DNA from: Thermonema rossianum DSM 10300
GTDB lineage: Bacteria; Bacteroidota; Bacteroidia; Cytophagales; Thermonemataceae
Reading direction: 5' to 3'
Assembly: GCF_000426825.1 (NCBI RefSeq)
Contig: NZ_AUGC01000009.1
Span: 62,001-126,000, forward strand
Length of the DNA: 64,000 nt
Shown: piece after piece, positions 1-64,000 of the stretch
How the letters are laid out: each line of letters starts with the position of its first letter
Position numbering within the stretch: position 1 is the first letter of the stretch
The notes under the pieces: generated by a model
What the model was told of the DNA's origin: nothing
Databases searched by the model: none
What the model saw: only the letters and a program-made list of their open reading frames with translations
Position numbers and translations under genes: made by a program

Positions 1-1393
1 CATAGCGCCCGGGAGTGAGCACATAATCCAATTCAGCTACCCGCTCTATAGGCACAGAGGCGCAAAACCCTTTTATGTCTTCGTATTGGCGGGCTTCGAC
101 AGGCTCAGCCCGCCAGTTATGGTAGGTATCGGCTATTTTGCGTATATCTTCTTTTGAGAGTTCGCGCGTTCTTCGGTTTACCAAGTGCCCCATGTTGCGT
201 GCATCAATAAAGAGGATTTCCCCTTTTCTGTGGGTTTTGTTTTTGCGAATAAACCAAAGTGAAGCCGGTATTTGTGTATTTAAAAACAGTTTGGCAGGCA
301 GGTTGACGATGCAGTCTATCAAATCGTTTTCGATAAGGTTTTTACGAATGGCATATTCTTCTTTTTGTTTGGTTGTCAGCGAGCCTTTTGCCAATACAAA
401 ACCGGCAACGCCGTTGGGTGCCAGGTGATAGATAAAATGCTGTATCCATGCGTAGTTGGCATTGCCTACAGGCGGCACCCCGTATTGCCAGCGGGGGTCG
501 TTGCGCAAGAGTTCCCCGCTCCAGTCGCTCACGTTAAAAGGTGGATTGGCGATGATGAAATCGGCTTTGAGGTCAGGGTGGGCATCGTTCAAAAATGAGC
601 CTTCATTGTTCCATTTTACTTGCGAACTATCAATGCCCCTAATGGCAAGGTTCATTTTACACAGCCGCCAGGTGGTCTGGTTGCTCTCTTGCCCGTAAAT
701 GGAAATATCGTTGACCCTGCCTTGGTGCTCAATCACGAACTTTTCGGACTGTACAAACATACCGCCTGAGCCACAGCAAGGGTCAAACACCCGCCCTTTG
801 TATGGCTCAAGCATTTCTACCAACAGCTCTACCACACTGCGCGGTGTATAGAACTGACCGCCTTTTTTGCCTTCGGCAAGGGCAAATTCACCGAGAAAAT
901 ATTCAAATACATGCCCGAGGATATCGGCACTCCGGGCTTTGGCTTCTCCAAGCGCTATGTTTCCTATAAGGTCCACCAACTCGCCCAAGGCGGTAGGGTC
1001 AAGATTGGGACGTGCATACACTTTTGGCAATACGCCTTTCAAGGAAGGGTTTTCCTTTTCTATGGCGTCCATGGCATCGTCAATCATTTTGCCAATGGCA
1101 GGTTGCTTGGCGTTTGCCTGCAGGTAACTCCACCGTGCTTTCCCGGGTACAAAAAACACATTCTCGGCTTTGTATTCGTCTATATCTTCGGGGTCGGCAC
1201 CGGCATATTCCCCTTCGCCTTCTTTCAGTTTTGCATATAGTTCTTCGAAAGCGTCGGAGATGTACTTCAAAAATATCAACCCCAGTACCACATGTTTGTA
1301 TTCTGCTGCATCAATGTTTTTTCTGAGCTTGTCGGCAGCTTTCCATAGTTGCTTTTCCAGTGGTTCTTGCGTTTTTTTTGTCTTCTTTGCCAT
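1..1393 (-). CDS. hsdM: Type I restriction-modification methylase subunit HsdM (partial, C-terminus off window)
   Basis: N6-adenine DNA methyltransferase of a type I restriction-modification system. It would work with HsdS (specificity) and HsdR (cleavage), neither of which is in the window. About 464 residues are visible from ATG at 1393 to the left edge, with no internal stop. The N-terminal helical domain ([15 protein letters not shown], then [14 protein letters not shown]) is the usual HsdM_N. The SAM-binding motif [12 protein letters not shown], lies near residue 203-213, preceded by the typical [15 protein letters not shown]. The catalytic motif IV, NPPF, starts at residue 283. All key residues are intact, so an active enzyme is expected. 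hsdS or hsdR should follow beyond position 1 on the minus strand. Confidence 0.93.
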
Positions 1394-1533
1394 GAAGCTA
1401 TAAGTGATTTGGTTTATTTGAAGAGAAATTTAAGGCTTTTTAACCAAGGTTCAAAGGGAAATTCCGGCGCAAAGGGAGGAAAGGAAAGCGTCATCTTTCG
1501 TAAGACATACCTTCTCTTCGCCGGCCGGTCTGA

Positions 1534-2325
1534 CTACCACTCCACTGCCTTCCTTACCGTCTCCCATCGGTCTGCGCCCGGCACTTCGCAGTAGGTCTGT
1601 CTGTGTTGCTGCTTGTTGAGGGCAGCGCGTACATACTCCACGCGTTCTTTTGAAAGCGGGTGGGTGCTGAGCCATTCCGGCATTTCGGGCAAAGCGGCAT
1701 CCCCGGCAGCAAAGCGCTGCAGGATGCTTACCAAGCCTTGCGGGTCGATGCAGGCATTTTCGAGCAGGATAACGGCACGCAGGTCAGCCTCTTGCTCTGC
1801 CTCACGGCTAAAAGCATTGGACAAGAGCATGGCAGCCAGCCGGCTTATTTCGCTGCCGCCGCCTGCCGCCGCCAGTATCATCGTAATACCTGCCTCTTTG
1901 AGCAGCTTTTCCGATATGTGATTGAGTTGAATGTGAGCCATCTCATGTGCCAGCACCGCAGCGAACTCTTCGGGTGTATCGGTAAGGCGCAACAAGCCGG
2001 TAAATACCACCACATGCCCTCCCGGCAGTGCCACTGCATTGGGCTCGGGTGCATGCAATATGTGCAGATGAAGGCTGTCGGGGTCCATGCCGTTGGCTTC
2101 TGCAAGATGCTGCATGATGTCGCCGGTCATAGCTGTAAGCGTAGAATCCCGGGACTCTCTATACAGAGAACGCAGCTCTTCCCACAACAAGTCGCCCAGT
2201 TGGTTTTCCCAGCCTGCCCCCAAAGAGCGGCGGTCAGACAACAGCCCGTCTGCCATCAGCACCAGCAGGAAATATAACAAGGCAAGCCCTGCCAGCGCCC
2301 CGGCTGCTTTTACCGGCTTTTTCAT
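1534..2325 (-). CDS. M48 family zinc metalloprotease, membrane-anchored
   Basis: Zinc metallopeptidase of the M48 (Ste24/BepA/LoiP-like) family, expected to act on envelope proteins from the outer face of the inner membrane. 263 residues. Residues about 7-25 are a single hydrophobic anchor (GALAGLALLYFLLVLMADGLL). The zinc motif HEMAH is at residues 127-131, and the third ligand Glu lies in EQEAD near residue 179. A THPLSKERVEYV motif near the C-terminus is the typical M48 tail. I chose ATG at 2325 because it forms an ATGA overlap with the TGA stop of the upstream gene; a longer frame to 2382 would run into that gene. Translational coupling to the upstream membrane protein is likely. The substrate cannot be inferred. 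Confidence 0.88.
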   Translation of the reverse strand: MKKPVKAAGALAGLALLYFLLVLMADGLLSDRRSLGAGWENQLGDLLWEELRSLYRESRDSTLTAMTGDIMQHLAEANGMDPDSLHLHILHAPEPNAVALPGGHVVVFTGLLRLTDTPEEFAAVLAHEMAHIQLNHISEKLLKEAGITMILAAAGGGSEISRLAAMLLSNAFSREAEQEADLRAVILLENACIDPQGLVSILQRFAAGDAALPEMPEWLSTHPLSKERVEYVRAALNKQQHRQTYCEVPGADRWETVRKAVEW

Positions 2326-2786
2326 TTCTTTACGGTTTGCAGTCCCAGTATTTCGTCGCAGTAGTCGGCATAGAACCACCAACGCACATGCCTTTGCTTT
2401 GAGAGGTGATGCATCGTTATCAAAGTGGCTATAAACTCGCCTATGTTGAGCAACACAGCCAAGACCAAATAAGCAACGTAATATTTGTTTGCTTTCGCAT
2501 CGCTAAAAACAACCAACATGGTCCACCAAAAAGCCGCTGCATTCACAACAAAGAGAGTGAGTTGTGAAATCATGGCTTGCATGGCATGCCAGCGCACAAA
2601 AAGTGAGTCTTTGCGAAAAGAAAAAAAGAAAATAAGCGTAGCCAGCAGGTTCAATACAGGTAAAGGCAAGCCTGCCATCACCGCTACTATCGACATCATG
2701 TAGCCTTTTGCGGCAAGACTTGCCTCATCTTTGTGAACGTGAAGGGGAAAGGTAGTTACTTGAATCATTACTTCCCTTTTTTCCAT
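2322..2786 (-). CDS. Small multi-pass membrane protein, DUF4870/Tic20-like
   Basis: 154-residue membrane protein of unknown function with about three hydrophobic segments (near residues 33-55, 72-93 and 102-125). The stretch FVRWHAMQAMISQL resembles the R-x-H-x-x-Q-A signature of DUF4870/Tic20-like proteins, which is the only basis for the family name. Two starts are possible: ATG at 2786 (used here) and ATG at 2768 (MIQVTTF). Neither has a clearly placed Shine-Dalgarno sequence, as is common in Bacteroidota. Its stop overlaps the start of the M48 protease gene by four bases, and a TM2-domain gene lies 19 bases upstream, so the three probably form one transcript. Confidence 0.65.
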   Translation of the reverse strand: MEKREVMIQVTTFPLHVHKDEASLAAKGYMMSIVAVMAGLPLPVLNLLATLIFFFSFRKDSLFVRWHAMQAMISQLTLFVVNAAAFWWTMLVVFSDAKANKYYVAYLVLAVLLNIGEFIATLITMHHLSKQRHVRWWFYADYCDEILGLQTVKK

Positions 2787-2805
2787 TTAAGGTAAGCAAA
2801 AAGTA

Positions 2806-3168
2806 TTACTCACCCATCACTTCCATGAATAACTCAAAGTTTTTCTTGGCGGTATCTTCGGCACTGATGAACCAGTCAACCACGGTCCATATGCCCAAGC
2901 CCCCGCAGGTAATCAGTTTCAAAATACCGAAGGTCACGTCATTACGCATGAAGCGGTCCAAACCGAAGTAGCCGCCCACCAATGAGAAGATGGTGATGAC
3001 CGACGGGTCGTAAAATTTAGTTTCCATCAGGCGCTTCCAGTCGGCTTGTGTGCTCGATTCCAGCATGGAACGTATGGTTTCCAAGTCGCGGCTCAGGAAG
3101 TACCTGCCGTAAGTAACCATAAAAAGGTCAATCTGTTCCGGGGTGATAGGGTCTAAAAGGTCTCTCAT
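2806..3168 (-). CDS. TM2 domain-containing membrane protein
   Basis: 120-residue protein. The N-terminal ~55 residues are soluble and helical (MRDLLDPITPEQIDLFMVTY and on). The C-terminal half is a TM2 domain: two short membrane helices with the diagnostic GGYFGLDRFM turn and a GGLGIWTVVDWF second helix. TM2 proteins are widespread and small, and their function is not settled. ATG at 3168 is preferred because the longer frame to 3258 runs into the end of the upstream acyl-CoA dehydrogenase gene. It sits 37 bases downstream of that gene and 19 bases upstream of the DUF4870-like gene, all on the minus strand. Confidence 0.82.
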   Translation of the reverse strand: MRDLLDPITPEQIDLFMVTYGRYFLSRDLETIRSMLESSTQADWKRLMETKFYDPSVITIFSLVGGYFGLDRFMRNDVTFGILKLITCGGLGIWTVVDWFISAEDTAKKNFELFMEVMGE

Positions 3169-3205
3169 AGCAGTTTTTTTATTTTTTATGTTGCATAAAA
3201 ACATT

Positions 3206-4885
3206 TTAAAAATCCCAGGCAACGAGCCGGTGGGCATCGTGCACCGAAGGCATGGCAACAGGCTTTGTCAAAGCATGATGCCGGTAGTTCCAAGAAGCTG
3301 CCAGCCAAGGGGTGGCTTCACTTTGCTCCTGAATGAGCAGGCTCAGCGTGTAGAGTTGCGTCAGGCGCTCAAACAGATGCTTTGCCACCAGCTGGTTTTC
3401 ATTGCCTTCGGGCAGGTCTTTCATCTCTTTGAGCAGCTCATCCAGCTGATGCAAAAAAGGAAGCGCAGCCTCACCCTCTTGGCGGAAAGCAGTGGTCATT
3501 TCTTTGACCATCACTTCCAAACCATTCGACTTGGCAGCCGCCCGCAGCATGTCCAATATCATGATGTTGCCGGCACCCTCCCAGATAGGCAATACCAGCA
3601 CGTCACGCATCAGCTTAGGCATCACGCCGTCTTCTATGTAGCCAATGCCCCCCATCATCTCCATCGACTCCCGTATGATATAGACCGCTTCGAGGGCAGT
3701 GTATCGTTTTGCCATAGGAATCAACAAGCGTGCCAAATGGGCTTCGCTTTCGTTGCCGTTGTCGGCGGCATCCAATGCCCTGATTGCCCGCCAGGTGATA
3801 TAAAAGACAGCCTGATAGCGAGCGCCCAGCTCTACGAATTTATCATAAGCCAAGGGGTGCTCTATGAGTCGCTTGCCGAAAGTAGAGCGGTAGCAGGCAA
3901 ATTGATAAGCTTCGACAAGGGCACGACGGGCAAAGGCTGTGGCTGCCACTGCATTGTAGAGGCGCGAAAGATTGACCATCTCTGCCATCAACTTGAAGCC
4001 TTCCCCTTCTTTTCCTATGCGTTTGGCGAGGGTGTCGCGCATGATAATTTCGGCACTTGCCATGGAACGCACACCCAGCTTATCTTTCAGGCGCACCACT
4101 TCCATAGGGTTGCGCCCGCCGCCGGGCAACTGGGGTTCTATCAAAAACAGGGAAAGCCCACGCGTACCCTCCGATGGTGCCCCGGTACGTGCCAAAGCAA
4201 ATATGATTTGTGCATTGGCATTGCTGCAGAACCACTTTTCGCCGTTCAGGCGGTAATAGTTGTCCTTGCCGGGGGTTGCCTCCACCAAATTGGCACCCAC
4301 GTCGGAGCCGCCCGACTTCTCGGTAAGAAACATGGCGCCGGTATAAAGCTCTGCGGGCTTGTCGGTATAAACATGCGGCAGCAGGCGCTGTTTGTCTTCT
4401 TCTTCGCAGAAACGGTCAATCAAACGGGCAGCGCCATCGGTCATACACAAAGGGCAAGGGAGGCCGCCTTCTGCCATGGCATACAAGAAATAAGGAGCAA
4501 AACCTGCCAGGTGGCGCTCTTTTTGAAAGGCAGCCCGCAGCTTAGGATGCCACTTCACACGAAACATCTCCGAGCGAACGGCGATGCCTGTCAGTTGCCA
4601 ATAAGCAGGATGAAATTCGATTTCGAAAATGTCTTCTCCATAAAAATTGCGGCGCTTCAATACAGGTGGGTACTTATCGGCAGCAAGCGAGAGCGCATCC
4701 ATCACTTGCGCTGCCTGCTCTCCTATCCATTTCAGCTTGGGGGTCAGGTACTCGTTCAGCTGTGAAGAAAAGTATTTTTTCCAATAATGGGCAGCCATGC
4801 GGTCGCTTTCATAAAAATTTTGGCTGGGCAAAAAGCCGGAAGGCAGCACCCGGTTTTCTATACATTTTTTTGTGGAAGTACTCAT
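3206..4885 (-). CDS. AidB-like acyl-CoA dehydrogenase
   Basis: FAD-dependent acyl-CoA dehydrogenase of the large AidB-like branch. 559 residues, longer than the usual ~380-residue fatty-acid enzymes. The middle domain shows TEKSGGSDVGAN and the FAD-contacting stretch YYRLNGEKWFCSNANA. The C-terminal helical domain has the family signature MMGGIGYIEDGVMPKLMRD followed by WEGAGNIMILDMLR, which is typical of AidB and its relatives. Members oxidise acyl-CoA esters or, for AidB itself, bind DNA and are linked to alkylation resistance; substrate and role cannot be decided here. ATG at 4885 gives a full N-terminus. No electron-transfer flavoprotein genes are nearby. It may be the first gene of the minus-strand run down to 1534. 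Confidence 0.88.
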   Translation of the reverse strand: MSTSTKKCIENRVLPSGFLPSQNFYESDRMAAHYWKKYFSSQLNEYLTPKLKWIGEQAAQVMDALSLAADKYPPVLKRRNFYGEDIFEIEFHPAYWQLTGIAVRSEMFRVKWHPKLRAAFQKERHLAGFAPYFLYAMAEGGLPCPLCMTDGAARLIDRFCEEEDKQRLLPHVYTDKPAELYTGAMFLTEKSGGSDVGANLVEATPGKDNYYRLNGEKWFCSNANAQIIFALARTGAPSEGTRGLSLFLIEPQLPGGGRNPMEVVRLKDKLGVRSMASAEIIMRDTLAKRIGKEGEGFKLMAEMVNLSRLYNAVAATAFARRALVEAYQFACYRSTFGKRLIEHPLAYDKFVELGARYQAVFYITWRAIRALDAADNGNESEAHLARLLIPMAKRYTALEAVYIIRESMEMMGGIGYIEDGVMPKLMRDVLVLPIWEGAGNIMILDMLRAAAKSNGLEVMVKEMTTAFRQEGEAALPFLHQLDELLKEMKDLPEGNENQLVAKHLFERLTQLYTLSLLIQEQSEATPWLAASWNYRHHALTKPVAMPSVHDAHRLVAWDF

Positions 4886-4981
4886 GGGTTTGGTTCTTGG
4901 TATGTATACCGAATTTACACAATTTTTTCAAAAGAAAATACCAAAAAACAGTTGTTTGCCCGGTGGTGCGTGCGCAATAAA

Positions 4982-5008
4982 AAAAGCCGCCCGGGAAGGA
5001 CGGCTTTT
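4982..5008 (-). terminator. Rho-independent terminator after secDF
   Basis: Inverted repeat AAAGCCG-C-CC / GG-A-CGGCTTT around a short loop, located 35 bases after the secDF stop. Read on the minus strand the stem is followed by a run of seven T (CGGCTTTTTTTATT). The stem has one internal mismatch. Confidence 0.75.
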
Positions 5009-5042
5009 CATATTTATTTATAGAAGTGCAGACTTTCAGCGC

Positions 5043-8000
5043 TTATGCATTGCCTGCTGCTTCTTTGCCGGCTTTTTTCTTGGTAAAGTCATACACAATG
5101 GGGGTGGCTATGAACACCGAAGAGTAAGTACCGAAAACAACCCCCATCACTAAGGCAAAGGCAAAGCCACGCAGCACTTCGCCACCAAACAGCAACAGCA
5201 CAAACACTACCAAGAAGGTGGTGAGTGCCGTAATGATTGTACGGCTCAATGTTTGGTTGATGGCTTTGTTCAGCAGCTCGCGCAGGGGCAGGCTACCAAA
5301 CTCGGTGCGGTATTCGCGGATGCGGTCAAACACCACCACGGTATCGTTGATAGAGTAACCAATGATGGTGAGCATGGCTGCAATGAATACCTGATCGATT
5401 TCCAGAGAGAAGCCCAGCAAGTTGGCCAACTGATAGGTGGAAAGTACCACCAGGGCATCATGGAAGAGTGCTATCACGGCACCCAAGCTGTATTGCCACT
5501 CGCGGAAACGTATCAAGATATACAAGAAGATAACCACCAAAGATAACAAGACCGCTACTTGCGAAGTATTGCGTATGTCATCGGCAATGGTGGCCCCCAC
5601 TTTGTTTGAGCTCAGCACCTTTGGATTCAGCTCGCCGAACTGTGCCAAACCTTTTTCCAAGGCTTCCCGAACGGTTTGATCGGCTGTTTCGCTTTCATCG
5701 TCAATCAAGTAGCTGGTGGTGATTTTAAGACGGTTGTTGGCACCGAAGGCTTTTACTTCGGGCGCCTTGTTTTCGAACACGGGGGTTAAGGCAGCACGTA
5801 TATCCTGTGCCGATACGGCCTTGTCGAATTCTACCACATAAGAGCGGCCGCCTTTGAAGTCAACCCCCAAGTTGAAGCCGCCCATGATAAGGGTAGCTAC
5901 AATACCCAAAACAACCACTACTGAAGAGAAGGCATATGCCTTTTTGCGATTGGCAAGGAAGTCGAAGTTTTGAGCGTCGAGTTTTTCCGACACTTTACGG
6001 GTAAGGGCGGTGATGAAGTTGATGCGCGGTTTTTTACCATCGCCGGCAAGGTATTCTACCACCAAACGGGATACAAAGACAGAAGAGAATACCGAGCAAA
6101 CAATGCCTATTAACAGGATGATGGCAAAGCCCTGCACCGGGCCGGAACCAAAGATATAGAGAATCAAGCCGGTAAGGAAGGTAGTCACGTTGGCATCGAT
6201 GATAGAGCTCAGCGCCTTGGCATAGCCTTTTTCAATGGCTCCAACCAAAGGCAAGCCATGCTTCAACTCTTCGCGAATACGTTCATAAATCAGCACGTTG
6301 GCGTCCACTGCCATACCGATGGTAAGCACGATACCGGCAATACCGGGCAAGGTAAGCACAGCGCCCAAAGGTGCCAACACACCGAAAATAAACAAAAGGT
6401 TGATAAGCAAGGCGAAGTTGGCTACCCAACCGCTGCTGCCATAGTACATCGCCATGAAGGCAAGTACCAGCACAAAACCTAATACGATAGACAGGATACC
6501 CTGCTGAATAGACTCTTTACCCAAAGAAGGACCCACTACGGCTTCTTCTACGATGCGTACCGGTGCGGGCAGTTTGCCGGCTTTCAATACGTTTGCCAGG
6601 TCGGCCGCCTCTTCTACCGTAAAGTTGCCGGTAATGGACGAGTTGCCGCCGGTGATTTCGGCTTGCACCGTGGGGGCCGTATATACGTAGTTGTCGAGCA
6701 CGATGGCAATACGCTGTCCGATGTTTTCACCTGTAATTTTTGCCCATTTACGAGCCCCTTCGGCATTCATAGACATAGAGACAGCCGGACGTCCGTTCTC
6801 ATCATAATCGGGGCGTGCATCGGCAATCACATCGCCCTCGAGCAAGGGCTTGCCATCGCGTTGCGTTTCAATGAAGTAGAGTTCCAGCTTGCCGGCCAAT
6901 GGGTTGTTTGCACCGGTTTCGGGCTTGGCAGCCCACAAAATACGCACATTGGACGGGAAGAAAGCACGCACGGTTTCATCTTGCAAGATGCGATTCACCT
7001 CGGCGGTGTCTTCTACAGACACATACAAGCCGTAGCCGGTCAGCACAAAAAGTTTATCAAAGCGAGAACGCTCTATTTGCAATGAATCGGCGGCGGTGCT
7101 GTCGGCTTGCGCCTGTGCTTCTTCTGCTTTCAAAGAATCACTGCTTTCGAGCGAGTCGGCTTGTGCCACACCTGCAGAGTCGGCAGTTTCTTCGAACGGA
7201 TTGCTTACTTGTTCGTCTGTTTTTGTTTCCGCTTCAAACGGATTGGTGGCGTCTGTCTTGCTTTCGCTGTCTTCTATTTTCAGGTAGTCTCTTAGTTGCA
7301 ATAGTGAGAATTGCAATTCATTGAGCGGGTATACCCGGTAGAACTCCAGCTTGGCTACGCCGGAAAGTAGTTTTTTGGCACGCTCCGGGTTATCCACACC
7401 GGGCAATTCCACCTGAATACGCCCGCTGGCAGGCAGTTTTTGAATGGTGGGGTTGGCCACGCCGAACTTGTCAATACGGCGGCGCAATACTTCAAAGGCA
7501 CGATCTACCGCATTGTTGATTTCCTTGTTCAGATAAGCCACCACTTCTTCATCGCTCGAGTTGAAAGTGAGCTCTTTGTTGCCGGGATTGGCAAACAAGC
7601 GCGCCAAGTTGCCGTCGGGCTTTACTTCTTTGTAAGCCTCGGCAAAAAGGGTTCCGAAGGGGGCTTGACTGCTTTGCTGCTTCTGTTGCGCTAATTTCAG
7701 CGCTTTTTCAAAGTCTTCGGTTTTGGCTCTTGCCCCTGCCAAAGCCTTTACGATATCGGCGGGCGATACCTCAAGCACCAGGTGCATGCCCCCTTGCAGG
7801 TCAAGCCCCAGCGACAAAGCGCGCTTTTGCACGTCCTCGTAGGTAAACGAGCGGAATCCCAAATTGTAAACCGTCACGTTAGAGACGGAGTCAAGGTAAC
7901 GTTGCTTTAAAGAGAAATCGATATTTCCGTTGCTGTCGGTGGCATAAGCCTCTGCGTCACGCTGCACTTTATAGTGCACCAAAGTGAACGACAGATAATA

Positions 8001-8057
8001 GACCGACAGGATGCCCAGTATAATGGCTAACCATTTGATAGCTCCTTTTGCTGACAT
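5043..8057 (-). CDS. secDF: SecDF fusion, protein translocase subunit
   Basis: Proton-driven accessory translocase of the Sec pathway, an inner-membrane RND-fold protein that pulls secreted proteins out of SecYEG on the periplasmic side. 1004 residues with SecD and SecF fused, as is usual in Bacteroidota. SecD shows GLDLQGGMHLVLEV after the first membrane helix and the proton-path motif AVDANVLIYERIREE. SecF begins near residue 725 with LGVDFKGGRSYVVEFD and has SINDTVVVFDRIREY. Residues about 263-328, in the periplasmic P1 region, are an inserted acidic Ser/Ala/Asp-rich stretch with two NPFE repeats, probably disordered. The gene is monocistronic or last in the run from 9613, with a good terminator behind it. 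Confidence 0.97.
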   Translation of the reverse strand: MSAKGAIKWLAIILGILSVYYLSFTLVHYKVQRDAEAYATDSNGNIDFSLKQRYLDSVSNVTVYNLGFRSFTYEDVQKRALSLGLDLQGGMHLVLEVSPADIVKALAGARAKTEDFEKALKLAQQKQQSSQAPFGTLFAEAYKEVKPDGNLARLFANPGNKELTFNSSDEEVVAYLNKEINNAVDRAFEVLRRRIDKFGVANPTIQKLPASGRIQVELPGVDNPERAKKLLSGVAKLEFYRVYPLNELQFSLLQLRDYLKIEDSESKTDATNPFEAETKTDEQVSNPFEETADSAGVAQADSLESSDSLKAEEAQAQADSTAADSLQIERSRFDKLFVLTGYGLYVSVEDTAEVNRILQDETVRAFFPSNVRILWAAKPETGANNPLAGKLELYFIETQRDGKPLLEGDVIADARPDYDENGRPAVSMSMNAEGARKWAKITGENIGQRIAIVLDNYVYTAPTVQAEITGGNSSITGNFTVEEAADLANVLKAGKLPAPVRIVEEAVVGPSLGKESIQQGILSIVLGFVLVLAFMAMYYGSSGWVANFALLINLLFIFGVLAPLGAVLTLPGIAGIVLTIGMAVDANVLIYERIREELKHGLPLVGAIEKGYAKALSSIIDANVTTFLTGLILYIFGSGPVQGFAIILLIGIVCSVFSSVFVSRLVVEYLAGDGKKPRINFITALTRKVSEKLDAQNFDFLANRKKAYAFSSVVVVLGIVATLIMGGFNLGVDFKGGRSYVVEFDKAVSAQDIRAALTPVFENKAPEVKAFGANNRLKITTSYLIDDESETADQTVREALEKGLAQFGELNPKVLSSNKVGATIADDIRNTSQVAVLLSLVVIFLYILIRFREWQYSLGAVIALFHDALVVLSTYQLANLLGFSLEIDQVFIAAMLTIIGYSINDTVVVFDRIREYRTEFGSLPLRELLNKAINQTLSRTIITALTTFLVVFVLLLFGGEVLRGFAFALVMGVVFGTYSSVFIATPIVYDFTKKKAGKEAAGNA

Positions 8058-8184
8058 AGTCTATTTTTATTTTTTGGTTTTGATTGAATACAATACGGTG
8101 GGTAAAAAAGACAGACGCACCACAGGTGCATCCGGCGGCTCGCCAATGCATGCAGCCGGCTTCGTTCGAATGGAAAAAAGTGGC

Positions 8185-8577
8185 TTAGGGGGCGTTGACC
8201 ACCACAAAATACCGGAAGAGATACTCGTAGTATATCAGCCGGGGCGGAAAGTCGGGGAAAGCAATGCGCGTGCTCTCCGGTGAAGGAAGGCTGATGTTGA
8301 ACAGAAAAAGAAAAGGGTGTTTAAAATCGAAGCGCAAAACCGATAACACAGCCTTGTGGACGATGCCTTGCTCCCAACAGGCTTGGGAAGTATCCTCCCG
8401 GTCTGCCGGAGTGTCTTGACAAGCGCTACCGGTACCTACGGCTTGTCGCTGCTGCTCTGCCTGAGCGGGCAGGCTCCATGCATGGACCTGGCCGGCAGCC
8501 TGCCACAAGAAAAAGACAAGCAAGCCCCAGATATAGGCATAACGCGCAGCAGCAATATGTTTACGGACCGATTTCAC
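8185..8577 (-). CDS. Small secreted protein of unknown function
   Basis: 130-residue protein, not assigned to any family. Residues 1-34 form a plausible signal peptide: basic start (MKSVRKHIAAARY), hydrophobic core (IWGLLVFFLW) and a small-residue region near VHA. The mature part has two Cys (GSACQD and SQACWEQG, about 15 residues apart), which could form a disulfide, and ends with an aromatic hydrophobic stretch (RLIYYEYLFRYFVVVNAP). It lies 58 bases after the MoxR gene and 127 bases before secDF, all minus strand. A real gene is likely because its codon use resembles the neighbours and it fills the gap between two sure genes. It could also be a lineage-specific envelope protein. Confidence 0.6.
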   Translation of the reverse strand: MKSVRKHIAAARYAYIWGLLVFFLWQAAGQVHAWSLPAQAEQQRQAVGTGSACQDTPADREDTSQACWEQGIVHKAVLSVLRFDFKHPFLFLFNISLPSPESTRIAFPDFPPRLIYYEYLFRYFVVVNAP

Positions 8578-8635
8578 GCTGTATTTGTCATCAAACAGCG
8601 CGCAATTTATAGAATATCATTCAATCATTCAAATA

Positions 8636-9613
8636 TCAGGAAGCGTTGATGATTTCAAGGATTAAATCATCGACCGAAATATTTTCTGCTTGTGCTTCGA
8701 AGTTTAAAACAAAACGATGCCGCAATACAGGCAATGCCACAAACAGCAAATCTTCCTGCGCCAGCGAATAGCGCCCCGAAAGGAAGGCATGGGCTTTGGC
8801 TACACGCAACCAGGCTTGCCCGGCACGGGTACCTGCCCCCCATTGCACCCATCGTTTGATGCTCTTGTGGGTGGTACTTTGTGGGCGGCTCTCCAGCATG
8901 CAGCGATGAATCCACGCAATGAGGCTTTCATCCACGGCAATTTTTTGTACACAAGCCTGCGCCGCCAAAAAATCGTCGCGATTCATGACAGGCGCCGGCT
9001 CGTAAAAACTTTCGGTAGCCGTTTGGCGCAACACTTCCAGTTCGGCCTCTTGAGCCGGATATTCCATTTTTAAATACAGCAGAAAACGGTCAAGTTGCGC
9101 CTCGGGTAAAGGGTAGGTACCGGATTGCTCTATGGGGTTCTGAGTAGCCAGCAAGAAAAAAGGCGAAGGCAAAGGGTAGGTATTGCCGGCATAGGTAATG
9201 GCCCGCTCTTGCATGGCTTCCAACAGAGCCGCTTGTGTTTTTGGGGGTGTCCGGTTGATTTCGTCTGCCAGCAACAGGTTCGTGAACACAGGCCCCGGAC
9301 GAAACTCCACTTCCAGATTACCGCCGGGCAGTTGCCGTATCACCTCGGTACCTATGATGTCGGAAGGCATCAGGTCGGGCGTAAACTGAATGCGGTTGAA
9401 GTCCATCTGCATGGCCTGCGCCAGTGTTTTGACCAGCAGTGTCTTGGCTAAGCCGGGCACGCCTTCCAGAAGAGCATGTCCGCCTGCCAGCATGGCCGAA
9501 AGCACCAATTTGATGGTATCGTGTTGCCCAAGCACCACCTGATCGACTTCTGCCAGCAGCTTCCACAAACGCTCCTGCAGATACTTGACTTGTTGTTCAG
9601 TGGTCACGCTCAT
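8636..9613 (-). CDS. MoxR-family AAA+ ATPase
   Basis: AAA+ ATPase of the MoxR family; these act as chaperone-like machines, usually with VWA-domain partners, in maturation of envelope or enzyme complexes. 325 residues, normal length. Walker A GVPGLAKT at residues 51-58, Walker B LLADEIN with the DE pair at 117-118, sensor-1 LATQNP and the PEAQLDRFLL motif are all visible. Unlike the common MoxR-DUF58-VWA (Bat) operons, no DUF58 or VWA gene follows. A VWA protein at 42134-43252 and a BatA-domain protein at 54788-56821 lie elsewhere in the window and are possible partners, but this is only inference. Confidence 0.95.
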   Translation of the reverse strand: MSVTTEQQVKYLQERLWKLLAEVDQVVLGQHDTIKLVLSAMLAGGHALLEGVPGLAKTLLVKTLAQAMQMDFNRIQFTPDLMPSDIIGTEVIRQLPGGNLEVEFRPGPVFTNLLLADEINRTPPKTQAALLEAMQERAITYAGNTYPLPSPFFLLATQNPIEQSGTYPLPEAQLDRFLLYLKMEYPAQEAELEVLRQTATESFYEPAPVMNRDDFLAAQACVQKIAVDESLIAWIHRCMLESRPQSTTHKSIKRWVQWGAGTRAGQAWLRVAKAHAFLSGRYSLAQEDLLFVALPVLRHRFVLNFEAQAENISVDDLILEIINAS

Positions 9614-9663
9614 GATATTTTTTCAATTAAACGCCGGGCAGGGGCAATTGTTGTGCGGTGTCC

Positions 9664-11658
9664 TTAACCGGCAGAAGGTATGTTGATGCCATAGTTGACC
9701 AAGACAAGCGTAAAACACACTTTGGTGCCTCGTTCCGGGGTGCTTTCCACCGAAAAAGTGCCGCCGCTCTTGGTGATAAAGTCATGACACATCAGCAGGT
9801 TGAGCACTGCTGTGTTGAATTTGCTTTTCTCTTGATAGCTGATTTTTTGCACTCCTTCTTGATAAGCCTTTATTTCGGCTTCACTAAAGCCAATGCCGTT
9901 GTCTTCTACACACACCTTCAAGCTGCTGTCTTCCGGGCATTCGATGCTTATGTGCACGCTGCCCTGCGGGGCAGTCATACGGATGGCATTGGACAAAAGA
10001 TTGCGAATCACAAAAGACAAGGCATCTTTTTCTATCTTGGCGGCTACTATTTTATTGCAAGCATTCCGGAAATTAACACTTAGCTGCTTGGCTTCAATAA
10101 ACGGGCGCGATTGGTCCACGCTCTCACGTATATGACGCACCACATCGAAACAAACGGAACTGTCGAGCGCAGCCGTTGACTGCTGCTGCATCCATTGCAG
10201 AATGTCTTGCAAATGCAGAAGGGCTTTTTCAAGCTCACCCAGCATACGCTGCCCAAGGTCTTTCTTTTCTTCGGCACTCAACACATTTTCGTGTGAAGTG
10301 AGTAGAATCAAAAAACCTTTCAGTGTGCTGAGTGGCGCCCGTATTTCCTGCGAAATAACCGCATACATTTTTTCTTTTACACGCAGCTCATGTTCAATCA
10401 ATTTTCGTTGCAAAGCATTTTCTTCTGCCTTTTGTGATACTTCCAACGATATTTGATGCAGTTTTTTGTTCCGGTCTTCAAGGGCTTTGTTTGATGCTTC
10501 CAACTGCCGGTTGATGTCTGCCAGTGTCATGTTGGCCTCTTCCAACTCTTCCTGCTTGGCTTCCAAATTATTGAGTGCATCCTGCAATGAAAAAAGCAAG
10601 CGGTTGAAGCTCTCCGTCAATTCGCCCAATTCGTCTTCCGTGAATTTCTGCACGGCATAAAACGAACGGATGCGTTCATATTGCCCCTGTGCAATGTAAG
10701 AAGTGTAGCGTCGCATGACTTTCGTCAGGTGCTGCAGCGGAATGGTCATCAGGTAAGACAAGAAATAACCAAAGGTAAGACTCAGAATAAGCATAATCAG
10801 AAACGAAACAATCATGATATTCTGAAACTGCCCTTGTAAAAGACTGTCCTGCTTGGCTACTTCTTCCAAGGCTCTTTCAAGGGCATTGGTAGCGCGGTCG
10901 GCACTGCGGCGCAGCTCAAAACGCAGGCCTTCGCCTTCCTGCTCCTCGCCTATCTGACGATAATAGACAAAATACCAGCGCAGATGGCTCTCGTATTCTG
11001 TCAACAGCTGTTCAAACTCCCGGAAAGTTGAAGCGGGCATAAGGCGGCGCGCCCGCTGCCGTAAGCGTGCAATTGCTTTTTTCAAGTTTTCCCGGTTCGA
11101 AGGGTCAAGGCTCTTGATTGACTTTTGTTCCCACAGGCGTACCTCCATCCATTCAGCCCGTGGCAAGTAGGGAATATGATCTATGGCTTTTGCCAAACGC
11201 ATGACCTCGCCATATTCACCATAATTTCCATAGCCCATCCGCTGCACAATCACCACTGTCTGATTCAGCTTGTCATGATAAATGCTCAGTTGCTCCCTTG
11301 CGTCTTTCAGGTGCATGCGTATGTCGCTGTTCTGCACCACAGGCATCTGCATGAGGGTGTCTAAGTTCTTTTGAATATGGGCATACAACTGCTTGTGCCT
11401 ATCTATCAGTTCGCTGCGCCCATAGCGGTAGAAGTAAGGCTTCTTCAGGTCTGTCAGGAAAAAACTTTGCTCTATTTTCACCAGCTGCAGGGTCTGTATC
11501 ATCACGCCGGTCATTTGCTGCGACAGCCGGCTGATGCTGCGGCGTTTGTTGTAAAACGAAAGACTAATAGCCATCAAGCCGCCCAAGAGGGCAATAAAGA
11601 AGGCATAGCTTGCAAAGAGTTTGTACCGTACAGACCAACGCTTGATTACAGACCACAT
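9664..11658 (-). CDS. Degenerate membrane-bound sensor histidine kinase (HAMP, no phospho-acceptor His)
   Basis: 664 residues with sensor-kinase architecture: membrane helix near 13-35, a mainly helical periplasmic domain about 36-280, second helix about 281-305, HAMP-like region 306-370, long coiled coil 360-430, HisKA-like helix pair 430-500 and HATPase_c 540-650. The H box reads ISQEIRAPL: residue 437, where the phospho-acceptor His should be, is Gln (CAG, positions 10348-10350). The N box (RNLLSNAIR, 552-560) and G1 box (DNGIGF, 586-591) are intact, but the usual GxGLGL of the G2 box is replaced by FNTAVLNLL at 614-622. The protein should fold like a kinase and may bind ATP, but autophosphorylation by the standard route is not expected. 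No response-regulator gene is adjacent. Confidence 0.85.
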   Translation of the reverse strand: MWSVIKRWSVRYKLFASYAFFIALLGGLMAISLSFYNKRRSISRLSQQMTGVMIQTLQLVKIEQSFFLTDLKKPYFYRYGRSELIDRHKQLYAHIQKNLDTLMQMPVVQNSDIRMHLKDAREQLSIYHDKLNQTVVIVQRMGYGNYGEYGEVMRLAKAIDHIPYLPRAEWMEVRLWEQKSIKSLDPSNRENLKKAIARLRQRARRLMPASTFREFEQLLTEYESHLRWYFVYYRQIGEEQEGEGLRFELRRSADRATNALERALEEVAKQDSLLQGQFQNIMIVSFLIMLILSLTFGYFLSYLMTIPLQHLTKVMRRYTSYIAQGQYERIRSFYAVQKFTEDELGELTESFNRLLFSLQDALNNLEAKQEELEEANMTLADINRQLEASNKALEDRNKKLHQISLEVSQKAEENALQRKLIEHELRVKEKMYAVISQEIRAPLSTLKGFLILLTSHENVLSAEEKKDLGQRMLGELEKALLHLQDILQWMQQQSTAALDSSVCFDVVRHIRESVDQSRPFIEAKQLSVNFRNACNKIVAAKIEKDALSFVIRNLLSNAIRMTAPQGSVHISIECPEDSSLKVCVEDNGIGFSEAEIKAYQEGVQKISYQEKSKFNTAVLNLLMCHDFITKSGGTFSVESTPERGTKVCFTLVLVNYGINIPSAG

Positions 11659-11668
11659 GCTTGTAAAG

Positions 11669-11676
11669 CAAAAATA
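11669..11676 (-). promoter_or_regulatory. Candidate -7 element for the kinase-like gene
   Basis: TATTTTTG on the minus strand fits the Bacteroidota -7 consensus TAnnTTTG, 11 bases before the ATG at 11658. No good -33 TTTG is seen at the expected distance, so this is weak. Confidence 0.35.
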
Positions 11677-11740
11677 ATTTCATGGGTAAGATAAAAATTT
11701 ATGGTTTGTGAAAAAAACTGTGAGAGAGTCAAAAAAAAAG

Positions 11741-11748
11741 TATATTTG
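11741..11748 (+). promoter_or_regulatory. Candidate -7 element for the TonB receptor gene
   Basis: TATATTTG matches TAnnTTTG, 27 bases before the chosen ATG at 11776. It overlaps the left arm of the palindrome at 11745-11763, so a repressor bound there would block RNA polymerase. The -33 region is poor. Confidence 0.5.
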
Positions 11749-11763
11749 CAACATTGTTGCAAA
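11745..11763 (+). promoter_or_regulatory. Perfect 9+1+9 palindrome, candidate Fur/Zur-family operator
   Basis: TTTGCAACATTGTTGCAAA is an exact inverted repeat with a single central base, in the format of Fur/Zur-family operators. It sits on the -7 element and just before the start of a TonB-dependent receptor followed by a lipoprotein. Position and symmetry support a repressor site. That the repressor is Zur (zinc) rather than another Fur-family protein is inference from the gene pair; no regulator gene is in the window. Confidence 0.6.
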
Positions 11764-11775
11764 AACAAAATCGAA

Positions 11776-14151
11776 ATGCCTCACTACAAAACATTTCTGT
11801 GGGTTTGCTTAGGGCTGTTGCTACAGGCTTGGGATGGCAAGGCACAAGACTGTGCACTTCGCTTGGACGGACGCATAGTTGATACGGACGGCAAGCCACT
11901 GCCTGCCGCTACGGTTTACATAGTGAATAGCAAGCAGGGCACCGTCTCCTCTTCCGATGGTTACTATAGGTTGGAAGGTTTGTGCCCGGGACGCTACGTC
12001 ATTGAAATCTCCTTCACAGGATATAGCACCCTCTACGACACTTTGCAGCTGCATAGCTCGATGCACCGGAACTACCGCCTGTCGGAAGCCCTCCTGAATG
12101 CAGGCGAGGTGGTCATTGAAAGCAAGCCTTTCCTTTATGAGAGTGTTATTGTTGAAGCACTCGATGACGAAGCACAGTGGCGGCGGGCAAACAAGCCGCT
12201 CAGCCGCATGCTTGAAGAGGTAGAAGGCATAAGCAGCTTGCGCACCGGCGCCGAGATAGCACAACCCATGTTGCATGGATTTTGGGGTAACCGGCTGGCG
12301 TTGAACGTAGAAGGCAGCCCACTGGGCAGCCAGCGCTGGGGTGCCGAGCATGCCCCTGAAGTGGACCCGCTGGCTTATGACCAAATAGAGGTTATCAAAG
12401 GGGCGCAAGCCGTGCTGCTGGGAAGCGATGCCATAGGGGGCGCTGTGGTTCTTAAGCAGCAAGCCCTAAGCGACGTGGACAGCCTGCGGAGCCGGTGGGT
12501 ATTGAACGCACACAGCAATGGGCGGGGCTTTTTGTTGCATCAAAAAACCAGCGGACGCCTCTCCAAACAATTGGCTTTCAGACTACACAGCACAGCAGCG
12601 CGCAGTGGCGACCGTCAGGCAGCCCACTATATGCTTTCCAACACCGGCCATCGTCGCCTAAGTGCCGGTATGGGCTTGGGCTACCGCTTCCACCGGTGGG
12701 ATGCCGACCTGCAATATGACTACTTCGGCGCAGAGAACGGTATCCTGCGGGCAGCTCATACGGGTAATCTCGATGACCTTGCCCGCGCCATGGAACGCCA
12801 AGAACCATGGTACATTGCCCCTTTCAGTTATGAAATTGAGCACCCCAAACAAGAGGTCGCGCATCATAGTTGGCGCCTGCAATCGCACCGCCATGGCCCG
12901 AAGGCCGATTGGCGTTTTGTGTATAGCTTGCAGATAAATACCCGCAAGGAGTATGACGTGCGGCGGGGCGGCCGCAGCGAGCTGCCTGCTGTATGGATGC
13001 GCCTCCTGCAACAGCACCTGCGTGTGCAAAGCGATTTTCATTTTTTGAAACAGATAGAGAGCAGTTTGGCGGCAGAATGGCTTTGGCAGGACAATCTGAA
13101 TCGCACCGAAGAAACCAATACCCGTCCTATACTGCCGGATTATCGCCGTCAACAGGTGAGTCTTGCCTGGGCAAACACCATTCCTCTTGCCCACATGGAA
13201 TGGAACTGGGGCGTTCGCTTTGACTATAACAGTGCGCAGGTGTGGATTTTCGACTACCAAAACCGGCTATTCACCCCTGATTTTAAGAAGCTGAATGTTC
13301 AGTTCAATGCAGGTTTTCACACGCACCTGTCAGATGCATGGTCATGGACTTCTTCCTGGGCATGGAACCGCCGTCTGCCGGCCATCAATGAGCTTTACAG
13401 CCAAGGGCTGCACCACGGCAGTGGGTGGATAGAAGAAGGACTGCTGGTAGATACCAACGGATATTATGCGCCCGGGACCGAACTACGATTTGAGGAAACT
13501 TACCGCTGGGTAAACCAGTGGGTATTTCACAAGGGGGCACACCGGCTAAGCCTCACGCCTCACCTGAGTTATATTCAAAATTATGTAAATCTGGAAGCTG
13601 CCGACTTGCGTCTTACCATCCGGGGCGCCTTTCCTGTGTTTCGCTATCATCAAACCGACGTGCTGTGGGCGGGCAGCGATTGGTTGTGGGAATGGCAGAT
13701 AGCTCCCTTTCTGAAAACCACACATAAAGGCAGTGTACTGTGGGCTCACGATATAACAAGGAATGCCGGTTTGAACCGGGTACCGCCTCCGGCATATCGC
13801 GGGGCTTTCGTTTGGCAAAAAGAAAGATGGGGAAAATTCTCGGGCATACAAGTAGAACTGGCTGCCGAATATGCGGGTATTGCCTGGTCATTGCCGGCGG
13901 TGGTCGCTCCTGCCGAGGTAGGCAGCCGCCCGGAACAGCAAGCACAAGCCTGGGATTTCATGCCGCCCCCCAATGATTACTGGTTGTTTCATTGGCGTAT
14001 AGAAGGCAGCTATACGTCGCACTGGCGTTTTGCCTTGGAAGTAGAGAACCTGTTCAACCGGGCTTACCGCTCTTATTTGAACCGTTGGCGGTACTTTGCC
14101 GATGACTTGGGACGCAATGTTTCCGTTTCTGTTCAATATATGTTTCACTAA
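11776..14151 (+). CDS. TonB-dependent receptor, ZnuD-like, with CarboxypepD_reg-like N-domain
   Basis: Outer-membrane active transporter energised by TonB. 791 residues from ATG at 11776; the longer frame to 11701 would include the promoter and operator, and ATG 11776 gives a clean signal peptide (MPHYKTFLWVCLGLLLQAW). Residues ~25-110 are a CarboxypepD_reg-like beta-sandwich (GRIVDTDGKPLPAATVYI). The plug follows (LHGFWGNRLALNVEGSPLGSQRWGAEHAPEVDP and IEVIKGAQAVLLGSDAIGG). The barrel ends in VSVQYMFH with a terminal aromatic region. The barrel segment HPKQEVAHHSWRLQSHRH is His-rich and resembles that of ZnuD-type zinc receptors. It is followed after 14 bases by a lipoprotein gene. Zinc as substrate is inferred, not shown. 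Confidence 0.9.
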   Translation: MPHYKTFLWVCLGLLLQAWDGKAQDCALRLDGRIVDTDGKPLPAATVYIVNSKQGTVSSSDGYYRLEGLCPGRYVIEISFTGYSTLYDTLQLHSSMHRNYRLSEALLNAGEVVIESKPFLYESVIVEALDDEAQWRRANKPLSRMLEEVEGISSLRTGAEIAQPMLHGFWGNRLALNVEGSPLGSQRWGAEHAPEVDPLAYDQIEVIKGAQAVLLGSDAIGGAVVLKQQALSDVDSLRSRWVLNAHSNGRGFLLHQKTSGRLSKQLAFRLHSTAARSGDRQAAHYMLSNTGHRRLSAGMGLGYRFHRWDADLQYDYFGAENGILRAAHTGNLDDLARAMERQEPWYIAPFSYEIEHPKQEVAHHSWRLQSHRHGPKADWRFVYSLQINTRKEYDVRRGGRSELPAVWMRLLQQHLRVQSDFHFLKQIESSLAAEWLWQDNLNRTEETNTRPILPDYRRQQVSLAWANTIPLAHMEWNWGVRFDYNSAQVWIFDYQNRLFTPDFKKLNVQFNAGFHTHLSDAWSWTSSWAWNRRLPAINELYSQGLHHGSGWIEEGLLVDTNGYYAPGTELRFEETYRWVNQWVFHKGAHRLSLTPHLSYIQNYVNLEAADLRLTIRGAFPVFRYHQTDVLWAGSDWLWEWQIAPFLKTTHKGSVLWAHDITRNAGLNRVPPPAYRGAFVWQKERWGKFSGIQVELAAEYAGIAWSLPAVVAPAEVGSRPEQQAQAWDFMPPPNDYWLFHWRIEGSYTSHWRFALEVENLFNRAYRSYLNRWRYFADDLGRNVSVSVQYMFH

Positions 14152-14165
14152 AACTCAAAAAAAGT

Positions 14166-14741
14166 ATGAGAAAGCAAATTTTCTTTTTCGCAGTCCTGCT
14201 GGCAGGCGTATTTATGAGCGCTTGCAAAAAAGACGACCCCAAGCCGGTCAATGAGTCGGAGCTCATTACTACTGTGGAGGTTACCTTCACCAATCAAAAC
14301 GATGCCTCGGATATGGTTACGCTTCGCTGGTACGATGAAGATGGCGACGGACCGGCCGCGCCGGTTATCACCAATGGTAATTTGAAAGCCGGTGCTACCT
14401 ATCAAGCACAGGTCAAATTGCTGGACGAGAGCAAGTCACCTGCCGAAGACATCACCGAAGAGGTGCAGGAAGAAGCAGAAGTTCATCAGTTGTATTACGG
14501 CTTTGGCAGCGGGTTATTTGCTTCGTTTGAGTACATGGACCAAGATGCCAACGGTAAACCGTTGGGTTTGCAGTTCCGGGTAACTACGGGGGCGTCGCCG
14601 GTTGCTGCCCAAAACTTCACGGTAGTGCTCATCCATGAAGGTGACAAGTCGAAAAACAATTCTTCTACCCCATGGACCTATGATGCGCTCATAGGGGGCG
14701 AAACGGACGTACAGGCTACATTTAGCGTAGGAATTCAGTAA
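14166..14741 (+). CDS. Small lipoprotein paired with the TonB receptor
   Basis: 191-residue lipoprotein: signal sequence with lipobox FMSAC, lipidated Cys at residue 20, followed by an acidic-charged start (KKDDPK). Beta-rich mature domain. The middle carries an acidic/His motif (ITEEVQEEAEVHQLYYGF) and GDGPAAPVITNGNL, features I associate with a Bacteroidota lipoprotein family commonly next to TonB receptors of the metal-uptake type. 14 bases after the receptor stop, so co-transcribed and under the same operator. A role as a surface or periplasmic metal-binding accessory is inference; it is not a classical ABC substrate-binding protein by size. Confidence 0.8.
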   Translation: MRKQIFFFAVLLAGVFMSACKKDDPKPVNESELITTVEVTFTNQNDASDMVTLRWYDEDGDGPAAPVITNGNLKAGATYQAQVKLLDESKSPAEDITEEVQEEAEVHQLYYGFGSGLFASFEYMDQDANGKPLGLQFRVTTGASPVAAQNFTVVLIHEGDKSKNNSSTPWTYDALIGGETDVQATFSVGIQ

Positions 14742-14777
14742 GAGTACTACTGTCTGTATCATTCTGAGAGACCAAAG

Positions 14778-14796
14778 GCAACCCTGATAGGGTTGC
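14778..14796 (+). terminator. Rho-independent terminator after the receptor-lipoprotein pair
   Basis: Perfect stem GCAACCC / GGGTTGC with a 5-base loop (TGATA), followed by TTAGTTGTTTT, 36 bases after the lipoprotein stop. Confidence 0.7.
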
Positions 14797-14823
14797 TTAG
14801 TTGTTTTCAATGTATTACCTTTG
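14793..14823 (+). promoter_or_regulatory. Candidate promoter for the polysaccharide plus arm
   Basis: TTG at 14793-14795, 20 bases, then TACCTTTG at 14816-14823, matching the Bacteroidota TTTG-N19/20-TAnnTTTG layout apart from the first base of the -33. If used, it would give a leader of about 450 bases before the flippase ATG at 15283. It partly overlaps the terminator stem. Confidence 0.45.
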
Positions 14824-15282
14824 CATTCTAAATAAGAAATGAGCATCATTAATCATTCTATTCTTAGAACCTCGTATCAAGAAGATGCAGCTGCAAGAAA
14901 TGATTAATCAGTCTAAATTGCGCAGCTGGTTTAAAAGCTGTTACTAAAAAGCTAAACCACACGCTTCCCAAAATTAAGTGTTATCGTAGTTAAAATATAA
15001 GAGACGCCTAACAAACAGCTTGAGGTAGTTTTAAAAGAAAAGAACAAACTCTCATTTGACACCACAAAGCATAAATACGCAAAAGGGCACATTCTTTAAA
15101 CACAAGTCGAAGGCATAAAAATTGATGAGACAACGACATACTGTAAAACCAAATGAACTTATAACCTAAAAGAAAAGTATTTGTATTGGAAACCGATTTA
15201 GAGTAAAAACACATCTGTAATCAATTATTTACGACCAAAGTCATAATAGCTACATGCCCCCTTTTTCAAAAAACACACGCAT

Positions 15283-16602
15283 ATGATTGAGTTGATTTCG
15301 AATTGTGTAAAGAGTAAAATCCAGTCAGAGTCTAATAAAAGACTGTTATCTAACTTTTTTTCATTGTCTATTTTACAAGTATCAAACTACCTCTTGCCTT
15401 TGATTAGCTTTCCATATCTTATAAGGGTTTTGGGGGTTGAAAAATATGGACTGTTAGCTTTTGCCAATGCATTTATTGCATATTTTACTGTATTAGTAGA
15501 TTATGGATTTAACCTATCAGCTACGCGCGAGATTTCTATTTACAGAGAACACGAGCAAAAAGTTTCTGAAATATTCAGTTCTGTAATGTTGATTAAACTC
15601 GGCTTGCTTGTGCTCTCTTTTTTTATCCTATCTTTTATTGTTTTTTTCTTTAATAAATTCAAGCAAAATTGGCTGATTTACTATTTGACTTTTGGTGTAG
15701 TGATAGGGCAAGGTCTTTTTCCAATTTGGTTTTTTCAAGGCATGGAAAAAATGAAGTACGTAACATTTTTAAATCTTTTAGCAAAACTCATCTTCACAGT
15801 TTTAATTTTTATTTTTGTTAAAAAACAATCAGATTATTACCTTGTACCAATATTCAATTCTTTGGGATTTATTGCAGCAGGAATCTGTTCAATATCGATA
15901 GTTTTCTCAAGTTTTAACGTAAAATTCTTAACTCCTGGCAGAAGAGAAATTCTTTACCAGCTCAACAAGGGGTGGCATATTTTCACTTCAATGCTTTCGA
16001 TAAGTCTGTATACTACGTCACGTATATTCGCAGTGGGGTTATTTACAAACAACACCATCACTGGATATTATGCAGTAGCAGAAAAAATCATGAGTATCTT
16101 TCAATTTTTTCCTATAATTTCTCTCTTGCAGTCAACCTATCCAAGACTAGCTAATCTTTACAACCAAAACCCTAAAAAAGCTTTTTATTTAACGAATAGG
16201 TTGCAACTTATAACAACTCTTTTTTACCTTGTGCTCTGCATAATGGTTTTTGCTTTTGCCGATTGGGTAATTTTATTGATTAGTAACAAGATACATAAAG
16301 AGGTTGTCATTACTCTTAGGATTTTAACGGTTGCTGTGTTTTTTATAAATGCTAACGCTTTTAAGGCTCAATTTTTGCTGGTGTCAGGAAATGATAATAT
16401 ACATGCCAAAATTCACTTTGTTTTAGGGAGCTTAGGGCTTGTTTTAATTTCTCTGATGACTTACCTTTGGAGCTACAAAGGTGCTGCATTAGGAGTAGTA
16501 TTTGTTGAGATTGCTGTATTTATATACACTTATGTAGTAATTAATCGCTTAAAGAAAGAAAAAATATTTATTTCCAGTTTCGATAAAAGAGTCAATTTGT
16601 AG
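15283..16602 (+). CDS. Oligosaccharide flippase (Wzx-like, MATE/MOP superfamily)
   Basis: Multi-pass inner-membrane flippase that would move lipid-linked repeat units to the periplasmic face. 439 residues with about 12-14 hydrophobic segments. The start LLSNFFSLSILQVSNYLLPLISFPYLIRVLGVEKYGLLAFANAF is the classic N-terminus of polysaccharide-synthesis flippases. First gene of the plus arm (flippase, putative GT, GT2, glf, GT2). The DNA is clearly more AT-rich than the housekeeping genes around the locus, suggesting acquisition by transfer, as is common for these loci. ATG at 15283 fits the alignment within about 25 residues; an internal start is possible. Confidence 0.9.
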   Translation: MIELISNCVKSKIQSESNKRLLSNFFSLSILQVSNYLLPLISFPYLIRVLGVEKYGLLAFANAFIAYFTVLVDYGFNLSATREISIYREHEQKVSEIFSSVMLIKLGLLVLSFFILSFIVFFFNKFKQNWLIYYLTFGVVIGQGLFPIWFFQGMEKMKYVTFLNLLAKLIFTVLIFIFVKKQSDYYLVPIFNSLGFIAAGICSISIVFSSFNVKFLTPGRREILYQLNKGWHIFTSMLSISLYTTSRIFAVGLFTNNTITGYYAVAEKIMSIFQFFPIISLLQSTYPRLANLYNQNPKKAFYLTNRLQLITTLFYLVLCIMVFAFADWVILLISNKIHKEVVITLRILTVAVFFINANAFKAQFLLVSGNDNIHAKIHFVLGSLGLVLISLMTYLWSYKGAALGVVFVEIAVFIYTYVVINRLKKEKIFISSFDKRVNL

Positions 16603-16621
16603 AACCACAAAAGATTTTGCT

Positions 16622-17659
16622 ATGTACAAGGGATATAAAGTAGTTTGTCTAACACCTGCCGGGAGAAGAAGATACATGAAGCTCCTTGCACCTTACATTT
16701 TAAAAGCAATTCAAGAAAAATATGTAGATGAGTGGCAAATATTGGTTAATACAACCAATCCTGATGATATCCTTTTTTTTGAAAGACTAAGGGAAAACTT
16801 TAATAATATAAAATTGATTCCACAACCTGATGGAATCATAGATGGTAATAGAAGCATCAATGCATTTTTCCGATACTTTACAGACGAGAAAACAATATAT
16901 ATACGACTTGATGACGATGTGGTATGGATAGAAGATAACTTTTTCAAAAAGTTTTTAGATTTCAGAATAGAAAATCCCCAATATTTTTTAGTATTTCCTC
17001 TAATCATAAACAATGCAGTATGTACTCATATACTTCAACAAGAAAATAAAATCTTAAAAGATGGTCCCTACATACGTGCACTTGCTTCTGACAAAAACGG
17101 ATGGGAAAATCCATTATTAGCTGAAAAAATCCACCGTTGGTTTATTAAAAGTGTTTTAAATGGCACTTACAAAAATCTGTATTTTGATTATGTCCCGGTC
17201 TCGTTAAATAGAGTTTCTATCAATTGCATTGGCTTTTTAGGGGAGCATTTTAAATTATTCAATGGTAATGTCGTTGGAGACGAAGAAGAGGATCTAACTG
17301 TCCACAAACCAAGACAACTAAAATTAGTGAATTGTATATTTGGCGGTGCTCTTATCTCACATTTTGCATTTTACACCCAAAGAAGCCATTTAGATAAAAC
17401 CAATATTTTAAATGAATATGAAAAGCTACTATTAGAAAGCAAAAATAGCTTTATCAAGGAAACCTACCTTATCATTAATAAACTGCTGAATATCGAGCAT
17501 TCGTCACAAGCAAACCTTAATAAATACATAAATCCCCAAAAGCAATTTATACATAATAATATTGCATATGTAAAAAAGAAAGTAGGGGATATCAAAGTTC
17601 CTTGGATAGTATTGAAAAGTCTCAGAGAGATTAAAAATCTATATTGGAATAAGATGTAA
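16622..17659 (+). CDS. Putative glycosyltransferase of unassigned family
   Basis: 345 residues. The N-terminal half has features of a GT-A fold: an early strand (KVVCLTPAGRRRYMKLLAPYIL), then YIRLDDDVVWIEDNFF near residue 98, where DDD fits a metal- and sugar-nucleotide-binding DxD motif. The C-terminal ~100 residues are Lys/Asn-rich and helical. It lies 19 bases after the flippase gene and is equally AT-rich, so it was probably acquired together with it. I do not recognise the precise family. A sugar or glycan-modifying transferase is the best guess; donor and acceptor are unknown. Confidence 0.7.
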   Translation: MYKGYKVVCLTPAGRRRYMKLLAPYILKAIQEKYVDEWQILVNTTNPDDILFFERLRENFNNIKLIPQPDGIIDGNRSINAFFRYFTDEKTIYIRLDDDVVWIEDNFFKKFLDFRIENPQYFLVFPLIINNAVCTHILQQENKILKDGPYIRALASDKNGWENPLLAEKIHRWFIKSVLNGTYKNLYFDYVPVSLNRVSINCIGFLGEHFKLFNGNVVGDEEEDLTVHKPRQLKLVNCIFGGALISHFAFYTQRSHLDKTNILNEYEKLLLESKNSFIKETYLIINKLLNIEHSSQANLNKYINPQKQFIHNNIAYVKKKVGDIKVPWIVLKSLREIKNLYWNKM

Positions 17660-17878
17660 TGTATGGAAAAGAAAGTTTGCAATGTAGTATTTTATGGCAG
17701 GCATGTTAGTTAATTTATTTTTATTTAGAATACATGAGCATACTGTAGACATGTATCGAAGTAATTTACACTACTTTGGTAAGGCTTTTGCTTTATGTTC
17801 TGACATAAGGCTATGCCTTATACTGTCTATCTTTTAAAAAGATATAACTTGGACACATTTGCTACAACGCAAAAAAAC

Positions 17879-18787
17879 ATGAAAATCTTTGCAACAGTTG
17901 TTACCTATAATCGGCTAACATTGCTACAACAATGTATTGAGCATCTGCGAAGTCAAACCCGCAAACCTGATGCTATCATCGTCATTAATAACGGCAGCAC
18001 CGACAATACACTTGCTTGGCTGAGAGAGCAAACAGACCTAATAGTAGTTACGCAAGAAAATACAGGAAGCGCCGGAGGCGAATATACTGCCGCTAAGACA
18101 GCTTATGAGATGGGTGCCGATTACGTGTGGATGATGGATGACGATTGTATACCCGAGCTTGATGCCTTAGAATATCTGACTAACTTCTTAGATAGAAGCG
18201 AACTTCATGGTAAAGCAGTCGTTGGCTGCCTTGTTTGTAGCAATCAAGAAGAAAACAAGCTATCCTTTCCATTAACGGAATACCCTTCGTCCATCACTTA
18301 CTTTAAGCCTTCCGAAATCAAGGAAAAAGAAGCTATACGCACCCTCTTTTTTACTTTTTTGGGTATACTAATTCCCAAAGAGGCTATACGGAAAATCGGC
18401 TACCCAGACCCCCGTTATTTCATCCGTTGCGATGATATTGAGTATGCTGTTAGACTAAAAAAATTGAACTTTCCTATATACATAGTAACTCGCTCGATAG
18501 CAAGACACCCCAGGCCGCAGTATGTTCATTTAAAAATGCTTGGTGTAGAGCTTCTTTTTACCAATGATGACAGTAAGAAAATATTTTATGGTCTACGCAA
18601 TTCTACCCATCTTCTAAAAAAACACACTCATCCTATTGCTTTTATAGGCAAGCATCTGCCAAAACAGTTACTCTTGGCTACATATAAGGCTATTGCTATT
18701 GATAAGTCTCTCAAAAGCTTTTTTATTTATTTAAAAGCAATTGTCCATGGGCTTACCAATCGCTTAGGGAAAGTCGAGTTTAAATAA
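17879..18787 (+). CDS. GT2 family glycosyltransferase, galactofuranosyltransferase-like (copy 1)
   Basis: 302 residues from ATG at 17879, where the family sequence begins (MKIFATVVTYNRLTLLQQCIEHL); the upstream 22 codons look non-coding. GT2 fold: VVTYNR strand, NNGSTDNT nucleotide-binding turn, and DYVWMMDDDCIPE, whose DDD is the metal-binding motif. FIRCDDIEYAVRLKK later is the typical ED/DD catalytic region. It lies directly before UDP-galactopyranose mutase and is a clear sister of the GT2 at 19943-20866. Because glf makes UDP-galactofuranose, both are likely galactofuranosyltransferases (inference from position and from similarity to GlfT-type enzymes). Confidence 0.85.
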   Translation: MKIFATVVTYNRLTLLQQCIEHLRSQTRKPDAIIVINNGSTDNTLAWLREQTDLIVVTQENTGSAGGEYTAAKTAYEMGADYVWMMDDDCIPELDALEYLTNFLDRSELHGKAVVGCLVCSNQEENKLSFPLTEYPSSITYFKPSEIKEKEAIRTLFFTFLGILIPKEAIRKIGYPDPRYFIRCDDIEYAVRLKKLNFPIYIVTRSIARHPRPQYVHLKMLGVELLFTNDDSKKIFYGLRNSTHLLKKHTHPIAFIGKHLPKQLLLATYKAIAIDKSLKSFFIYLKAIVHGLTNRLGKVEFK

Positions 18788-18816
18788 TAAAGTACTAAAA
18801 GAAAACAGTAAAGCAT

Positions 18817-19929
18817 ATGTATGACTATTTGATTGTAGGTGCCGGATTGTTCGGAAGCGTATTTGCCCGGGAAATGACAGATGCAGGCTATAAATGTCTC
18901 ATCATAGACAAACGACCACATACCGGCGGCAATGTGTACACAGAAAAGAAAGAGGGCATAGATGTGCATATGTACGGTCCTCATATTTTCCATACCAGTG
19001 ATGATAAAATATGGGCATATGTCAATCGCTTTACAAGATTCAATCACTACGTCAATCGTCCCAAAGTGTATTACAAAGGAAAAATTTACTCTTTCCCTAT
19101 TAACTTGTTTACCTTATATCAGTTATATGGTGTAAAAACTCCGGCAGAGGCGCAAAAAAAATTAGAAGAAGTAAGAGTACCTATTAAAAATCCCAAAAAC
19201 TTGGAAGAGTGGGTGCTATCTCAGGTGGGACGTGAAATCTATGAAACTTTTATTAAAGGATACACCATGAAACAATGGATGTGTGATCCCAAAGAGCTTC
19301 CGACTTTTATTATTCGACGCCTGCCCATTCGCTTGACCTTCGATGACAACTACTTCAACGACTGTTACCAGGGCATTCCTGTAGACGGCTATACGGCTAT
19401 GATGGAACGCATACAGGAAGGTATAGAGGTGCGTCTCAACACCGACTACTTCGCCGATAGAGATTACTTCGACAGCCTTGCACGTAAGGTGGTATTTACC
19501 GGCAAAATAGATGAGTTTTTTGGTTATCGCTTTGGCGAGTTGGAGTACCGTACGTTGCGCTTCGAACACGAAATGCATGAAGGCGATTATCAGGGCAATG
19601 CAATTATCAACTATACCGAGTATGAAATTCCTTACACCCGTATTTGCGAGCACAAGCATTTCACCTTCGGACAACAAGCCAATACAATTATAACCAAAGA
19701 GTATCCGGAAGCATGGAGTAAAGGGAAAGAGCCCTACTACCCCATTAATAACGAGCGTAATAATACAATTTACAAACAGTATGCAGCACTTGCCGAGGAG
19801 TTAAAAGGCAAATACATTTTTGGAGGTCGCCTTGCCGAATACAAGTACTATGACATGCATCAAGTGATTGGTTCGGCCTTGGCCAAAGCCAAAAAAGAGA
19901 TTGAACTACAAAAAACAACACATTCATAA
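18817..19929 (+). CDS. glf: UDP-galactopyranose mutase
   Basis: Flavoenzyme converting UDP-galactopyranose to UDP-galactofuranose, the donor for galactofuranose-containing glycans. 370 residues, the usual length. FAD-binding glycine motif GAGLFGSVFAREM at residues 8-20, then DKRPHTGGNVYTE; MYGPHIFHTSDDKIWAYVNRF and the later GGRLAEYKYYDMHQVIGSAL are family signatures. 29 bases after one GT2 gene and 13 bases before the other, so one operon. Confident assignment. Confidence 0.97.
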   Translation: MYDYLIVGAGLFGSVFAREMTDAGYKCLIIDKRPHTGGNVYTEKKEGIDVHMYGPHIFHTSDDKIWAYVNRFTRFNHYVNRPKVYYKGKIYSFPINLFTLYQLYGVKTPAEAQKKLEEVRVPIKNPKNLEEWVLSQVGREIYETFIKGYTMKQWMCDPKELPTFIIRRLPIRLTFDDNYFNDCYQGIPVDGYTAMMERIQEGIEVRLNTDYFADRDYFDSLARKVVFTGKIDEFFGYRFGELEYRTLRFEHEMHEGDYQGNAIINYTEYEIPYTRICEHKHFTFGQQANTIITKEYPEAWSKGKEPYYPINNERNNTIYKQYAALAEELKGKYIFGGRLAEYKYYDMHQVIGSALAKAKKEIELQKTTHS

Positions 19930-19942
19930 CTTTTTGCTCCAA

Positions 19943-20866
19943 ATGAAAAATCATAAAGCAGTATTGGCGGTTGTAGTAACCTATAATCGTCTGGAATTAT
20001 TGAAACAGTGTATAGAATCGTTACGGAATCAAACATATACGATAGAGCGTATTCTTGTAGTTAACAATGGGAGTAATGACGGCACTGCTCAATGGCTGGA
20101 TGAGCAGCAAGACCTGTATGTAGTCCATCAGGAGAATTTAGGAGGTGCCGGTGGTTTTCATACAGGTTTTAGGGAAGCTCTTAAACAAAATGCTGAATGG
20201 GTTTGGGCAATGGATGATGATTGCATTCCTCAGCCGGAGGCCTTGGAAAGGCTTGTGCAATATGCAGAAAATGCAAATAACATTTATTGTAGCGTAGCAG
20301 TAGATGCTCAAAACCCTAAACAACTCTGTTGGATTACCAAGGGCATAGACGGGCGTAGGTTGCAAAGAACAGATGAGTTGGGCAATGTCCCTATGGAAGT
20401 AGCCGGAGTGCCTTTTTTGGCAATTTTTTTATCCACTGCACTTATAAAAAAAATTGGCTTTCCCTTGAAAGAACTTTTTATTTGGGGTGATGACACAGAG
20501 TATTGCTGGCGCGCCAAGAAACAAGCACAAAGTAAGATTTTTTATATTCCCCAAAGTAAGGTATACCATCCGGCAACAGAGTACATTTCTGTGCGCCTAC
20601 TTCCGTTGATGCCACGTATTAATCTTGTAAATGCTGCCCCATGGAAGCTATATTACGAGTTTAGAAATATTACATTTCTCAATAAGCAATACTCCCACCC
20701 TATCAAATACTATTTCTTTTATTTGCCTAAGACCATCGTTAAATTATGGCTGTCCAGAAGATTTATATTTAAAACTGCCACCAAGCAACATTTCAAAAAT
20801 ATGCTTAAAGCCATTTACGCGGGACATCGAGGGAAGCTGGGAAAAGTTGATTACGAACGTCTATGA
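19943..20866 (+). CDS. GT2 family glycosyltransferase, galactofuranosyltransferase-like (copy 2)
   Basis: 307 residues from ATG at 19943; the longer frame to 19868 would overlap glf. Closely similar in layout to the GT2 at 17879: AVVVTYNRLELLKQCIESLRNQT, NNGSNDGT, WVWAMDDDCIPQPEALE, and IWGDDTEYCWRAKK in the catalytic region. The two genes probably arose by duplication around glf, each then taking a different acceptor or linkage, as in systems where two enzymes alternate galactofuranose linkages. Last gene of the plus arm; the next gene faces it. Confidence 0.86.
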   Translation: MKNHKAVLAVVVTYNRLELLKQCIESLRNQTYTIERILVVNNGSNDGTAQWLDEQQDLYVVHQENLGGAGGFHTGFREALKQNAEWVWAMDDDCIPQPEALERLVQYAENANNIYCSVAVDAQNPKQLCWITKGIDGRRLQRTDELGNVPMEVAGVPFLAIFLSTALIKKIGFPLKELFIWGDDTEYCWRAKKQAQSKIFYIPQSKVYHPATEYISVRLLPLMPRINLVNAAPWKLYYEFRNITFLNKQYSHPIKYYFFYLPKTIVKLWLSRRFIFKTATKQHFKNMLKAIYAGHRGKLGKVDYERL

Positions 20867-20943
20867 TTCAAATTCAAAGAAAAAGAATAAAAAGGTAACC
20901 TTCTTCAGGGAATCATTTTCTTGGGCGTCTTCCTAGCCCTGAA

Positions 20944-22185
20944 TCATTTCTTTGTACGGTCTTCCCGGTGGGGGAGCATATACCACATGCTCCCTATCCA
21001 CATATACCAGACAATGCCCTTTTGATTGCTGAGGTAGCAATCAACCATCAAAGCAATGAAAAAAGCCACCGCTTGAAGCATATACCAATAGTTGCCCCGC
21101 CGGATGCTCCGGATTACCGGATAGAGAAATACGGCAAGCAAAAGGAGCAGCCCTATTAGCCCGTGCCGCACAGCCTCCTCCAAAAATTCATTGTGTGTGC
21201 TATATCCCTGAAGCCAGTCCCAGTCATTGGCAGTATAACAAGCATTCAGAGCTTGTGTAGCATCGCCGGTGCCTACCCCAAAAAGAAAGGTTTGCCAGTC
21301 TTGTGTCCATACTTCCACGCCGCAATGCCATTGCCCCAAGCGGTGGTAGAAGCTGTATTGCAAAAAACCTGTCAAATCGAAAGCCGAGCGTAGATTGACG
21401 GAAGAATCCACTTGGTAATGATAGTTTGTTCCCTGCCAAACTTTTATCCCCACCAAAAATAAGCATAACAAAACGGCAAACCCTACTGCAACGCTAAGAG
21501 CAAGATGCTTTCGGTATTGTTTAAAAGATGATAGCCAAAAGCAAGGAGCTAAAAAAGAAAGGGCTGCAAAGGCAATTAAAGCTGCTTTGGCATTAATTAG
21601 CAATAAAACACTCATTACCAAGAGGTAGTAAAAAATAAAAAACAAAGCAGCTGCTCTTTTACGAGATAGTAAATAAGCTACCATCCATAAACTACTCACC
21701 CAATACATCCCCAAAAAGCCATGATGGAAAGGTGTCGTTTGGGTGATTAGCCACATATTGATTTCCCGGTACTTAAGATAAAATGGGATAATGCCCCATA
21801 GCATGTAAGGCAATGTTAGAAGAACAGAAACAACAAAAACCCACATAAGCCCATGAAACTCCCGTGTATGCAAAGGCGGCGCCGTTGCCCACATCCAAGG
21901 CACCAATACAAGCAACATGTGCACTTCCAAGTTGAAAATACCTTCGCTATAATCGGCGGTCCACAGTAGCCCTATGGCAAACAACGCATACCATAGCCAA
22001 TGCAAAAGCATCCAAGGACGCTCTCTCCACTCATGCCATGCCGGCCGGTAGTAAATATTGTATAAAAAGGTCCATAACATTAGCAGAAGCGTGCACGCTC
22101 CATTGAGGTGCTCATGCCAGGGCAGTGAAGCTATCACCAAAATGAGCAGTACGAAATATATTTTCTTATTCAAAATTGCCTTCAT
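20944..22185 (-). CDS. O-antigen ligase/polymerase family membrane protein (Wzy/WaaL-like, copy 1)
   Basis: 413 residues from ATG at 22185, chosen because AAGG precedes it and the first membrane helix follows at once (NKKIYFVLLILVIASLPW); a GTG-started extension to 22236 is less likely. About 10-12 membrane segments with a large periplasmic loop near residues 255-330 (VSVN-type region with HRLGQWHCGVEVW) and the typical late motif GYSTHNEFLEEAVRHGLIGLLLLL, which matches the H-N-x-x-L signature of O-antigen ligases/polymerases. It overlaps the GT4 remnant by 20 bases. Whether it polymerises or ligates the glycan cannot be told. Confidence 0.85.
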   Translation of the reverse strand: MKAILNKKIYFVLLILVIASLPWHEHLNGACTLLLMLWTFLYNIYYRPAWHEWRERPWMLLHWLWYALFAIGLLWTADYSEGIFNLEVHMLLVLVPWMWATAPPLHTREFHGLMWVFVVSVLLTLPYMLWGIIPFYLKYREINMWLITQTTPFHHGFLGMYWVSSLWMVAYLLSRKRAAALFFIFYYLLVMSVLLLINAKAALIAFAALSFLAPCFWLSSFKQYRKHLALSVAVGFAVLLCLFLVGIKVWQGTNYHYQVDSSVNLRSAFDLTGFLQYSFYHRLGQWHCGVEVWTQDWQTFLFGVGTGDATQALNACYTANDWDWLQGYSTHNEFLEEAVRHGLIGLLLLLAVFLYPVIRSIRRGNYWYMLQAVAFFIALMVDCYLSNQKGIVWYMWIGSMWYMLPHREDRTKK

Positions 22186-22489
22186 ATGCCTTAAGATAAA
22201 GCTCTGCCATTTGCCGGGCATTGAAATGCTGTTCACATAGACGCCGCGATTCTTTTCCCATGTGAGCTATTTTTTCTTCCGGTGCCTTCAGCAAGTCATG
22301 CAAAGCGGCAACAGCTTCGTCGACTTTATCGAACAAGAAACCATTTTGGTTTTCTATTACTAAATCCTCATTTCCGACACACCGGTGCAAAAGTAAAGGT
22401 TTCTCGCACATCATGGCTTCCAGTACGGTAAAAGGTGGCCCCTCCCACGGGAGAGTGAGAATACCCAAGGAAACAAAACAATATAAGCT
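22166..22489 (-). pseudogene. C-terminal remnant of a GT4 glycosyltransferase
   Basis: About 107 codons, open from just after an in-frame stop near 22492 to TAA at 22166. It contains the C-terminal nucleotide-sugar site of GT4 enzymes: FVSLGILTLPWEGPPFTVLEAMMCEKPLL and later NGFLFDKVDEAVAALHDLL. There is no ATG; the only early start codon is TTG at 22468. It lacks the entire N-domain and half of the C-domain. Its natural partner is probably the N-terminal GT4 fragment at 23679-24203, with a complete GT4 gene now lying between them. Confidence 0.75.
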
Positions 22490-22527
22490 TTATTGCCTAA
22501 TAAGCTAATTACCATAGCTCAAAGTTA

Positions 22528-23676
22528 TCACACCTTATCTATCAGTAAATTACAATAAACATTAAGCAACGAGTCTTTCATCCTTTCTTTGGAAAAACGT
22601 TGAGTTACACTCTGTCTAAGTTCTTGAGCAATCGTATTGAGTTGCTCAGTATTGCTAAGTAGCCTGATAATTATTTCAACTGCTTCTTCACTGTTTTGAA
22701 ATACAAGCGTTTTATTCCCTACCACTTCTTGCAGTGCCGGAACGTCCGAAACCACCACTACCCTTTCCATGGCCATGGTTTCAGCAGCCACATACCCAAA
22801 CGACTCATACTTGGATGGCATAACCACAATATCAGCTGCCGCTATAAAGTCCCTAACATCAGAAACCCAGCCTGTGATCTTTAGCACACCATCCATTTTT
22901 TTCTTTTTGATTAAATCTTCGATTTGATGCCTTAAAGGTCCATCTCCTACCCATAAGAAATCCACTTGTGAAGGGAGCACCTGGAGCAATCGACACGCTA
23001 TATCCACAAAGATTTCTGGTCTCTTTTGGTGTGCTAATCTACCCAAAGCTATAACTAAAAACTTATCTTGACTTACATTTAGCCTTTTTCTTGCTTCTTC
23101 TTTACTTTGAGGTACAAATCGATGGGCAGAAATCAAGGGTGATACGACGCTCACTTTTTTCGTGGTCACATTCAAGTCACGAATAATTCGTTTTTTCTCT
23201 GCTTCCGTAACTGCAATTAAACGATCTGTGACAGGCAATAAAAGTGTTTCTATTAGCCCATAATACCACGCTATACTTGTAGCTAACTCATTGGGAGTAT
23301 ATACAGTTTTAACTGTATTGTTCACTTGAAACAATAGCTTTAGCAAACGCACAAGCCCCCCAGCTTTTGAACTATGACAATGTATAATATTCGGTTTGAA
23401 TTTTTTAATAATAGCTCTTATCTTTAGAGCCGCCTGCAAATCAGATATTGGGCTAATAGAACGAACCATTGGGACTTCGAAAAGTTCTACCCCATTCTTT
23501 CTAAGTTTCTCCAAAAGAAGTAAAAAACTCGGTTCTGAACGGTTCAAAGAATATATGAGCCCAAGTTTAAGATTATTGACATTCTCCAAAGCATAAAATA
23601 CATCCTCTATGTACCTCTTGGTACCTCCAAGAGTAGGTTCAATAACATGCAAAATTCTTAGTTTAGTGTCTGACAT
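22528..23676 (-). CDS. GT4 family glycosyltransferase, complete
   Basis: 382 residues with both Rossmann domains. N-domain: ILHVIEPTLGGTKRYIEDV, and IIHCHSSKAGGLVRLL near residue 100. C-domain: VIALGRLAHQKRPEIFVDIA, VGDGPLRHQIEDLI and the donor-site motif VVMPSKYESFGYVAAETMAM with the E-x7-E pattern. It lies between two halves of another GT4 gene and is more AT-rich than them, so it looks like a late insertion. Donor and acceptor sugars are unknown. Only two bases separate its ATG from the stop of the upstream fragment. Confidence 0.88.
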   Translation of the reverse strand: MSDTKLRILHVIEPTLGGTKRYIEDVFYALENVNNLKLGLIYSLNRSEPSFLLLLEKLRKNGVELFEVPMVRSISPISDLQAALKIRAIIKKFKPNIIHCHSSKAGGLVRLLKLLFQVNNTVKTVYTPNELATSIAWYYGLIETLLLPVTDRLIAVTEAEKKRIIRDLNVTTKKVSVVSPLISAHRFVPQSKEEARKRLNVSQDKFLVIALGRLAHQKRPEIFVDIACRLLQVLPSQVDFLWVGDGPLRHQIEDLIKKKKMDGVLKITGWVSDVRDFIAAADIVVMPSKYESFGYVAAETMAMERVVVVSDVPALQEVVGNKTLVFQNSEEAVEIIIRLLSNTEQLNTIAQELRQSVTQRFSKERMKDSLLNVYCNLLIDKV

Positions 23677-23678
23677 AA

Positions 23679-24203
23679 CTATGAGTAGTTTTTAACAATG
23701 AAGTTGTTTAAAGTTTCCTGAGTAAAATTGCGGTAAAAGCCAATAACCCTGCCGGCGTAAGCCGCAGCCACCCACTCAAGCAACACATAAAACAGTCGCA
23801 TTGTCTTGCTAACGTCTTGGCGTGCAAAAGCAAGCCCATGAGGCGTATAAATAAGCCGCTGCCCGGGCACTACGCCTCTTAGTGCGAAGCGGCCCAAGAA
23901 GCCGGCTTTGGATGAGTGCAAGTGAATTGCCTGCACGGAATGCTCTCGTTGTATTTTCTTTACAATACGGCGAAGGCTACGGAATGCTTTCCAGTCCATT
24001 ATTGGGTGTACTTCCCGCTGAGCAAAAGGCCACTCCACAAAACCGGCATTCTCCGGGAATTGTTTTCGCACAGCGTCTATATCAACCCCTCTTTTACCAT
24101 AAATGATGATGTGTCGATATCCGGGTTGATTTTTTACTATCTGTAGAATAAATTCAATAATTCCTCCACCAAATGCTTCTGCTATATGGATAATTGTCTT
24201 CAT
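23679..24203 (-). pseudogene. N-terminal fragment of a GT4 glycosyltransferase
   Basis: 174 codons from ATG at 24203: MKTIIHIAEAFGGGIIEFILQIV is a GT4 N-domain start, and HLHSSKAGFLGRFALRGV and YTPHGLAFARQDVSKTMRLFY are acceptor-domain signatures. The frame ends with AGRVIGFYRNFTQETLNN and a stop, so the whole C-terminal donor-binding domain is missing. Such a protein could not bind its nucleotide sugar. It is most simply the front half of the gene whose back end is at 22166-22489; about 110 residues between the halves are lost. A two-part enzyme is possible but less likely, since the middle is absent. Confidence 0.75.
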
Positions 24204-24210
24204 GCGTTAT

Positions 24211-25035
24211 TTACTGAATATTCAATCTGCGTTTTAAAAAAAGAATCCAAGAATATGGAAGTAGCAACAAGGCACAAACTCTTAACAAACCCAACCAAAA
24301 ATAAAGGTTGCCGAAATTCCGGTTTGCCCAAATCACTTTTACTCGGGATTTCAATTGTTTTTTACGCTTGGTAGCAGAAATTCCTGATGGGTTCCATATA
24401 TAAGAAATGAGGGACTGTGGAATAATTGCTGTTGGGAATTGCTTTACAAATTTAAAAAAATAGGCATAATCCTCTGCTGCCGGGTAGTCATAAGGATAAA
24501 AGCCTATTTCCTTAACAGCTGACGTTCTCATTATAACAGCAGGATGAATAAATAAAGACTTTAAATACATTTTTTTTCTTATACTTCTTTCATCTAAAGG
24601 AGCTTTATAGGTAAAAAGATAGTTTCCCTCCATATCATAAAAATTGACCCAGCATCCCAGAAGCGCCACTTCCGGATGTTCATCCATATATCGCTCCTGA
24701 ATAGCAAAACGCTCCGGATGGCAAATGTCCCCACAATCTAAGCGGGCAATATAGGGGCAGTCAGGGAAATGGCGGAGAATATATTCTAATCCTTGATTCA
24801 ATACATGTTCAATGCCACGATTTTGCTCGTTCAGTAGCAAGACCAGCTCCATTTTTTGCCCAAATCGCTTTTGAAGCTCAGCCTCACCGGGACGTTGTTC
24901 GGCTCTACTGCCGTCATCTACTATTAACACACGCACTTTAGGATGCGACGAGATGCTCTCCAATGACTTGTACAATCCTTCAAGATTATTGTAATGTGGA
25001 ATGAGTACTGTAGTTTTGATTGTTTGATTGTCCAT
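24211..25035 (-). CDS. GT2 family glycosyltransferase
   Basis: 274 residues. GT-A fold signatures: TTVLIPHYNNLEGLYKSLESI at the start, LIVDDGSR, NRGIEHVLNQGLEYI, and YIARLDCGDICHPERF, where the DxG/D pattern replaces the usual DxD. The C-terminal ~40 residues (FWLGLLRVCALLLLPYSWILFL) are hydrophobic and probably associate with the membrane. The start overlaps the end of the upstream polymerase-like gene by 50 bases, so coupled translation is likely. It would add one sugar of the repeat unit; which one is not known. Confidence 0.85.
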   Translation of the reverse strand: MDNQTIKTTVLIPHYNNLEGLYKSLESISSHPKVRVLIVDDGSRAEQRPGEAELQKRFGQKMELVLLLNEQNRGIEHVLNQGLEYILRHFPDCPYIARLDCGDICHPERFAIQERYMDEHPEVALLGCWVNFYDMEGNYLFTYKAPLDERSIRKKMYLKSLFIHPAVIMRTSAVKEIGFYPYDYPAAEDYAYFFKFVKQFPTAIIPQSLISYIWNPSGISATKRKKQLKSRVKVIWANRNFGNLYFWLGLLRVCALLLLPYSWILFLKRRLNIQ

Positions 25036-26254
25036 ACTTCGTACCTATGTAAAGTCCCAATACTAAATAAAAATAAGGCTCCCCGCCTCTGAATTGCACA
25101 AATCCGGCTACAAGATAAAGTATTAAGGATAGTAGAAACAAATTGTTACGGTCCTTAAATAAGTAGTCTTTCACTACATTTGCAGCCAGAATAAGAAACA
25201 ACATACCACCAATAACACCAAAATCACTAAGGAATTGGATATAGATATTATGAACATTGTCTTCGGGAAAGGCTTTCTCCTTCATCTTTTCCATCACCGG
25301 CACGGTATTACCTGCCCCCACACCACTCCACCAACCTAAGCGAAGAGCTTCCGGGTAAGCCTCCCATAGCTCAAAGCGCCCTTGCATGCCTTTATCTTCT
25401 GTTTTACCAATATACAGCAGTCGTTGCAAGCCCACGAACTTTTCACCCACGGCTTCCCAGTCCACAGATGCTGCCGCATACATTACCCCCACAGCCCCTA
25501 AAACTATTAAAAGCTGCCGCTCCCATCTACGAACATAGGATGAAAAATAAAATAAAAAAACTGTTACGACATTCAACACAATGGCTACCCGGGACGCGTA
25601 AATGAAAGCTACAGAGATGCAAGCCCCCCAAACAAGATAAAAAAGCCACTTTTTATTTTTGGACATAAAAAAAACAGAAAAGAAAGCAATCCAAGTGGCT
25701 TCCAAGTTAGGTCCTCCACCGTAAAACATGGGGAAATAGGGGTGCTCACGCCAGGGCTCATTAAAGAATAAAAGAATGGCATCGAAAAAAACAACCATTT
25801 TAACATAAACAGCTGCCAGCATGACAAGTAGTGTGTACCGTATAGCTTTTATGATGGCTTCTTTAGGCAAAGACAGACCCCAAAGCACACCCAAAAACAT
25901 GGCTATAAACGACAATAAATAATTGATTAAAAGTTTATTAAAACCATGAATCCAATATCCAACAATCGAGCTAAAAACAACCCACACCACCCAGTGCCAG
26001 ATGTAGTTAGGAATGTACTTAGTAAGTGCTCTGAATGAATAAATCACAACAGGTACAGAAAGAAGTAAAATTAACTGATACACCTTTACTACCACTCCGC
26101 TTTCTTCTTGCTCAAAAACCCATCCTGTAATGGATAGTGTTTGTAAGTTCATAAATATGAGCAGACAAACAAACAGCCACATGGCTGCTTGTTTATTTAA
26201 ACGACCATAAACAGGGGCTTCACCCGGGGAGTATATCGAAAGATCGTTCGACAT
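24986..26254 (-). CDS. O-antigen ligase/polymerase family membrane protein (Wzy/WaaL-like, copy 2)
   Basis: 422 residues with about 10-12 membrane segments. The late motif GVGAGNTVPVM followed by FPEDNVHNIYIQFLSDFGVIGGMLFLIL has the H-N-x-x-x-x-L-x-x-x-G pattern of Wzy/WaaL proteins. It is the second protein of this class in the locus; one may polymerise the repeat and the other ligate it to a lipid anchor, or they may serve different glycans. Located 12 bases after fcl and overlapping the following GT2 gene by 50 bases. Confidence 0.85.
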   Translation of the reverse strand: MSNDLSIYSPGEAPVYGRLNKQAAMWLFVCLLIFMNLQTLSITGWVFEQEESGVVVKVYQLILLLSVPVVIYSFRALTKYIPNYIWHWVVWVVFSSIVGYWIHGFNKLLINYLLSFIAMFLGVLWGLSLPKEAIIKAIRYTLLVMLAAVYVKMVVFFDAILLFFNEPWREHPYFPMFYGGGPNLEATWIAFFSVFFMSKNKKWLFYLVWGACISVAFIYASRVAIVLNVVTVFLFYFSSYVRRWERQLLIVLGAVGVMYAAASVDWEAVGEKFVGLQRLLYIGKTEDKGMQGRFELWEAYPEALRLGWWSGVGAGNTVPVMEKMKEKAFPEDNVHNIYIQFLSDFGVIGGMLFLILAANVVKDYLFKDRNNLFLLSLILYLVAGFVQFRGGEPYFYLVLGLYIGTKYGQSNNQNYSTHSTLQ

Positions 26255-26266
26255 GATTTTAATAGT

Positions 26267-27208
26267 TTAGTCGTGCAAATCTTTTTGATTGTCAAGATAA
26301 TAAGCGATCGTTTTCGTAATACCTTCTTTTAAACTTGTTTGATGCTTCCACCCCAACGCATGCAAGCGTTGCACATCCAGCAGTTTGCGCGGTGTGCCGT
26401 CGGGTTTGGAAGTATCCCAGTCAATGGTGCCGGTGTAGGCGGTCATCTCCTTGATAAGCCCGGCCAGCTCTTTGATGGAAATATCTTCACCCGTCCCCAC
26501 ATTGATGATCTCTCTCTCATCATAATGTTTCATCAAAAAAAGACAGGCATCGGCAAGGTCATCGACATACAAAAACTCGCGGCGTGGGCTGCCGGTCCCC
26601 CAAACAGATACCGAAGATTGCCCTTTTGCTTTGGCTTCCAAAAACTTGCGAATCAGTGCAGGCATGACATGGGAAGTCTGCAAGTCAAAATTATCGCCCG
26701 GACCATAGAGGTTGGTAGGCATGGCACAAATAAAGTTGCAGCCATACTGATCGCGGTATGCCTGACACAGCTTAATGCCGGCAATTTTAGCCACGGCATA
26801 GGGTTCGTTGGTAGGTTCCAGGGCACCGGTCAGCAAATACTCTTCTTTGATAGGCTGCGGGGCAAACTTCGGATAAATACAAGAGGAACCTAAGAACAAA
26901 AGCTTTTTTACGCCCTGTCTGTATGCCTCATGAATCACATTGGACTGAATCATGAGGTTATCGTAAATAAACTCGCCCCGGTATGTATTGTTGGCCAAGA
27001 TACCGCCTACTTTTGCTGCCGCCAAGAAGACGTACTCCGGTTTTTCCTCTTCAAAGAAACGGCGTACGGCTGCCTGTTCACGCAAATCCAACTCTTTTGA
27101 AGTGCGTAAAACAAGGTTTGTATATCCTTCTGCTTGCAGGCGCCGCACGATGGCACTCCCTACCATGCCACGGTGGCCGGCTACATATATCTTGGCTTGC
27201 TTCTCCAT
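26267..27208 (-). CDS. fcl: GDP-L-fucose synthase
   Basis: Bifunctional epimerase-reductase that turns GDP-4-keto-6-deoxy-mannose into GDP-L-fucose with NADPH. 313 residues, normal length. Rossmann motif [14 protein letters not shown] near residues 11-24, active-site SSCIYP, and the YxxxK pair in [14 protein letters not shown]; the region [23 protein letters not shown] is a family signature. Five bases after gmd, so one operon and one pathway. Confidence 0.97.
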
Positions 27209-27213
27209 GTCTT

Positions 27214-28326
27214 CTATTCGTGATAGTTTTTGGTTTTATGCCCGCCCTCTTTCAGATATTTGTCACGCTCAAAGAGTTGCAGGTCTTCCCGCACCATCTC
27301 TTTAACGAGCGCATCCAAATCATAGGAAGGGTTCCATCCCAATTGGCGGCGTGCTTTCGATGCATCGCCTATCAACAAATCGACTTCTGCCGGGCGAAAA
27401 TAACGTGGGTCCACCTGAATGACCACTTTACCTTCGGGTAACTGAAAATCGCCATGACATGCAGCTACTACTCCCCGCTCTTCGACGCCTTCACCTTCAA
27501 AGCGCAGCTCTACGCCCAACTCTTGAAATGCTTTACGGGCAAACTCACGTACAGAAGTGGTTACGCCCGTAGCTATTACAAAATCCTCGGGTTTTTCCTG
27601 CTGCAGCATCAGCCACATGGCTTCCACATAATCTTTGGCATGCCCCCAGTCCCGGCGGGCGTCCAGGTTGCCCAAGTACAAAGTGTCTTGCAAGCCCAAA
27701 GCGATGCGTGCCGCTGCACGGGTTATTTTACGCGTAACGAAAGTTTCGCCTCGTAATGGGCTTTCATGATTAAACAAGATGCCATTGCAGGCATACATGC
27801 CATAAGCTTCGCGATAGTTGACCGTAATCCAATAGGCATAGAGCTTGGCTACCCCATAAGGCGAGCGGGGATAAAAAGGCGTCGTTTCTTTTTGAGGTAT
27901 CTCTTGCACTTTCCCGTACAACTCAGAAGTAGATGCCTGATAAATACGGGTTTTCCGGCTAAGCCCCAGAAGACGAACCGCCTCCAGCACACGCAAGGTA
28001 CCCAACGCATCCACATTGGCGGTATATTCAGGCATTTCAAAACTCACTTGCACATGCGACATCGCCCCTAAGTTATAAATCTCGTCGGGCTGCACCTCTT
28101 GTATAATGCGCGTCACATTCAAAGAGTCTGTCAAGTCGCCATAATGAAGAAAGAAGCGAATATCCTCTTCGTGAGGGTCTTGATAAATATCATCTACGCG
28201 ATCGGTATTAAACAGGGATGCACGCCGCTTGATGCCATGCACTTCATAGCCTTTCGACAATAGAAAACGAGCCAGATAGGCACCGTCCTGCCCCGTAACA
28301 CCGGTGATTAATGCGCGTTTGGTCAT
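27214..28326 (-). CDS. gmd: GDP-mannose 4,6-dehydratase
   Basis: First committed step to GDP-L-fucose: dehydrates GDP-mannose to the 4-keto-6-deoxy sugar using bound NADP. 370 residues. [15 protein letters not shown] at residues 9-23 is the dinucleotide-binding motif; [13 protein letters not shown], the active-site [23 protein letters not shown] and the YxxxK in [14 protein letters not shown] are typical. ATG at 28326 is preferred over TTG at 28347, because the promoter at 28358-28388 places the transcript start near 28350. First gene of the minus arm of the locus. Confidence 0.97.
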
Positions 28327-28357
28327 GTAAATAAACTGCTTATCCAAAAGTTCCTCG

Positions 28358-28388
28358 CAAATTTATTATTTTTTTTCCTTCTTTCAAA
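28358..28388 (-). promoter_or_regulatory. Promoter of the fucose / minus-arm operon
   Basis: On the minus strand TTTG (28385-28388), 19 bases, then TAAATTTG (28358-28365): an exact fit to the Bacteroidota TTTG-N19/20-TAnnTTTG promoter. Leader of about 25 bases to the gmd ATG. Confidence 0.7.
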
Positions 28389-28397
28389 ACTTCTCAT

Positions 28398-28405
28398 TAG
28401 TTTTG
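28398..28405 (+). promoter_or_regulatory. Candidate -7 element for the Wzz-like gene
   Basis: TAGTTTTG fits TAnnTTTG, 25 bases before the ATG at 28431 and divergent to the gmd promoter. No clear -33 element, which would fall in the T-rich stretch. Confidence 0.45.
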
Positions 28406-28430
28406 CAGGAACATTTAAACAGCGAGAGTT

Positions 28431-29264
28431 ATGGCAAAAATTCAACACCAAGAAGACTTTGACCTGATAGATGTGGGTGCCGGAGCGTACCGCCTGGCAA
28501 AACGCTACTATCGCCCTTTGATTTTATTTCCCGTCGCCGGTGCACTCTTAGCACTCCTTTTGTCGTTTGTTCTCATTAAACCGGTGTATCAAAACAGCTT
28601 CATCGTTTACTTTCGCGTGCTTAACCCGGATGAGGCCCTTCAGCTCATCAAAGACTTAGAAACACTTAAAGAAGACAATTATCCCGAAGACTTAGCCAAA
28701 GTATTGGGAATTGGCGAAGCGCAGGCTCGCAGCCTGAAAAGTATCACGGCACGACGTGTTGAAGGTAAAAATAACCAGCTGAGCCCCACGGTTATTGTTG
28801 AGTTTGAAACTACCAAGCCGGAAGACTACGAGGCCATTCAAAATGCTTTGGTAAACTACCTGTCCGGAATTCCTTATGTAGAAAAAGAAAACAACCTTTT
28901 TCTCAAGCGCCAGAAGGCTTTGCTTGCGGAAATACAAAGCCAAATACAGCGTCTTGACAGCATGCACGTGGCTTTGATGAATGCTATCAATAACACAAGT
29001 AGAAACGCGCAAGTACCTCAAGTACTTACAAACAGTATTTACACAGAGATTGTTTCTTTAAAAGAAAAACAACTTGCCATTGAAAGAGAGCTCCAATATC
29101 CTGAGTCCGTACGTATCATAGAGCCGGTACGCCCTATGAGTAAACCAACGAAAGCATCACTCAAGATGAATACTCTTATTGGCTTTTTTGCCGGTGTGTT
29201 CTTAGCTATGTTTTACATTTTCTTTGCCGAAGTAAAACAAAGGGCAGAACAAACTGCTGCTTAA
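28431..29264 (+). CDS. Wzz-like polysaccharide chain-length determinant
   Basis: 277 residues. Membrane helix near 29-51 (YYRPLILFPVAGALLALLLSFVLI), a periplasmic domain with a long coiled coil (residues ~140-215), a Pro-rich stretch (IEPVRPMSKPTKAS) and a second membrane helix near 243-265: the standard Wzz layout of co-polymerases that set glycan length together with Wzy. There is no cytoplasmic kinase domain of the Wzc type. Divergent from the gmd operon across a shared 104-base promoter region, so it closes the locus on the right. Confidence 0.82.
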   Translation: MAKIQHQEDFDLIDVGAGAYRLAKRYYRPLILFPVAGALLALLLSFVLIKPVYQNSFIVYFRVLNPDEALQLIKDLETLKEDNYPEDLAKVLGIGEAQARSLKSITARRVEGKNNQLSPTVIVEFETTKPEDYEAIQNALVNYLSGIPYVEKENNLFLKRQKALLAEIQSQIQRLDSMHVALMNAINNTSRNAQVPQVLTNSIYTEIVSLKEKQLAIERELQYPESVRIIEPVRPMSKPTKASLKMNTLIGFFAGVFLAMFYIFFAEVKQRAEQTAA

Positions 29265-29276
29265 CAGTGCTAAATT

Positions 29277-30239
29277 CTAAGGAAAAAAGTAATGCTGTAG
29301 CTGAAACTGCACTACCGGATAATTGTGAATATAGGAGCGCCGGTACAGCGGCGCTCCTATTGCTATTTCTATACGTGTATTAGAGCGCACAATCTTTTGA
29401 ATGCCTGCATAAATTTCCCAGTAATGCTGCCCGATGTGCAGCTCACTGCTCGCCGGGATGTATTCCCCATCTTGAATGATACGCACGGCAGGATACTGTT
29501 TGCCCATCAATTCCAAGTACAAATTGATGTTGTTTTGGTGGTAATCCTTGTATACACGCGGGTAAAGTAAATACCCCAGAGACAGATTATACTTCCAAGC
29601 CACTCCGTATTCCATGCGAGTGGGCAGGTCGCCACTCTTGCCTTCATAAGCTTGAGGCACAATTACCCCCATTGTATAAGAAAGCGCCCAGCGGCGATGC
29701 AGCTTGGTAATTACCAAGCCGGTTCCCCAGCCTCCGGTGTCATCATACAAATTGGCTTCTGCCTCTTCATGAGGGTTGTTGGCGGTGGAATACTCTGCAT
29801 ATGCAGCCGCGCGGAAGTGGTCATTGCGTTCATCATGTTTTAAAAACAGATACTTGGTATAGAAGTGTGTGCCCACATAGCGATAAGGATAAGGCACAAG
29901 CTGTTGTGGATTTGACGAATAAAAGACAGTTTGTGTACCTATATGGTAATGATTGACTAAATCGGGGGGCAGTTCAAGGCTGTGGTGATTCGAGAAAGCA
30001 GGCTGCACCCACACCATCCAACGTCCTGAAATACCATATGCCAAACGCAGCGCATGCATCAGACGGAAGCGGTCGGTGCTGTTAGGCTGCTCGTTGGGGT
30101 AGTGCATATGAATGAGACGCACAGCCAAGGCCCCCTTGGGGATATTGCTTGCCGGCTCATTGAGTATATACAACTCTTGTGCCCGGACGCCCCAAGAGAA
30201 CAAGCAGAGGATTCCCCACCAGCAAACATATTTACTCAT
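29277..30239 (-). CDS. Putative outer-membrane beta-barrel protein next to an HMA protein
   Basis: 320 residues from ATG at 30239 (MSKYVCWWGILCLFSWGVRAQ, a good signal peptide); alternative ATG codons at 30254 and 30251 lie just upstream. The mature part is rich in aromatic, alternating strands (for example RWALSYTMGVIVPQAYEG and NLSLGYLLYPRVY) and ends VQFQLQHYFFP with aromatic C-terminal residues, as expected for an outer-membrane barrel of about 10-12 strands. Many His and Tyr residues. The start overlaps the stop of the HMA gene by 8 bases, so the two are coupled. A role in metal traffic is inferred from this neighbour only. Confidence 0.7.
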   Translation of the reverse strand: MSKYVCWWGILCLFSWGVRAQELYILNEPASNIPKGALAVRLIHMHYPNEQPNSTDRFRLMHALRLAYGISGRWMVWVQPAFSNHHSLELPPDLVNHYHIGTQTVFYSSNPQQLVPYPYRYVGTHFYTKYLFLKHDERNDHFRAAAYAEYSTANNPHEEAEANLYDDTGGWGTGLVITKLHRRWALSYTMGVIVPQAYEGKSGDLPTRMEYGVAWKYNLSLGYLLYPRVYKDYHQNNINLYLELMGKQYPAVRIIQDGEYIPASSELHIGQHYWEIYAGIQKIVRSNTRIEIAIGAPLYRRSYIHNYPVVQFQLQHYFFP

Positions 30240-30756
30240 CTGCCGGCTCATCATAAGGCGTTTTGCTTACATACCAAATATTGGACAGGCATTCTGTGCA
30301 AGCCTGCGCCGGTAAAGAATGGCGCCGGTGCCATTGTTTATAAGCCCGTTTTGACAAGATGGTTCTACCTGCCACGTACACTCTTTGAAGAGGCGTGTCG
30401 CTTTCTTCTTCTGGCAACCACACCAAACACCCACCTCCCCACATCATACATGAAGTCACTCGTGTGGCAGACGTAAAAAGCAGGCTCATCGAACGCACCG
30501 AGAAACCTGCCTCCTCCACTGCTTTTTTCAATAAGGGCAATTGCCCTTCCCTGCCAACCTCTACATAAGCGATAGTAGCTTGCAAATCGACCCATACAGA
30601 TTGCACACCCGGCTGTTTACGTAAAGCAATCTCCACGCTGCGCATGCACTGCGAGCAGGTAAGCCCATCGACGCCTAACTCTACCGTATAATGCTGCGCA
30701 TAAACACTTATGGACAATAGCCACAAGCCCAACAAGCCGATTTGATTTTTTAGCAT
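30232..30756 (-). CDS. Exported heavy-metal-associated (HMA) domain protein
   Basis: 174 residues from ATG at 30756, preceded by AAAGGA at good spacing; the GTG at 30789 is less likely. Signal peptide of about 21 residues ends at VYAQ. The HMA fold has GLTCSQCMRSVEIAL with the metal-binding CxxC at residues 34-37, and VQSVWVDLQATIAYVEV as the second strand pair. The C-terminal half adds a second Cys-containing region (SCMMWGGGCLVW) and CTECLSNIW, so more metal ligands are likely. Unlike cytoplasmic CopZ-type chaperones it is exported. It probably handles copper or a similar soft metal in the periplasm, together with the downstream barrel protein. Confidence 0.83.
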   Translation of the reverse strand: MLKNQIGLLGLWLLSISVYAQHYTVELGVDGLTCSQCMRSVEIALRKQPGVQSVWVDLQATIAYVEVGREGQLPLLKKAVEEAGFSVRSMSLLFTSATRVTSCMMWGGGCLVWLPEEESDTPLQRVYVAGRTILSKRAYKQWHRRHSLPAQACTECLSNIWYVSKTPYDEPADE

Positions 30757-30804
30757 AGAATCCTTTGCTTTGCTTTCATTACGAAGCACCTAATTCCTCC
30801 TCCT

Positions 30805-31629
30805 ATGAAACAACGAATCTCTTACCTGTTTGTTTTCTTGCTAAGTTATGCATCTTTTACATATGCGCAAGTCAGTGAGACATTGTCCTTTGAGCAAGCC
30901 AAGCTTGAGATGCTGTGCCAAGCCATACGCTTTAACTATCGCTATCAAGGACAAAGCGCTTACATCAAAACCTTAGACTGCCGGAGCTTAAAAGCTTTGG
31001 GCAACAGCATTCCTTCACGCTTCAAAAGCTCAACCCGTCTTTACAAGACCTACGCCGAACGGTCTTACAGCCAGCTGCCCGATCTTGAAAGCCGGCTTGA
31101 AAAACTGCAAAAAGATCTGATAGCCGAACTGGAAGGCATCGGGCAAATAGCTCATGGCGACAATGCAAAAAAACTTCAAGAGTGGAACCGCGCCCTGCAG
31201 CAGTTGAATCGTGAATTTGAAAGCATTCGTGCACGCGCCCTGCAAAAGCAGTCACAAACACAGGAGGCGGTGCCTGCTCCCGAAGCTACTTTTAGCGAGC
31301 AAACAGAACAGGAGACCATCATGCTTCAAGAAGATACGCACGATGTTTCGGCAGACTTGACGGAAAACGCTCCATCTCACGGGCATCACGGTCTGTGGAT
31401 TATTAGCATTCTTTCTGCCTTTGTTGCCTTGGCTTCGGCAGGCATTGCCTACGTTATTTATGTACGTAGCAAATCGGAAATGGCAGCCCTTCGCGAGGTA
31501 GTGTATGAGCGCTACAACCTTCTGGATCGGCGCTTTGACCTGTTTTATCAACAACTGACCAAGCAAGACCAAGAGACGGGTGCCAATCCGTCAAGCGGAC
31601 CACAAGCAGAAGAGGACGATGAGGCGTAG
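30805..31629 (+). CDS. Exported single-pass coiled-coil protein of unknown function
   Basis: 274 residues, no recognised family. Signal peptide 1-21 (ends FTYAQ), a helical region 25-75, coiled coil about 88-150 (LPDLESRLEKLQKDLIAELEGI), a Gln/Glu-rich low-complexity stretch 150-190, one membrane helix near 198-220 (GLWIISILSAFVALASAGIAYVIYV) and a short acidic tail ending EEDDEA. The topology suggests a periplasmic helical domain anchored by the C-terminal helix. Divergent from the HMA gene and convergent with the 1790-residue protein gene. Confidence 0.75.
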   Translation: MKQRISYLFVFLLSYASFTYAQVSETLSFEQAKLEMLCQAIRFNYRYQGQSAYIKTLDCRSLKALGNSIPSRFKSSTRLYKTYAERSYSQLPDLESRLEKLQKDLIAELEGIGQIAHGDNAKKLQEWNRALQQLNREFESIRARALQKQSQTQEAVPAPEATFSEQTEQETIMLQEDTHDVSADLTENAPSHGHHGLWIISILSAFVALASAGIAYVIYVRSKSEMAALREVVYERYNLLDRRFDLFYQQLTKQDQETGANPSSGPQAEEDDEA

Positions 31630-31679
31630 TCTGCCCGGATATCCTGCGGCGTCAATCAATCATATGTAATCAAAAAACG

Positions 31680-31709
31680 GAAGAGCTGCCTAAACCCGGG
31701 CAGCTCTTC
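31680..31709. terminator. Bidirectional terminator between convergent genes
   Basis: Stem GAAGAGCTGCC / GGCAGCTCTTC (11 base pairs) with an 8-base loop. On the minus strand it is followed by GTTTTTTG, so it best serves the minus-strand gene ending at 31715; it also ends the plus-strand gene at 31629. Confidence 0.75.
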
Positions 31710-31714
31710 ACTTC

Positions 31715-34700
31715 TTAAAACCCTTCTTGTTCTTCTTCTTGTTGTGGCACCTCTTCTTGCGGTTTCGGCTTGGGTGCCCCCAAATACTTCGCCTTAAAGT
31801 CTTCCACGAACAGGCGGGCACTTCCCGGCTCCAGCAACTCAAAGCCATAATCTCCCTCCCGCTTGGGCTGTTTGCCCCGGGCAAATTGATTATTAAACTC
31901 ATCGACAGACGATACAGCCCTCAGCATATGGTTTTGCATGGTAAAGTAAAACCATATTTCATCATTGACCTCCAAATAACAATGCCATACTTCGCCGGCT
32001 TCGGTTTTCTGTATTTCCATGTACCCGGTATAAGCAGCATTGATATCCTGCGCATAAGCATTGGACACGCCAATGGGTCCTACGCTGTAAAAGGCCCGTT
32101 CTTCGGGTGACCAACGCAAATCAACCCGCGAAAGCACCAAAGCAGCCGATGACAGTTGTTTGTCGGCAGTTACCAAGGGGATGGACATCTGCTCCTCGCT
32201 TGCCTTTAACTGCGCTTCTATATATGCTTGGGTTGGCTTATCGCCTATAATCTCTGCCAGTTTCCATTTGAGCTCTACGGGGTCCGGCTCTGCCACCCTT
32301 GCATTTTCCGGCTTGTTGAGTGCCATCAAGTTACCCATGATTGAAAAGGCAGAACGCGGCGCCGGCATGTTCAGCAAAAAGAAGGCATTGAACTTATACT
32401 CGCTGCTTTTTAAATCCACCTCTGCGGTAGCCGCCTGCTTCACATAAGGCATAAAAGCTTCGCCCAGCAATCGAATATTGCCATCCAAAATGATTTTGGC
32501 AGTTTCGTCGTCAAAGACCAAGCGGTTGCCTTTCAGCTGCTCGCCGGCTACTTTGCGCGGCGGGGCTATCTTAAATTCGTTCAAAGCAGCCGTATAAACC
32601 AATTCGCCGGAAGCCAAAAAGAGTTCTTCATCTGTAAACTTGCGTTTATTTTCCAAGAAGGTAGCATATAGTACCCCATCTACCGGGTCATAGAACAAAC
32701 CGGAAGTCAACACATCGGCTCCCACGCTCAACTTTTCGGGTACTTGAATGACCACTTCGCCCGAGTCGCTCTTGAACGGTATCCATGCGTCCAGGTCTTT
32801 ACGGCTTTGCAGATCCAGCCTGATGAAACCGTCGAATTGTAAGCCCGGCTTAGGTGCCACCATGGTCACATTCCCTTTAAACTGAATGCGTGGCGCCATG
32901 AAGAATTGTTCTATTTCTTTGACTTCCCCGGTAGAACGTGTATAAACTACCTCTTCCCACTTGGAGCGCCGCTTGGTAGTATCGCCAACTATATCGCGTA
33001 CCAGCTCAAAATCATTGAAGTGCAAGACAAAGGTATCACCGGCAATATTCACATAGCGATAATCTGCCCGCCCTTCAAAGGCAAGCCGATGCTCTATCTT
33101 TATCTTTCCGTTAACAAAATGATGGTATTGGCGCAAGGTATCCACAATCACTTGTGCATTTTGCAGCTCTTGCACATCAGCGCCACCTAAAACTGTGATT
33201 TCGCCTTTATCGGGAATCACCTTTGCATCGGCGGTAATAATATAAGGCACGCCGGTCAGGTCCAAACGCGGCTCCTCTATGTTTCGTATATCGTAAACGC
33301 CCCCGGTTGCATGAAAGCGCAAATCTTTATTTGCTTCTGCTACATCCATGTCTGCATACTTGGTCGAATAAAAGACCGAGTTGCTGTCGCCCTGCATACG
33401 TATTTCTTGTTCGTTGAGGTCCCAAACGGCCTCGGCTATCGAAGTCCGGAATTGAGCATAAGGAAAGACTATAAACGGAAAGGCCGGGTTGGCTTGCATA
33501 ATGTCAGGAACCGGCGATATTTTGCAAACTCCTCCGGCCAAGTCGAAGTCCACATTCACACCATTGCCTTGCAAAATGGGCGGATGCGTATAGAAGAAAA
33601 CATCATCGATGGCAAAAGGATCGGTTTGATGGGAGTTCACCCTAAACTCCGACTCTTTTGCCCACAGGTGCTTAGACTCAATGCGTATTTGAGGGGAAAG
33701 TACCCAAAAATCCTTGCGTGCTAAAATACCATCTGCCCAGAAGGCATTGGGCGTAATGGCTATTTTACCGTCTTTGAATGCAGCGGGGTTGTTTTCTTCA
33801 AAGATGGTAACCGGCGCATTGGGGCGGGTAAACAACAGCATACTGTCCACCGCCACCGTGTCTTCTATTCCTGTGATATTGGTTACCCAGCGTAAGCGCA
33901 GCTTGTCGCCATAAGCACGAGGGTAGTCCGTTCCCTCAAATATGGCTTGACGTGTATCGAAGCTGGCTTCATAAGCGGTAAGTGAGTCGGAAGTAATGAT
34001 AAACTGTGGCGAACGCACCGTTGTAGTCAGATGCTTAATTTCATTGTTTCCCAACGCCACCAACTTGGTTTTGTACATTACCAGAGAATCTGTTTTAAGA
34101 GTTCCTGCTGTATGGTAGAGCTTGTAGGGTCCGGACGGATAGTGCACAAAACCCAAAGAATACTTGGAGTCGAAGCCGTCATAATCGGGGTCAAAAATAG
34201 GCTGCAGCTCTTCTTCCAAAGGCTTGAAGAAGTTGGAATAAAACGTACCCTTAAACTGTGGCAACTTGGCGGTCAGGCTGTCTATGAAAATACCGGGTAT
34301 TTTAAAATACACTTTCTGACGATGATACCCACCCCGCTGACGATACAGCTGATCGAAGTAGATGGTCCCACCTTCTTTAATACTTAGTTTGGGGTAAGCT
34401 TCATAAGTCTCATCGGAAACGCCCGGAATGGGTCCAAACTTCAAGCCTGACTTATTGTTGGCATAGTTGATTTGCAGTTCACCGGCACCCCAACGAATCT
34501 CTTCCCCCAGCCATATTTTCACATTGGGGTTTTCCACTTCGGGTATGGAGAAAAGCATGGTGTCTATTTCGCCCATTGTCAAGCGAAATTCTTCATAGGG
34601 TAAGACGAAATTTTTACCGATAAAGCGGAAGTTACCCACTGTCACTTCGCCTTCCTCAAGCATGATGACCCGGTTGCCAAAAATTTTAATCTCTTTATAC

Positions 34701-37087
34701 TTCGGAATCACCGATACATTCAGTTTTTTACTCAGGTCGAAGCGCTCAATACCCCGGATGGTAATGCCACCCCCTTCCGCATCGATGGTTGCATTGGGCA
34801 TGGGCGGCCCGGGAAACCGTTTGCTCAATACGTAGAAGCCTTCCACCTCGTCCAAGTAAAAGTTTGCTTCGTTGTAGTCGTAGCGGCGCAACTCATAAAA
34901 CAACTTGTACACATAGTCACGCTTAAAGTTTGGAATGTTCATGGTATCTTCCACAACAATGGCCGTGTCGGGAATGCCTGCCAGTGAGTCGGGGCGGCTC
35001 TGCAAGCGCCATTTAGTGAAATATACATCTAAGCCCTCCAGCTTGGCCAAGTACATTTTTTCTTTCGGGAATTTAAAACGAATGGTATCATATGCCATGG
35101 AGTCGCGGCGTGCATCGCGTGGCGAAAGCGAGGTTATCAGCATGTCGTCGAAGTCATGGTAAACATATTTACGCATCCCTTCGGGCAGCTCTTGCGCATA
35201 TTCTTCGAGCGAACGTACCGGTTTGCCGGCGGTTGTGTCTTTGCGCACCAGGTGATAAATACGCTTCATCACTTGCTTATATTGCTCCGAAGCGTAATTG
35301 TGTGTGGTGCGGTTTAATATTTTCACCGTACCGGTTACTTCATTGTATATTACAAAGCCTTTACGCTCCATCTGACGCACCATGCCCACAATGGTTTTGT
35401 AGTCCTTGTGGGTAATTTCCAAAAGCGCATCCAGGTAGATTTCGCCCTCGCCCAATTCGTTGTAGTATCCGTATCGCTCCAAGGCAGCCTGCAAAACACG
35501 CACGGGATGAAAAGGCTGCAATCCTTGCAGACCGACAAAGTTTTCCTCATCGAAGTAGCTGAACGATTCGAAGGTGGCCGGTATCCGGTCTTTAGCTCCT
35601 ACAACATAAAAATCCATGTTATTGGATTCTATGTCATAAGTAGCCACATCGGCAGAGATATAGATTTTGTGGTAATTATCGATAAAGGGCATATCCACAT
35701 TGCTCTTCTCTCTAATAAACTTGATGATATGCCGCTTGCCGCCATCTTCTGTTGCTTCAATGTCATAGTTCATTGCTACATTGAGATGAAAGAGCGAGTC
35801 GCCGGCAGCCATATAGAAAGAGAAAGAAGCGGCGGGAGATGACAACTTATTTTTAACCAGCAAAAACTCACGTGCCTGTATTTGCAGGTATTTTCTTCCG
35901 TTATGTGTTACCTGCAAACGGGCGGTATTTTTATTCCGGGCAAAACCAAACAAATACTTACCTCGCAACCCCACGCCCCCTTCATAAACAACATACTTAC
36001 CCAAGCCTTCAAGGCGTATGTTTTCATCATAAGAAGTAAACAAAGGATAACGGGCTTGGTCTTCTTTGGCGCGTCGCTGACTCACAAACTCGAAGCGCCC
36101 TTTTAGAGGCTTGGGCAACATGCCTTCATAATAAAGCGTGGTGTTTTCTGCCCGGAAACGCACCTCTTTGACCGGATGCGCCCAGTAACCGAACTCCAAG
36201 CGCACCGGCAAGCGTTGAGTAGCCCGCACCGAGTCGGCCAGGGTTCTTGCCGACAGGTTATTCCAGTCAAAAATTCCCCCTTTGGCTATCAAAGCATCTT
36301 TTTCAAAGCTAAACACCCCTTGTACAGCAGTGAAAGCTACCGAGTCATAGGGGGTCATATAAACTACATCTACTTTGGGAAATACAATCAAGGCACCGGC
36401 AGGAATGGCTTGTGCCGCATCTTCAGGCGCGGTCTGAGGCTCTTCCTGCTGCCAGGTATCATCTTCCCATGTCCCATTGTCTATGTTTTCTTCACCGTTC
36501 AGGGCAAAATCATCTTCCGGGGCAGCCGGCGGCGCCTCAGGCACCAGCTTATCTATCCATGGATAATTGGCCGGTGCTTTCTTCTCCACCCATACAAAAT
36601 CGTAAGTAGGTGCAAAAGCATAGAGCCGGTTAAAATTGGATGAATACAACAAAGAATCGGCCACTACGCCATGCAGCCGCTCCAAATAGAGACTCATGGC
36701 TTTGGAAGGGTATTCCTGAAATGCCCGCTTGGTTGTCTGCAGCAGGTTTTGCAGGCGGTTGTTGTCCCACCCCTGCTCTTTAGCGAGCGTAATCACTTCC
36801 AACCACTGCTTCCACTCGACCGCCGGCCGCAGACGCTTCTCCAAAATCACTTGCGAAACAGCGATGATATCGGCCTGCTGCGCGGGCGAATAAGCACCGG
36901 CCCGCCATTGCTCTGCAAAGCGAGTGGCAACAGCCGTTGCCTGAGTATTGCCGGTCGCAAGCATGCTTTTTTCTACCTGTGCAATAAACTCATCGGCTTG
37001 GGTAGAGAGCTGTTGCGCCCACACCGCAACCGTAGAGAGAAAGACGAGCATGCAGCACCGGGCTACCTTCCAAAGCATACGACTCAT
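31715..37087 (-). CDS. Very large exported beta-rich protein of unknown function (1790 aa)
   Basis: 1790 residues from ATG at 37087 (signal peptide MSRMLWKVARCCMLVFLSTVAVWAQ). Residues ~25-165 are helical; ~185-235 is an acidic Pro/Glu/Asp-rich linker (EDDFALNGEENIDNGTWEDD). From ~240 to ~1740 the sequence is a long run of beta strands with few Cys. Several stretches alternate 'strand, D/N-turn, strand' in a way that recalls OstA/LptA-type jellyroll repeats (for example ITADAKVIPDKGEITVLGG, and ITSDSLTAYEASFDTRQAIF). The last 30 residues are Pro/Gln/Glu-rich (PKPQEEVPQQEEEQEGF). No catalytic motif or membrane anchor is visible. It follows tpiA and prmA with a 17-base gap, so is probably expressed with them. 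I do not recognise the family. Confidence 0.85.
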   Translation of the reverse strand: MSRMLWKVARCCMLVFLSTVAVWAQQLSTQADEFIAQVEKSMLATGNTQATAVATRFAEQWRAGAYSPAQQADIIAVSQVILEKRLRPAVEWKQWLEVITLAKEQGWDNNRLQNLLQTTKRAFQEYPSKAMSLYLERLHGVVADSLLYSSNFNRLYAFAPTYDFVWVEKKAPANYPWIDKLVPEAPPAAPEDDFALNGEENIDNGTWEDDTWQQEEPQTAPEDAAQAIPAGALIVFPKVDVVYMTPYDSVAFTAVQGVFSFEKDALIAKGGIFDWNNLSARTLADSVRATQRLPVRLEFGYWAHPVKEVRFRAENTTLYYEGMLPKPLKGRFEFVSQRRAKEDQARYPLFTSYDENIRLEGLGKYVVYEGGVGLRGKYLFGFARNKNTARLQVTHNGRKYLQIQAREFLLVKNKLSSPAASFSFYMAAGDSLFHLNVAMNYDIEATEDGGKRHIIKFIREKSNVDMPFIDNYHKIYISADVATYDIESNNMDFYVVGAKDRIPATFESFSYFDEENFVGLQGLQPFHPVRVLQAALERYGYYNELGEGEIYLDALLEITHKDYKTIVGMVRQMERKGFVIYNEVTGTVKILNRTTHNYASEQYKQVMKRIYHLVRKDTTAGKPVRSLEEYAQELPEGMRKYVYHDFDDMLITSLSPRDARRDSMAYDTIRFKFPKEKMYLAKLEGLDVYFTKWRLQSRPDSLAGIPDTAIVVEDTMNIPNFKRDYVYKLFYELRRYDYNEANFYLDEVEGFYVLSKRFPGPPMPNATIDAEGGGITIRGIERFDLSKKLNVSVIPKYKEIKIFGNRVIMLEEGEVTVGNFRFIGKNFVLPYEEFRLTMGEIDTMLFSIPEVENPNVKIWLGEEIRWGAGELQINYANNKSGLKFGPIPGVSDETYEAYPKLSIKEGGTIYFDQLYRQRGGYHRQKVYFKIPGIFIDSLTAKLPQFKGTFYSNFFKPLEEELQPIFDPDYDGFDSKYSLGFVHYPSGPYKLYHTAGTLKTDSLVMYKTKLVALGNNEIKHLTTTVRSPQFIITSDSLTAYEASFDTRQAIFEGTDYPRAYGDKLRLRWVTNITGIEDTVAVDSMLLFTRPNAPVTIFEENNPAAFKDGKIAITPNAFWADGILARKDFWVLSPQIRIESKHLWAKESEFRVNSHQTDPFAIDDVFFYTHPPILQGNGVNVDFDLAGGVCKISPVPDIMQANPAFPFIVFPYAQFRTSIAEAVWDLNEQEIRMQGDSNSVFYSTKYADMDVAEANKDLRFHATGGVYDIRNIEEPRLDLTGVPYIITADAKVIPDKGEITVLGGADVQELQNAQVIVDTLRQYHHFVNGKIKIEHRLAFEGRADYRYVNIAGDTFVLHFNDFELVRDIVGDTTKRRSKWEEVVYTRSTGEVKEIEQFFMAPRIQFKGNVTMVAPKPGLQFDGFIRLDLQSRKDLDAWIPFKSDSGEVVIQVPEKLSVGADVLTSGLFYDPVDGVLYATFLENKRKFTDEELFLASGELVYTAALNEFKIAPPRKVAGEQLKGNRLVFDDETAKIILDGNIRLLGEAFMPYVKQAATAEVDLKSSEYKFNAFFLLNMPAPRSAFSIMGNLMALNKPENARVAEPDPVELKWKLAEIIGDKPTQAYIEAQLKASEEQMSIPLVTADKQLSSAALVLSRVDLRWSPEERAFYSVGPIGVSNAYAQDINAAYTGYMEIQKTEAGEVWHCYLEVNDEIWFYFTMQNHMLRAVSSVDEFNNQFARGKQPKREGDYGFELLEPGSARLFVEDFKAKYLGAPKPKPQEEVPQQEEEQEGF

Positions 37088-37104
37088 GTTTATATCTTTT
37101 TTGT

Positions 37105-37938
37105 TTAGGCTTCCTGTTTTTTTATGAAGTGGGCACTGGCCCATTCATTTTTTTGCTTCATTGCGACAAAGACCAAGCCGTTTGCTTCGGCTGCCTGTCG
37201 AATGAGTGGCATATCATCTGCCAGAAAACCACTCAACAGCAAATCACCACCCATCACCAAATGACGTGCATAATCCGGCATTTCGTCCAAAAGCACATTG
37301 CGGTTGATATTGGCCAGTATCAAGTCATAGGGCGATGCCTCCAACTTCACACTTCTGACAGTACCCTGTTGTACGAAAATTCTCTCGCATCGGTTAAGAT
37401 ACACATTTTCAAGGGCATTTTCTACTGCCCAATCATCAATATCGTAGGCATCTATGCGTTGCGCCCCTCTTTTTTCTGCCATAATGGACAAGATGGCCGT
37501 GCCACAACCGGCATCTAAAACCTTTTTTCCCTCCTGTGGCAGCTCCAGTTGCCACGCAAGCATCAGGCCGGTGGTAGGGTGATGCCCCGTACCGAAAGCC
37601 ATCTTGGGCGTAATGACAATTTCATATTCTGCTTGCGGGGCCGCTTCGTGAAAGCTGGCACGAATAAAACAACGCCCTTCCACCCATACGGGCTCATAGC
37701 TGCGCTCCCACACTTCGTTCCAATTGACATTGGGCAGCTCTGCAATGGTATATTCCACCCCTTCGAAAGGCTGCAGCGCTTCCTGTAAACGCTCCGGTGA
37801 CCAATTTTTCAAGGGAATGTAAGCCTTTAGCTGCTGCTCCTCTTCTACAAATCCCTCGTAGTCAATAAAAGAAAGCGCCGCCACCAGCTGCTCGTGCCAT
37901 TCGGCGGGCGCTTTCAAATTCACTTCTATATATTCCAT
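37105..37938 (-). CDS. prmA: Ribosomal protein L11 methyltransferase
   Basis: SAM-dependent enzyme that trimethylates ribosomal protein L11. 277 residues. An N-terminal substrate-recognition domain (~1-100) is followed by a class I methyltransferase fold with KVLDAGCGTAILSIMAEKRGA (motif I), YDIDDWAVENALENV (motif II) and YDLILANINRNVLLDEM (motif IV, NIN). MAFGTGHHPTTGLML is the PrmA signature just before motif I. It lies 10 bases after tpiA and 17 bases before the giant exported protein. Confidence 0.95.
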   Translation of the reverse strand: MEYIEVNLKAPAEWHEQLVAALSFIDYEGFVEEEQQLKAYIPLKNWSPERLQEALQPFEGVEYTIAELPNVNWNEVWERSYEPVWVEGRCFIRASFHEAAPQAEYEIVITPKMAFGTGHHPTTGLMLAWQLELPQEGKKVLDAGCGTAILSIMAEKRGAQRIDAYDIDDWAVENALENVYLNRCERIFVQQGTVRSVKLEASPYDLILANINRNVLLDEMPDYARHLVMGGDLLLSGFLADDMPLIRQAAEANGLVFVAMKQKNEWASAHFIKKQEA

Positions 37939-37948
37939 ACCTTGCTTT

Positions 37949-38719
37949 TTATTGACGCGCTTTTACGATATCTACAAAACTACGGGCGTTGAGTGAAGCA
38001 CCTCCAATCAGGCCGCCGTCTATATCAGCTTGTGCAAACAATTCAGCGGCATTTTCCGGCTTGCAGCTCCCGCCATATAAGATGCTCACTTCATGTGCCA
38101 AAGCATCGCCATAACGCCCGGCAATGAGCCGGCGGATATGCGCATGCACCTCTTGTGCCTGCTCCGGCGTAGCGGTTTTGCCCGTTCCTATTGCCCACAC
38201 CGGCTCATAAGCAATCACAATGCGTTTCCATGACTCCGCATCTAAGGCGAAGAGGCTCTCCCGCAATTGGGTTTCTACATACTCAAGATAAGTGCCCGCT
38301 TCGCGAATAGCCAAAGGCTCGCCACAGCAAAAAATAAGTTGCATGCCGTGTTCCAATACCCGGAGTGCCTTTTTTGCCAACAGGTCATGTCCTTCGGCAT
38401 GGTACTCGCGGCGCTCGCTGTGCCCTACTATCACATAGTCCACGCCCACAGATTGCAACATGGCTGCCGACACTTCGCCGGTATATGCCCCCTTTTCATG
38501 CGCCGAGCAGTCTTGTGCTCCCAAGTAGATATGTTTCTCACGCAGTGAACCAATAAGTTTGTGCACCGGATATAAGTGGGTGAAAGGCGGAATCAGTACG
38601 ACATGTACCTCGCCGTTGGTTTCGTCTTCTACCATGTGAATCACTTCCGATGCCAAAGCTTGCCCTTCGGCAAGTGTGGTATTCATTTTCCAGTTTCCGG
38701 CTACTATTTTTTTTCTCAT
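37949..38719 (-). CDS. tpiA: Triosephosphate isomerase
   Basis: Glycolytic enzyme interconverting dihydroxyacetone phosphate and glyceraldehyde 3-phosphate. 256 residues. Catalytic residues are all in place: Lys in AGNWKMNTT, His in VIVGHSERREY, Glu in IAYEPVWAIGTGKTATPEQAQE; the phosphate-binding ILYGGSCKPENA and GLIGGASL close the barrel. Probable first gene of the tpiA-prmA-giant protein transcript. Confidence 0.98.
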   Translation of the reverse strand: MRKKIVAGNWKMNTTLAEGQALASEVIHMVEDETNGEVHVVLIPPFTHLYPVHKLIGSLREKHIYLGAQDCSAHEKGAYTGEVSAAMLQSVGVDYVIVGHSERREYHAEGHDLLAKKALRVLEHGMQLIFCCGEPLAIREAGTYLEYVETQLRESLFALDAESWKRIVIAYEPVWAIGTGKTATPEQAQEVHAHIRRLIAGRYGDALAHEVSILYGGSCKPENAAELFAQADIDGGLIGGASLNARSFVDIVKARQ

Positions 38720-38798
38720 GATTTGTGTATTTTAATTTGAAGTTATTTGCTACCTCTTCAAGAGAACAGGTGCATGATACTCAATTCACAAAAATGCT

Positions 38799-38806
38799 TA
38801 TTTTTG
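38799..38806 (+). promoter_or_regulatory. Candidate -7 element for the HAMP-GAF-PAS gene
   Basis: TATTTTTG fits TAnnTTTG, 28 bases before the ATG at 38835. No -33 match at the usual distance. Confidence 0.4.
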
Positions 38807-38834
38807 AGTAAATACAAACAAGTAGCCCTTACAC

Positions 38835-41372
38835 ATGGAAAAAATACTACGTAACATATTAAAATGGCTGGGCGGTCTGCTCAGAGTAAACTCCATCCGG
38901 GGACGTGTCATTTTGGGTGGTGTTACTGCCGTGCTCGTTTTGTTATTGTTCAGCGCGCTGCTTATTTGGCGCCTCAATGTGATTCTTGACAAGAGCAACG
39001 CCCTGAGTCGCCTTTATCATCCAACCAACCAATACGCTTTGCAATTAGGACAAGGAGTAGATGGTTTGATGAGTCGCTTGCAAGCGCTGGTCTATCCTTC
39101 CTCCATCAGCATCCCCAACCAAGAGAATCAAGAACTGCGCAATTACCTGGAAAAGCAGGTACAGGCTTCCTTTGCCCGGCTGCAAACTTTGATAGAAAAG
39201 CAAAACTCGCCGGAACTGGATGCCATCCTCGAAACACTGAGCAACCAAATAGAGCACTTCAATCAACTGGCAGAAGATGCCATCGAACTCAACCAAGAGC
39301 AAAACCGGCAGTATTTGTACAATAGCCAAGCCCTCAATGCGCTGCAAAGCGAGCAACGCTCCGAAGACATACGCATACAGTCGATGCGTGCAACGACTAT
39401 CTTTAACCCCAAGCTGGCTTTTTTGGTCAACGGCTCACTGCGTGACGTACAAAGCTCTATCAATATTTCTTTGGAAAAGCTTATACGCGCCAATAGCCGC
39501 GCCATCAAAGAATTAGATGAAGGATTACAGAAAGAAAGCACCCAATTCAACTGGGTAGAAGTGCTGGCAGTATTGGCCACCCTTCTTTTGGTGCTGCTGG
39601 TAATGACGACCGTCATCCGTCTCATTGACCGTGACCTGGTGCGCATTCAGGCTCAAGCCAAACAACTGAGTGTGGGGAATATTCCCAAAGCCACTTATAC
39701 CCGCAGCCAAGAGCTCAACCCCATTGCCACACACCTCAATACCTTGGCCAGACGCCTCAAGCAACTCAAGGAATATGCCTTGCAGGTAGCAAAAGGAAAA
39801 TACGACGAATACGAAGAGCTGTTTCCGAAAGAAAGCGAGCTGGGCGAAGCGCTTTACCAAATGCAACAAGGCTTGCAGTCCATATCCAAGCAGGAAGCAC
39901 TCCGTGCCTGGCGCAACGAGGGTATCGCCTTGTTTTCGAATATCTTGCGTGAAACCAACGACCTGGAAAAGCTGGGCAATCAGCTCATCAAAAACCTGGT
40001 GCAACGCCTGCAAGCCAACCAAGGCGGCTTATTTATTGCCACGGGCGAAGAAGTGGGCAAAGAAGATAAGCTGGTGCTTATTGGTTGCTATGCCTATGAC
40101 AAGCAAAAGTACCTAACCAAAGAGGTTAAAATAGGCGAAGGTCTGCTGGGGCGTGTATGGAAAGAAGCCAAGTCGATTTACATTACCAACATTCCGCCCA
40201 AATACCTTGAAATACGCTCCGGTTTGGGTGGTGCAAGCCCCAAGTATTTATTCATTGCTCCCATGAAGGTAGGCGATAAAGTAGAAGGGGTCATAGAGAT
40301 AGCTTCTTTTCATGAAATTCCACAAGAATATCGCGACTTTGTGGAAGAGTTAGGCGAAAGTATAGCAACCACCTTTGCCAACATCAAAGCAGCCCAACGT
40401 ACTCAGAAGCTTTTGCAGGAGCTGCGCGAAGCCAACGAACTCATGCGCGAACGTGACGAAGAAATGCGCCAAAACTTGGAAGAGCTGCAAGCCACACAAG
40501 AAGAGATGGAGCGCGCCCAACGCGAAATTGCAGCCAAAGAAGGCAACCTCAAAGCTTTGTTGAACAACACCTCCGACGCCATCATGGCTTTGGATACGCA
40601 CTATCGCATTACGTTTATCAACAATGTGATGAAGCGCCTTTATGAATCCTTTGGCATCTATTTGGACGAAGGGCGTATTTTGGAAGACCCGCTTCCCGGG
40701 CTTAGCTGGAAAGAAACCCAACGCGAGGTGAAGCGCGCCTTGCAAGGGGAGCGCGTAACGCTCTTTACCGAACAAACCATGCGTGGGGAGTTGTATTACT
40801 ACGAAATACACCTTAATCCCATTTATAACGAGCGGCAGCGCATTTATGGCATCTCTGTTTTCATTACGGATATCACCCAACAGCGAAAAGCCGAATTGGC
40901 GTTGCGCACCAAAGAAGCTAACCTCAACTCTTTGATTAACAACACCGAAGACTCAATTGTAGCCGTAGATAAAGATTTCAAAATATTGGTATTTAACGAA
41001 GAGTTCAAACGCCGGCGCCAAGGTATTCCCGTGAAAGAAGGCGATGACTTCCTTCCTTTCATCCCCGCCGACCGGCGCGAAGAGTGGCGTTTATGGCTGG
41101 AGCGCGCCTTCCGTGGCGAACGCTTCCAAAAAATCATCAAGCGCGAAACCGAAAAACGTGTCATCTACCGGGAATATTCCTTCAACCCCATTTTAAACGA
41201 AGAGGGCGAAGTGATAGGGGCGTCTGTCTTTTCGAAAGATATCACCGAATCCAAGATGGCAGAAGCAGAGAACCAGCGCATCATACAGCAGCTGTTTGAG
41301 CAGCGCGCCCAGCTAAAATCACGTATCGAAGAACTTGAAAAGCAACTGGCAGAACTGCAAAGTTCATCATAA
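38835..41372 (+). CDS. Membrane sensor with HAMP, GAF and two PAS domains, no output domain
   Basis: 845 residues. Membrane helices near 27-46 and 241-263 enclose a helical periplasmic sensor domain. A HAMP-like region follows (264-340), then GAF about 366-519 (GLLGRVWKEAKSIYI is typical), a coiled coil 520-570, PAS 1 about 571-690 (LKALLNNTSDAIMALD) and PAS 2 about 696-805 (LNSLINNTEDSIVAVD). The protein ends in a coiled coil (LFEQRAQLKSRIEELEKQLAEL). No HisKA, HATPase, GGDEF, EAL, methyl-accepting or phosphatase domain is present, and the stop at 41372 is followed by non-coding sequence, so this is not a visible truncation. It must signal through a partner protein, perhaps via the terminal coiled coil. 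Confidence 0.88.
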   Translation: MEKILRNILKWLGGLLRVNSIRGRVILGGVTAVLVLLLFSALLIWRLNVILDKSNALSRLYHPTNQYALQLGQGVDGLMSRLQALVYPSSISIPNQENQELRNYLEKQVQASFARLQTLIEKQNSPELDAILETLSNQIEHFNQLAEDAIELNQEQNRQYLYNSQALNALQSEQRSEDIRIQSMRATTIFNPKLAFLVNGSLRDVQSSINISLEKLIRANSRAIKELDEGLQKESTQFNWVEVLAVLATLLLVLLVMTTVIRLIDRDLVRIQAQAKQLSVGNIPKATYTRSQELNPIATHLNTLARRLKQLKEYALQVAKGKYDEYEELFPKESELGEALYQMQQGLQSISKQEALRAWRNEGIALFSNILRETNDLEKLGNQLIKNLVQRLQANQGGLFIATGEEVGKEDKLVLIGCYAYDKQKYLTKEVKIGEGLLGRVWKEAKSIYITNIPPKYLEIRSGLGGASPKYLFIAPMKVGDKVEGVIEIASFHEIPQEYRDFVEELGESIATTFANIKAAQRTQKLLQELREANELMRERDEEMRQNLEELQATQEEMERAQREIAAKEGNLKALLNNTSDAIMALDTHYRITFINNVMKRLYESFGIYLDEGRILEDPLPGLSWKETQREVKRALQGERVTLFTEQTMRGELYYYEIHLNPIYNERQRIYGISVFITDITQQRKAELALRTKEANLNSLINNTEDSIVAVDKDFKILVFNEEFKRRRQGIPVKEGDDFLPFIPADRREEWRLWLERAFRGERFQKIIKRETEKRVIYREYSFNPILNEEGEVIGASVFSKDITESKMAEAENQRIIQQLFEQRAQLKSRIEELEKQLAELQSSS

Positions 41373-41497
41373 ACCATTCCCTTTTCATAAATTTACAAAA
41401 AGATAATGCCGGTTTTTTTCATCATTATTGCCGGCATTGTTTTTTTGCCAAAAAAAAGATGATGCAGCTCTTGATTCTCTCTTTACTCCACTTGATT

Positions 41498-42130
41498 ATG
41501 AACACTTTATACCCTGCTCTCGAGCAATATCTTCAAAAAAGAAGCAGCGAATTCAATCAAATCAGCCACGAGCGCAAAGAGCAGTTGCGTATTTTTGCAG
41601 AGCATATCCGGCAACTGCATCATAAACAGGGCGAAGTGCCCATCACTTTTATTTGCACCCACAATTCGCGACGTAGTCACTTCGCCCAAGTATGGATGAC
41701 CGTTGCTGCTTATAATGCAGGGCTTGACTACATACGGTGCTACTCCGGTGGTACCGAGGCGACCGCCTGCAACCCACGCACCATTGCAGCCCTGCAGCGT
41801 GCCGGTTTTCAGGTAAGTACACACCGGGACGGCGACAATCCACATTACCAAATCCGCTTCGCCCCTGATGTCCCTGCCGTCATAGCCTATTCCAAAGTAT
41901 ATGACGCCGCCGAAAACCCACAAGAAGGGTTTATTGCCGTAATGACCTGCTCGCAAGCCGATGAAGCATGCCCGGCAGTGCGCGGGGCTGCCGCACGTGT
42001 GGCGCTTCCTTACGAAGACCCCAAAAAAGCCGACGGAACACCACAAGAAGCAAGCACCTATGATGCGCGTTGTGCACAGATAGCCCGTGAAATGCTTTAT
42101 GTGGTTTCTTTACTCGCACCGGCGAAATAA
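41498..42130 (+). CDS. LMW protein-tyrosine-phosphatase / arsenate-reductase-like protein
   Basis: 210 residues from ATG at 41498, which fits the family N-terminus (MNTLYPALEQYLQK); ATG codons at 41459 and 41462 would add 12-13 hydrophobic residues. The phosphate-binding loop CTHNSRRS has the C-x5-R pattern (Cys53, Arg59) at the end of the first strand (VPITFICTHNSRRSHFAQ), as in low-molecular-weight phosphatases and ArsC of the thioredoxin-coupled class. YSGGTEATACNPRTIAALQRAGF follows. It is longer than typical members (~140), with an extended N-terminus and an insertion. Activity on arsenate or on phosphotyrosine cannot be decided; no ars genes are nearby. Confidence 0.82.
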   Translation: MNTLYPALEQYLQKRSSEFNQISHERKEQLRIFAEHIRQLHHKQGEVPITFICTHNSRRSHFAQVWMTVAAYNAGLDYIRCYSGGTEATACNPRTIAALQRAGFQVSTHRDGDNPHYQIRFAPDVPAVIAYSKVYDAAENPQEGFIAVMTCSQADEACPAVRGAAARVALPYEDPKKADGTPQEASTYDARCAQIAREMLYVVSLLAPAK

Positions 42131-42133
42131 AAA

Positions 42134-43252
42134 TTACCGGCGCCCTCCGCGCATATAGCGGCGGCGGTTGCGTTGGTAGTCTTCAAACAAATAGTCGCCC
42201 AGCCCCTGCAATGAGCTGTAATAGGCACGCCCCCCATTCACTTGGGTGAATTTGCGCACAAACTCCTGCAAGTAAGGGTCGGTGGCTATCATGAAAGTGG
42301 TGATGGGAATGCCCAAACGACGACACTGCTTGGCTAAGTTCAAGGTCTTATTCAATATTTTCCGGTCTAAACCAAAGCTATTTTTATAGTAACGGATGCC
42401 CTCTTTAATACAAGTGGGCTTGCCGTCCGTTATCATAAATATTTGCTTATTGGGGGTTTTTCTGCGTCGAAGCAGGTCCATGGCCAACTCCAAACCGGCC
42501 ACCGTATTGGTATGAAAAGGACCTACCTGCAAGTAAGGCAGGTCTTTAATGGAGATTTGCCATGCATCGTTGCCAAAGGCAATGATATCCAAAGTGTCTT
42601 TTGGGTACTTCCGCATAATCAGCTCTGCCAATGCCATGGCTACTTTTTTGGCAGGTGTAATGCGATCTTCGCCATAAAGAATCATGGAGTGCGAAACATC
42701 AATCATCAATACGGTAGAGGTCTGCACCTGCTGCTCCTGTTCTCTGACTTCCAAATCTTCCTGTGTCAATAGGAAGTCATCTATGCCATGGTGCACATAT
42801 GCATTACGCAACGACTCGGTCATAGCCAGCTGCTGCAAATCATCGCCAAATTCATAGGGGCGCAATTCCGGCAATATTTCCCCCGAGTTGCTGCCGTCAT
42901 GGGCTGTCCGGTGGTTGCCGGCTTTGCCTCTTTTCAGCTTGCCAAAAATTTCTTCGAGCGCCTGCTGCCGGATGGTGCGCTCACTTTTTGGGGTGATGAT
43001 GAGCTTTCCTTGCCGTTGCTCTTCTTTGATGTATCCCTTTTTCTTGAGGTCTTCAATAAAATCACCTATGCCGTAGCGGTCATCGGTGAGCCCATATTTT
43101 CGGTCAAGGTTATTCAGCCAAGCCAGTGCTTCCGCCACATCGCCGCCGGTAATGTTGATCAATTCCAGGAAAATTTTCAGCAGCTGCTCAAAACCGGCTT
43201 TAGAGGTTGGTTTTGACTTTTTTGAATAGTGAGAGAATAAAAAGTGGCTCAT
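42134..43252 (-). CDS. VWA domain-containing protein
   Basis: 372 residues. N-terminal helical part (1-170) is followed by a von Willebrand A domain with the metal-ion site VLMIDVSHSMILYGEDRITPAKK (DxSxS) near residue 185, and MITDGKPT further on. Cytoplasmic: no signal peptide or membrane helix. The C-terminus is strongly basic (YQRNRRRYMRGGRR). Such proteins usually pair with a MoxR-type ATPase; the only one here is at 8636-9613, far away. It ends four bases from the stop of the convergent LMW-phosphatase gene. Confidence 0.85.
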   Translation of the reverse strand: MSHFLFSHYSKKSKPTSKAGFEQLLKIFLELINITGGDVAEALAWLNNLDRKYGLTDDRYGIGDFIEDLKKKGYIKEEQRQGKLIITPKSERTIRQQALEEIFGKLKRGKAGNHRTAHDGSNSGEILPELRPYEFGDDLQQLAMTESLRNAYVHHGIDDFLLTQEDLEVREQEQQVQTSTVLMIDVSHSMILYGEDRITPAKKVAMALAELIMRKYPKDTLDIIAFGNDAWQISIKDLPYLQVGPFHTNTVAGLELAMDLLRRRKTPNKQIFMITDGKPTCIKEGIRYYKNSFGLDRKILNKTLNLAKQCRRLGIPITTFMIATDPYLQEFVRKFTQVNGGRAYYSSLQGLGDYLFEDYQRNRRRYMRGGRR

Positions 43253-43308
43253 GGTCAGTACTTTATTTTAAGAACAGGGAGGCAAGCCTTTTGGTTTGCT
43301 TGCAAAAA

Positions 43309-44958
43309 CTACTTTTTTATCAAGCCTGACAAACGCCAATGCCGCACCCACAGCGATAGCCACAAAGCAGCCAAAACAAACAAAGCCAAACGCCCTAAAT
43401 AATCACCGTAGCGACTGTAAAAAGTCAGCTCGTTATTCAATATCAAGGTATCGCGGATGGAAGCAGGCACCCAATAAGGGGTGGCCTGAAGCACCTCGCC
43501 CTTCGTATTGATAAAGGCAGAAATACCTGTGTTGGCGCAGCGTGCCACTGCCCGCCTGTGTTCTATTGCCCGCAGACAGGCATAGCGCATATGCTGTTTG
43601 TAACCGGGGGTGTCGCCCCACCAACCGTCGTTAGTAATGATACACAGCAGGTTGGCACCCTTCTGTACATATTCGCCCACGTATTCGCCAAACACCGACT
43701 CGAAGCATATGATAGGTGCATAGCGCGCATTGCCATCTGCGAATACTGTGCGCTCTGCTTGCTTGCCATAACCGCCGGAAGTGCCCCCCAAATCTATCAC
43801 TAAATTGGAAAGCCACTGAAAAGCAGCCGGATAGGGCATGGCTTCTACCATGGGCACCAGCTTGGACTTATGATAAAAAGCCAGTGTATCTTGTTTTAAA
43901 AACATGGCTGTATTAAACACATCGTAGTACCCCAACCCCTCTTGATAACGTGCCGAGGCAGGTGGTAGCTCATTTTTGTAAAAACGAGCCGTGGTCAGTC
44001 CTGTAATCAATGCGGCTTGGGGGTAGGCGCTCATAAAGTTTTTGATTTGACGAATGACCGCATAGTTATGAATGTTTTCCTCCCACAGGGCATCGTCGAT
44101 GGCGGTCTCAGGCCACAAAATCAGGCGGGTATTGGGGGTTATCTGCTGTTTCGACAACTCCATGAAACGCCGGATTTGTTCAGCAAAAGGAATAAAGTTG
44201 GGGCTGTCGGGAAACTTCTCTTGATAAGGGTCAATGTTGGGCTGCATCACCACTACCTCTACCGTTTCGCCTTTTGTTTCATAGCGTGCTGCCAGCCAGT
44301 AAGAAACACCTATGGGCAACAAGATGAGCAAGGCGGTATAGAAAGCATAGACACGGCGGTTGTGTGCAAGCCGGCTCGTGAAAATACGCATAGCTACCAG
44401 GTTGGTCAACAGTACCCACAAAGTGCCCCCTAAAACGCCTGTAAATTCATACCACTGCACCCAAGCCGGCACTAAGGCAAAGGCATTGCCCAGCTGCAGC
44501 CAAGACCAACTGAGCTCCCAGTTCAAATGCAGGTATTCGAAAGTGAGCCATGCCAGCACAAAAGTGAGCTGCATGCGTGCCGGGTCTGCTTTGCGTGCTA
44601 TAGACATGGTCACCACTACCGGCAAACACATCAGCAATGCATTGGCCAGCCATGCCCCCACCGCACCGCCGGCACTGGCGTTCCATATCCACCAGGTGGT
44701 TGCTATATTCCAAAGAGCAAAAGCAAGATAGGTAGCTGCCAGTAACCGCTTGCCGCCAAGCAGCTTCATGCGATAAGCATGCAGCAGGCGCAGAAGCGGC
44801 ACGAACGCAAAAAAGATGCTTATATGCAAATAAGGAACATACCATGCAACAGAAAACAGAAGAGCCGCCAAAGCTGCGTAGCCATAAACATAGAGCGCGG
44901 GCAGTACGGTAGCTTCATGTTGTTTCATCGACGACCGGGAAGTTACAGTTGAATCCAT
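43309..44958 (-). CDS. lnt: Apolipoprotein N-acyltransferase
   Basis: Inner-membrane enzyme that adds the third acyl chain to lipoproteins. 549 residues: about eight N-terminal membrane segments, a periplasmic nitrilase-like domain and a last membrane helix near 515-535. The catalytic triad is visible: Glu in ILWPETAIDDALW, Lys in FYHKSKLVPMVE, Cys in PIICFESVFGEYV. ATG at 44958 is used; ATG at 44928 (MKQHEATV) is equally possible. The many lipoproteins in the window are its substrates in principle. Confidence 0.94.
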   Translation of the reverse strand: MDSTVTSRSSMKQHEATVLPALYVYGYAALAALLFSVAWYVPYLHISIFFAFVPLLRLLHAYRMKLLGGKRLLAATYLAFALWNIATTWWIWNASAGGAVGAWLANALLMCLPVVVTMSIARKADPARMQLTFVLAWLTFEYLHLNWELSWSWLQLGNAFALVPAWVQWYEFTGVLGGTLWVLLTNLVAMRIFTSRLAHNRRVYAFYTALLILLPIGVSYWLAARYETKGETVEVVVMQPNIDPYQEKFPDSPNFIPFAEQIRRFMELSKQQITPNTRLILWPETAIDDALWEENIHNYAVIRQIKNFMSAYPQAALITGLTTARFYKNELPPASARYQEGLGYYDVFNTAMFLKQDTLAFYHKSKLVPMVEAMPYPAAFQWLSNLVIDLGGTSGGYGKQAERTVFADGNARYAPIICFESVFGEYVGEYVQKGANLLCIITNDGWWGDTPGYKQHMRYACLRAIEHRRAVARCANTGISAFINTKGEVLQATPYWVPASIRDTLILNNELTFYSRYGDYLGRLALFVLAALWLSLWVRHWRLSGLIKK

Positions 44959-44984
44959 AGATTTTTACTTTGCCTTAAAAATAT

Positions 44985-45011
44985 AAAAGCCGCTGATATG
45001 TAGCGGCTTTT
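44985..45011 (-). terminator. Rho-independent terminator after the M16 operon
   Basis: Perfect 10-base-pair stem AAAAGCCGCT / AGCGGCTTTT with a 7-base loop, 22 bases after the stop of the M16 gene at 45033; on the minus strand the stem ends in TTTT followed by ATATTTTT. Confidence 0.8.
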
Positions 45012-45032
45012 ATCACTCTTTTCTTATTTCCT

Positions 45033-47084
45033 TTAAGGAATAGACTCTATCGTCACATCCGGGTTGATTTGATAGCTGATAGTAGCTTCTGTGGTTTGTC
45101 CCATTAAAGAAAGCTCTGCTTTCACAGGCAACTGAAAACCTTCCACTTCGGCATATTCCAAATACTTCGCAGTAGTACCGTCAGCATCTATCGTCTGCAG
45201 CAGCAGTCCGCTTTCTTTGTCATAGTAACGCTTTTCTTTGACACCTTCCGGCGATTCGTAGGTGATTTCCAAAACTACCTTTCCATCCATTGTCTTAGCA
45301 TCGGTCAGGGTAGCTTTGTAGCCCAGCTTCTGGTAATCACGCTCTAAAAGCACATAAGTGCCGGCTTTGGCGCGCTTATATACCTCATCTTCGGGGTTAT
45401 CTATTACTCGTTCGCCTTGCGGGGTCTTGTTTAATACTTTTTTACCATCGAAACGAATAAGCTGCAAGCCAAAAGGTGTTTTCACTTTTGTTTCAAAGCC
45501 TTGTGCGGTGCGTACGGTTACAGTCTCTATTTGCAAGCCTTGAATGGTAAAGCTCACATTTTGCTGCAGGCTGCGTATGTCGCTAATATTACGGGTACCG
45601 GCAATGGCACGTAAGTATTGATTGATAACGCTAGCTACACTCACACCCTCCAAAGAGGCAAGGTCAACCCCTTTATATTCATTCCCGAAAGCGTCGTAAC
45701 GTTTCACGGGCCCAAAGCGTGCCAACTTGCTTTGCAACACATCTATATCGCCCACGCCAATGATATAAGCATTGGAAGGCAGGAAGTATTGTCTTGCTAC
45801 GAACTGTACTTCCTGGGCTTTGATTGCTTCCAAGCGCGGAATGTAGGTAGTATAGTATTCTGCCGGCAAGTTATAGATGGCTGTGTTGATGGCAAACTGC
45901 GCAATGGTCTCGGGGCGCTCCAATGAGCGCGCAAAGCTGCCTATTAAGATATTTTTTGCACGCCGCAACTCATCTTCAGGCACCACTTCATTACGCATGC
46001 GCTCCATTTCCTTAATCATTTCTACCATGGCGCTATCGGTAACGGCATTGCGCACATCGGCAGAAGCTATAAAATAGCCGGCCCAGCGGTCGGGTATCAA
46101 ACGGGAATAAGCGCCGTAAGTATAGCCTTTGTCTTCACGCAAGTTACGGAAAAGACGCGCATTGGCATTGCCGCCCAAAATTTGGTTTGCCAAGCGTGCC
46201 ACCAAGTAATTCTTGTCTGCCAAGTTGTATTTGATAGGATAAGTCAGACGCAGAACACTTTGCACGGCACCCGCTTTTTCTGCAATAGCCACTTGCGTGG
46301 CTTTGGGCGGTTGAGGCACCGGCAAGTACTCGGTAGGCACATTGCCTTTTTCCCATGCACCAAAATATTTCTCTACCAGACTTTTGGCTTCATCCAAGGT
46401 AATGTAACCCACAAATGCCATGTAAGCGACATTGGGGCGGTAATAGGTCTGATAGAACTTCACAAAATCTTCCCGGGTAATGTTCTTTACAGTTTGGGGC
46501 GTTGCCACCTCGCCATAAGGATGCTTGTCGCCAAACGACAAGCGACGCCGCAGATTATCGGCAATGGCTTCCGGTGAATCTTGCACAGCCTTTAAGTTAG
46601 ACAAGGTGCGCTCTCTAATTTTCTCCAGTTCTTCTTCCGGAAAAGTAGGCTTCAACAGTATTTCGGCGGTCAGATCCAAAATGGTAGGCAGGTGTTTTTT
46701 CAAAGTAAACACCGAAAAGTAGTCACTCCCGAAAGAGATATTGGCGCCATAAAAGTCAATCTGTTCATCTATTGTGGCTTTATCTTTCTTTTCGGTACCC
46801 GCCATTATCAGCTCGCCAAACATATCCAGGAAGCCGGCCTTGTCGCCTTGCTTTACAGGCGGATAGTCGAAGGCAGTGTAAACGGTTACTTTGGGCAAGG
46901 TTTTGTCTTCAATAACAAATACCCTCAAGCCATTGGGCAAAGTAAACGACTGGTAGGGCTTGAGCTGAAGGGGCGGAAAGCCCTCTGCTTTCGGGGGGGT
47001 AGTAGGGTATTTCCGGCCTTGAGCCCAGACAGCTGTGCCAAAGAGGCTCAACAGTATCAATGAGAGTAATATTTTCTTGTTCAT
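45033..47084 (-). CDS. M16 family peptidase-like protein, inactive subunit with C-terminal LolA-like domain
   Basis: 683 residues with a signal peptide (1-22). Residues ~30-445 are two M16 domains, but where the partner has HxxEH this protein reads GFLDMFGELIMAG: the three zinc-motif positions are Asp87, Gly90 and Glu91, so it should not bind zinc. The R/Y substrate-binding region of the second domain (RLARQILG-like NQILGGNANARLFRNLREDKGYTYGAY) is intact, as in the substrate-binding subunits of M16B pairs. Residues ~450-683 add a beta-rich domain (KTPFGLQLIRFDGKKVL, YYDKESGLLLQTIDADG) resembling the outer-membrane lipoprotein-sorting LolA fold. Translated 8 bases after its active partner. Confidence 0.88.
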   Translation of the reverse strand: MNKKILLSLILLSLFGTAVWAQGRKYPTTPPKAEGFPPLQLKPYQSFTLPNGLRVFVIEDKTLPKVTVYTAFDYPPVKQGDKAGFLDMFGELIMAGTEKKDKATIDEQIDFYGANISFGSDYFSVFTLKKHLPTILDLTAEILLKPTFPEEELEKIRERTLSNLKAVQDSPEAIADNLRRRLSFGDKHPYGEVATPQTVKNITREDFVKFYQTYYRPNVAYMAFVGYITLDEAKSLVEKYFGAWEKGNVPTEYLPVPQPPKATQVAIAEKAGAVQSVLRLTYPIKYNLADKNYLVARLANQILGGNANARLFRNLREDKGYTYGAYSRLIPDRWAGYFIASADVRNAVTDSAMVEMIKEMERMRNEVVPEDELRRAKNILIGSFARSLERPETIAQFAINTAIYNLPAEYYTTYIPRLEAIKAQEVQFVARQYFLPSNAYIIGVGDIDVLQSKLARFGPVKRYDAFGNEYKGVDLASLEGVSVASVINQYLRAIAGTRNISDIRSLQQNVSFTIQGLQIETVTVRTAQGFETKVKTPFGLQLIRFDGKKVLNKTPQGERVIDNPEDEVYKRAKAGTYVLLERDYQKLGYKATLTDAKTMDGKVVLEITYESPEGVKEKRYYDKESGLLLQTIDADGTTAKYLEYAEVEGFQLPVKAELSLMGQTTEATISYQINPDVTIESIP

Positions 47085-47092
47085 GGCGCTAC

Positions 47093-48427
47093 TTATTTAG
47101 ATTGTTCTTCTGACTTAGGCAACCAATAAAGGGTTACACGGTTTTCTTTCACCAAATACTTATTGGCTACCCGCTTGATGTCGTTCGGGGTTACTTTTAA
47201 ATACTGCTGTATTTCGGTATTGATGAGATTGGCATCGCCAAAAAAGGTGTGATAATTGGCAAGGCTTTCGGCTATGCCTTCCATAGTGCTGTTCCGGGTA
47301 TAGTATTCTGTTTCCAGCTGGTTACGCAACTTTTGAAACTCCTGGAAGGAAATGCCTTCCCGCTTGATTTTCTCATATTCTTCTTCCAAAGCTGCTTCCA
47401 GCTCTTCGGGGCTGACCCCTGCATTGGCAATTCCGTAAATGATGGATACCGAGGGGCTGTCTTCCAAACCAAAGGGGAAGGCGCCTACTGCCAATGCTTT
47501 TCTCTTTTCATTCTTCACATAACGGCTCAGACGAGAGCTCTCGCCTTGTGAAAGCAACTGCATCAGCATGTTGACTGCATAGTAGTCGGGCTCTTTGATG
47601 GAAGGGGTGCGGAAAGCGTGCACTACTGCCGGCAGTTGTACGTTGTCATACACCACGTCGCGCACTTCGCCCCCCAATGGCGGTTCTTCCACATTGGGGC
47701 GGGGCACTTTTTTGCCCTTCGGTATGTCACCAAAATAGATTTCTATGGTTTTCTTGGTTGCTTCCACATCGAAATTGCCGGCAATTGCCAAAGTAGCATT
47801 GTTGGGCACATAGAAGGTCTTGTAGAAGTTTTTAAAATCTTCTTCGCTGGCGGCTTCCAAATGCTCCATATAGCCTATCACGGGCCAGCGGTAAGGGTGT
47901 TTTTTGTAAACCCGCTTCATGGTTTCTTCTACCAGGCGCCCGTAGGGCTGATTGTCCACACGCAGGCGGCGCTCCTCTTTCACCACTTCGCGTTGCGTTT
48001 CAATGCCCTTCATATCTACTTTGGCATGGCGCAAGCGCTCGGCTTCTATCCAGAGCGCAAGGTTTAATTGATTGGCAGGCAATACTTCATAGTAGTAGGT
48101 GCGATCATACCAAGTATTGGCGTTATAGGTGGCACCTGCTTCCGTGAGCAGCTTGTCCAGCTCGCCGCGCTCTATGTACTTGGAACCTTCAAACATCAGG
48201 TGTTCGAAGAAGTGGGCAAAGCCGGTCCGCTCCGGGTCTTCATTTTTCGACCCTACATGATACATCATGCCGACTGCCACCACCGGCACGTCGTTGCGTG
48301 GATACAGTATGACATGCAGCCCATTGGGTAAGTCATACTCCTGAAAGTCTATCTTCATCTGCCCTGCACAAGGAAGCCAGGCGCTCCCTGCCAGCAGACA
48401 CAACCATAATGCAACTATTCTTCTCAT
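47093..48427 (-). CDS. M16 family zinc protease, active subunit
   Basis: 444 residues from ATG at 48427, giving signal peptide MRRIVALWLCLLAGSAWLPC; a longer frame to 48481 would contain the promoter. Inverted zinc motif HFFEH at residues 72-76 (AHFFEHLMFEGS) with the third ligand at about Glu151 in REVVKEERR. Periplasmic processing protease of the M16B type, which acts as a heterodimer with a catalytically dead partner encoded immediately downstream. Substrates are expected to be unfolded peptides; the natural target is unknown. Confidence 0.93.
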   Translation of the reverse strand: MRRIVALWLCLLAGSAWLPCAGQMKIDFQEYDLPNGLHVILYPRNDVPVVAVGMMYHVGSKNEDPERTGFAHFFEHLMFEGSKYIERGELDKLLTEAGATYNANTWYDRTYYYEVLPANQLNLALWIEAERLRHAKVDMKGIETQREVVKEERRLRVDNQPYGRLVEETMKRVYKKHPYRWPVIGYMEHLEAASEEDFKNFYKTFYVPNNATLAIAGNFDVEATKKTIEIYFGDIPKGKKVPRPNVEEPPLGGEVRDVVYDNVQLPAVVHAFRTPSIKEPDYYAVNMLMQLLSQGESSRLSRYVKNEKRKALAVGAFPFGLEDSPSVSIIYGIANAGVSPEELEAALEEEYEKIKREGISFQEFQKLRNQLETEYYTRNSTMEGIAESLANYHTFFGDANLINTEIQQYLKVTPNDIKRVANKYLVKENRVTLYWLPKSEEQSK

Positions 48428-48450
48428 GGGATTGATATTTTTATGCAATT

Positions 48451-48482
48451 CAAATCTAATTTCTTTCGTATTAAATTCCAAA
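48451..48482 (-). promoter_or_regulatory. Promoter of the M16 pair
   Basis: On the minus strand TTTG (48479-48482), 20 bases, TAGATTTG (48451-48458): an exact Bacteroidota promoter. It lies 24 bases before ATG 48427 and fixes that start. Confidence 0.7.
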
Positions 48483-48510
48483 ACTTAACAATTATTTAAG
48501 ATTACTACAA

Positions 48511-48545
48511 AAAAAGGCACGGTCTTTTTAAGACCACGCCTTTTT
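48511..48545 (-). terminator. Rho-independent terminator after nrdB
   Basis: Stem AAAAAGGC-AC-GGTCTT / AAGACC-AC-GCCTTTTT with a 2-base internal mismatch and a loop of about 3 bases, 23 bases after the nrdB stop, T-rich on the minus strand. Confidence 0.75.
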
Positions 48546-48567
48546 GCCAAATTAGTTGGAAGTGTAT

Positions 48568-49545
48568 TTAAAAGTCTTCATTTAAGGTGAACTTTTGATC
48601 ATCTTTCTTGGATGACACCCCTGCTTTGCGGTATTCCGATACTCTTTTTTCAAAAAAGTTGGTTTTTCCTTGCAATGAAATCATATCCATGAAAGGGAAA
48701 GGATTGGTAGCATTGTAATGCTTTTCCTGCCCCAGCGCCACCAACAAACGATCGGCCACAAACTCTATGTATTGAGCCATCAGGCGGGAATTCATACCGA
48801 TAAGGTCAACCGGCAGCGCATCGGTGATAAACTCTTTTTCAATAGCCACGGCATCGGTGATGATTTCGAGCACACGTTCCGGGCTTAATTTATTTTGAAT
48901 GTATTGATTGTAAAGCAAGCAAGCGAAATCGCAGTGCAAGCCCTCGTCACGTGAAATCAGCTCATTGGAAAACGACAGCCCGGGCATCAAACCACGCTCT
49001 TTAAGCCAGAAGATGGCGCAAAAACTACCGGAAAAGAAAATACCTTCAACAGCCGCAAAGGCTATCAAACGCTCCACAAAATTGGGGCTTTCAATCCAAC
49101 GCAGTGCCCATTCGGCTTTTTTCTTCACGCAAGGCACGGTCTCTATGGCATTGAAAAGGTGCTCGCGTTCGGCACTATCTTTAATATAGGTGTCAATAAG
49201 CAGAGAATAGGTTTCGGAATGAATGTTCTCCATCATTACCTGAAAACCATAGAAGCAACGTGCTTCGGGCAGTGTGACTTCGCGCATGAAGTTGAGCACC
49301 AAGTTTTCATTCACGATGCCATCGCTGGCAGCAAAGAATGCCAACACATGCGAAATAAAGTGGCGCTCTCCTTCATTCAAATTTTCCCAATCGCGCAAGT
49401 CTTGCGACAAGTCTATTTCCTCGGCAGTCCAGAAACTGGCTTCTGCCTTTTTATACATCTCCCATATTTCATGGTGCTTGATGGGGAAAAGTACAAAGCG
49501 GTTTTTTTCTTCTAAAAGCAACGGCTCGTTGTGTGTGTGGCTCAT
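48568..49545 (-). CDS. nrdB: Ribonucleoside-diphosphate reductase, beta (small) subunit
   Basis: Class I ribonucleotide reductase small subunit, carrying the di-metal/radical cofactor. 325 residues from ATG at 49545 (a TTG-started form would add two residues). Helices with metal ligands are visible: [39 protein letters not shown] (Glu and His ligands) and [11 protein letters not shown] (E..H). The radical Tyr is expected near FYGFQ/TYSLL. The C-terminal tail [11 protein letters not shown] is the usual docking peptide for the alpha subunit. The alpha-subunit gene nrdA is not in the window. Confidence 0.96.
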
Positions 49546-49662
49546 ATGCAAATATCTTTTGTTTGGTTATGAAACTGTTCCTTTTGTAGATACTTATTTT
49601 CAGGCGTTTTTGTTTAATTTGTCATCACAAGACATAACAAATATACACAATCCGTGCTTTCT

Positions 49663-50802
49663 ATGATATTGCGCAAAACCAAAAAAGACGCTTCCGGCAA
49701 GCCTTCCCTCTATGAATTCACGCTCCACGAAAGGCGCCCTTCATGGTGGTGGGCTGAATGGCTGGCACTTGGCTTGTCTTTATTCGCATTTTGGCGTTTC
49801 CGTAGCCCTTTCGTCAAACTGCTAAGTGTGGGTAGTGTCGCTTGGTTCAGCACACAAGTATGGATGCAGCTCAAACGGCTGCAGCTGCAGCTTACGGCCG
49901 AAGGGCTTAGCGTGCGCGAAGGCATCATAGGAAAAAAATACTTTTTCGACTGGGCAGATATCAAGCAAGCACAAATTTTAAAAGACAACAAAACATTGCC
50001 GTTTGGCTATCCCAGTTTATCCCAAAAGGTCATTCAGGAAGCCGATAGCATCCTGCTGTGCCATAGCAAAGAAAAAACAGCCCTCAAGATTTCGGCTTCC
50101 CGCTTTGGTGCCGGCCAATTTGGGGACTTTCTGCAGCGCCTTTATCGCGCCTTGCAGTGGCACAGCACCAACCGCGTGGAAAAAATAGACTACCTTATCG
50201 GCAAAATACAAGAGCATAAGCAGCAAGACTTGCAAATTATGCGCGAACTGGAAGACGCCCTTTTTGAAGCATACCGGACAGCCTATCAACCCATCTACCT
50301 TCAAGAGGGCAAGCAAGCTTCACAGCCTCTGTGGATATACCGCCGCGGCCAACACCCCATTGCCTTTTATGCAGACCACCCACAAGCCAACGTAAGTGAA
50401 GAAACGCGCCAAGTGGCAGAAGAGCTCATCAAGGTAAGCCGCGAAAATATGGAAATCGTCAAAACACGCTTGGCTTACTATGACAGTGTCATTCAGGTGC
50501 TTACAGAAAAACGCAAAGAGGTAGAACAACAGCAAAAACTTAAAGAAGTGGCGGGCAAATTAAAAGCCATTCAGGTGCGCAACCTCAAAAAACAAGAAAC
50601 CCTGCAAAGCAGCGAAGAAGACAGCCTGATGGTCGAAAACCTCATGTTGTTGGATGAACTTACTTCCAAGGTTTATCAAATTGAAAACCTGGAAGATTCA
50701 TTCTTACTTTCGCAGTATATCGAGCAGCTCAAGCCCGAAGCGCTGGCACACAACCAAGTATTGCGCGAGCTAAACGAAAAACTACAGGACGGACACAACT
50801 AA
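49663..50802 (+). CDS. Membrane-anchored coiled-coil protein of unknown function
   Basis: 379 residues from ATG at 49663 (a GTG at 49654 is also in frame). Two adjacent hydrophobic segments near 29-62, then a region about 65-155 that may be a PH-like beta domain (LTAEGLSVREGIIGKKYFFDWADIKQAQI), then long coiled coils 165-215 and 260-379 (KTRLAYYDSVIQVLTEKRKEVEQQQKLKEVAGKLKAI). The topology would place most of the protein in the cytoplasm. It lies 31 bases before kynureninase on the same strand, but no functional link is evident. Family not recognised. Confidence 0.75.
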   Translation: MILRKTKKDASGKPSLYEFTLHERRPSWWWAEWLALGLSLFAFWRFRSPFVKLLSVGSVAWFSTQVWMQLKRLQLQLTAEGLSVREGIIGKKYFFDWADIKQAQILKDNKTLPFGYPSLSQKVIQEADSILLCHSKEKTALKISASRFGAGQFGDFLQRLYRALQWHSTNRVEKIDYLIGKIQEHKQQDLQIMRELEDALFEAYRTAYQPIYLQEGKQASQPLWIYRRGQHPIAFYADHPQANVSEETRQVAEELIKVSRENMEIVKTRLAYYDSVIQVLTEKRKEVEQQQKLKEVAGKLKAIQVRNLKKQETLQSSEEDSLMVENLMLLDELTSKVYQIENLEDSFLLSQYIEQLKPEALAHNQVLRELNEKLQDGHN

Positions 50803-50833
50803 AAACACCTTGCACTTAAATCATAAATCGAAT

Positions 50834-52108
50834 ATGAGTCATAGCATATCCTCAATCACCATGGAAGACAGTTTGGAATTTGCACGGCAAATGGACAGCC
50901 GGGACCCCTTGCGCCGGTTCAGGGAAGAGTTTCATATTCCACGCCGCGAAGGACAAGAAATCATCTACTTGTGTGGCAATTCGTTGGGGCTGCAGCCCAA
51001 GCGGACAGCCCGTGTCATAGAGCAAGAGATGGAACGCTGGCGCACCCTGGCCGTCGACGGGCACTTTGAAGGCGAAACCCGCTGGTTCGACTACCATAAG
51101 GCGCTGCAGCCCATGCTTGCCCCCATAGTGGGCGCCCACCCCGATGAAGTCACCATCATGAACAACCTTACGTCCAACCTGCATTTCATGATGGTGTCGT
51201 TTTACCGCCCTCAAGGCAAGCGCTTCAAGGTGCTGATGGAGGCGGGCGCCTTCCCCTCGGATCAGTATGCCGTAGAAACACAGGTGCGTTTCCATGGCTA
51301 CAAGCCCGAAGAAGCCATTGTGGAAGTAGCCCCTCGCGAAGGCGAAACTTTCCTGCGCACCGAAGACATAGAGGCAGCCATACGCCGCGAAGGCGATAGC
51401 TTGGCATTGGTGCTCTTCGGCGGCATCAATTACTACACCGGGCAAGTGTTCGATATGGAACGAATTACGGCTGCCGCCCATGAAGCAGGCGCAATGGCAG
51501 GCTTCGACCTGGCCCATGCCGTAGGCAACGTGCCTCTCCGCTTACATGACTGGGATGTGGATTTCGCCGTATGGTGCTCTTACAAATATTTGAACTCCAG
51601 CCCCGGTGGCGTAGGTGGTGCCTTTGTGCATCGCAAGCATCATCATGCCGATTTGCCCCGCTTTGGCGGCTGGTGGGGACACAACGAAGAAGAGCGCTTC
51701 TTGATGAAAAAAGGATTCAAACCCATCACCACTGCCGAGGGATGGCAGGTAGCCAATGAGCCCATTTTACTGATGGCTGCCCATAAGGCTGCTTTGGAAA
51801 TATTCCAAGAAGCGGGCTTTGAGCACCTGCGCGAAAAAAGCAAAAAACTGACCGATTATCTGCTATTTTTCATAGACAACTACTGCAGCGACAACCTCAC
51901 GGTACTTACCCCCCGTTCCTACGAAGCCCGGGGCTGTCAAGTGTCGATCTACGTGCACCGCGACGGGAAAAAAGTATTCGATGCGCTGCAGGCCGCCCAT
52001 ATAGTAGGTGACTGGCGTGAACCCAACGTGATACGCTTAGCCCCCGTACCTCTTTATAACACCTTTGAGGAAGTATATCGCGTAGGGCAAGTGCTCAAAC
52101 AATTTTAG
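50834..52108 (+). CDS. kynU: Kynureninase
   Basis: PLP enzyme of tryptophan breakdown that cleaves kynurenine to anthranilate and alanine (or 3-hydroxykynurenine to 3-hydroxyanthranilate). 424 residues from ATG at 50834; ATG at 50861 is also possible. YLCGNSLGLQPK near the start, the phosphate-binding NNLTSNLHFMM, and the PLP Lys251 in VWCSYKYLNSSPGGVGGAFVH are all typical, as is PRFGGWWGHNEEERFLM. No other kynurenine-pathway gene is in the window, so in this organism it may serve NAD synthesis or tryptophan catabolism from a scattered pathway. Confidence 0.96.
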   Translation: MSHSISSITMEDSLEFARQMDSRDPLRRFREEFHIPRREGQEIIYLCGNSLGLQPKRTARVIEQEMERWRTLAVDGHFEGETRWFDYHKALQPMLAPIVGAHPDEVTIMNNLTSNLHFMMVSFYRPQGKRFKVLMEAGAFPSDQYAVETQVRFHGYKPEEAIVEVAPREGETFLRTEDIEAAIRREGDSLALVLFGGINYYTGQVFDMERITAAAHEAGAMAGFDLAHAVGNVPLRLHDWDVDFAVWCSYKYLNSSPGGVGGAFVHRKHHHADLPRFGGWWGHNEEERFLMKKGFKPITTAEGWQVANEPILLMAAHKAALEIFQEAGFEHLREKSKKLTDYLLFFIDNYCSDNLTVLTPRSYEARGCQVSIYVHRDGKKVFDALQAAHIVGDWREPNVIRLAPVPLYNTFEEVYRVGQVLKQF

Positions 52109-52116
52109 TAGAACAT

Positions 52117-52136
52117 AGCCCCCAAAGCCGGGGGCT
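52117..52136 (+). terminator. Rho-independent terminator after kynU
   Basis: Stem AGCCCCC / GGGGGCT with a 6-base loop followed by TTTTT, nine bases after the kynU stop. Confidence 0.8.
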
Positions 52137-52201
52137 TTTTCACTTCTTTTTTTCCCCCTCATTATTTCACGCCCTCCTTCCATTATTTCATTTTTTCCCA
52201 C

Positions 52202-52371
52202 TGTCATCTCGAGCATCATCTCCTGTCATTTCGAGCGCAGCGAGAAATCTTTTTTGCTTCTTGCGGCTTGGTTCGACGAGATCTCTCACTCGCTTTGCGA
52301 GTTCGAGATGACAAAAAGCAGAAGTAAACTTAACTTGACGAGATGTCTCACTTCGTTCGACACGACAAAAA
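52202..52371. repeat. REP-like palindromic repeat, copy A, with tail
   Basis: Core 52224-52313 is a long imperfect palindrome: it starts TGTCATTTCGAGCGCAGCGA and ends GCGAGTTCGAGATGACA, the two ends being near reverse complements. It is preceded by a partial head (TGTCATCTCGAG at 52202) and followed by a 58-base tail containing GACGAGATGTCTCACTTCG. Copies B and C share the core; C also shares the tail almost base for base. The rest of 52137-52659 holds copy B and no gene. Confidence 0.85.
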
Positions 52372-52513
52372 GACATTTACATCTTCTTTTCATCTTTTAA
52401 TCCTTCGTTGTTACTTTTTATGCCTTACCTATCATTTCTAAATACCTCTTGTGATTTTGAAATACTCCCTTTACCGCTTCAAGCTTTCCTCTTGCTATTT
52501 CGTTCTTCCTTCC

Positions 52514-52604
52514 TGTCATTTCGAGCGCAAGCGAGAAATCTTTTTTGCTTCTTGCGGCTTGGCTTGATGAGATCTCTCACTCGCTTTGCTCGTTCGAGAT
52601 GACA
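52514..52604. repeat. REP-like palindromic repeat, copy B, core only
   Basis: Same 90-base core as copy A (TGTCATTTCGAGCGCAAGCG to CTCGTTCGAGATGACA), without the tail. Lies between kynU and the GIY-YIG gene. Confidence 0.85.
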
Positions 52605-52659
52605 AAAGATGCTAATACATCACAAAGCATTGCCAATAGATAGGAATCAGCCTTGTTTA

Positions 52660-52968
52660 TCAAATCTCATCATTTAAAAATCGCCATTCCGGATTAAAAG
52701 AGTTAATAAGAGCTTCCTTTTTTGCCCTTCGCCATTTTTTAATCTCTTTTTCACGGGCAATGGCGTGTTCTACGTACTCAAACCTTTCCCAGTAAACCAA
52801 AAAGTAAGCATTATATTTCCCGGTAAAATGACTTTTGGTAGTGTAAGCATCCAGCTTATGCTCATAAAGGCGCCTGCGTAAATCGTTCGTAATACCTACA
52901 TATAAAACTTTCTTGCTTTTGTTCGTGGTAATGTAAACAAAGTAATTGTGGCAACCTAAAGGTTTCAT
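52660..52968 (-). CDS. GIY-YIG nuclease superfamily small protein
   Basis: 102 residues, the size of the stand-alone UPF0213/YhbQ-like GIY-YIG proteins. The core motif is visible as NYFVYITTNKSKKVLYVGITNDLRRRLYEHK: the first strand (FVYI), YVGIT (the YIG position) and the catalytic Arg in DLRRRL, followed by the Glu-containing helix AREKEIKKWRRAKKEALI. It lies alone between copies of a REP-like repeat, with about 120 bases to the core on either side. It may be a nuclease of DNA repair type or a domesticated element; function unproven. Confidence 0.9.
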   Translation of the reverse strand: MKPLGCHNYFVYITTNKSKKVLYVGITNDLRRRLYEHKLDAYTTKSHFTGKYNAYFLVYWERFEYVEHAIAREKEIKKWRRAKKEALINSFNPEWRFLNDEI

Positions 52969-53129
52969 ATAAACATGAAAGAAAAAGGCGTTTTTAAGGT
53001 CGCTACAAAGAGCAGATACGTGTTGTTCCTATTCCAAGATAATGACTATCATTCTTTTTAAAAAGAAAACGGGTTATTTTGGCATTTTATTTATGCTTGT
53101 ATCACTCTACTCTTTTGAAGTTCCCTTCT

Positions 53130-53341
53130 TGTCATTTCGAGCGCAGCGAGAAATCTTTTTTGCTTCTTGCGGCTTGGCTTGATGAGATCTCTCACTTGCT
53201 TTGCTCGTTCGAGATGACAAAAAGCAGAAGTAAACTTGACTTGACGAGATGTCTCACTTCGTTCGACACGACAAAAGGCAGAAGCAAACTTGGATTGACG
53301 GGATATCTCGCTACACTTCGTTTCACTCGACAGAACGAGAC
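53130..53341. repeat. REP-like palindromic repeat, copy C, with two tails
   Basis: Core 53130-53219 as in copies A and B, then the same tail as copy A (GACGAGATGTCTCACTTCG region), then a second diverged tail unit (GACGGGATATCTCGCTACAC to CAGAACGAGAC). It ends about 22 bases before the lutB promoter. The rest of 52969-53393 holds no gene. Confidence 0.85.
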
Positions 53342-53362
53342 ACAAAGAGCTGTTTTATTTTT

Positions 53363-53370
53363 TAACTTTG
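53363..53370 (+). promoter_or_regulatory. Candidate -7 element for lutB
   Basis: TAACTTTG fits TAnnTTTG, 23 bases before the ATG at 53394. The -33 region lies at the edge of the repeat and matches poorly. Confidence 0.5.
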
Positions 53371-53393
53371 TTTTGAAAGTTACTATCACAACT

Positions 53394-54791
53394 ATGAGCA
53401 AAACACTCAGCCGCTTCCAAAAAGAAGCCGAAGCCAAGGTATTCGACGAAAAGCACCGCCGGACCATACGCTTCAACATGGGCAAGTATGAGCAAGCCGT
53501 GCAAAAGGGCTTGCAGCAATATAAAGACCATGAACTGGCGCGCAGCCGGGCTGCTTACATTAAACAAGAAGCCATTGCCCACCTCGACGACCTCCTGGTG
53601 CAGTTTGAACAAAACATCACCAAGCGTGGTGCCAAAGTGCTCTGGGCAGATACCTCAAAAACCGCTCTGCAATATATCGCAGAGATATTCGAGAAGCACC
53701 AAGCCAAAGAAGTGGTCAAGTCCAAATCGATGGCTACCGAAGAAATCGGATTAAACGAATTCTTGGAAGCGCGTCAGGTGCATGTATATGAAACCGACTT
53801 GGGCGAGTTCATTGTGCAACTGGCAGGGCAAAAACCCTACCATATCGTAACCCCCGCCATGCACATGTCAAAGGAAGACATCAGCCGTTTGTTTTCCGAG
53901 AAACTGCATATGGAACCCACCGATGACGCGCAACAGCTCACACATGCCGCACGGCGCCTGCTGCGCGAAAAGTACGTATCGGCCGACGTGGGCGTTACCG
54001 GCGCCAATTTCATCATTGCCGATATAGGTGGCATCGCCATCACCGAAAACGAAGGCAATGCCCGCCTGTCGGTTACTTTTCCCAAAGTGCATATTGCCAT
54101 TGTGGGCTTGGAAAAAGTGCTGCCCCGCCTCGAAGACCTGAGCCTCTTCTGGCCTCTTCTGGCTACCAGCGGCACCGGGCAACACCTGACTGTATATAAC
54201 AGCGTCATTACCGGACCCCGCCAAAGTAAGGAAAGCGACGGACCCGAAGAAATGTATGTGATTCTGTTGGACAACGGGCGCACCGAACTGCTGGCAGACC
54301 CCGCCAAGCGGCAAGCGTTGCACTGTATTCGTTGCGGTGCCTGCCTCAATGCCTGCCCCGTTTACAAAAACATAGGCGGACACACCTACGGCAGCACCTA
54401 CAGCGGTCCCATAGGCTCGGTGATTACCCCCTACTTCAAAGGCATGAAAGACTACAAGCACCTAAGCTATGCCAGCTCTTTGTGCGGTGCCTGCAGCAGC
54501 GTGTGCCCGGTAAAAATAGAAATTCATGACTTGCTTTTGCTCAACCGGAAGAGCGCCGTGGAAAAGAAACTGGTGCCCTTTGCCGAACGCATGGCTTTCA
54601 AGTTGTGGAAAAAAGCCATGCTTAACCGCCGGCTCATAGATATGTGGGGCGCCGGCATTAAAAATACCGTATTGCGTCGCGTATTTAAAGACAGCTGGGG
54701 GCGCTACCACACCCCCATACAAGTGGCACCACGCTCGTTTAAACAACTGTGGCAAGAACGTATTGCCAATGCTAAAAAGACAAAGGTATGA
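53394..54791 (+). CDS. lutB: LutB-like lactate utilisation iron-sulfur protein
   Basis: 465 residues from ATG at 53394. The open frame runs back to 53079, but those 105 codons are a translation of the REP-like repeat and are not coding. LUD domain (residues ~60-290) is followed by two 4Fe-4S motifs: CIRCGACLNACP (Cys311, 314, 317, 321) and CGACSSVCP (Cys364, 367, 371). In the Lut complex LutABC oxidises L-lactate to pyruvate; LutB carries the iron-sulfur clusters. lutA and lutC are not next to it, so the assignment to lactate is by family only. It overlaps the next gene by ATGA. Confidence 0.9.
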   Translation: MSKTLSRFQKEAEAKVFDEKHRRTIRFNMGKYEQAVQKGLQQYKDHELARSRAAYIKQEAIAHLDDLLVQFEQNITKRGAKVLWADTSKTALQYIAEIFEKHQAKEVVKSKSMATEEIGLNEFLEARQVHVYETDLGEFIVQLAGQKPYHIVTPAMHMSKEDISRLFSEKLHMEPTDDAQQLTHAARRLLREKYVSADVGVTGANFIIADIGGIAITENEGNARLSVTFPKVHIAIVGLEKVLPRLEDLSLFWPLLATSGTGQHLTVYNSVITGPRQSKESDGPEEMYVILLDNGRTELLADPAKRQALHCIRCGACLNACPVYKNIGGHTYGSTYSGPIGSVITPYFKGMKDYKHLSYASSLCGACSSVCPVKIEIHDLLLLNRKSAVEKKLVPFAERMAFKLWKKAMLNRRLIDMWGAGIKNTVLRRVFKDSWGRYHTPIQVAPRSFKQLWQERIANAKKTKV

Positions 54792-56821
54792 CCTTTTTGA
54801 ATCCATCTTTTTTGTGGGCTTTCGCCCTGCTGCTTATACCCCTTGCTCTGCATTTGTTTAACCTGCATCGTCCGCGCAAGGTCTATTTCACCAATGTGCG
54901 CTACCTGCAGCAGCTCGAAACCCAAACCAAAGCCATGCGCAAACTGCGCGAATGGCTTGTGTTGTTGTGCCGTATGTTTTTTTTGGCAGCCCTTGTGATG
55001 GCATTTGCCCGCCCCGTATTGCCCGGCGAATACGCCGAAAGTGGACATGGACAAGCACTTCACAGTTTCTATATCGACAATTCTTACAGCATGCAACGCC
55101 CCGGCGTGGGCAGCGACCTCAACCTGCTTACACAAGCGAAGGAACAAGTAACGGCACTCAGCCATAGCCTGAATACCGGAGGGCGTTTTCAACTGTTGAG
55201 TAACGCTTTCGACAGCCGTGAAGCCCAAATCTATGAAGCCGATGAGCTGAGCGAAGCACTGGCCGCCATGCGTTTCAGCCTTTACCGCCCTGCGCTTGGT
55301 GACGTACTGCGCCGGCAGGAAAAGCTGGCTCGCAAGCGTTTACCTCATGCGCGTGCCCATTTGTTTTTGTTCAGCGACTTTCAAAAAAACAGCGCTGCCT
55401 CTCTTTTCAAATATACTTTTCAAAAAGACATACACTACCATTTAGTGCCTTTGCAGGCTGCACCTGTTGCCAATGTCAGCATCGACAGCGTGTGGCTGGG
55501 CGCTCCTTTTATTCAGAACAACAGCACCAACACCCTTTACTTCAAACTACGCAACCACAGCAGCCGCGAAGTGCGACAACTGCCCGTGCAGCTTTTTCTA
55601 CAAGACCGCGCCATAGCCGGCAAAAGCGTGGATTTGGCTGCCGGTGAAAGCCGTACGTTTTCCGTCGAGTTCAGTTCCAACGAAAGTGGCTGGCTGCGCG
55701 GCAGGTTGCATATCGAAGACACGCCCATCACCTTCGATAACGACTACTATTTCAGCTACAATGCCCGGCGCCGCCTGCAGGTCTTGTATCTGCATGCCGG
55801 CAATGAGCCCAATCCTTATTTGATGGCAGCCTACAATGCCGAGCCACAAATACAGCTGCAACACAAGACATTCAACACACTGAATGAAGATGAGCTGCGC
55901 GAGGTTGATTTGCTCATCGTGGAAACCCATGCGAACATGGGCGGAACCCCCATAGAGCGCATCCGCCGCTTTGTGGAAGAGGGGGGCAGCCTGGCACTCA
56001 TCCCTGCCCAAGGCGCACCGCCGGCTTTCTTGTCATCATGGGGCATTCAGCTGACACAGGCGGCCACACTCCCCCCCGACAGCAGCTTGCAACTGCGCGC
56101 CGAAAGCCTGAATCATCCTTTTTTTGAAGGCGTTTTCAGTAAGAAAACCAACAGCACCGTCATGCCTCTTGCACGCCCTCTATGGATATGCAAGGGGGGC
56201 GATGCGATTTTGAAAATGCAAAACGGCGAAGCTTTTCTCAGCATGTACCGCCTGCAAAGCGGCAAAGTGTACGTGTTTGCCGCCCCTCTGCAAAGTCAAT
56301 ACACCAGTCTGGTAAAACATGCACTCTTTGTGCCTGTATTGTACCGTATGGCACAAACAGCTCCCCAAAGAGCATTGCTCTATGCCTACCGCAGCAACGA
56401 ACGCAGCCTGTTGTTGCCTGTGGGCGTGCAGCCGGCAGCCGACCGCCCCCTTAGTTTACGACGCGAACAAGAAGAATGGCTGTTGACCCCGCAATTGCTG
56501 GGCAAGCGCTTGCGTATTGACCTGCCCACAGAGAGCCTGCAAGCCGGCTTTTATGCCCTCACCTATGCTGCCGACACCCTGGCATTGGTGGCTTTCAACG
56601 TGCCTGCCGAAGAGTCAGACATGGAAACAGTCCCGGCGGACAGCCTCGCAGCACTCGCCGATTCGCTCCCCAATGTGCATGTATATGCCGGCAATGAACA
56701 ACAAGCCTTGGTGCAGCAATACCGTGCGCAGTTTATTGCCACACCTTTGTGGAAATACTTTATTGTAGCAGCCCTTTTATTTTTGCTTTGTGAAACCTTA
56801 ATCATCAGACTATGGAAATGA
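54788..56821 (+). CDS. BatA-domain membrane protein with degenerate VWA domain
   Basis: 677 residues. N-terminal BatA domain: MTFLNPSFLWAFALLLIPLALHLFNLHRPRKVYFTNVRYL, second helix near 55-78 and FARPVLP. A VWA-like domain follows with SFYIDNSYSMQRPG (D-x-S-x-S) near residue 95, then beta-rich periplasmic domains 230-600, and a C-terminal membrane helix (YFIVAALLFLLCETLIIRLW). It is the usual partner of MoxR ATPases and DUF58 proteins in aerotolerance-type operons, but here it sits in an operon with lutB (ATGA overlap at 54788) and a TlpA-like lipoprotein (10-base overlap). Confidence 0.88.
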   Translation: MTFLNPSFLWAFALLLIPLALHLFNLHRPRKVYFTNVRYLQQLETQTKAMRKLREWLVLLCRMFFLAALVMAFARPVLPGEYAESGHGQALHSFYIDNSYSMQRPGVGSDLNLLTQAKEQVTALSHSLNTGGRFQLLSNAFDSREAQIYEADELSEALAAMRFSLYRPALGDVLRRQEKLARKRLPHARAHLFLFSDFQKNSAASLFKYTFQKDIHYHLVPLQAAPVANVSIDSVWLGAPFIQNNSTNTLYFKLRNHSSREVRQLPVQLFLQDRAIAGKSVDLAAGESRTFSVEFSSNESGWLRGRLHIEDTPITFDNDYYFSYNARRRLQVLYLHAGNEPNPYLMAAYNAEPQIQLQHKTFNTLNEDELREVDLLIVETHANMGGTPIERIRRFVEEGGSLALIPAQGAPPAFLSSWGIQLTQAATLPPDSSLQLRAESLNHPFFEGVFSKKTNSTVMPLARPLWICKGGDAILKMQNGEAFLSMYRLQSGKVYVFAAPLQSQYTSLVKHALFVPVLYRMAQTAPQRALLYAYRSNERSLLLPVGVQPAADRPLSLRREQEEWLLTPQLLGKRLRIDLPTESLQAGFYALTYAADTLALVAFNVPAEESDMETVPADSLAALADSLPNVHVYAGNEQQALVQQYRAQFIATPLWKYFIVAALLFLLCETLIIRLWK

Positions 56822-58062
56822 CTATAAAAAACATCTTGATGGCGCTAATCGCCGCCACTTTGCTTCTTGCCTGCGACAGCTCACAAGAAAACAGCCCGGA
56901 ACAAAACCTTGCCGGCACCTGGCGTTTCGTGTTGCACTCCGACGGTGGTGCCATGCCCTTCAACATGGAAGTATTTGAAGAGAACGGGCAGCTCAAGGCT
57001 TTCATCCGTAACGGTGAAGAAAAGTTGTTGCTTGACAGCATACAAACCAAAGGCGATTCGGTCATTATGCCGCTGCATATCTTCGATGCAGCCCTTTTGG
57101 GCAAACGCCACGGAAGCGACACGCTCGAAGGTCAGTTCGTGAAGTTTTACGCCCCGGATAAAGCGGTGCCTTTCACTGCTGTACGCGGGCAAAACTACCG
57201 TTTCTTCCCCGACTCCATGAGCGTGGCTCCTGCTTTTGATTTTTCGGGAAAATGGGAAGTTACCTTTACGGAACCGGATGGCAGCACTTATCCCGCGGTT
57301 GGTATCTTCCAACAAAGTGGCAATGCAGTTACGGGCACTTTTCTCACCGAGACCGGCGACTATCGCTATCTGGAAGGCAACGCTGCCGGCAAGGCGCTCT
57401 ATCTGTCTGCCTTCGACGGCAACCATGCCTTCTTGTTTGTAGCTACCAGCGAAGACGGCACACAGCTGAAAGGCGACTTCTGGTCGGGCAAGGACTACCA
57501 CGAAACATGGACCGCCATACGCAACGACAGCGCCGCGCTGCGCAACCCCTATGAACTTACCTACCTCAAAGAAGGCTATGACAAAATAGATTTCACTTTG
57601 CCCGACTTGGACAGCAACCTGGTGTCGCTTTCCGATCCGCGCTATCAAGGCAAAGTAGTGATTCTGCAACTGTTTGGCTCTTGGTGCCCCAACTGTATGG
57701 ATGAAACCGCTTTCCTGGCAGACTGGTACCGCAAAAACAAAGACAAGGACATAGCCATTATCGCGCTGGCATTTGAGCGAAAGCCGGATTTTCAATATGC
57801 CAAACGGATGGTAGAGCGTGTAAAAAAACGCTTCGGCGCCGACTATGATTTTCTGATTGCAGGCACCAACGACAAAGGCGAAGCCGCACGCGTGCTGCCC
57901 ATGCTTAACCATGTGATGTCGTTTCCTACTACCATCTTCATAGACAAGCAGGGCAAGGTAAGAAAAATACACACCGGATTTTACGGACCCGGCACCGGCG
58001 AATATTACGAGCGCTGGCGCGAAGAATTTAATGCTACAATTTCAGAACTTTTAAATGAATAA
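56812..58062 (+). CDS. TlpA-like thioredoxin-fold lipoprotein
   Basis: 416 residues. Lipoprotein signal with lipobox LLLAC (Cys21). Residues ~30-255 form a beta-rich N-terminal domain with two similar halves (GTWRFVLHSDGGAMPFNMEVF and GKWEVTFTEPDGSTYPAVGIF). Residues ~265-416 are an AhpC/TlpA thioredoxin domain: VVILQLFGSWCPNCMDETAFL with the redox CPNC at 292-295 and the cis-Pro in MSFPTTIFIDKQGK. A periplasmic thiol-disulfide reductase is expected. ATG at 56812 or 56818; the latter would give a 4-base ATGA overlap with the upstream stop. Confidence 0.92.
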   Translation: MEMTIKNILMALIAATLLLACDSSQENSPEQNLAGTWRFVLHSDGGAMPFNMEVFEENGQLKAFIRNGEEKLLLDSIQTKGDSVIMPLHIFDAALLGKRHGSDTLEGQFVKFYAPDKAVPFTAVRGQNYRFFPDSMSVAPAFDFSGKWEVTFTEPDGSTYPAVGIFQQSGNAVTGTFLTETGDYRYLEGNAAGKALYLSAFDGNHAFLFVATSEDGTQLKGDFWSGKDYHETWTAIRNDSAALRNPYELTYLKEGYDKIDFTLPDLDSNLVSLSDPRYQGKVVILQLFGSWCPNCMDETAFLADWYRKNKDKDIAIIALAFERKPDFQYAKRMVERVKKRFGADYDFLIAGTNDKGEAARVLPMLNHVMSFPTTIFIDKQGKVRKIHTGFYGPGTGEYYERWREEFNATISELLNE

Positions 58063-58157
58063 TTTCGTAAAAAAAGTATCCGGCAAGCGGTTACTTTTGA
58101 GCTGCTATTACGTCTTAATACATAAACAACCCTAAATCACTTTAAAACTATACACTT

Positions 58158-58337
58158 ATGGAAAGAAGTAATAAGTCTGCTCAAAATGACCGTAATATTG
58201 AAGAATTGCAAGAAAGCATTATAGAGTTGGTACGTGCATGCAGAAACAAAGAGCTTCTGGAGCAACTGCTCGAGCAGCTGCTGCCACAACTGGATGTTGC
58301 TGCTTCGTCGCAGCCCAGCCGGCGGTGGCACGCTTAA
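58158..58337 (+). CDS. Small protein of 59 residues, unknown function
   Basis: Short open frame from ATG at 58158 to TAA at 58335-58337. The middle is a strongly amphipathic helix (NIEELQESIIELVRACRNKELLEQLLEQLL), the ends are Ser-rich and polar (MERSNKSAQND and SSQPSRRWHA). It fills the gap between the TlpA-like gene and a strong terminator that starts 22 bases after its stop. No family recognised. The terminator placement favours a real gene. Confidence 0.5.
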   Translation: MERSNKSAQNDRNIEELQESIIELVRACRNKELLEQLLEQLLPQLDVAASSQPSRRWHA

Positions 58338-58358
58338 CCCTCAACGGGCTTAAGCACA

Positions 58359-58383
58359 AAAGGGACGGCTAAACCGTCCCTTT
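58359..58383. terminator. Strong terminator between the small gene and frr
   Basis: Perfect 10-base-pair stem AAAGGGACGG / CCGTCCCTTT with loop CTAAA; TTTGCTTTTTT follows on the plus strand. It also lies just past the frr stop on the minus strand, so could work in both directions. Confidence 0.85.
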
Positions 58384-58405
58384 GCTTTTTTCAAGGCAGT
58401 GCGCC

Positions 58406-58969
58406 CTACACCTTCATGATTTCCTGCTCTTTCTTCTCAAACAGCTCATCCAGTTTAGCTACATATTTGTCGGTGAGCTTTTGCACTTCCTCCTCACCAC
58501 GCTTGATAGAGTCTTCGGGGATGCCTTCTTCTTTCAGTTTCTTGATGCTGTTGTTGGCTTCTTTGCGTATGTTACGCACACTGATTTTACCTTCTTCTAT
58601 TTCCTGCTTCACTTGTTTTACCAGCTGCTTGCGGCGCTCTTCTGTCAGAGGGGGGAAAGCCAGGATGATGCTCTCGCCGTTATTTTGAGGATTCACGCCC
58701 AAGTCGCTGGCTTGAATGGCTTTTTCTATATCGTTGATAAGCCCTTTTTCAAAAGGACGTATGCTGAGTGTGCGTCCATCCAAACTGTTGACGTTTGCCA
58801 CTTGCGTTAAAGGCACCTGTGCACCGTAATATTCCACGGTAATGCCTTCCAAGAATTCGGGCGTTACACGCCCCGCTCTGATTTTGCTTACTATGTCTTG
58901 GGTGTGGTCCAGCGCTTTCTTCATGCGCTCTTCTGCATCTTGCAGATACATTAAAATCTCTTCTTCCAT
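58406..58969 (-). CDS. frr: Ribosome recycling factor
   Basis: 187 residues, standard length. Splits post-termination ribosomes with EF-G. Signatures: RAGRVTPEFLEGITVEYYGAQVPLTQVANV, RTLSIRPFEKGLINDIEKAI and RKQLVKQVKQEIEEGKISVRNIRKEAN (the long three-helix domain). 33 bases after pyrH, the classic gene order. Confidence 0.98.
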   Translation of the reverse strand: MEEEILMYLQDAEERMKKALDHTQDIVSKIRAGRVTPEFLEGITVEYYGAQVPLTQVANVNSLDGRTLSIRPFEKGLINDIEKAIQASDLGVNPQNNGESIILAFPPLTEERRKQLVKQVKQEIEEGKISVRNIRKEANNSIKKLKEEGIPEDSIKRGEEEVQKLTDKYVAKLDELFEKKEQEIMKV

Positions 58970-59002
58970 AGGATTGTCGTTTTTTTAAACTAAAAACATT
59001 GA

Positions 59003-59719
59003 TTATGAATCGGATGAAATGAGCGTGCCTATGTCTTCGCCTTGCACCAAACGGTAAAGATTGCCCGGCTTGTTCATATCAAACACAATGATGGGCAAGT
59101 TGTTTTCTTTACACAGGGTAAAGGCCGTCAAATCCATTACACTCAAACCGCGGGCATATACTTCTTCGAAAGTGATGGAAGTAAAACGCACAGCGGTCAG
59201 GTCTTTTTTCGGGTCGGCAGAATAAACGCCATCTACCTTGGTGCCTTTCAGTACCACATCGGCTTCTATTTCAATGGCACGCAAGCTGGCTGCCGAATCG
59301 GTGGTAAAATAAGGGTTGCCCGTTCCGGCGGCAAAGATAACCACGCGTCCTTTTTCAAGATGGCGAATGGCACGACGGCGGATAAAAGGCTCGCAGACCT
59401 GCTCCATACGAATGCCCGACATCAGACGCGTATAAACGCCCTGCTTTTCAATGGCGCTTTGCAGTGCCATGCCATTGATGACGGTTGCCAGCATGCCCAT
59501 GTAGTCGCCCTGCACTCTGTCTATGCCCGAACGCTCCGCTTCGCTTCCTCTGTAAATGTTGCCTCCGCCTATGACAATAGCCACCTGCACCCCACTTTCT
59601 ACCACACGTTTAATTTCTTTGGCGTATTGCTCCAAGCGCTCCGGATTGATAATATACTGCGGGTCGTCGCCGCTTAAGGCTTCGCCGCTAAGCTTCAGCA
59701 GAATGCGTTTATATTTCAT
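59003..59719 (-). CDS. pyrH: Uridylate kinase
   Basis: UMP kinase of the amino-acid-kinase fold, phosphorylating UMP to UDP. 238 residues. [15 protein letters not shown] at the start, [20 protein letters not shown], and [38 protein letters not shown] are typical. Followed by frr. The ATG at 59719 is 32 bases after a promoter-like pair. Confidence 0.98.
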
Positions 59720-59750
59720 TGAGAATCAATTTAGGATAGGACACTGCCGG

Positions 59751-59782
59751 CAAATATACATCAAGCCCAAGTATTTAGCAAT
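59751..59782 (-). promoter_or_regulatory. Promoter of pyrH-frr
   Basis: On the minus strand TTG (59779-59781) preceded by A, 20 bases, TATATTTG (59751-59758): close to the Bacteroidota consensus with one mismatch in the -33. Confidence 0.6.
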
Positions 59783-59870
59783 AAAGGTCCGGTGGATTGC
59801 CCCGGCTTTTTCAAAAAATGTAACTTGTGGTGCCGGCACTTCGTGAAGGAAGAATAGCAATATCAGACCT

Positions 59871-60854
59871 ATGCCCAAACGATTATTGATTTTGTTTTTG
59901 TGTTGGATAGCCGCTGCCCCTTGCCGGGCACAGTACACGGCTTTTTCTTATCCGTGGCAGGCAAGCCTGTGGCACAACCCCGCAGCCGCAGCCGGCACGC
60001 ATGCCCACCATGCACAGATGAGCTACCGCCACCGTGCCCCGCGCCTTGAAGGCGGCATTGCCGGCATGTATGTGCAGTATGCGCACACCTGGCAACAGGC
60101 ACGCACTGCCTTGGGCAGCTGGGCAATGCTCGAACAGGCCGGTAGCGGGCGCTTCCGCCAACAAGCCGTGGCACTGTCGCTTACTCACTTTGTGCCCTTG
60201 CACAAAAGTGTCATTTGGCGGCTGTCGCTTGAAGGCAGTTATTTACAGCAAACGCATGGTTTCGGGCAATACACCTTCGGCGACCAACTATCGATATGGG
60301 GCAATACGGGGCAGGCTTCTGCCGAAAGCTTTCCCGATGAGCGTTTGCACGCATGGAACCTGCACGCCGCCACCTTGTTGCACACGCCTTCGTTCTGGAT
60401 AGGTGCTTCGGCGCGCTATCTAAACCAAGCCTTATTGCGGGGCAGTGGCGCTGCCTACCGGCTGCCTGTTTACTGGCAGGCACAAGCAGGGGCACGCCTC
60501 GACCTGCCCGCCTACCGCCGCACAGCGGCACTGTTGCCTTGGGCAAGCTATCGCCGCTATGCTGCCTATCAAAGCCTGGACGTGGGCATTTGGGGCATGC
60601 TCTCGCCTTTGCAAGCAGGAATTAGTGTGGAATCGCTGCCCATAGACGGCGGCAACGACAGCCGCTTGTTTCTTCATGCCGGTATCGACTATGAAGGGTA
60701 CCGTTTCATTTATAGCTTCGGCAGCCCTGTGGGCGCGCAAGCGCTTGCCGGGCACGTGCACGAAATAGGGTTTAGTGTCCGGTTTGGTGAAAGTGCCCGC
60801 CGCAGTTACTCCCGCAGCCCGCTGCCCCGCTTGCCCTATGAGCCCTCACCCTGA
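59871..60854 (+). CDS. PorP/SprF family type IX secretion membrane protein
   Basis: 327 residues with signal peptide (ends PCRAQ). The start of the mature protein, YTAFSYPWQASLWHNPAAAAGTHAHHAQMSYRHR, follows the PorP/SprF pattern (Q-x-x-Y-x-NPA-x-AG-x-R), and the rest alternates barrel strands to the end (VHEIGFSVRFG). PorP/SprF proteins help the type IX secretion system deliver gliding or surface proteins; many paralogues occur per genome, usually linked to a large surface adhesin, which is not seen here. Overall it is a little more GC-rich than its neighbours. Confidence 0.82.
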   Translation: MPKRLLILFLCWIAAAPCRAQYTAFSYPWQASLWHNPAAAAGTHAHHAQMSYRHRAPRLEGGIAGMYVQYAHTWQQARTALGSWAMLEQAGSGRFRQQAVALSLTHFVPLHKSVIWRLSLEGSYLQQTHGFGQYTFGDQLSIWGNTGQASAESFPDERLHAWNLHAATLLHTPSFWIGASARYLNQALLRGSGAAYRLPVYWQAQAGARLDLPAYRRTAALLPWASYRRYAAYQSLDVGIWGMLSPLQAGISVESLPIDGGNDSRLFLHAGIDYEGYRFIYSFGSPVGAQALAGHVHEIGFSVRFGESARRSYSRSPLPRLPYEPSP

Positions 60855-60921
60855 TGCTTGTCATTTCGCTTTTTGCAGGGGCTTTCGTAGCTTTGGCAGA
60901 AAGAAAGCAAACGTCATACTC

Positions 60922-61842
60922 ATGGGGGACACCATACGCATAGGCACGCGCCGCAGCCAATTGGCACTGTGGCAAGCCGAACACGTAGCGCAGCTGCTGC
61001 GTCAAAAAGGGGTACAAGCCGAATTGGTTGCCATCGAAACCAAAGGGGATAAGATTCTGGACCGCTCTCTGTCGAAGATAGGCAGCAAAGGCGTGTTTAC
61101 CGAAGAGCTGGAAGCCATGCTGCGCAGCGGCGACATACACCTTGCCGTACACAGTGCCAAAGATGTGCCCTCTACCCTTCCCGACGATTTGGAACTGATT
61201 GCCTTCAGTGAACGGGAAACTGCTTATGATGTGCTCGTCAGCCGGCAGAAAAACCTTTCTTTACAAACTCCTTTGCGTGTAGGCACCTCTTCCACACGCC
61301 GCCGGGCGCTCATCCGCCGCTTTTTTCCTCATTGGGAAGTAGTGGATATACGCGGCAACTTGCAAACCCGCCTCCGCAAGATGGATGAAGGCTTGTGTGA
61401 TGCCCTCTTGTTGGCTTATGCCGGTGTGCATCGCATGGGCTATGATACGCTCATTGTGCACCGCTTCGACCTTGAAACATTCACCCCGCCCGTGGGGCAA
61501 GGGGCACTGGCAATAGAAGCCCACAAAGAGCTGGCGCCTGCCCTACGCCAAGTGGTCATAGAAGCGGTCAACCATGCGCCCACTGCCCACTGTTTGCATG
61601 CCGAACGTGCTTTCCTTGCCCGCTTGCAAGGCGGCTGCAGTGTGCCTGTCTTCGGGCATGCATTTCACGAAGGCGGGCAAGTCACATTGTTGGGCGGCAT
61701 TGTAAGCCTCGACGGGCAAAAACTCATACAAGACCGGATAGCCGTAGGCAATGCCCCCGCCGAAGCGGGCACCCTGTTGGCAGAACGCCTGCTGCAAGCC
61801 GGTGCCGGTGATATACTCAAAGAAATCAAAGCGCAGTTGTAA
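60922..61842 (+). CDS. hemC: Hydroxymethylbilane synthase (porphobilinogen deaminase)
   Basis: Haem-pathway enzyme joining four porphobilinogen units. 306 residues from ATG at 60922, where the family sequence begins (MGDTIRIGTRRSQLALWQAEHV); the longer frame overlaps the PorP/SprF gene. KIGSKGVFTEELEAMLRSGDIHLAVHSAKDVPS carries the catalytic Asp region, GTSSTRRRALI binds substrate, and the cofactor Cys is in RLQGGCSVPVFGHA. No other hem gene is adjacent. Confidence 0.97.
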   Translation: MGDTIRIGTRRSQLALWQAEHVAQLLRQKGVQAELVAIETKGDKILDRSLSKIGSKGVFTEELEAMLRSGDIHLAVHSAKDVPSTLPDDLELIAFSERETAYDVLVSRQKNLSLQTPLRVGTSSTRRRALIRRFFPHWEVVDIRGNLQTRLRKMDEGLCDALLLAYAGVHRMGYDTLIVHRFDLETFTPPVGQGALAIEAHKELAPALRQVVIEAVNHAPTAHCLHAERAFLARLQGGCSVPVFGHAFHEGGQVTLLGGIVSLDGQKLIQDRIAVGNAPAEAGTLLAERLLQAGAGDILKEIKAQL

Positions 61843-61908
61843 GGCTATACTCCGGCTTTTGTTTTTTGATACATTTACAATGTTTCCACTCTTTTGCTCA
61901 TAAACGAA

Positions 61909-61943
61909 GAAAGCAGGTACTCCGCAATAGGATACCTGCTTTC
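61909..61943. terminator. Terminator hairpin between convergent hemC and receptor gene
   Basis: Stem GAAAGCAGGTA-C-TCC / GGA-TACCTGCTTTC (14 pairs with one bulged C) and a 6-base loop. T-runs on both sides are short, so terminator strength is uncertain. Confidence 0.55.
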
Positions 61944-61966
61944 ATTACCCACTATGCGTGGGGGTC

Positions 61967-64000
61967 TTACTTACCCATACGCTGCTCTATATCGCCCCTA
62001 TCCAAACGACTGTCTTGCGAGTTGGCAATGCGGCTGCCAAAAGTGTAGCGCACCCGCAGTTGCACATAACGGGCATCTTGATACATAGTTTGCTCGGTTA
62101 TTCTTGAATACATATTCGTTTCCAAGCGGTATATATAGTTCCTTCCGAGGTCGTCGGAAGTCAGGCTCAGCGTCCAATCCCCAAAGCGGTAGTTAACGTC
62201 CACATAGAAATAAAAGAGCGGTGATATCTGTATGTTCATTTGGTTAAACGGTCCTCTCAGACCGGCTCCCATATCCACACTCAACACCTTGCCCTCTTTT
62301 TGAACAGGCACCAAAGTAAGCGTGCCCGATGTGTTCCAGGTAAAATTGAGGGCATCCGAAATGATGCTCTTGTAGGCACTGTAGGGTAAATATTGAAAAA
62401 ACGCACCTGCTGCATAGAGCTTAAGTTGCCCCCGCCCTTGCCAAAAGCTTTCGGTATAGTCACCGAAAATAGCCCACATATGATAATCTGCGGCATTCAG
62501 GCGCTTAAAGGCATTGTTGCCCTGCTCGTCTTCCAGTAGCATCTGTGCACTTTTCCGCCCCTCGTATTTCCACAAAAGCCCTAAAACAATTTTTTGCCGG
62601 ATGACATGTGACAAAGTATTGCTTATACTATAAGAAGGCTGCAGAAAGGGATTGTTTTCTATGTAATAGTTAGGCGCTGAGTAGAAACGATAGGGGTTCA
62701 ACTCCCAGAAGGCAGGGCGCTGAACGCTGCCCCGGCTCTGCAGTTGCCATATATGATTTTCGTTTTGCACAAACAAGACGCTCACATCCGGCAGCGGGTT
62801 GAAGTACGTATTTTCGAACTTGCGCATGCCATCCAAAAAACCTTCATTGAAGGTGCTCTCCACGCGCAAGCCCACTTTCGACTGCCAGCGCTCCGACCAC
62901 TGCTTCTGCCACCCGATGTAAGGCGTTACGTAATACTCCCGGTAGTCGTAAACAAAGGTGTTTTCCGGCTCAGGCACATAGCCCGATTGCGCCCACTGCC
63001 ACCAACGCGTATCATTTCCGTTCACCGCATAAGCCCCGTAAACACCTGCCATCAATACACTTTTTTCCGACAAGGGGCGTTGGTAATCCACTTTATTGTA
63101 TATGCTGCGTATGGTTTGAACCACATACTGACGCCGGCGTTCGTCATCGTTGCCCAAATAATCCTCATAATTCATGATGCCTTCGTTTTCGCTTTTGTAG
63201 TAGCTGAAAGCGGTATTCAGCGTAAGCTTTCCTTCGCCCACAGGCTGCTCGTAGAACACGCCCAAGGTTCCCGCTCCTTCACGCTCCAGTTTGGAATTGT
63301 CTTGCTTGCCCAGGGCTACGGTCTGCACGCCATTGCCTGTATATACTTCTTGCCGGAAATTGTTCAACTCCCGGGAAGGTGCGCCCCGGTTGGTTCTATA
63401 ATTTCCGGACGCCTGCACCTCCCACACCTGCCCCGAGGGCTTGCTATGAGAAGCTATCCAAGTAAGCGAAGTGCCAAGTCCCCTTCTATTTATCCATCGT
63501 GTATCGTTATAAGAAGCAGCACTTCCATCCTGCTCCATGATATTGTCCTTGCCAATATGGTACTGTATATCATTGCCGGCATAAAACATCAAGGTAGAGT
63601 TCCATTTCCCTTGTTTTGCCCAAGTAATGTCGCCGCCTTGCGAATTGAAGGTTCTCTGCATTGTCCATGCATTCAAATAATAGCGGGAATATAAGCCCCC
63701 CTTGCGCAAATATATTTTTACAATAGCCACGTCGCCTTGTTCATCATACTCGGCACCGGGATTCAGCACCAGCTCCACACGCTCAATCTCCTCGGCAGGC
63801 AGGCTCTCCAGCAAGGCTTTTATCTGCTCCTCCGATAAGAACGAGCGCCGGCCGTTCAGATAATACACCGTCCGTCCTTTGCCCACCACCTCCGGCAAGC
63901 CGTCTGCCTTCCTGCGCAGCATGGGTAACCGTGCCAATGCCTGTTGGGTGGTCAGCCCTTTCAAAGCTTCGGTATTTGCCCAGCTCATGTTCATGCCGTC
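61967..64000 (-). CDS. TonB-dependent outer-membrane receptor, OMP_b-brl_3-like (partial, N-terminus off window)
   Basis: About 677 residues visible; the frame stays open through the right edge, and the signal peptide and carboxypeptidase-like domain are missing. The plug reads LPEVVGKGRTVYYLNGRRSFLSEEQIKALLESLPAEEIERVELVLNPGAEYDEQGDVAIVKIYLRKG, the pattern of the outer-membrane receptor family with the large OMP_b-brl_3 barrel (oar-like, TonB-linked). The barrel follows, ending in VRYTFGSR and a hydrophilic tail DSRLDRGDIEQRMGK that extends past the last strand. Substrate unknown. Confidence 0.88.
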   Translation of the reverse strand, partial: DGMNMSWANTEALKGLTTQQALARLPMLRRKADGLPEVVGKGRTVYYLNGRRSFLSEEQIKALLESLPAEEIERVELVLNPGAEYDEQGDVAIVKIYLRKGGLYSRYYLNAWTMQRTFNSQGGDITWAKQGKWNSTLMFYAGNDIQYHIGKDNIMEQDGSAASYNDTRWINRRGLGTSLTWIASHSKPSGQVWEVQASGNYRTNRGAPSRELNNFRQEVYTGNGVQTVALGKQDNSKLEREGAGTLGVFYEQPVGEGKLTLNTAFSYYKSENEGIMNYEDYLGNDDERRRQYVVQTIRSIYNKVDYQRPLSEKSVLMAGVYGAYAVNGNDTRWWQWAQSGYVPEPENTFVYDYREYYVTPYIGWQKQWSERWQSKVGLRVESTFNEGFLDGMRKFENTYFNPLPDVSVLFVQNENHIWQLQSRGSVQRPAFWELNPYRFYSAPNYYIENNPFLQPSYSISNTLSHVIRQKIVLGLLWKYEGRKSAQMLLEDEQGNNAFKRLNAADYHMWAIFGDYTESFWQGRGQLKLYAAGAFFQYLPYSAYKSIISDALNFTWNTSGTLTLVPVQKEGKVLSVDMGAGLRGPFNQMNIQISPLFYFYVDVNYRFGDWTLSLTSDDLGRNYIYRLETNMYSRITEQTMYQDARYVQLRVRYTFGSRIANSQDSRLDRGDIEQRMGK

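Follow-up and report, generated by a model that had tools for sequence, protein, structure and literature searches.

The gene at positions 9664-11658 of the window (the whole stretch of DNA analysed, 64,000 nucleotides) encodes a receptor with a histidine kinase-like core that has neither the phospho-acceptor His nor the glycines of the ATP lid. We propose that it is probably a maintained pseudo-histidine kinase, which would work as DivL does, by conformation and docking. The evidence comes from the motifs lost and kept, from the constraint on the altered core between two species of the genus, and from the spread of the substitution among relatives. In the following, G000 is the window genome and G001 the separately assembled sister species, both of genus g1.

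A receptor without acceptor His and with a remodelled ATP lid

The minus-strand ORF has an intact frame of 664 aa plus the stop codon, and its orthologue in the sister species is 86% identical. The protein is predicted to be a two-pass membrane receptor composed of a helical sensor, a HAMP region, an extended coiled coil and a DHp/CA core. The predicted extracytoplasmic sensor (about residues 39-278; 10825-11544, minus strand) was delimited on the alignment of relatives and lies between TM1 (about residues 13-35) and TM2 (about residues 279-305), all limits being set by inspection. The HAMP-like region that follows (about residues 306-360; 10579-10743, minus strand) has about 6 more residues than in the aligned relatives, and its Pfam HAMP match is weak (E 0.026) compared with 7/10 aligned relatives, which reach E<=0.01. 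Between HAMP and DHp sits a coiled-coil insertion of 28 residues, or four heptads (about residues 398-425; 10384-10467, minus strand), placed by alignment with an uncertain exact gap position; it is genus-specific among the 10 aligned sequences and nearly invariant between G000 and G001 (computed on residues 396-423). The HisKA/DHp-like domain (residues 428-490; 10189-10377, minus strand) scored 25.4 bits against Pfam HisKA in the protein scan (cut-off 26.9) and 31 bits, above the cut-off, in the genome scan with the same model, and the HATPase_c-like (CA) domain (residues 545-652; 9703-10026, minus strand) matched Pfam HATPase_c at E 7e-17 with 62.3 bits, above its cut-off in the protein scan. 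No PAS domain was matched at E<=1 in the window protein, whose architecture is that of a sensor plus a HAMP-like region. An AlphaFold2 model of residues 395-664, built from the single sequence, had a mean pLDDT of 60.5 and was set aside as poor.

The H box of the window protein is V-I-S-Q-E-I-R-A-P-L, and residue 437, at the phospho-acceptor position, is therefore Gln (codon CAG, 10348-10350, read from 10350 to 10348 on the minus strand). Two other boxes are kept in the alignment: the N box region NLLSNA (residues 549-562; 9973-10014, minus strand), with N553 and N557, and the G1 box DNGIGF (residues 586-591; 9886-9903, minus strand), with D586. The stretch from residue 592 to residue 621 (9796-9885, minus strand), which comprises F box, ATP lid and G2 box, has been remodelled. 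In the 10-sequence alignment T616-A-V-L-N-L621 (9796-9813) aligns without gaps with the GTGFGL, GSGFGL or GSGLGL of relatives, showing that all three G2 glycines are gone, and the F box of the relatives is also absent. Among the features of an active HisKA kinase, the acceptor His and the G2 and F boxes are thus missing, while the N and G1 boxes are present. The sequence-only reading had claimed Gln437 for His and a ruined G2 box with N and G1 boxes kept, and this was verified both on the sequence and on the 10-sequence alignment. It had mentioned neither the strand of the gene, nor the loss of the F box, nor the 28-residue insertion.

The sister species has the same Gln (codon CAA), the same TAVLNL and the same coil insertion; an assembly error is unlikely, since the Gln is encoded by a different codon and TAVLNL is retained. 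Residues 592-620 are 97% identical between G000 and G001 but share 7-14% identity with the relatives G002, G003 and G005; among these three, identity over the same residues is 45-59%. DHp helix 2 reaches just 19-33% identity to these three relatives.

Docking, pairing or residual activity

We suggest that a signal from outside would move the HAMP region and the coil, and hence the DHp helices, and that the output would be a docking surface that is either shown or hidden. Self-phosphorylation of the DHp/CA core on the usual residue would be impossible, and its handling of ATP is, on sequence grounds, very probably poor or none. As the likeliest partner we tentatively consider a response regulator, which may well bind at the DHp face as in DivL. 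The docking positions of DivL, counted from the acceptor (+3, +11, +12 and +15; PMC4211667), correspond to R440, G448, F449 and L452 in the window protein, with the Gly and the Phe invariant in 10/10 aligned sequences, and it is because these four residues resemble those of DivL that a response regulator is the leading candidate. The argument is weakened by a His-bearing kinase encoded in the window genome (L219/L220), which likewise has Gly at +11 and Phe at +12.

The position of the gene points to no partner, since no receiver domain is adjacent. None was found at E<=1 in 828 ORFs, covering positions 1-26000 of the window and ten other neighbourhoods (that of G003 being a contig of 8.7 kb with short flanks), with a receiver profile built from response regulators of this analysis that recovered 28/30 loci in the positive control. 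Similarly, neither the 18 PF00072 matches in G000 nor the 59 in G002 included one on the contig that carries the gene (C8, the contig of the window, in G000 and C15 in G002).

As a second and less likely possibility, the protein could form a heterodimer with an active His-bearing HisKA kinase of the genome in place of binding a response regulator, as has been proposed for the kinase pairs ChrS/HrrS and RetS/GacS. The window genome does contain His-bearing kinases with a similar DHp, for example L219 (687 aa) and the propeller kinase L227, and passages of PMC9491836 report that native ChrS and HrrS heterodimerise and that a ChrS pseudokinase raises output through HrrS. In those same passages, however, the truncated ChrS pseudokinase itself gave no significant heterodimer (PMC9491836), and the low identity of DHp helix 2 to relatives is such that the interface of the window protein may have drifted to self-only pairing.

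Even less probable is that enzymatic activity persists, either as autophosphorylation on another residue, as phosphatase activity or as an ATP-dependent switch operated through the N and G1 boxes. Considering that both boxes are kept, D586 included, some residual nucleotide binding is possible, and the Gln genes of genera g3 and g4 retain all G2 glycines and may still bind ATP. In the window protein, on the contrary, the F box and the three G2 glycines have gone and the lid has little identity left to that of relatives. The position acceptor+4, which is Thr or Asn in HisKA phosphatases, is Ala in the window protein; this says little, as His-bearing relatives vary likewise (Gly, Ser or Ala). 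Moreover, DivL, whose boxes are intact but for the Tyr, had neither kinase nor phosphatase activity according to the passages of PMC4211667 that deal with it. A pseudokinase that signals by conformation and docking remains our preferred reading.

The altered core is constrained between species

We estimated dN/dS between G000 and G001 by the Nei-Gojobori method, with pS near saturation (0.66), so that the values are rough. Whole-gene values were 0.050 (receptor), 0.059 (SecDF), 0.071 (an acyl-CoA dehydrogenase), 0.072 (TonB receptor) and 0.203 (lipoprotein), in a comparison where dS was saturated in 3/11 genes. Within the receptor the values were 0.025 for the DHp, 0.034 for the CA domain (residues 541-655) and 0.017 for the remodelled lid; change was fastest in the sensor and in the DHp-CA linker, with dN of 0.132 and 0.131, respectively. 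The most altered segment of the protein, from F box to G2, therefore counts as one of those best conserved from one species to the other. The core of the pseudokinase has a pN/pS of 0.102 (0.065-0.144), within the range of 0.035-0.206 obtained for the cores of 13 His-bearing kinases compared between G000 and G001.

Signs of a pseudogene are absent: the frame is intact in G000 and in G001, and the core is constrained. It is consequently most improbable that we are looking at a decaying gene still open by chance, to which the lost catalytic residues, the fast g1 stem and the one family genome without the gene (both below) would be congenial, but which is opposed by the intact frames, by a core that evolves like those of His-bearing kinases, by the conservation of its most altered segment and by the behaviour of a receptor that does break up. 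The earlier proposal of a maintained pseudokinase and not a decaying gene is in this respect borne out, by the frames, by the pN/pS of the core and by the occurrence of the Gln in three genera.

The receptor that breaks up is a second orphan receptor without His, L013:796-2349:+ (G000:C11:12297-13826), whose H box LLTKNLRVPL has Lys at the acceptor position. Its counterpart in G001 (L230) reads LLTQNLRVPL, with Gln, and its sequence is split over three fragments, each in a different frame. In four g4 homologues (L231-L234) the residue is His. The L013/L230 core has a pN/pS of 0.337 (0.261-0.423), well above the value of the window gene. As Pfam found no kinase domain in L013, we call it kinase-like on the basis of the DHp alignment and of the g4 homologues. 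This decaying His-less receptor provides an internal contrast within the genus.

A separate observation concerns about 120 bases at 11543-11662 of the window (the first 38 codons of the receptor gene and a few bases upstream), where the two species differ by a single base. Synonymous sites are conserved here, with a pS of 0.04, whereas the gene as a whole has 0.66. The segment is single-copy in the genome at the search used; it showed no stable RNA fold (z 0.30), and no Rfam match was found in 9000-15000.

Gln is found in three genera, the loss of the lid in one

Within family f1, the genes of G003 (genus g3) and of G004, G005 and G007 (genus g4) combine Gln and an intact G2 box, and G002 (genus g2) carries a His-bearing orthologue with GTGFGL. 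No orthologue was found in G006, a family genome that is 97% complete, suggesting that the gene is non-essential across the family. Gln at the acceptor position therefore occurs in 3 genera, and the loss of G2 and F box in genus g1 only (2/2 species). The sequence-only reading had proposed that conservation of both changes over distance would mean that selection keeps a pseudokinase; such conservation holds for the Gln, which two of the three genera combine with intact G2 glycines, and not for the loss of G2 and F box, which is confined to this genus. It had also taken a close homologue with His and intact G2 as a sign of a simply mutated copy: such a homologue exists in G002, a genome of the same family.

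His is present in the closest homologues from outside the family, which belong to another family of the same order (G037, G052, G078 and G103). Their high profile scores arise partly by construction, because three of the four had been used to build the profile, and their orthology was dropped, as the tree gives no supported join to the f1 clade.

The sensor-plus-HAMP profile detected the receptor type in 94/390 genomes of the order. We sampled the sensor family from 30 profile-search loci (among the matches listed), 60 fetched regions and the family loci, with some overlap, and obtained 109 sensor-positive ORFs. A kinase-core score of 40 bits was passed by 43 of them, and a strongly degenerate kinase among the 66 ORFs below that score could escape the count. 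In the acceptor column, 36 of the 43 kinase-type ORFs have His, 6 have Gln and 1 has Ser, and all 6 Gln genes belong to the f1 clade of seven, the seventh being the His-bearing gene of G002. Among these 43, the G2 glycines are missing from the two g1 genes alone (L122 ends inside the box). At E<=1e-110 the window gene was the sole match in 295 class genomes, considering the best 4 candidates per genome; this set evidently excludes other known family members.

The same sensor occurs in other contexts. The ORF with Ser (L131:1335-3125:-, in G016) reads SSSSSKLRAPL at the H box, with an intact GSGLGL and an N box HIIDNA. A paralogue of 718-741 aa (L058-L065) with the same sensor is present in all 8 family genomes, and the two copies scanned (L059 and L065) have GAF and PAS domains at the C-terminus, where no output domain was recognised. 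In addition, the terminal motif QRDD occurs in 10/30 sensor-profile loci and also in L052, a match to the SpoIIE phosphatase family.

Order of the losses

A receptor tree was built from 28 of the 43 kinase-type ORFs with the H-box and G2 columns excluded. The seven f1 genes formed one clade (100/100) that includes the His-bearing gene of G002, whose divergent TonB receptor and lipoprotein neighbours are shared with the window gene. On this basis the window protein qualifies, as far as sequence can tell, as a histidine kinase fold derived from a His-bearing kinase and now without the acceptor His.

The receptor tree requires one change between His and Gln, with a Gln clade supported at just 72/83. 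The species tree (RpoB, RpoC and SecDF) places g1, g2 and g3 together (97/97) against g4, and the species data reject a family clade without G002 (p-AU 0.006, with G003 RpoB represented by a 234-aa piece only). On the receptor alignment itself, the grouping of g1, g2 and g3 is not rejected (p 0.247), and that of g1 and g2 alone is marginally rejected (p 0.038). Separate trees of sensor and kinase part, with the trait columns kept, put g1 in different places, each with weak support (50/16 next to g4; 39/0 within the Gln genes). SecDF alone places g4 outside the family, and it was therefore used here solely as a rate control. A single origin of the Gln was not accepted as settled, given the weak Gln clade and the conflicting species tree. 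The Gln may have arisen at least 2 times, or once with a reversion in G002, or may have been transferred between genomes.

The g1 stem of the receptor has 2.3 changes per column, against 0.44 for g3 and 0.48 for g2, about five times its relatives, while for SecDF the corresponding values are 0.50 against 0.44 and 0.37. As the long g1 stem gave way to constraint, we suggest that the gene went through a burst of change before its function settled; such a burst with strict conservation after it agrees with a change of function and not with decay. A fuller scenario, which we put forward as doubtful, is that the acceptor His changed to Gln more than once (or was lost and regained) and that the lid of g1 was then rebuilt as a strictly kept protein-binding element. 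If true, this would leave a natural series made of an active kinase, a His-less but ATP-competent form and a lid-less docking receptor.

Genomic neighbourhood

A divergent TonB receptor gene and a small lipoprotein gene adjoin the receptor gene in G000, in G001 and in the His-bearing G002, where the TonB receptor appears as two separate ORF pieces. These shared neighbours support the orthology of the G002 gene. The gene at 14166-14741, which comes after that of the TonB receptor, encodes a small lipoprotein-like protein. This protein has a counterpart in G002 and changes fast (dN/dS 0.20), and no Pfam match was found for it at E<=0.01.

Between the receptor gene and the divergent TonB receptor gene, at 11745-11763, lies a palindrome, TTTGCAACAATGTTGCAAA, which the sister species keeps with a changed centre. 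It overlaps TATATTTGC, which resembles a Bacteroidota -7 element, and it is possibly an operator of the TonB receptor.

At 8636-11658 the receptor and MoxR AAA ATPase genes form a tandem pair with 50 bases between them, and a small ORF and SecDF come next. The order receptor, MoxR, small ORF and SecDF is also present in G001 and was absent from nine other neighbourhoods examined. The receptor and MoxR genes possibly form an operon of this genus.

Comparison with known systems

To our knowledge few bacterial pseudo-histidine kinases have been characterised, with DivL as the usual example. PMC9491836 likewise gives DivL as its example, and a large histidine kinase census (PMC4558063) reports having eliminated sequences without the conserved His. 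Such proteins may be little catalogued partly because censuses eliminate kinases without His. No such protein is described for this group among the matches listed in the open-licence literature searched. The f1 clade unites, in seven orthologues, a His-bearing form, Gln forms with an intact ATP site and lid-less Gln forms, allowing the order of the losses, and the survival of nucleotide binding past the loss of the acceptor residue, to be tested directly.

Among known systems, the subfamily II ethylene receptors of plants are histidine kinase-like receptors in which the His and further boxes are lost and which pass their signal on to a different protein; they differ in being eukaryotic and in having a sensor unrelated to that of the window protein. 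RetS of Pseudomonas is described as a kinase-like receptor that modulates another kinase, GacS, through interaction. RetS retains its His and is a hybrid protein. The ChrS pseudokinase of laboratory-evolved Corynebacterium glutamicum is likewise a catalytically dead histidine kinase with a function, but according to the relevant passages of PMC9491836 it arose by a laboratory frameshift in the CA domain with the His kept, whereas the window protein is natural and has a full-length CA domain.

The closest parallel in working would be DivL of Caulobacter (Tyr550, PDB 4q20), and a profile from the family alignment found 4q20 among 46 matching PDB sequences (E 1.3e-16; 28 score better). As stated in the sections of PMC4211667 on the protein, DivL has Tyr in place of His with H, N, G1, F and G2 motifs otherwise kept; it acted neither as a kinase nor as a phosphatase, its binding of an ATP analogue was weak, and DivK~P binds to it at the docking face for response regulators. 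The window protein was ruled out as a DivL orthologue, having no PAS match at E<=1 and a different sensor. DivL combines Tyr, kept F and G2 boxes and PAS sensor domains, while the window protein combines Gln, lost F and G2 boxes and a sensor with HAMP; like DivL, it has a histidine kinase-like core without the acceptor His, and residues of similar character at the docking positions.
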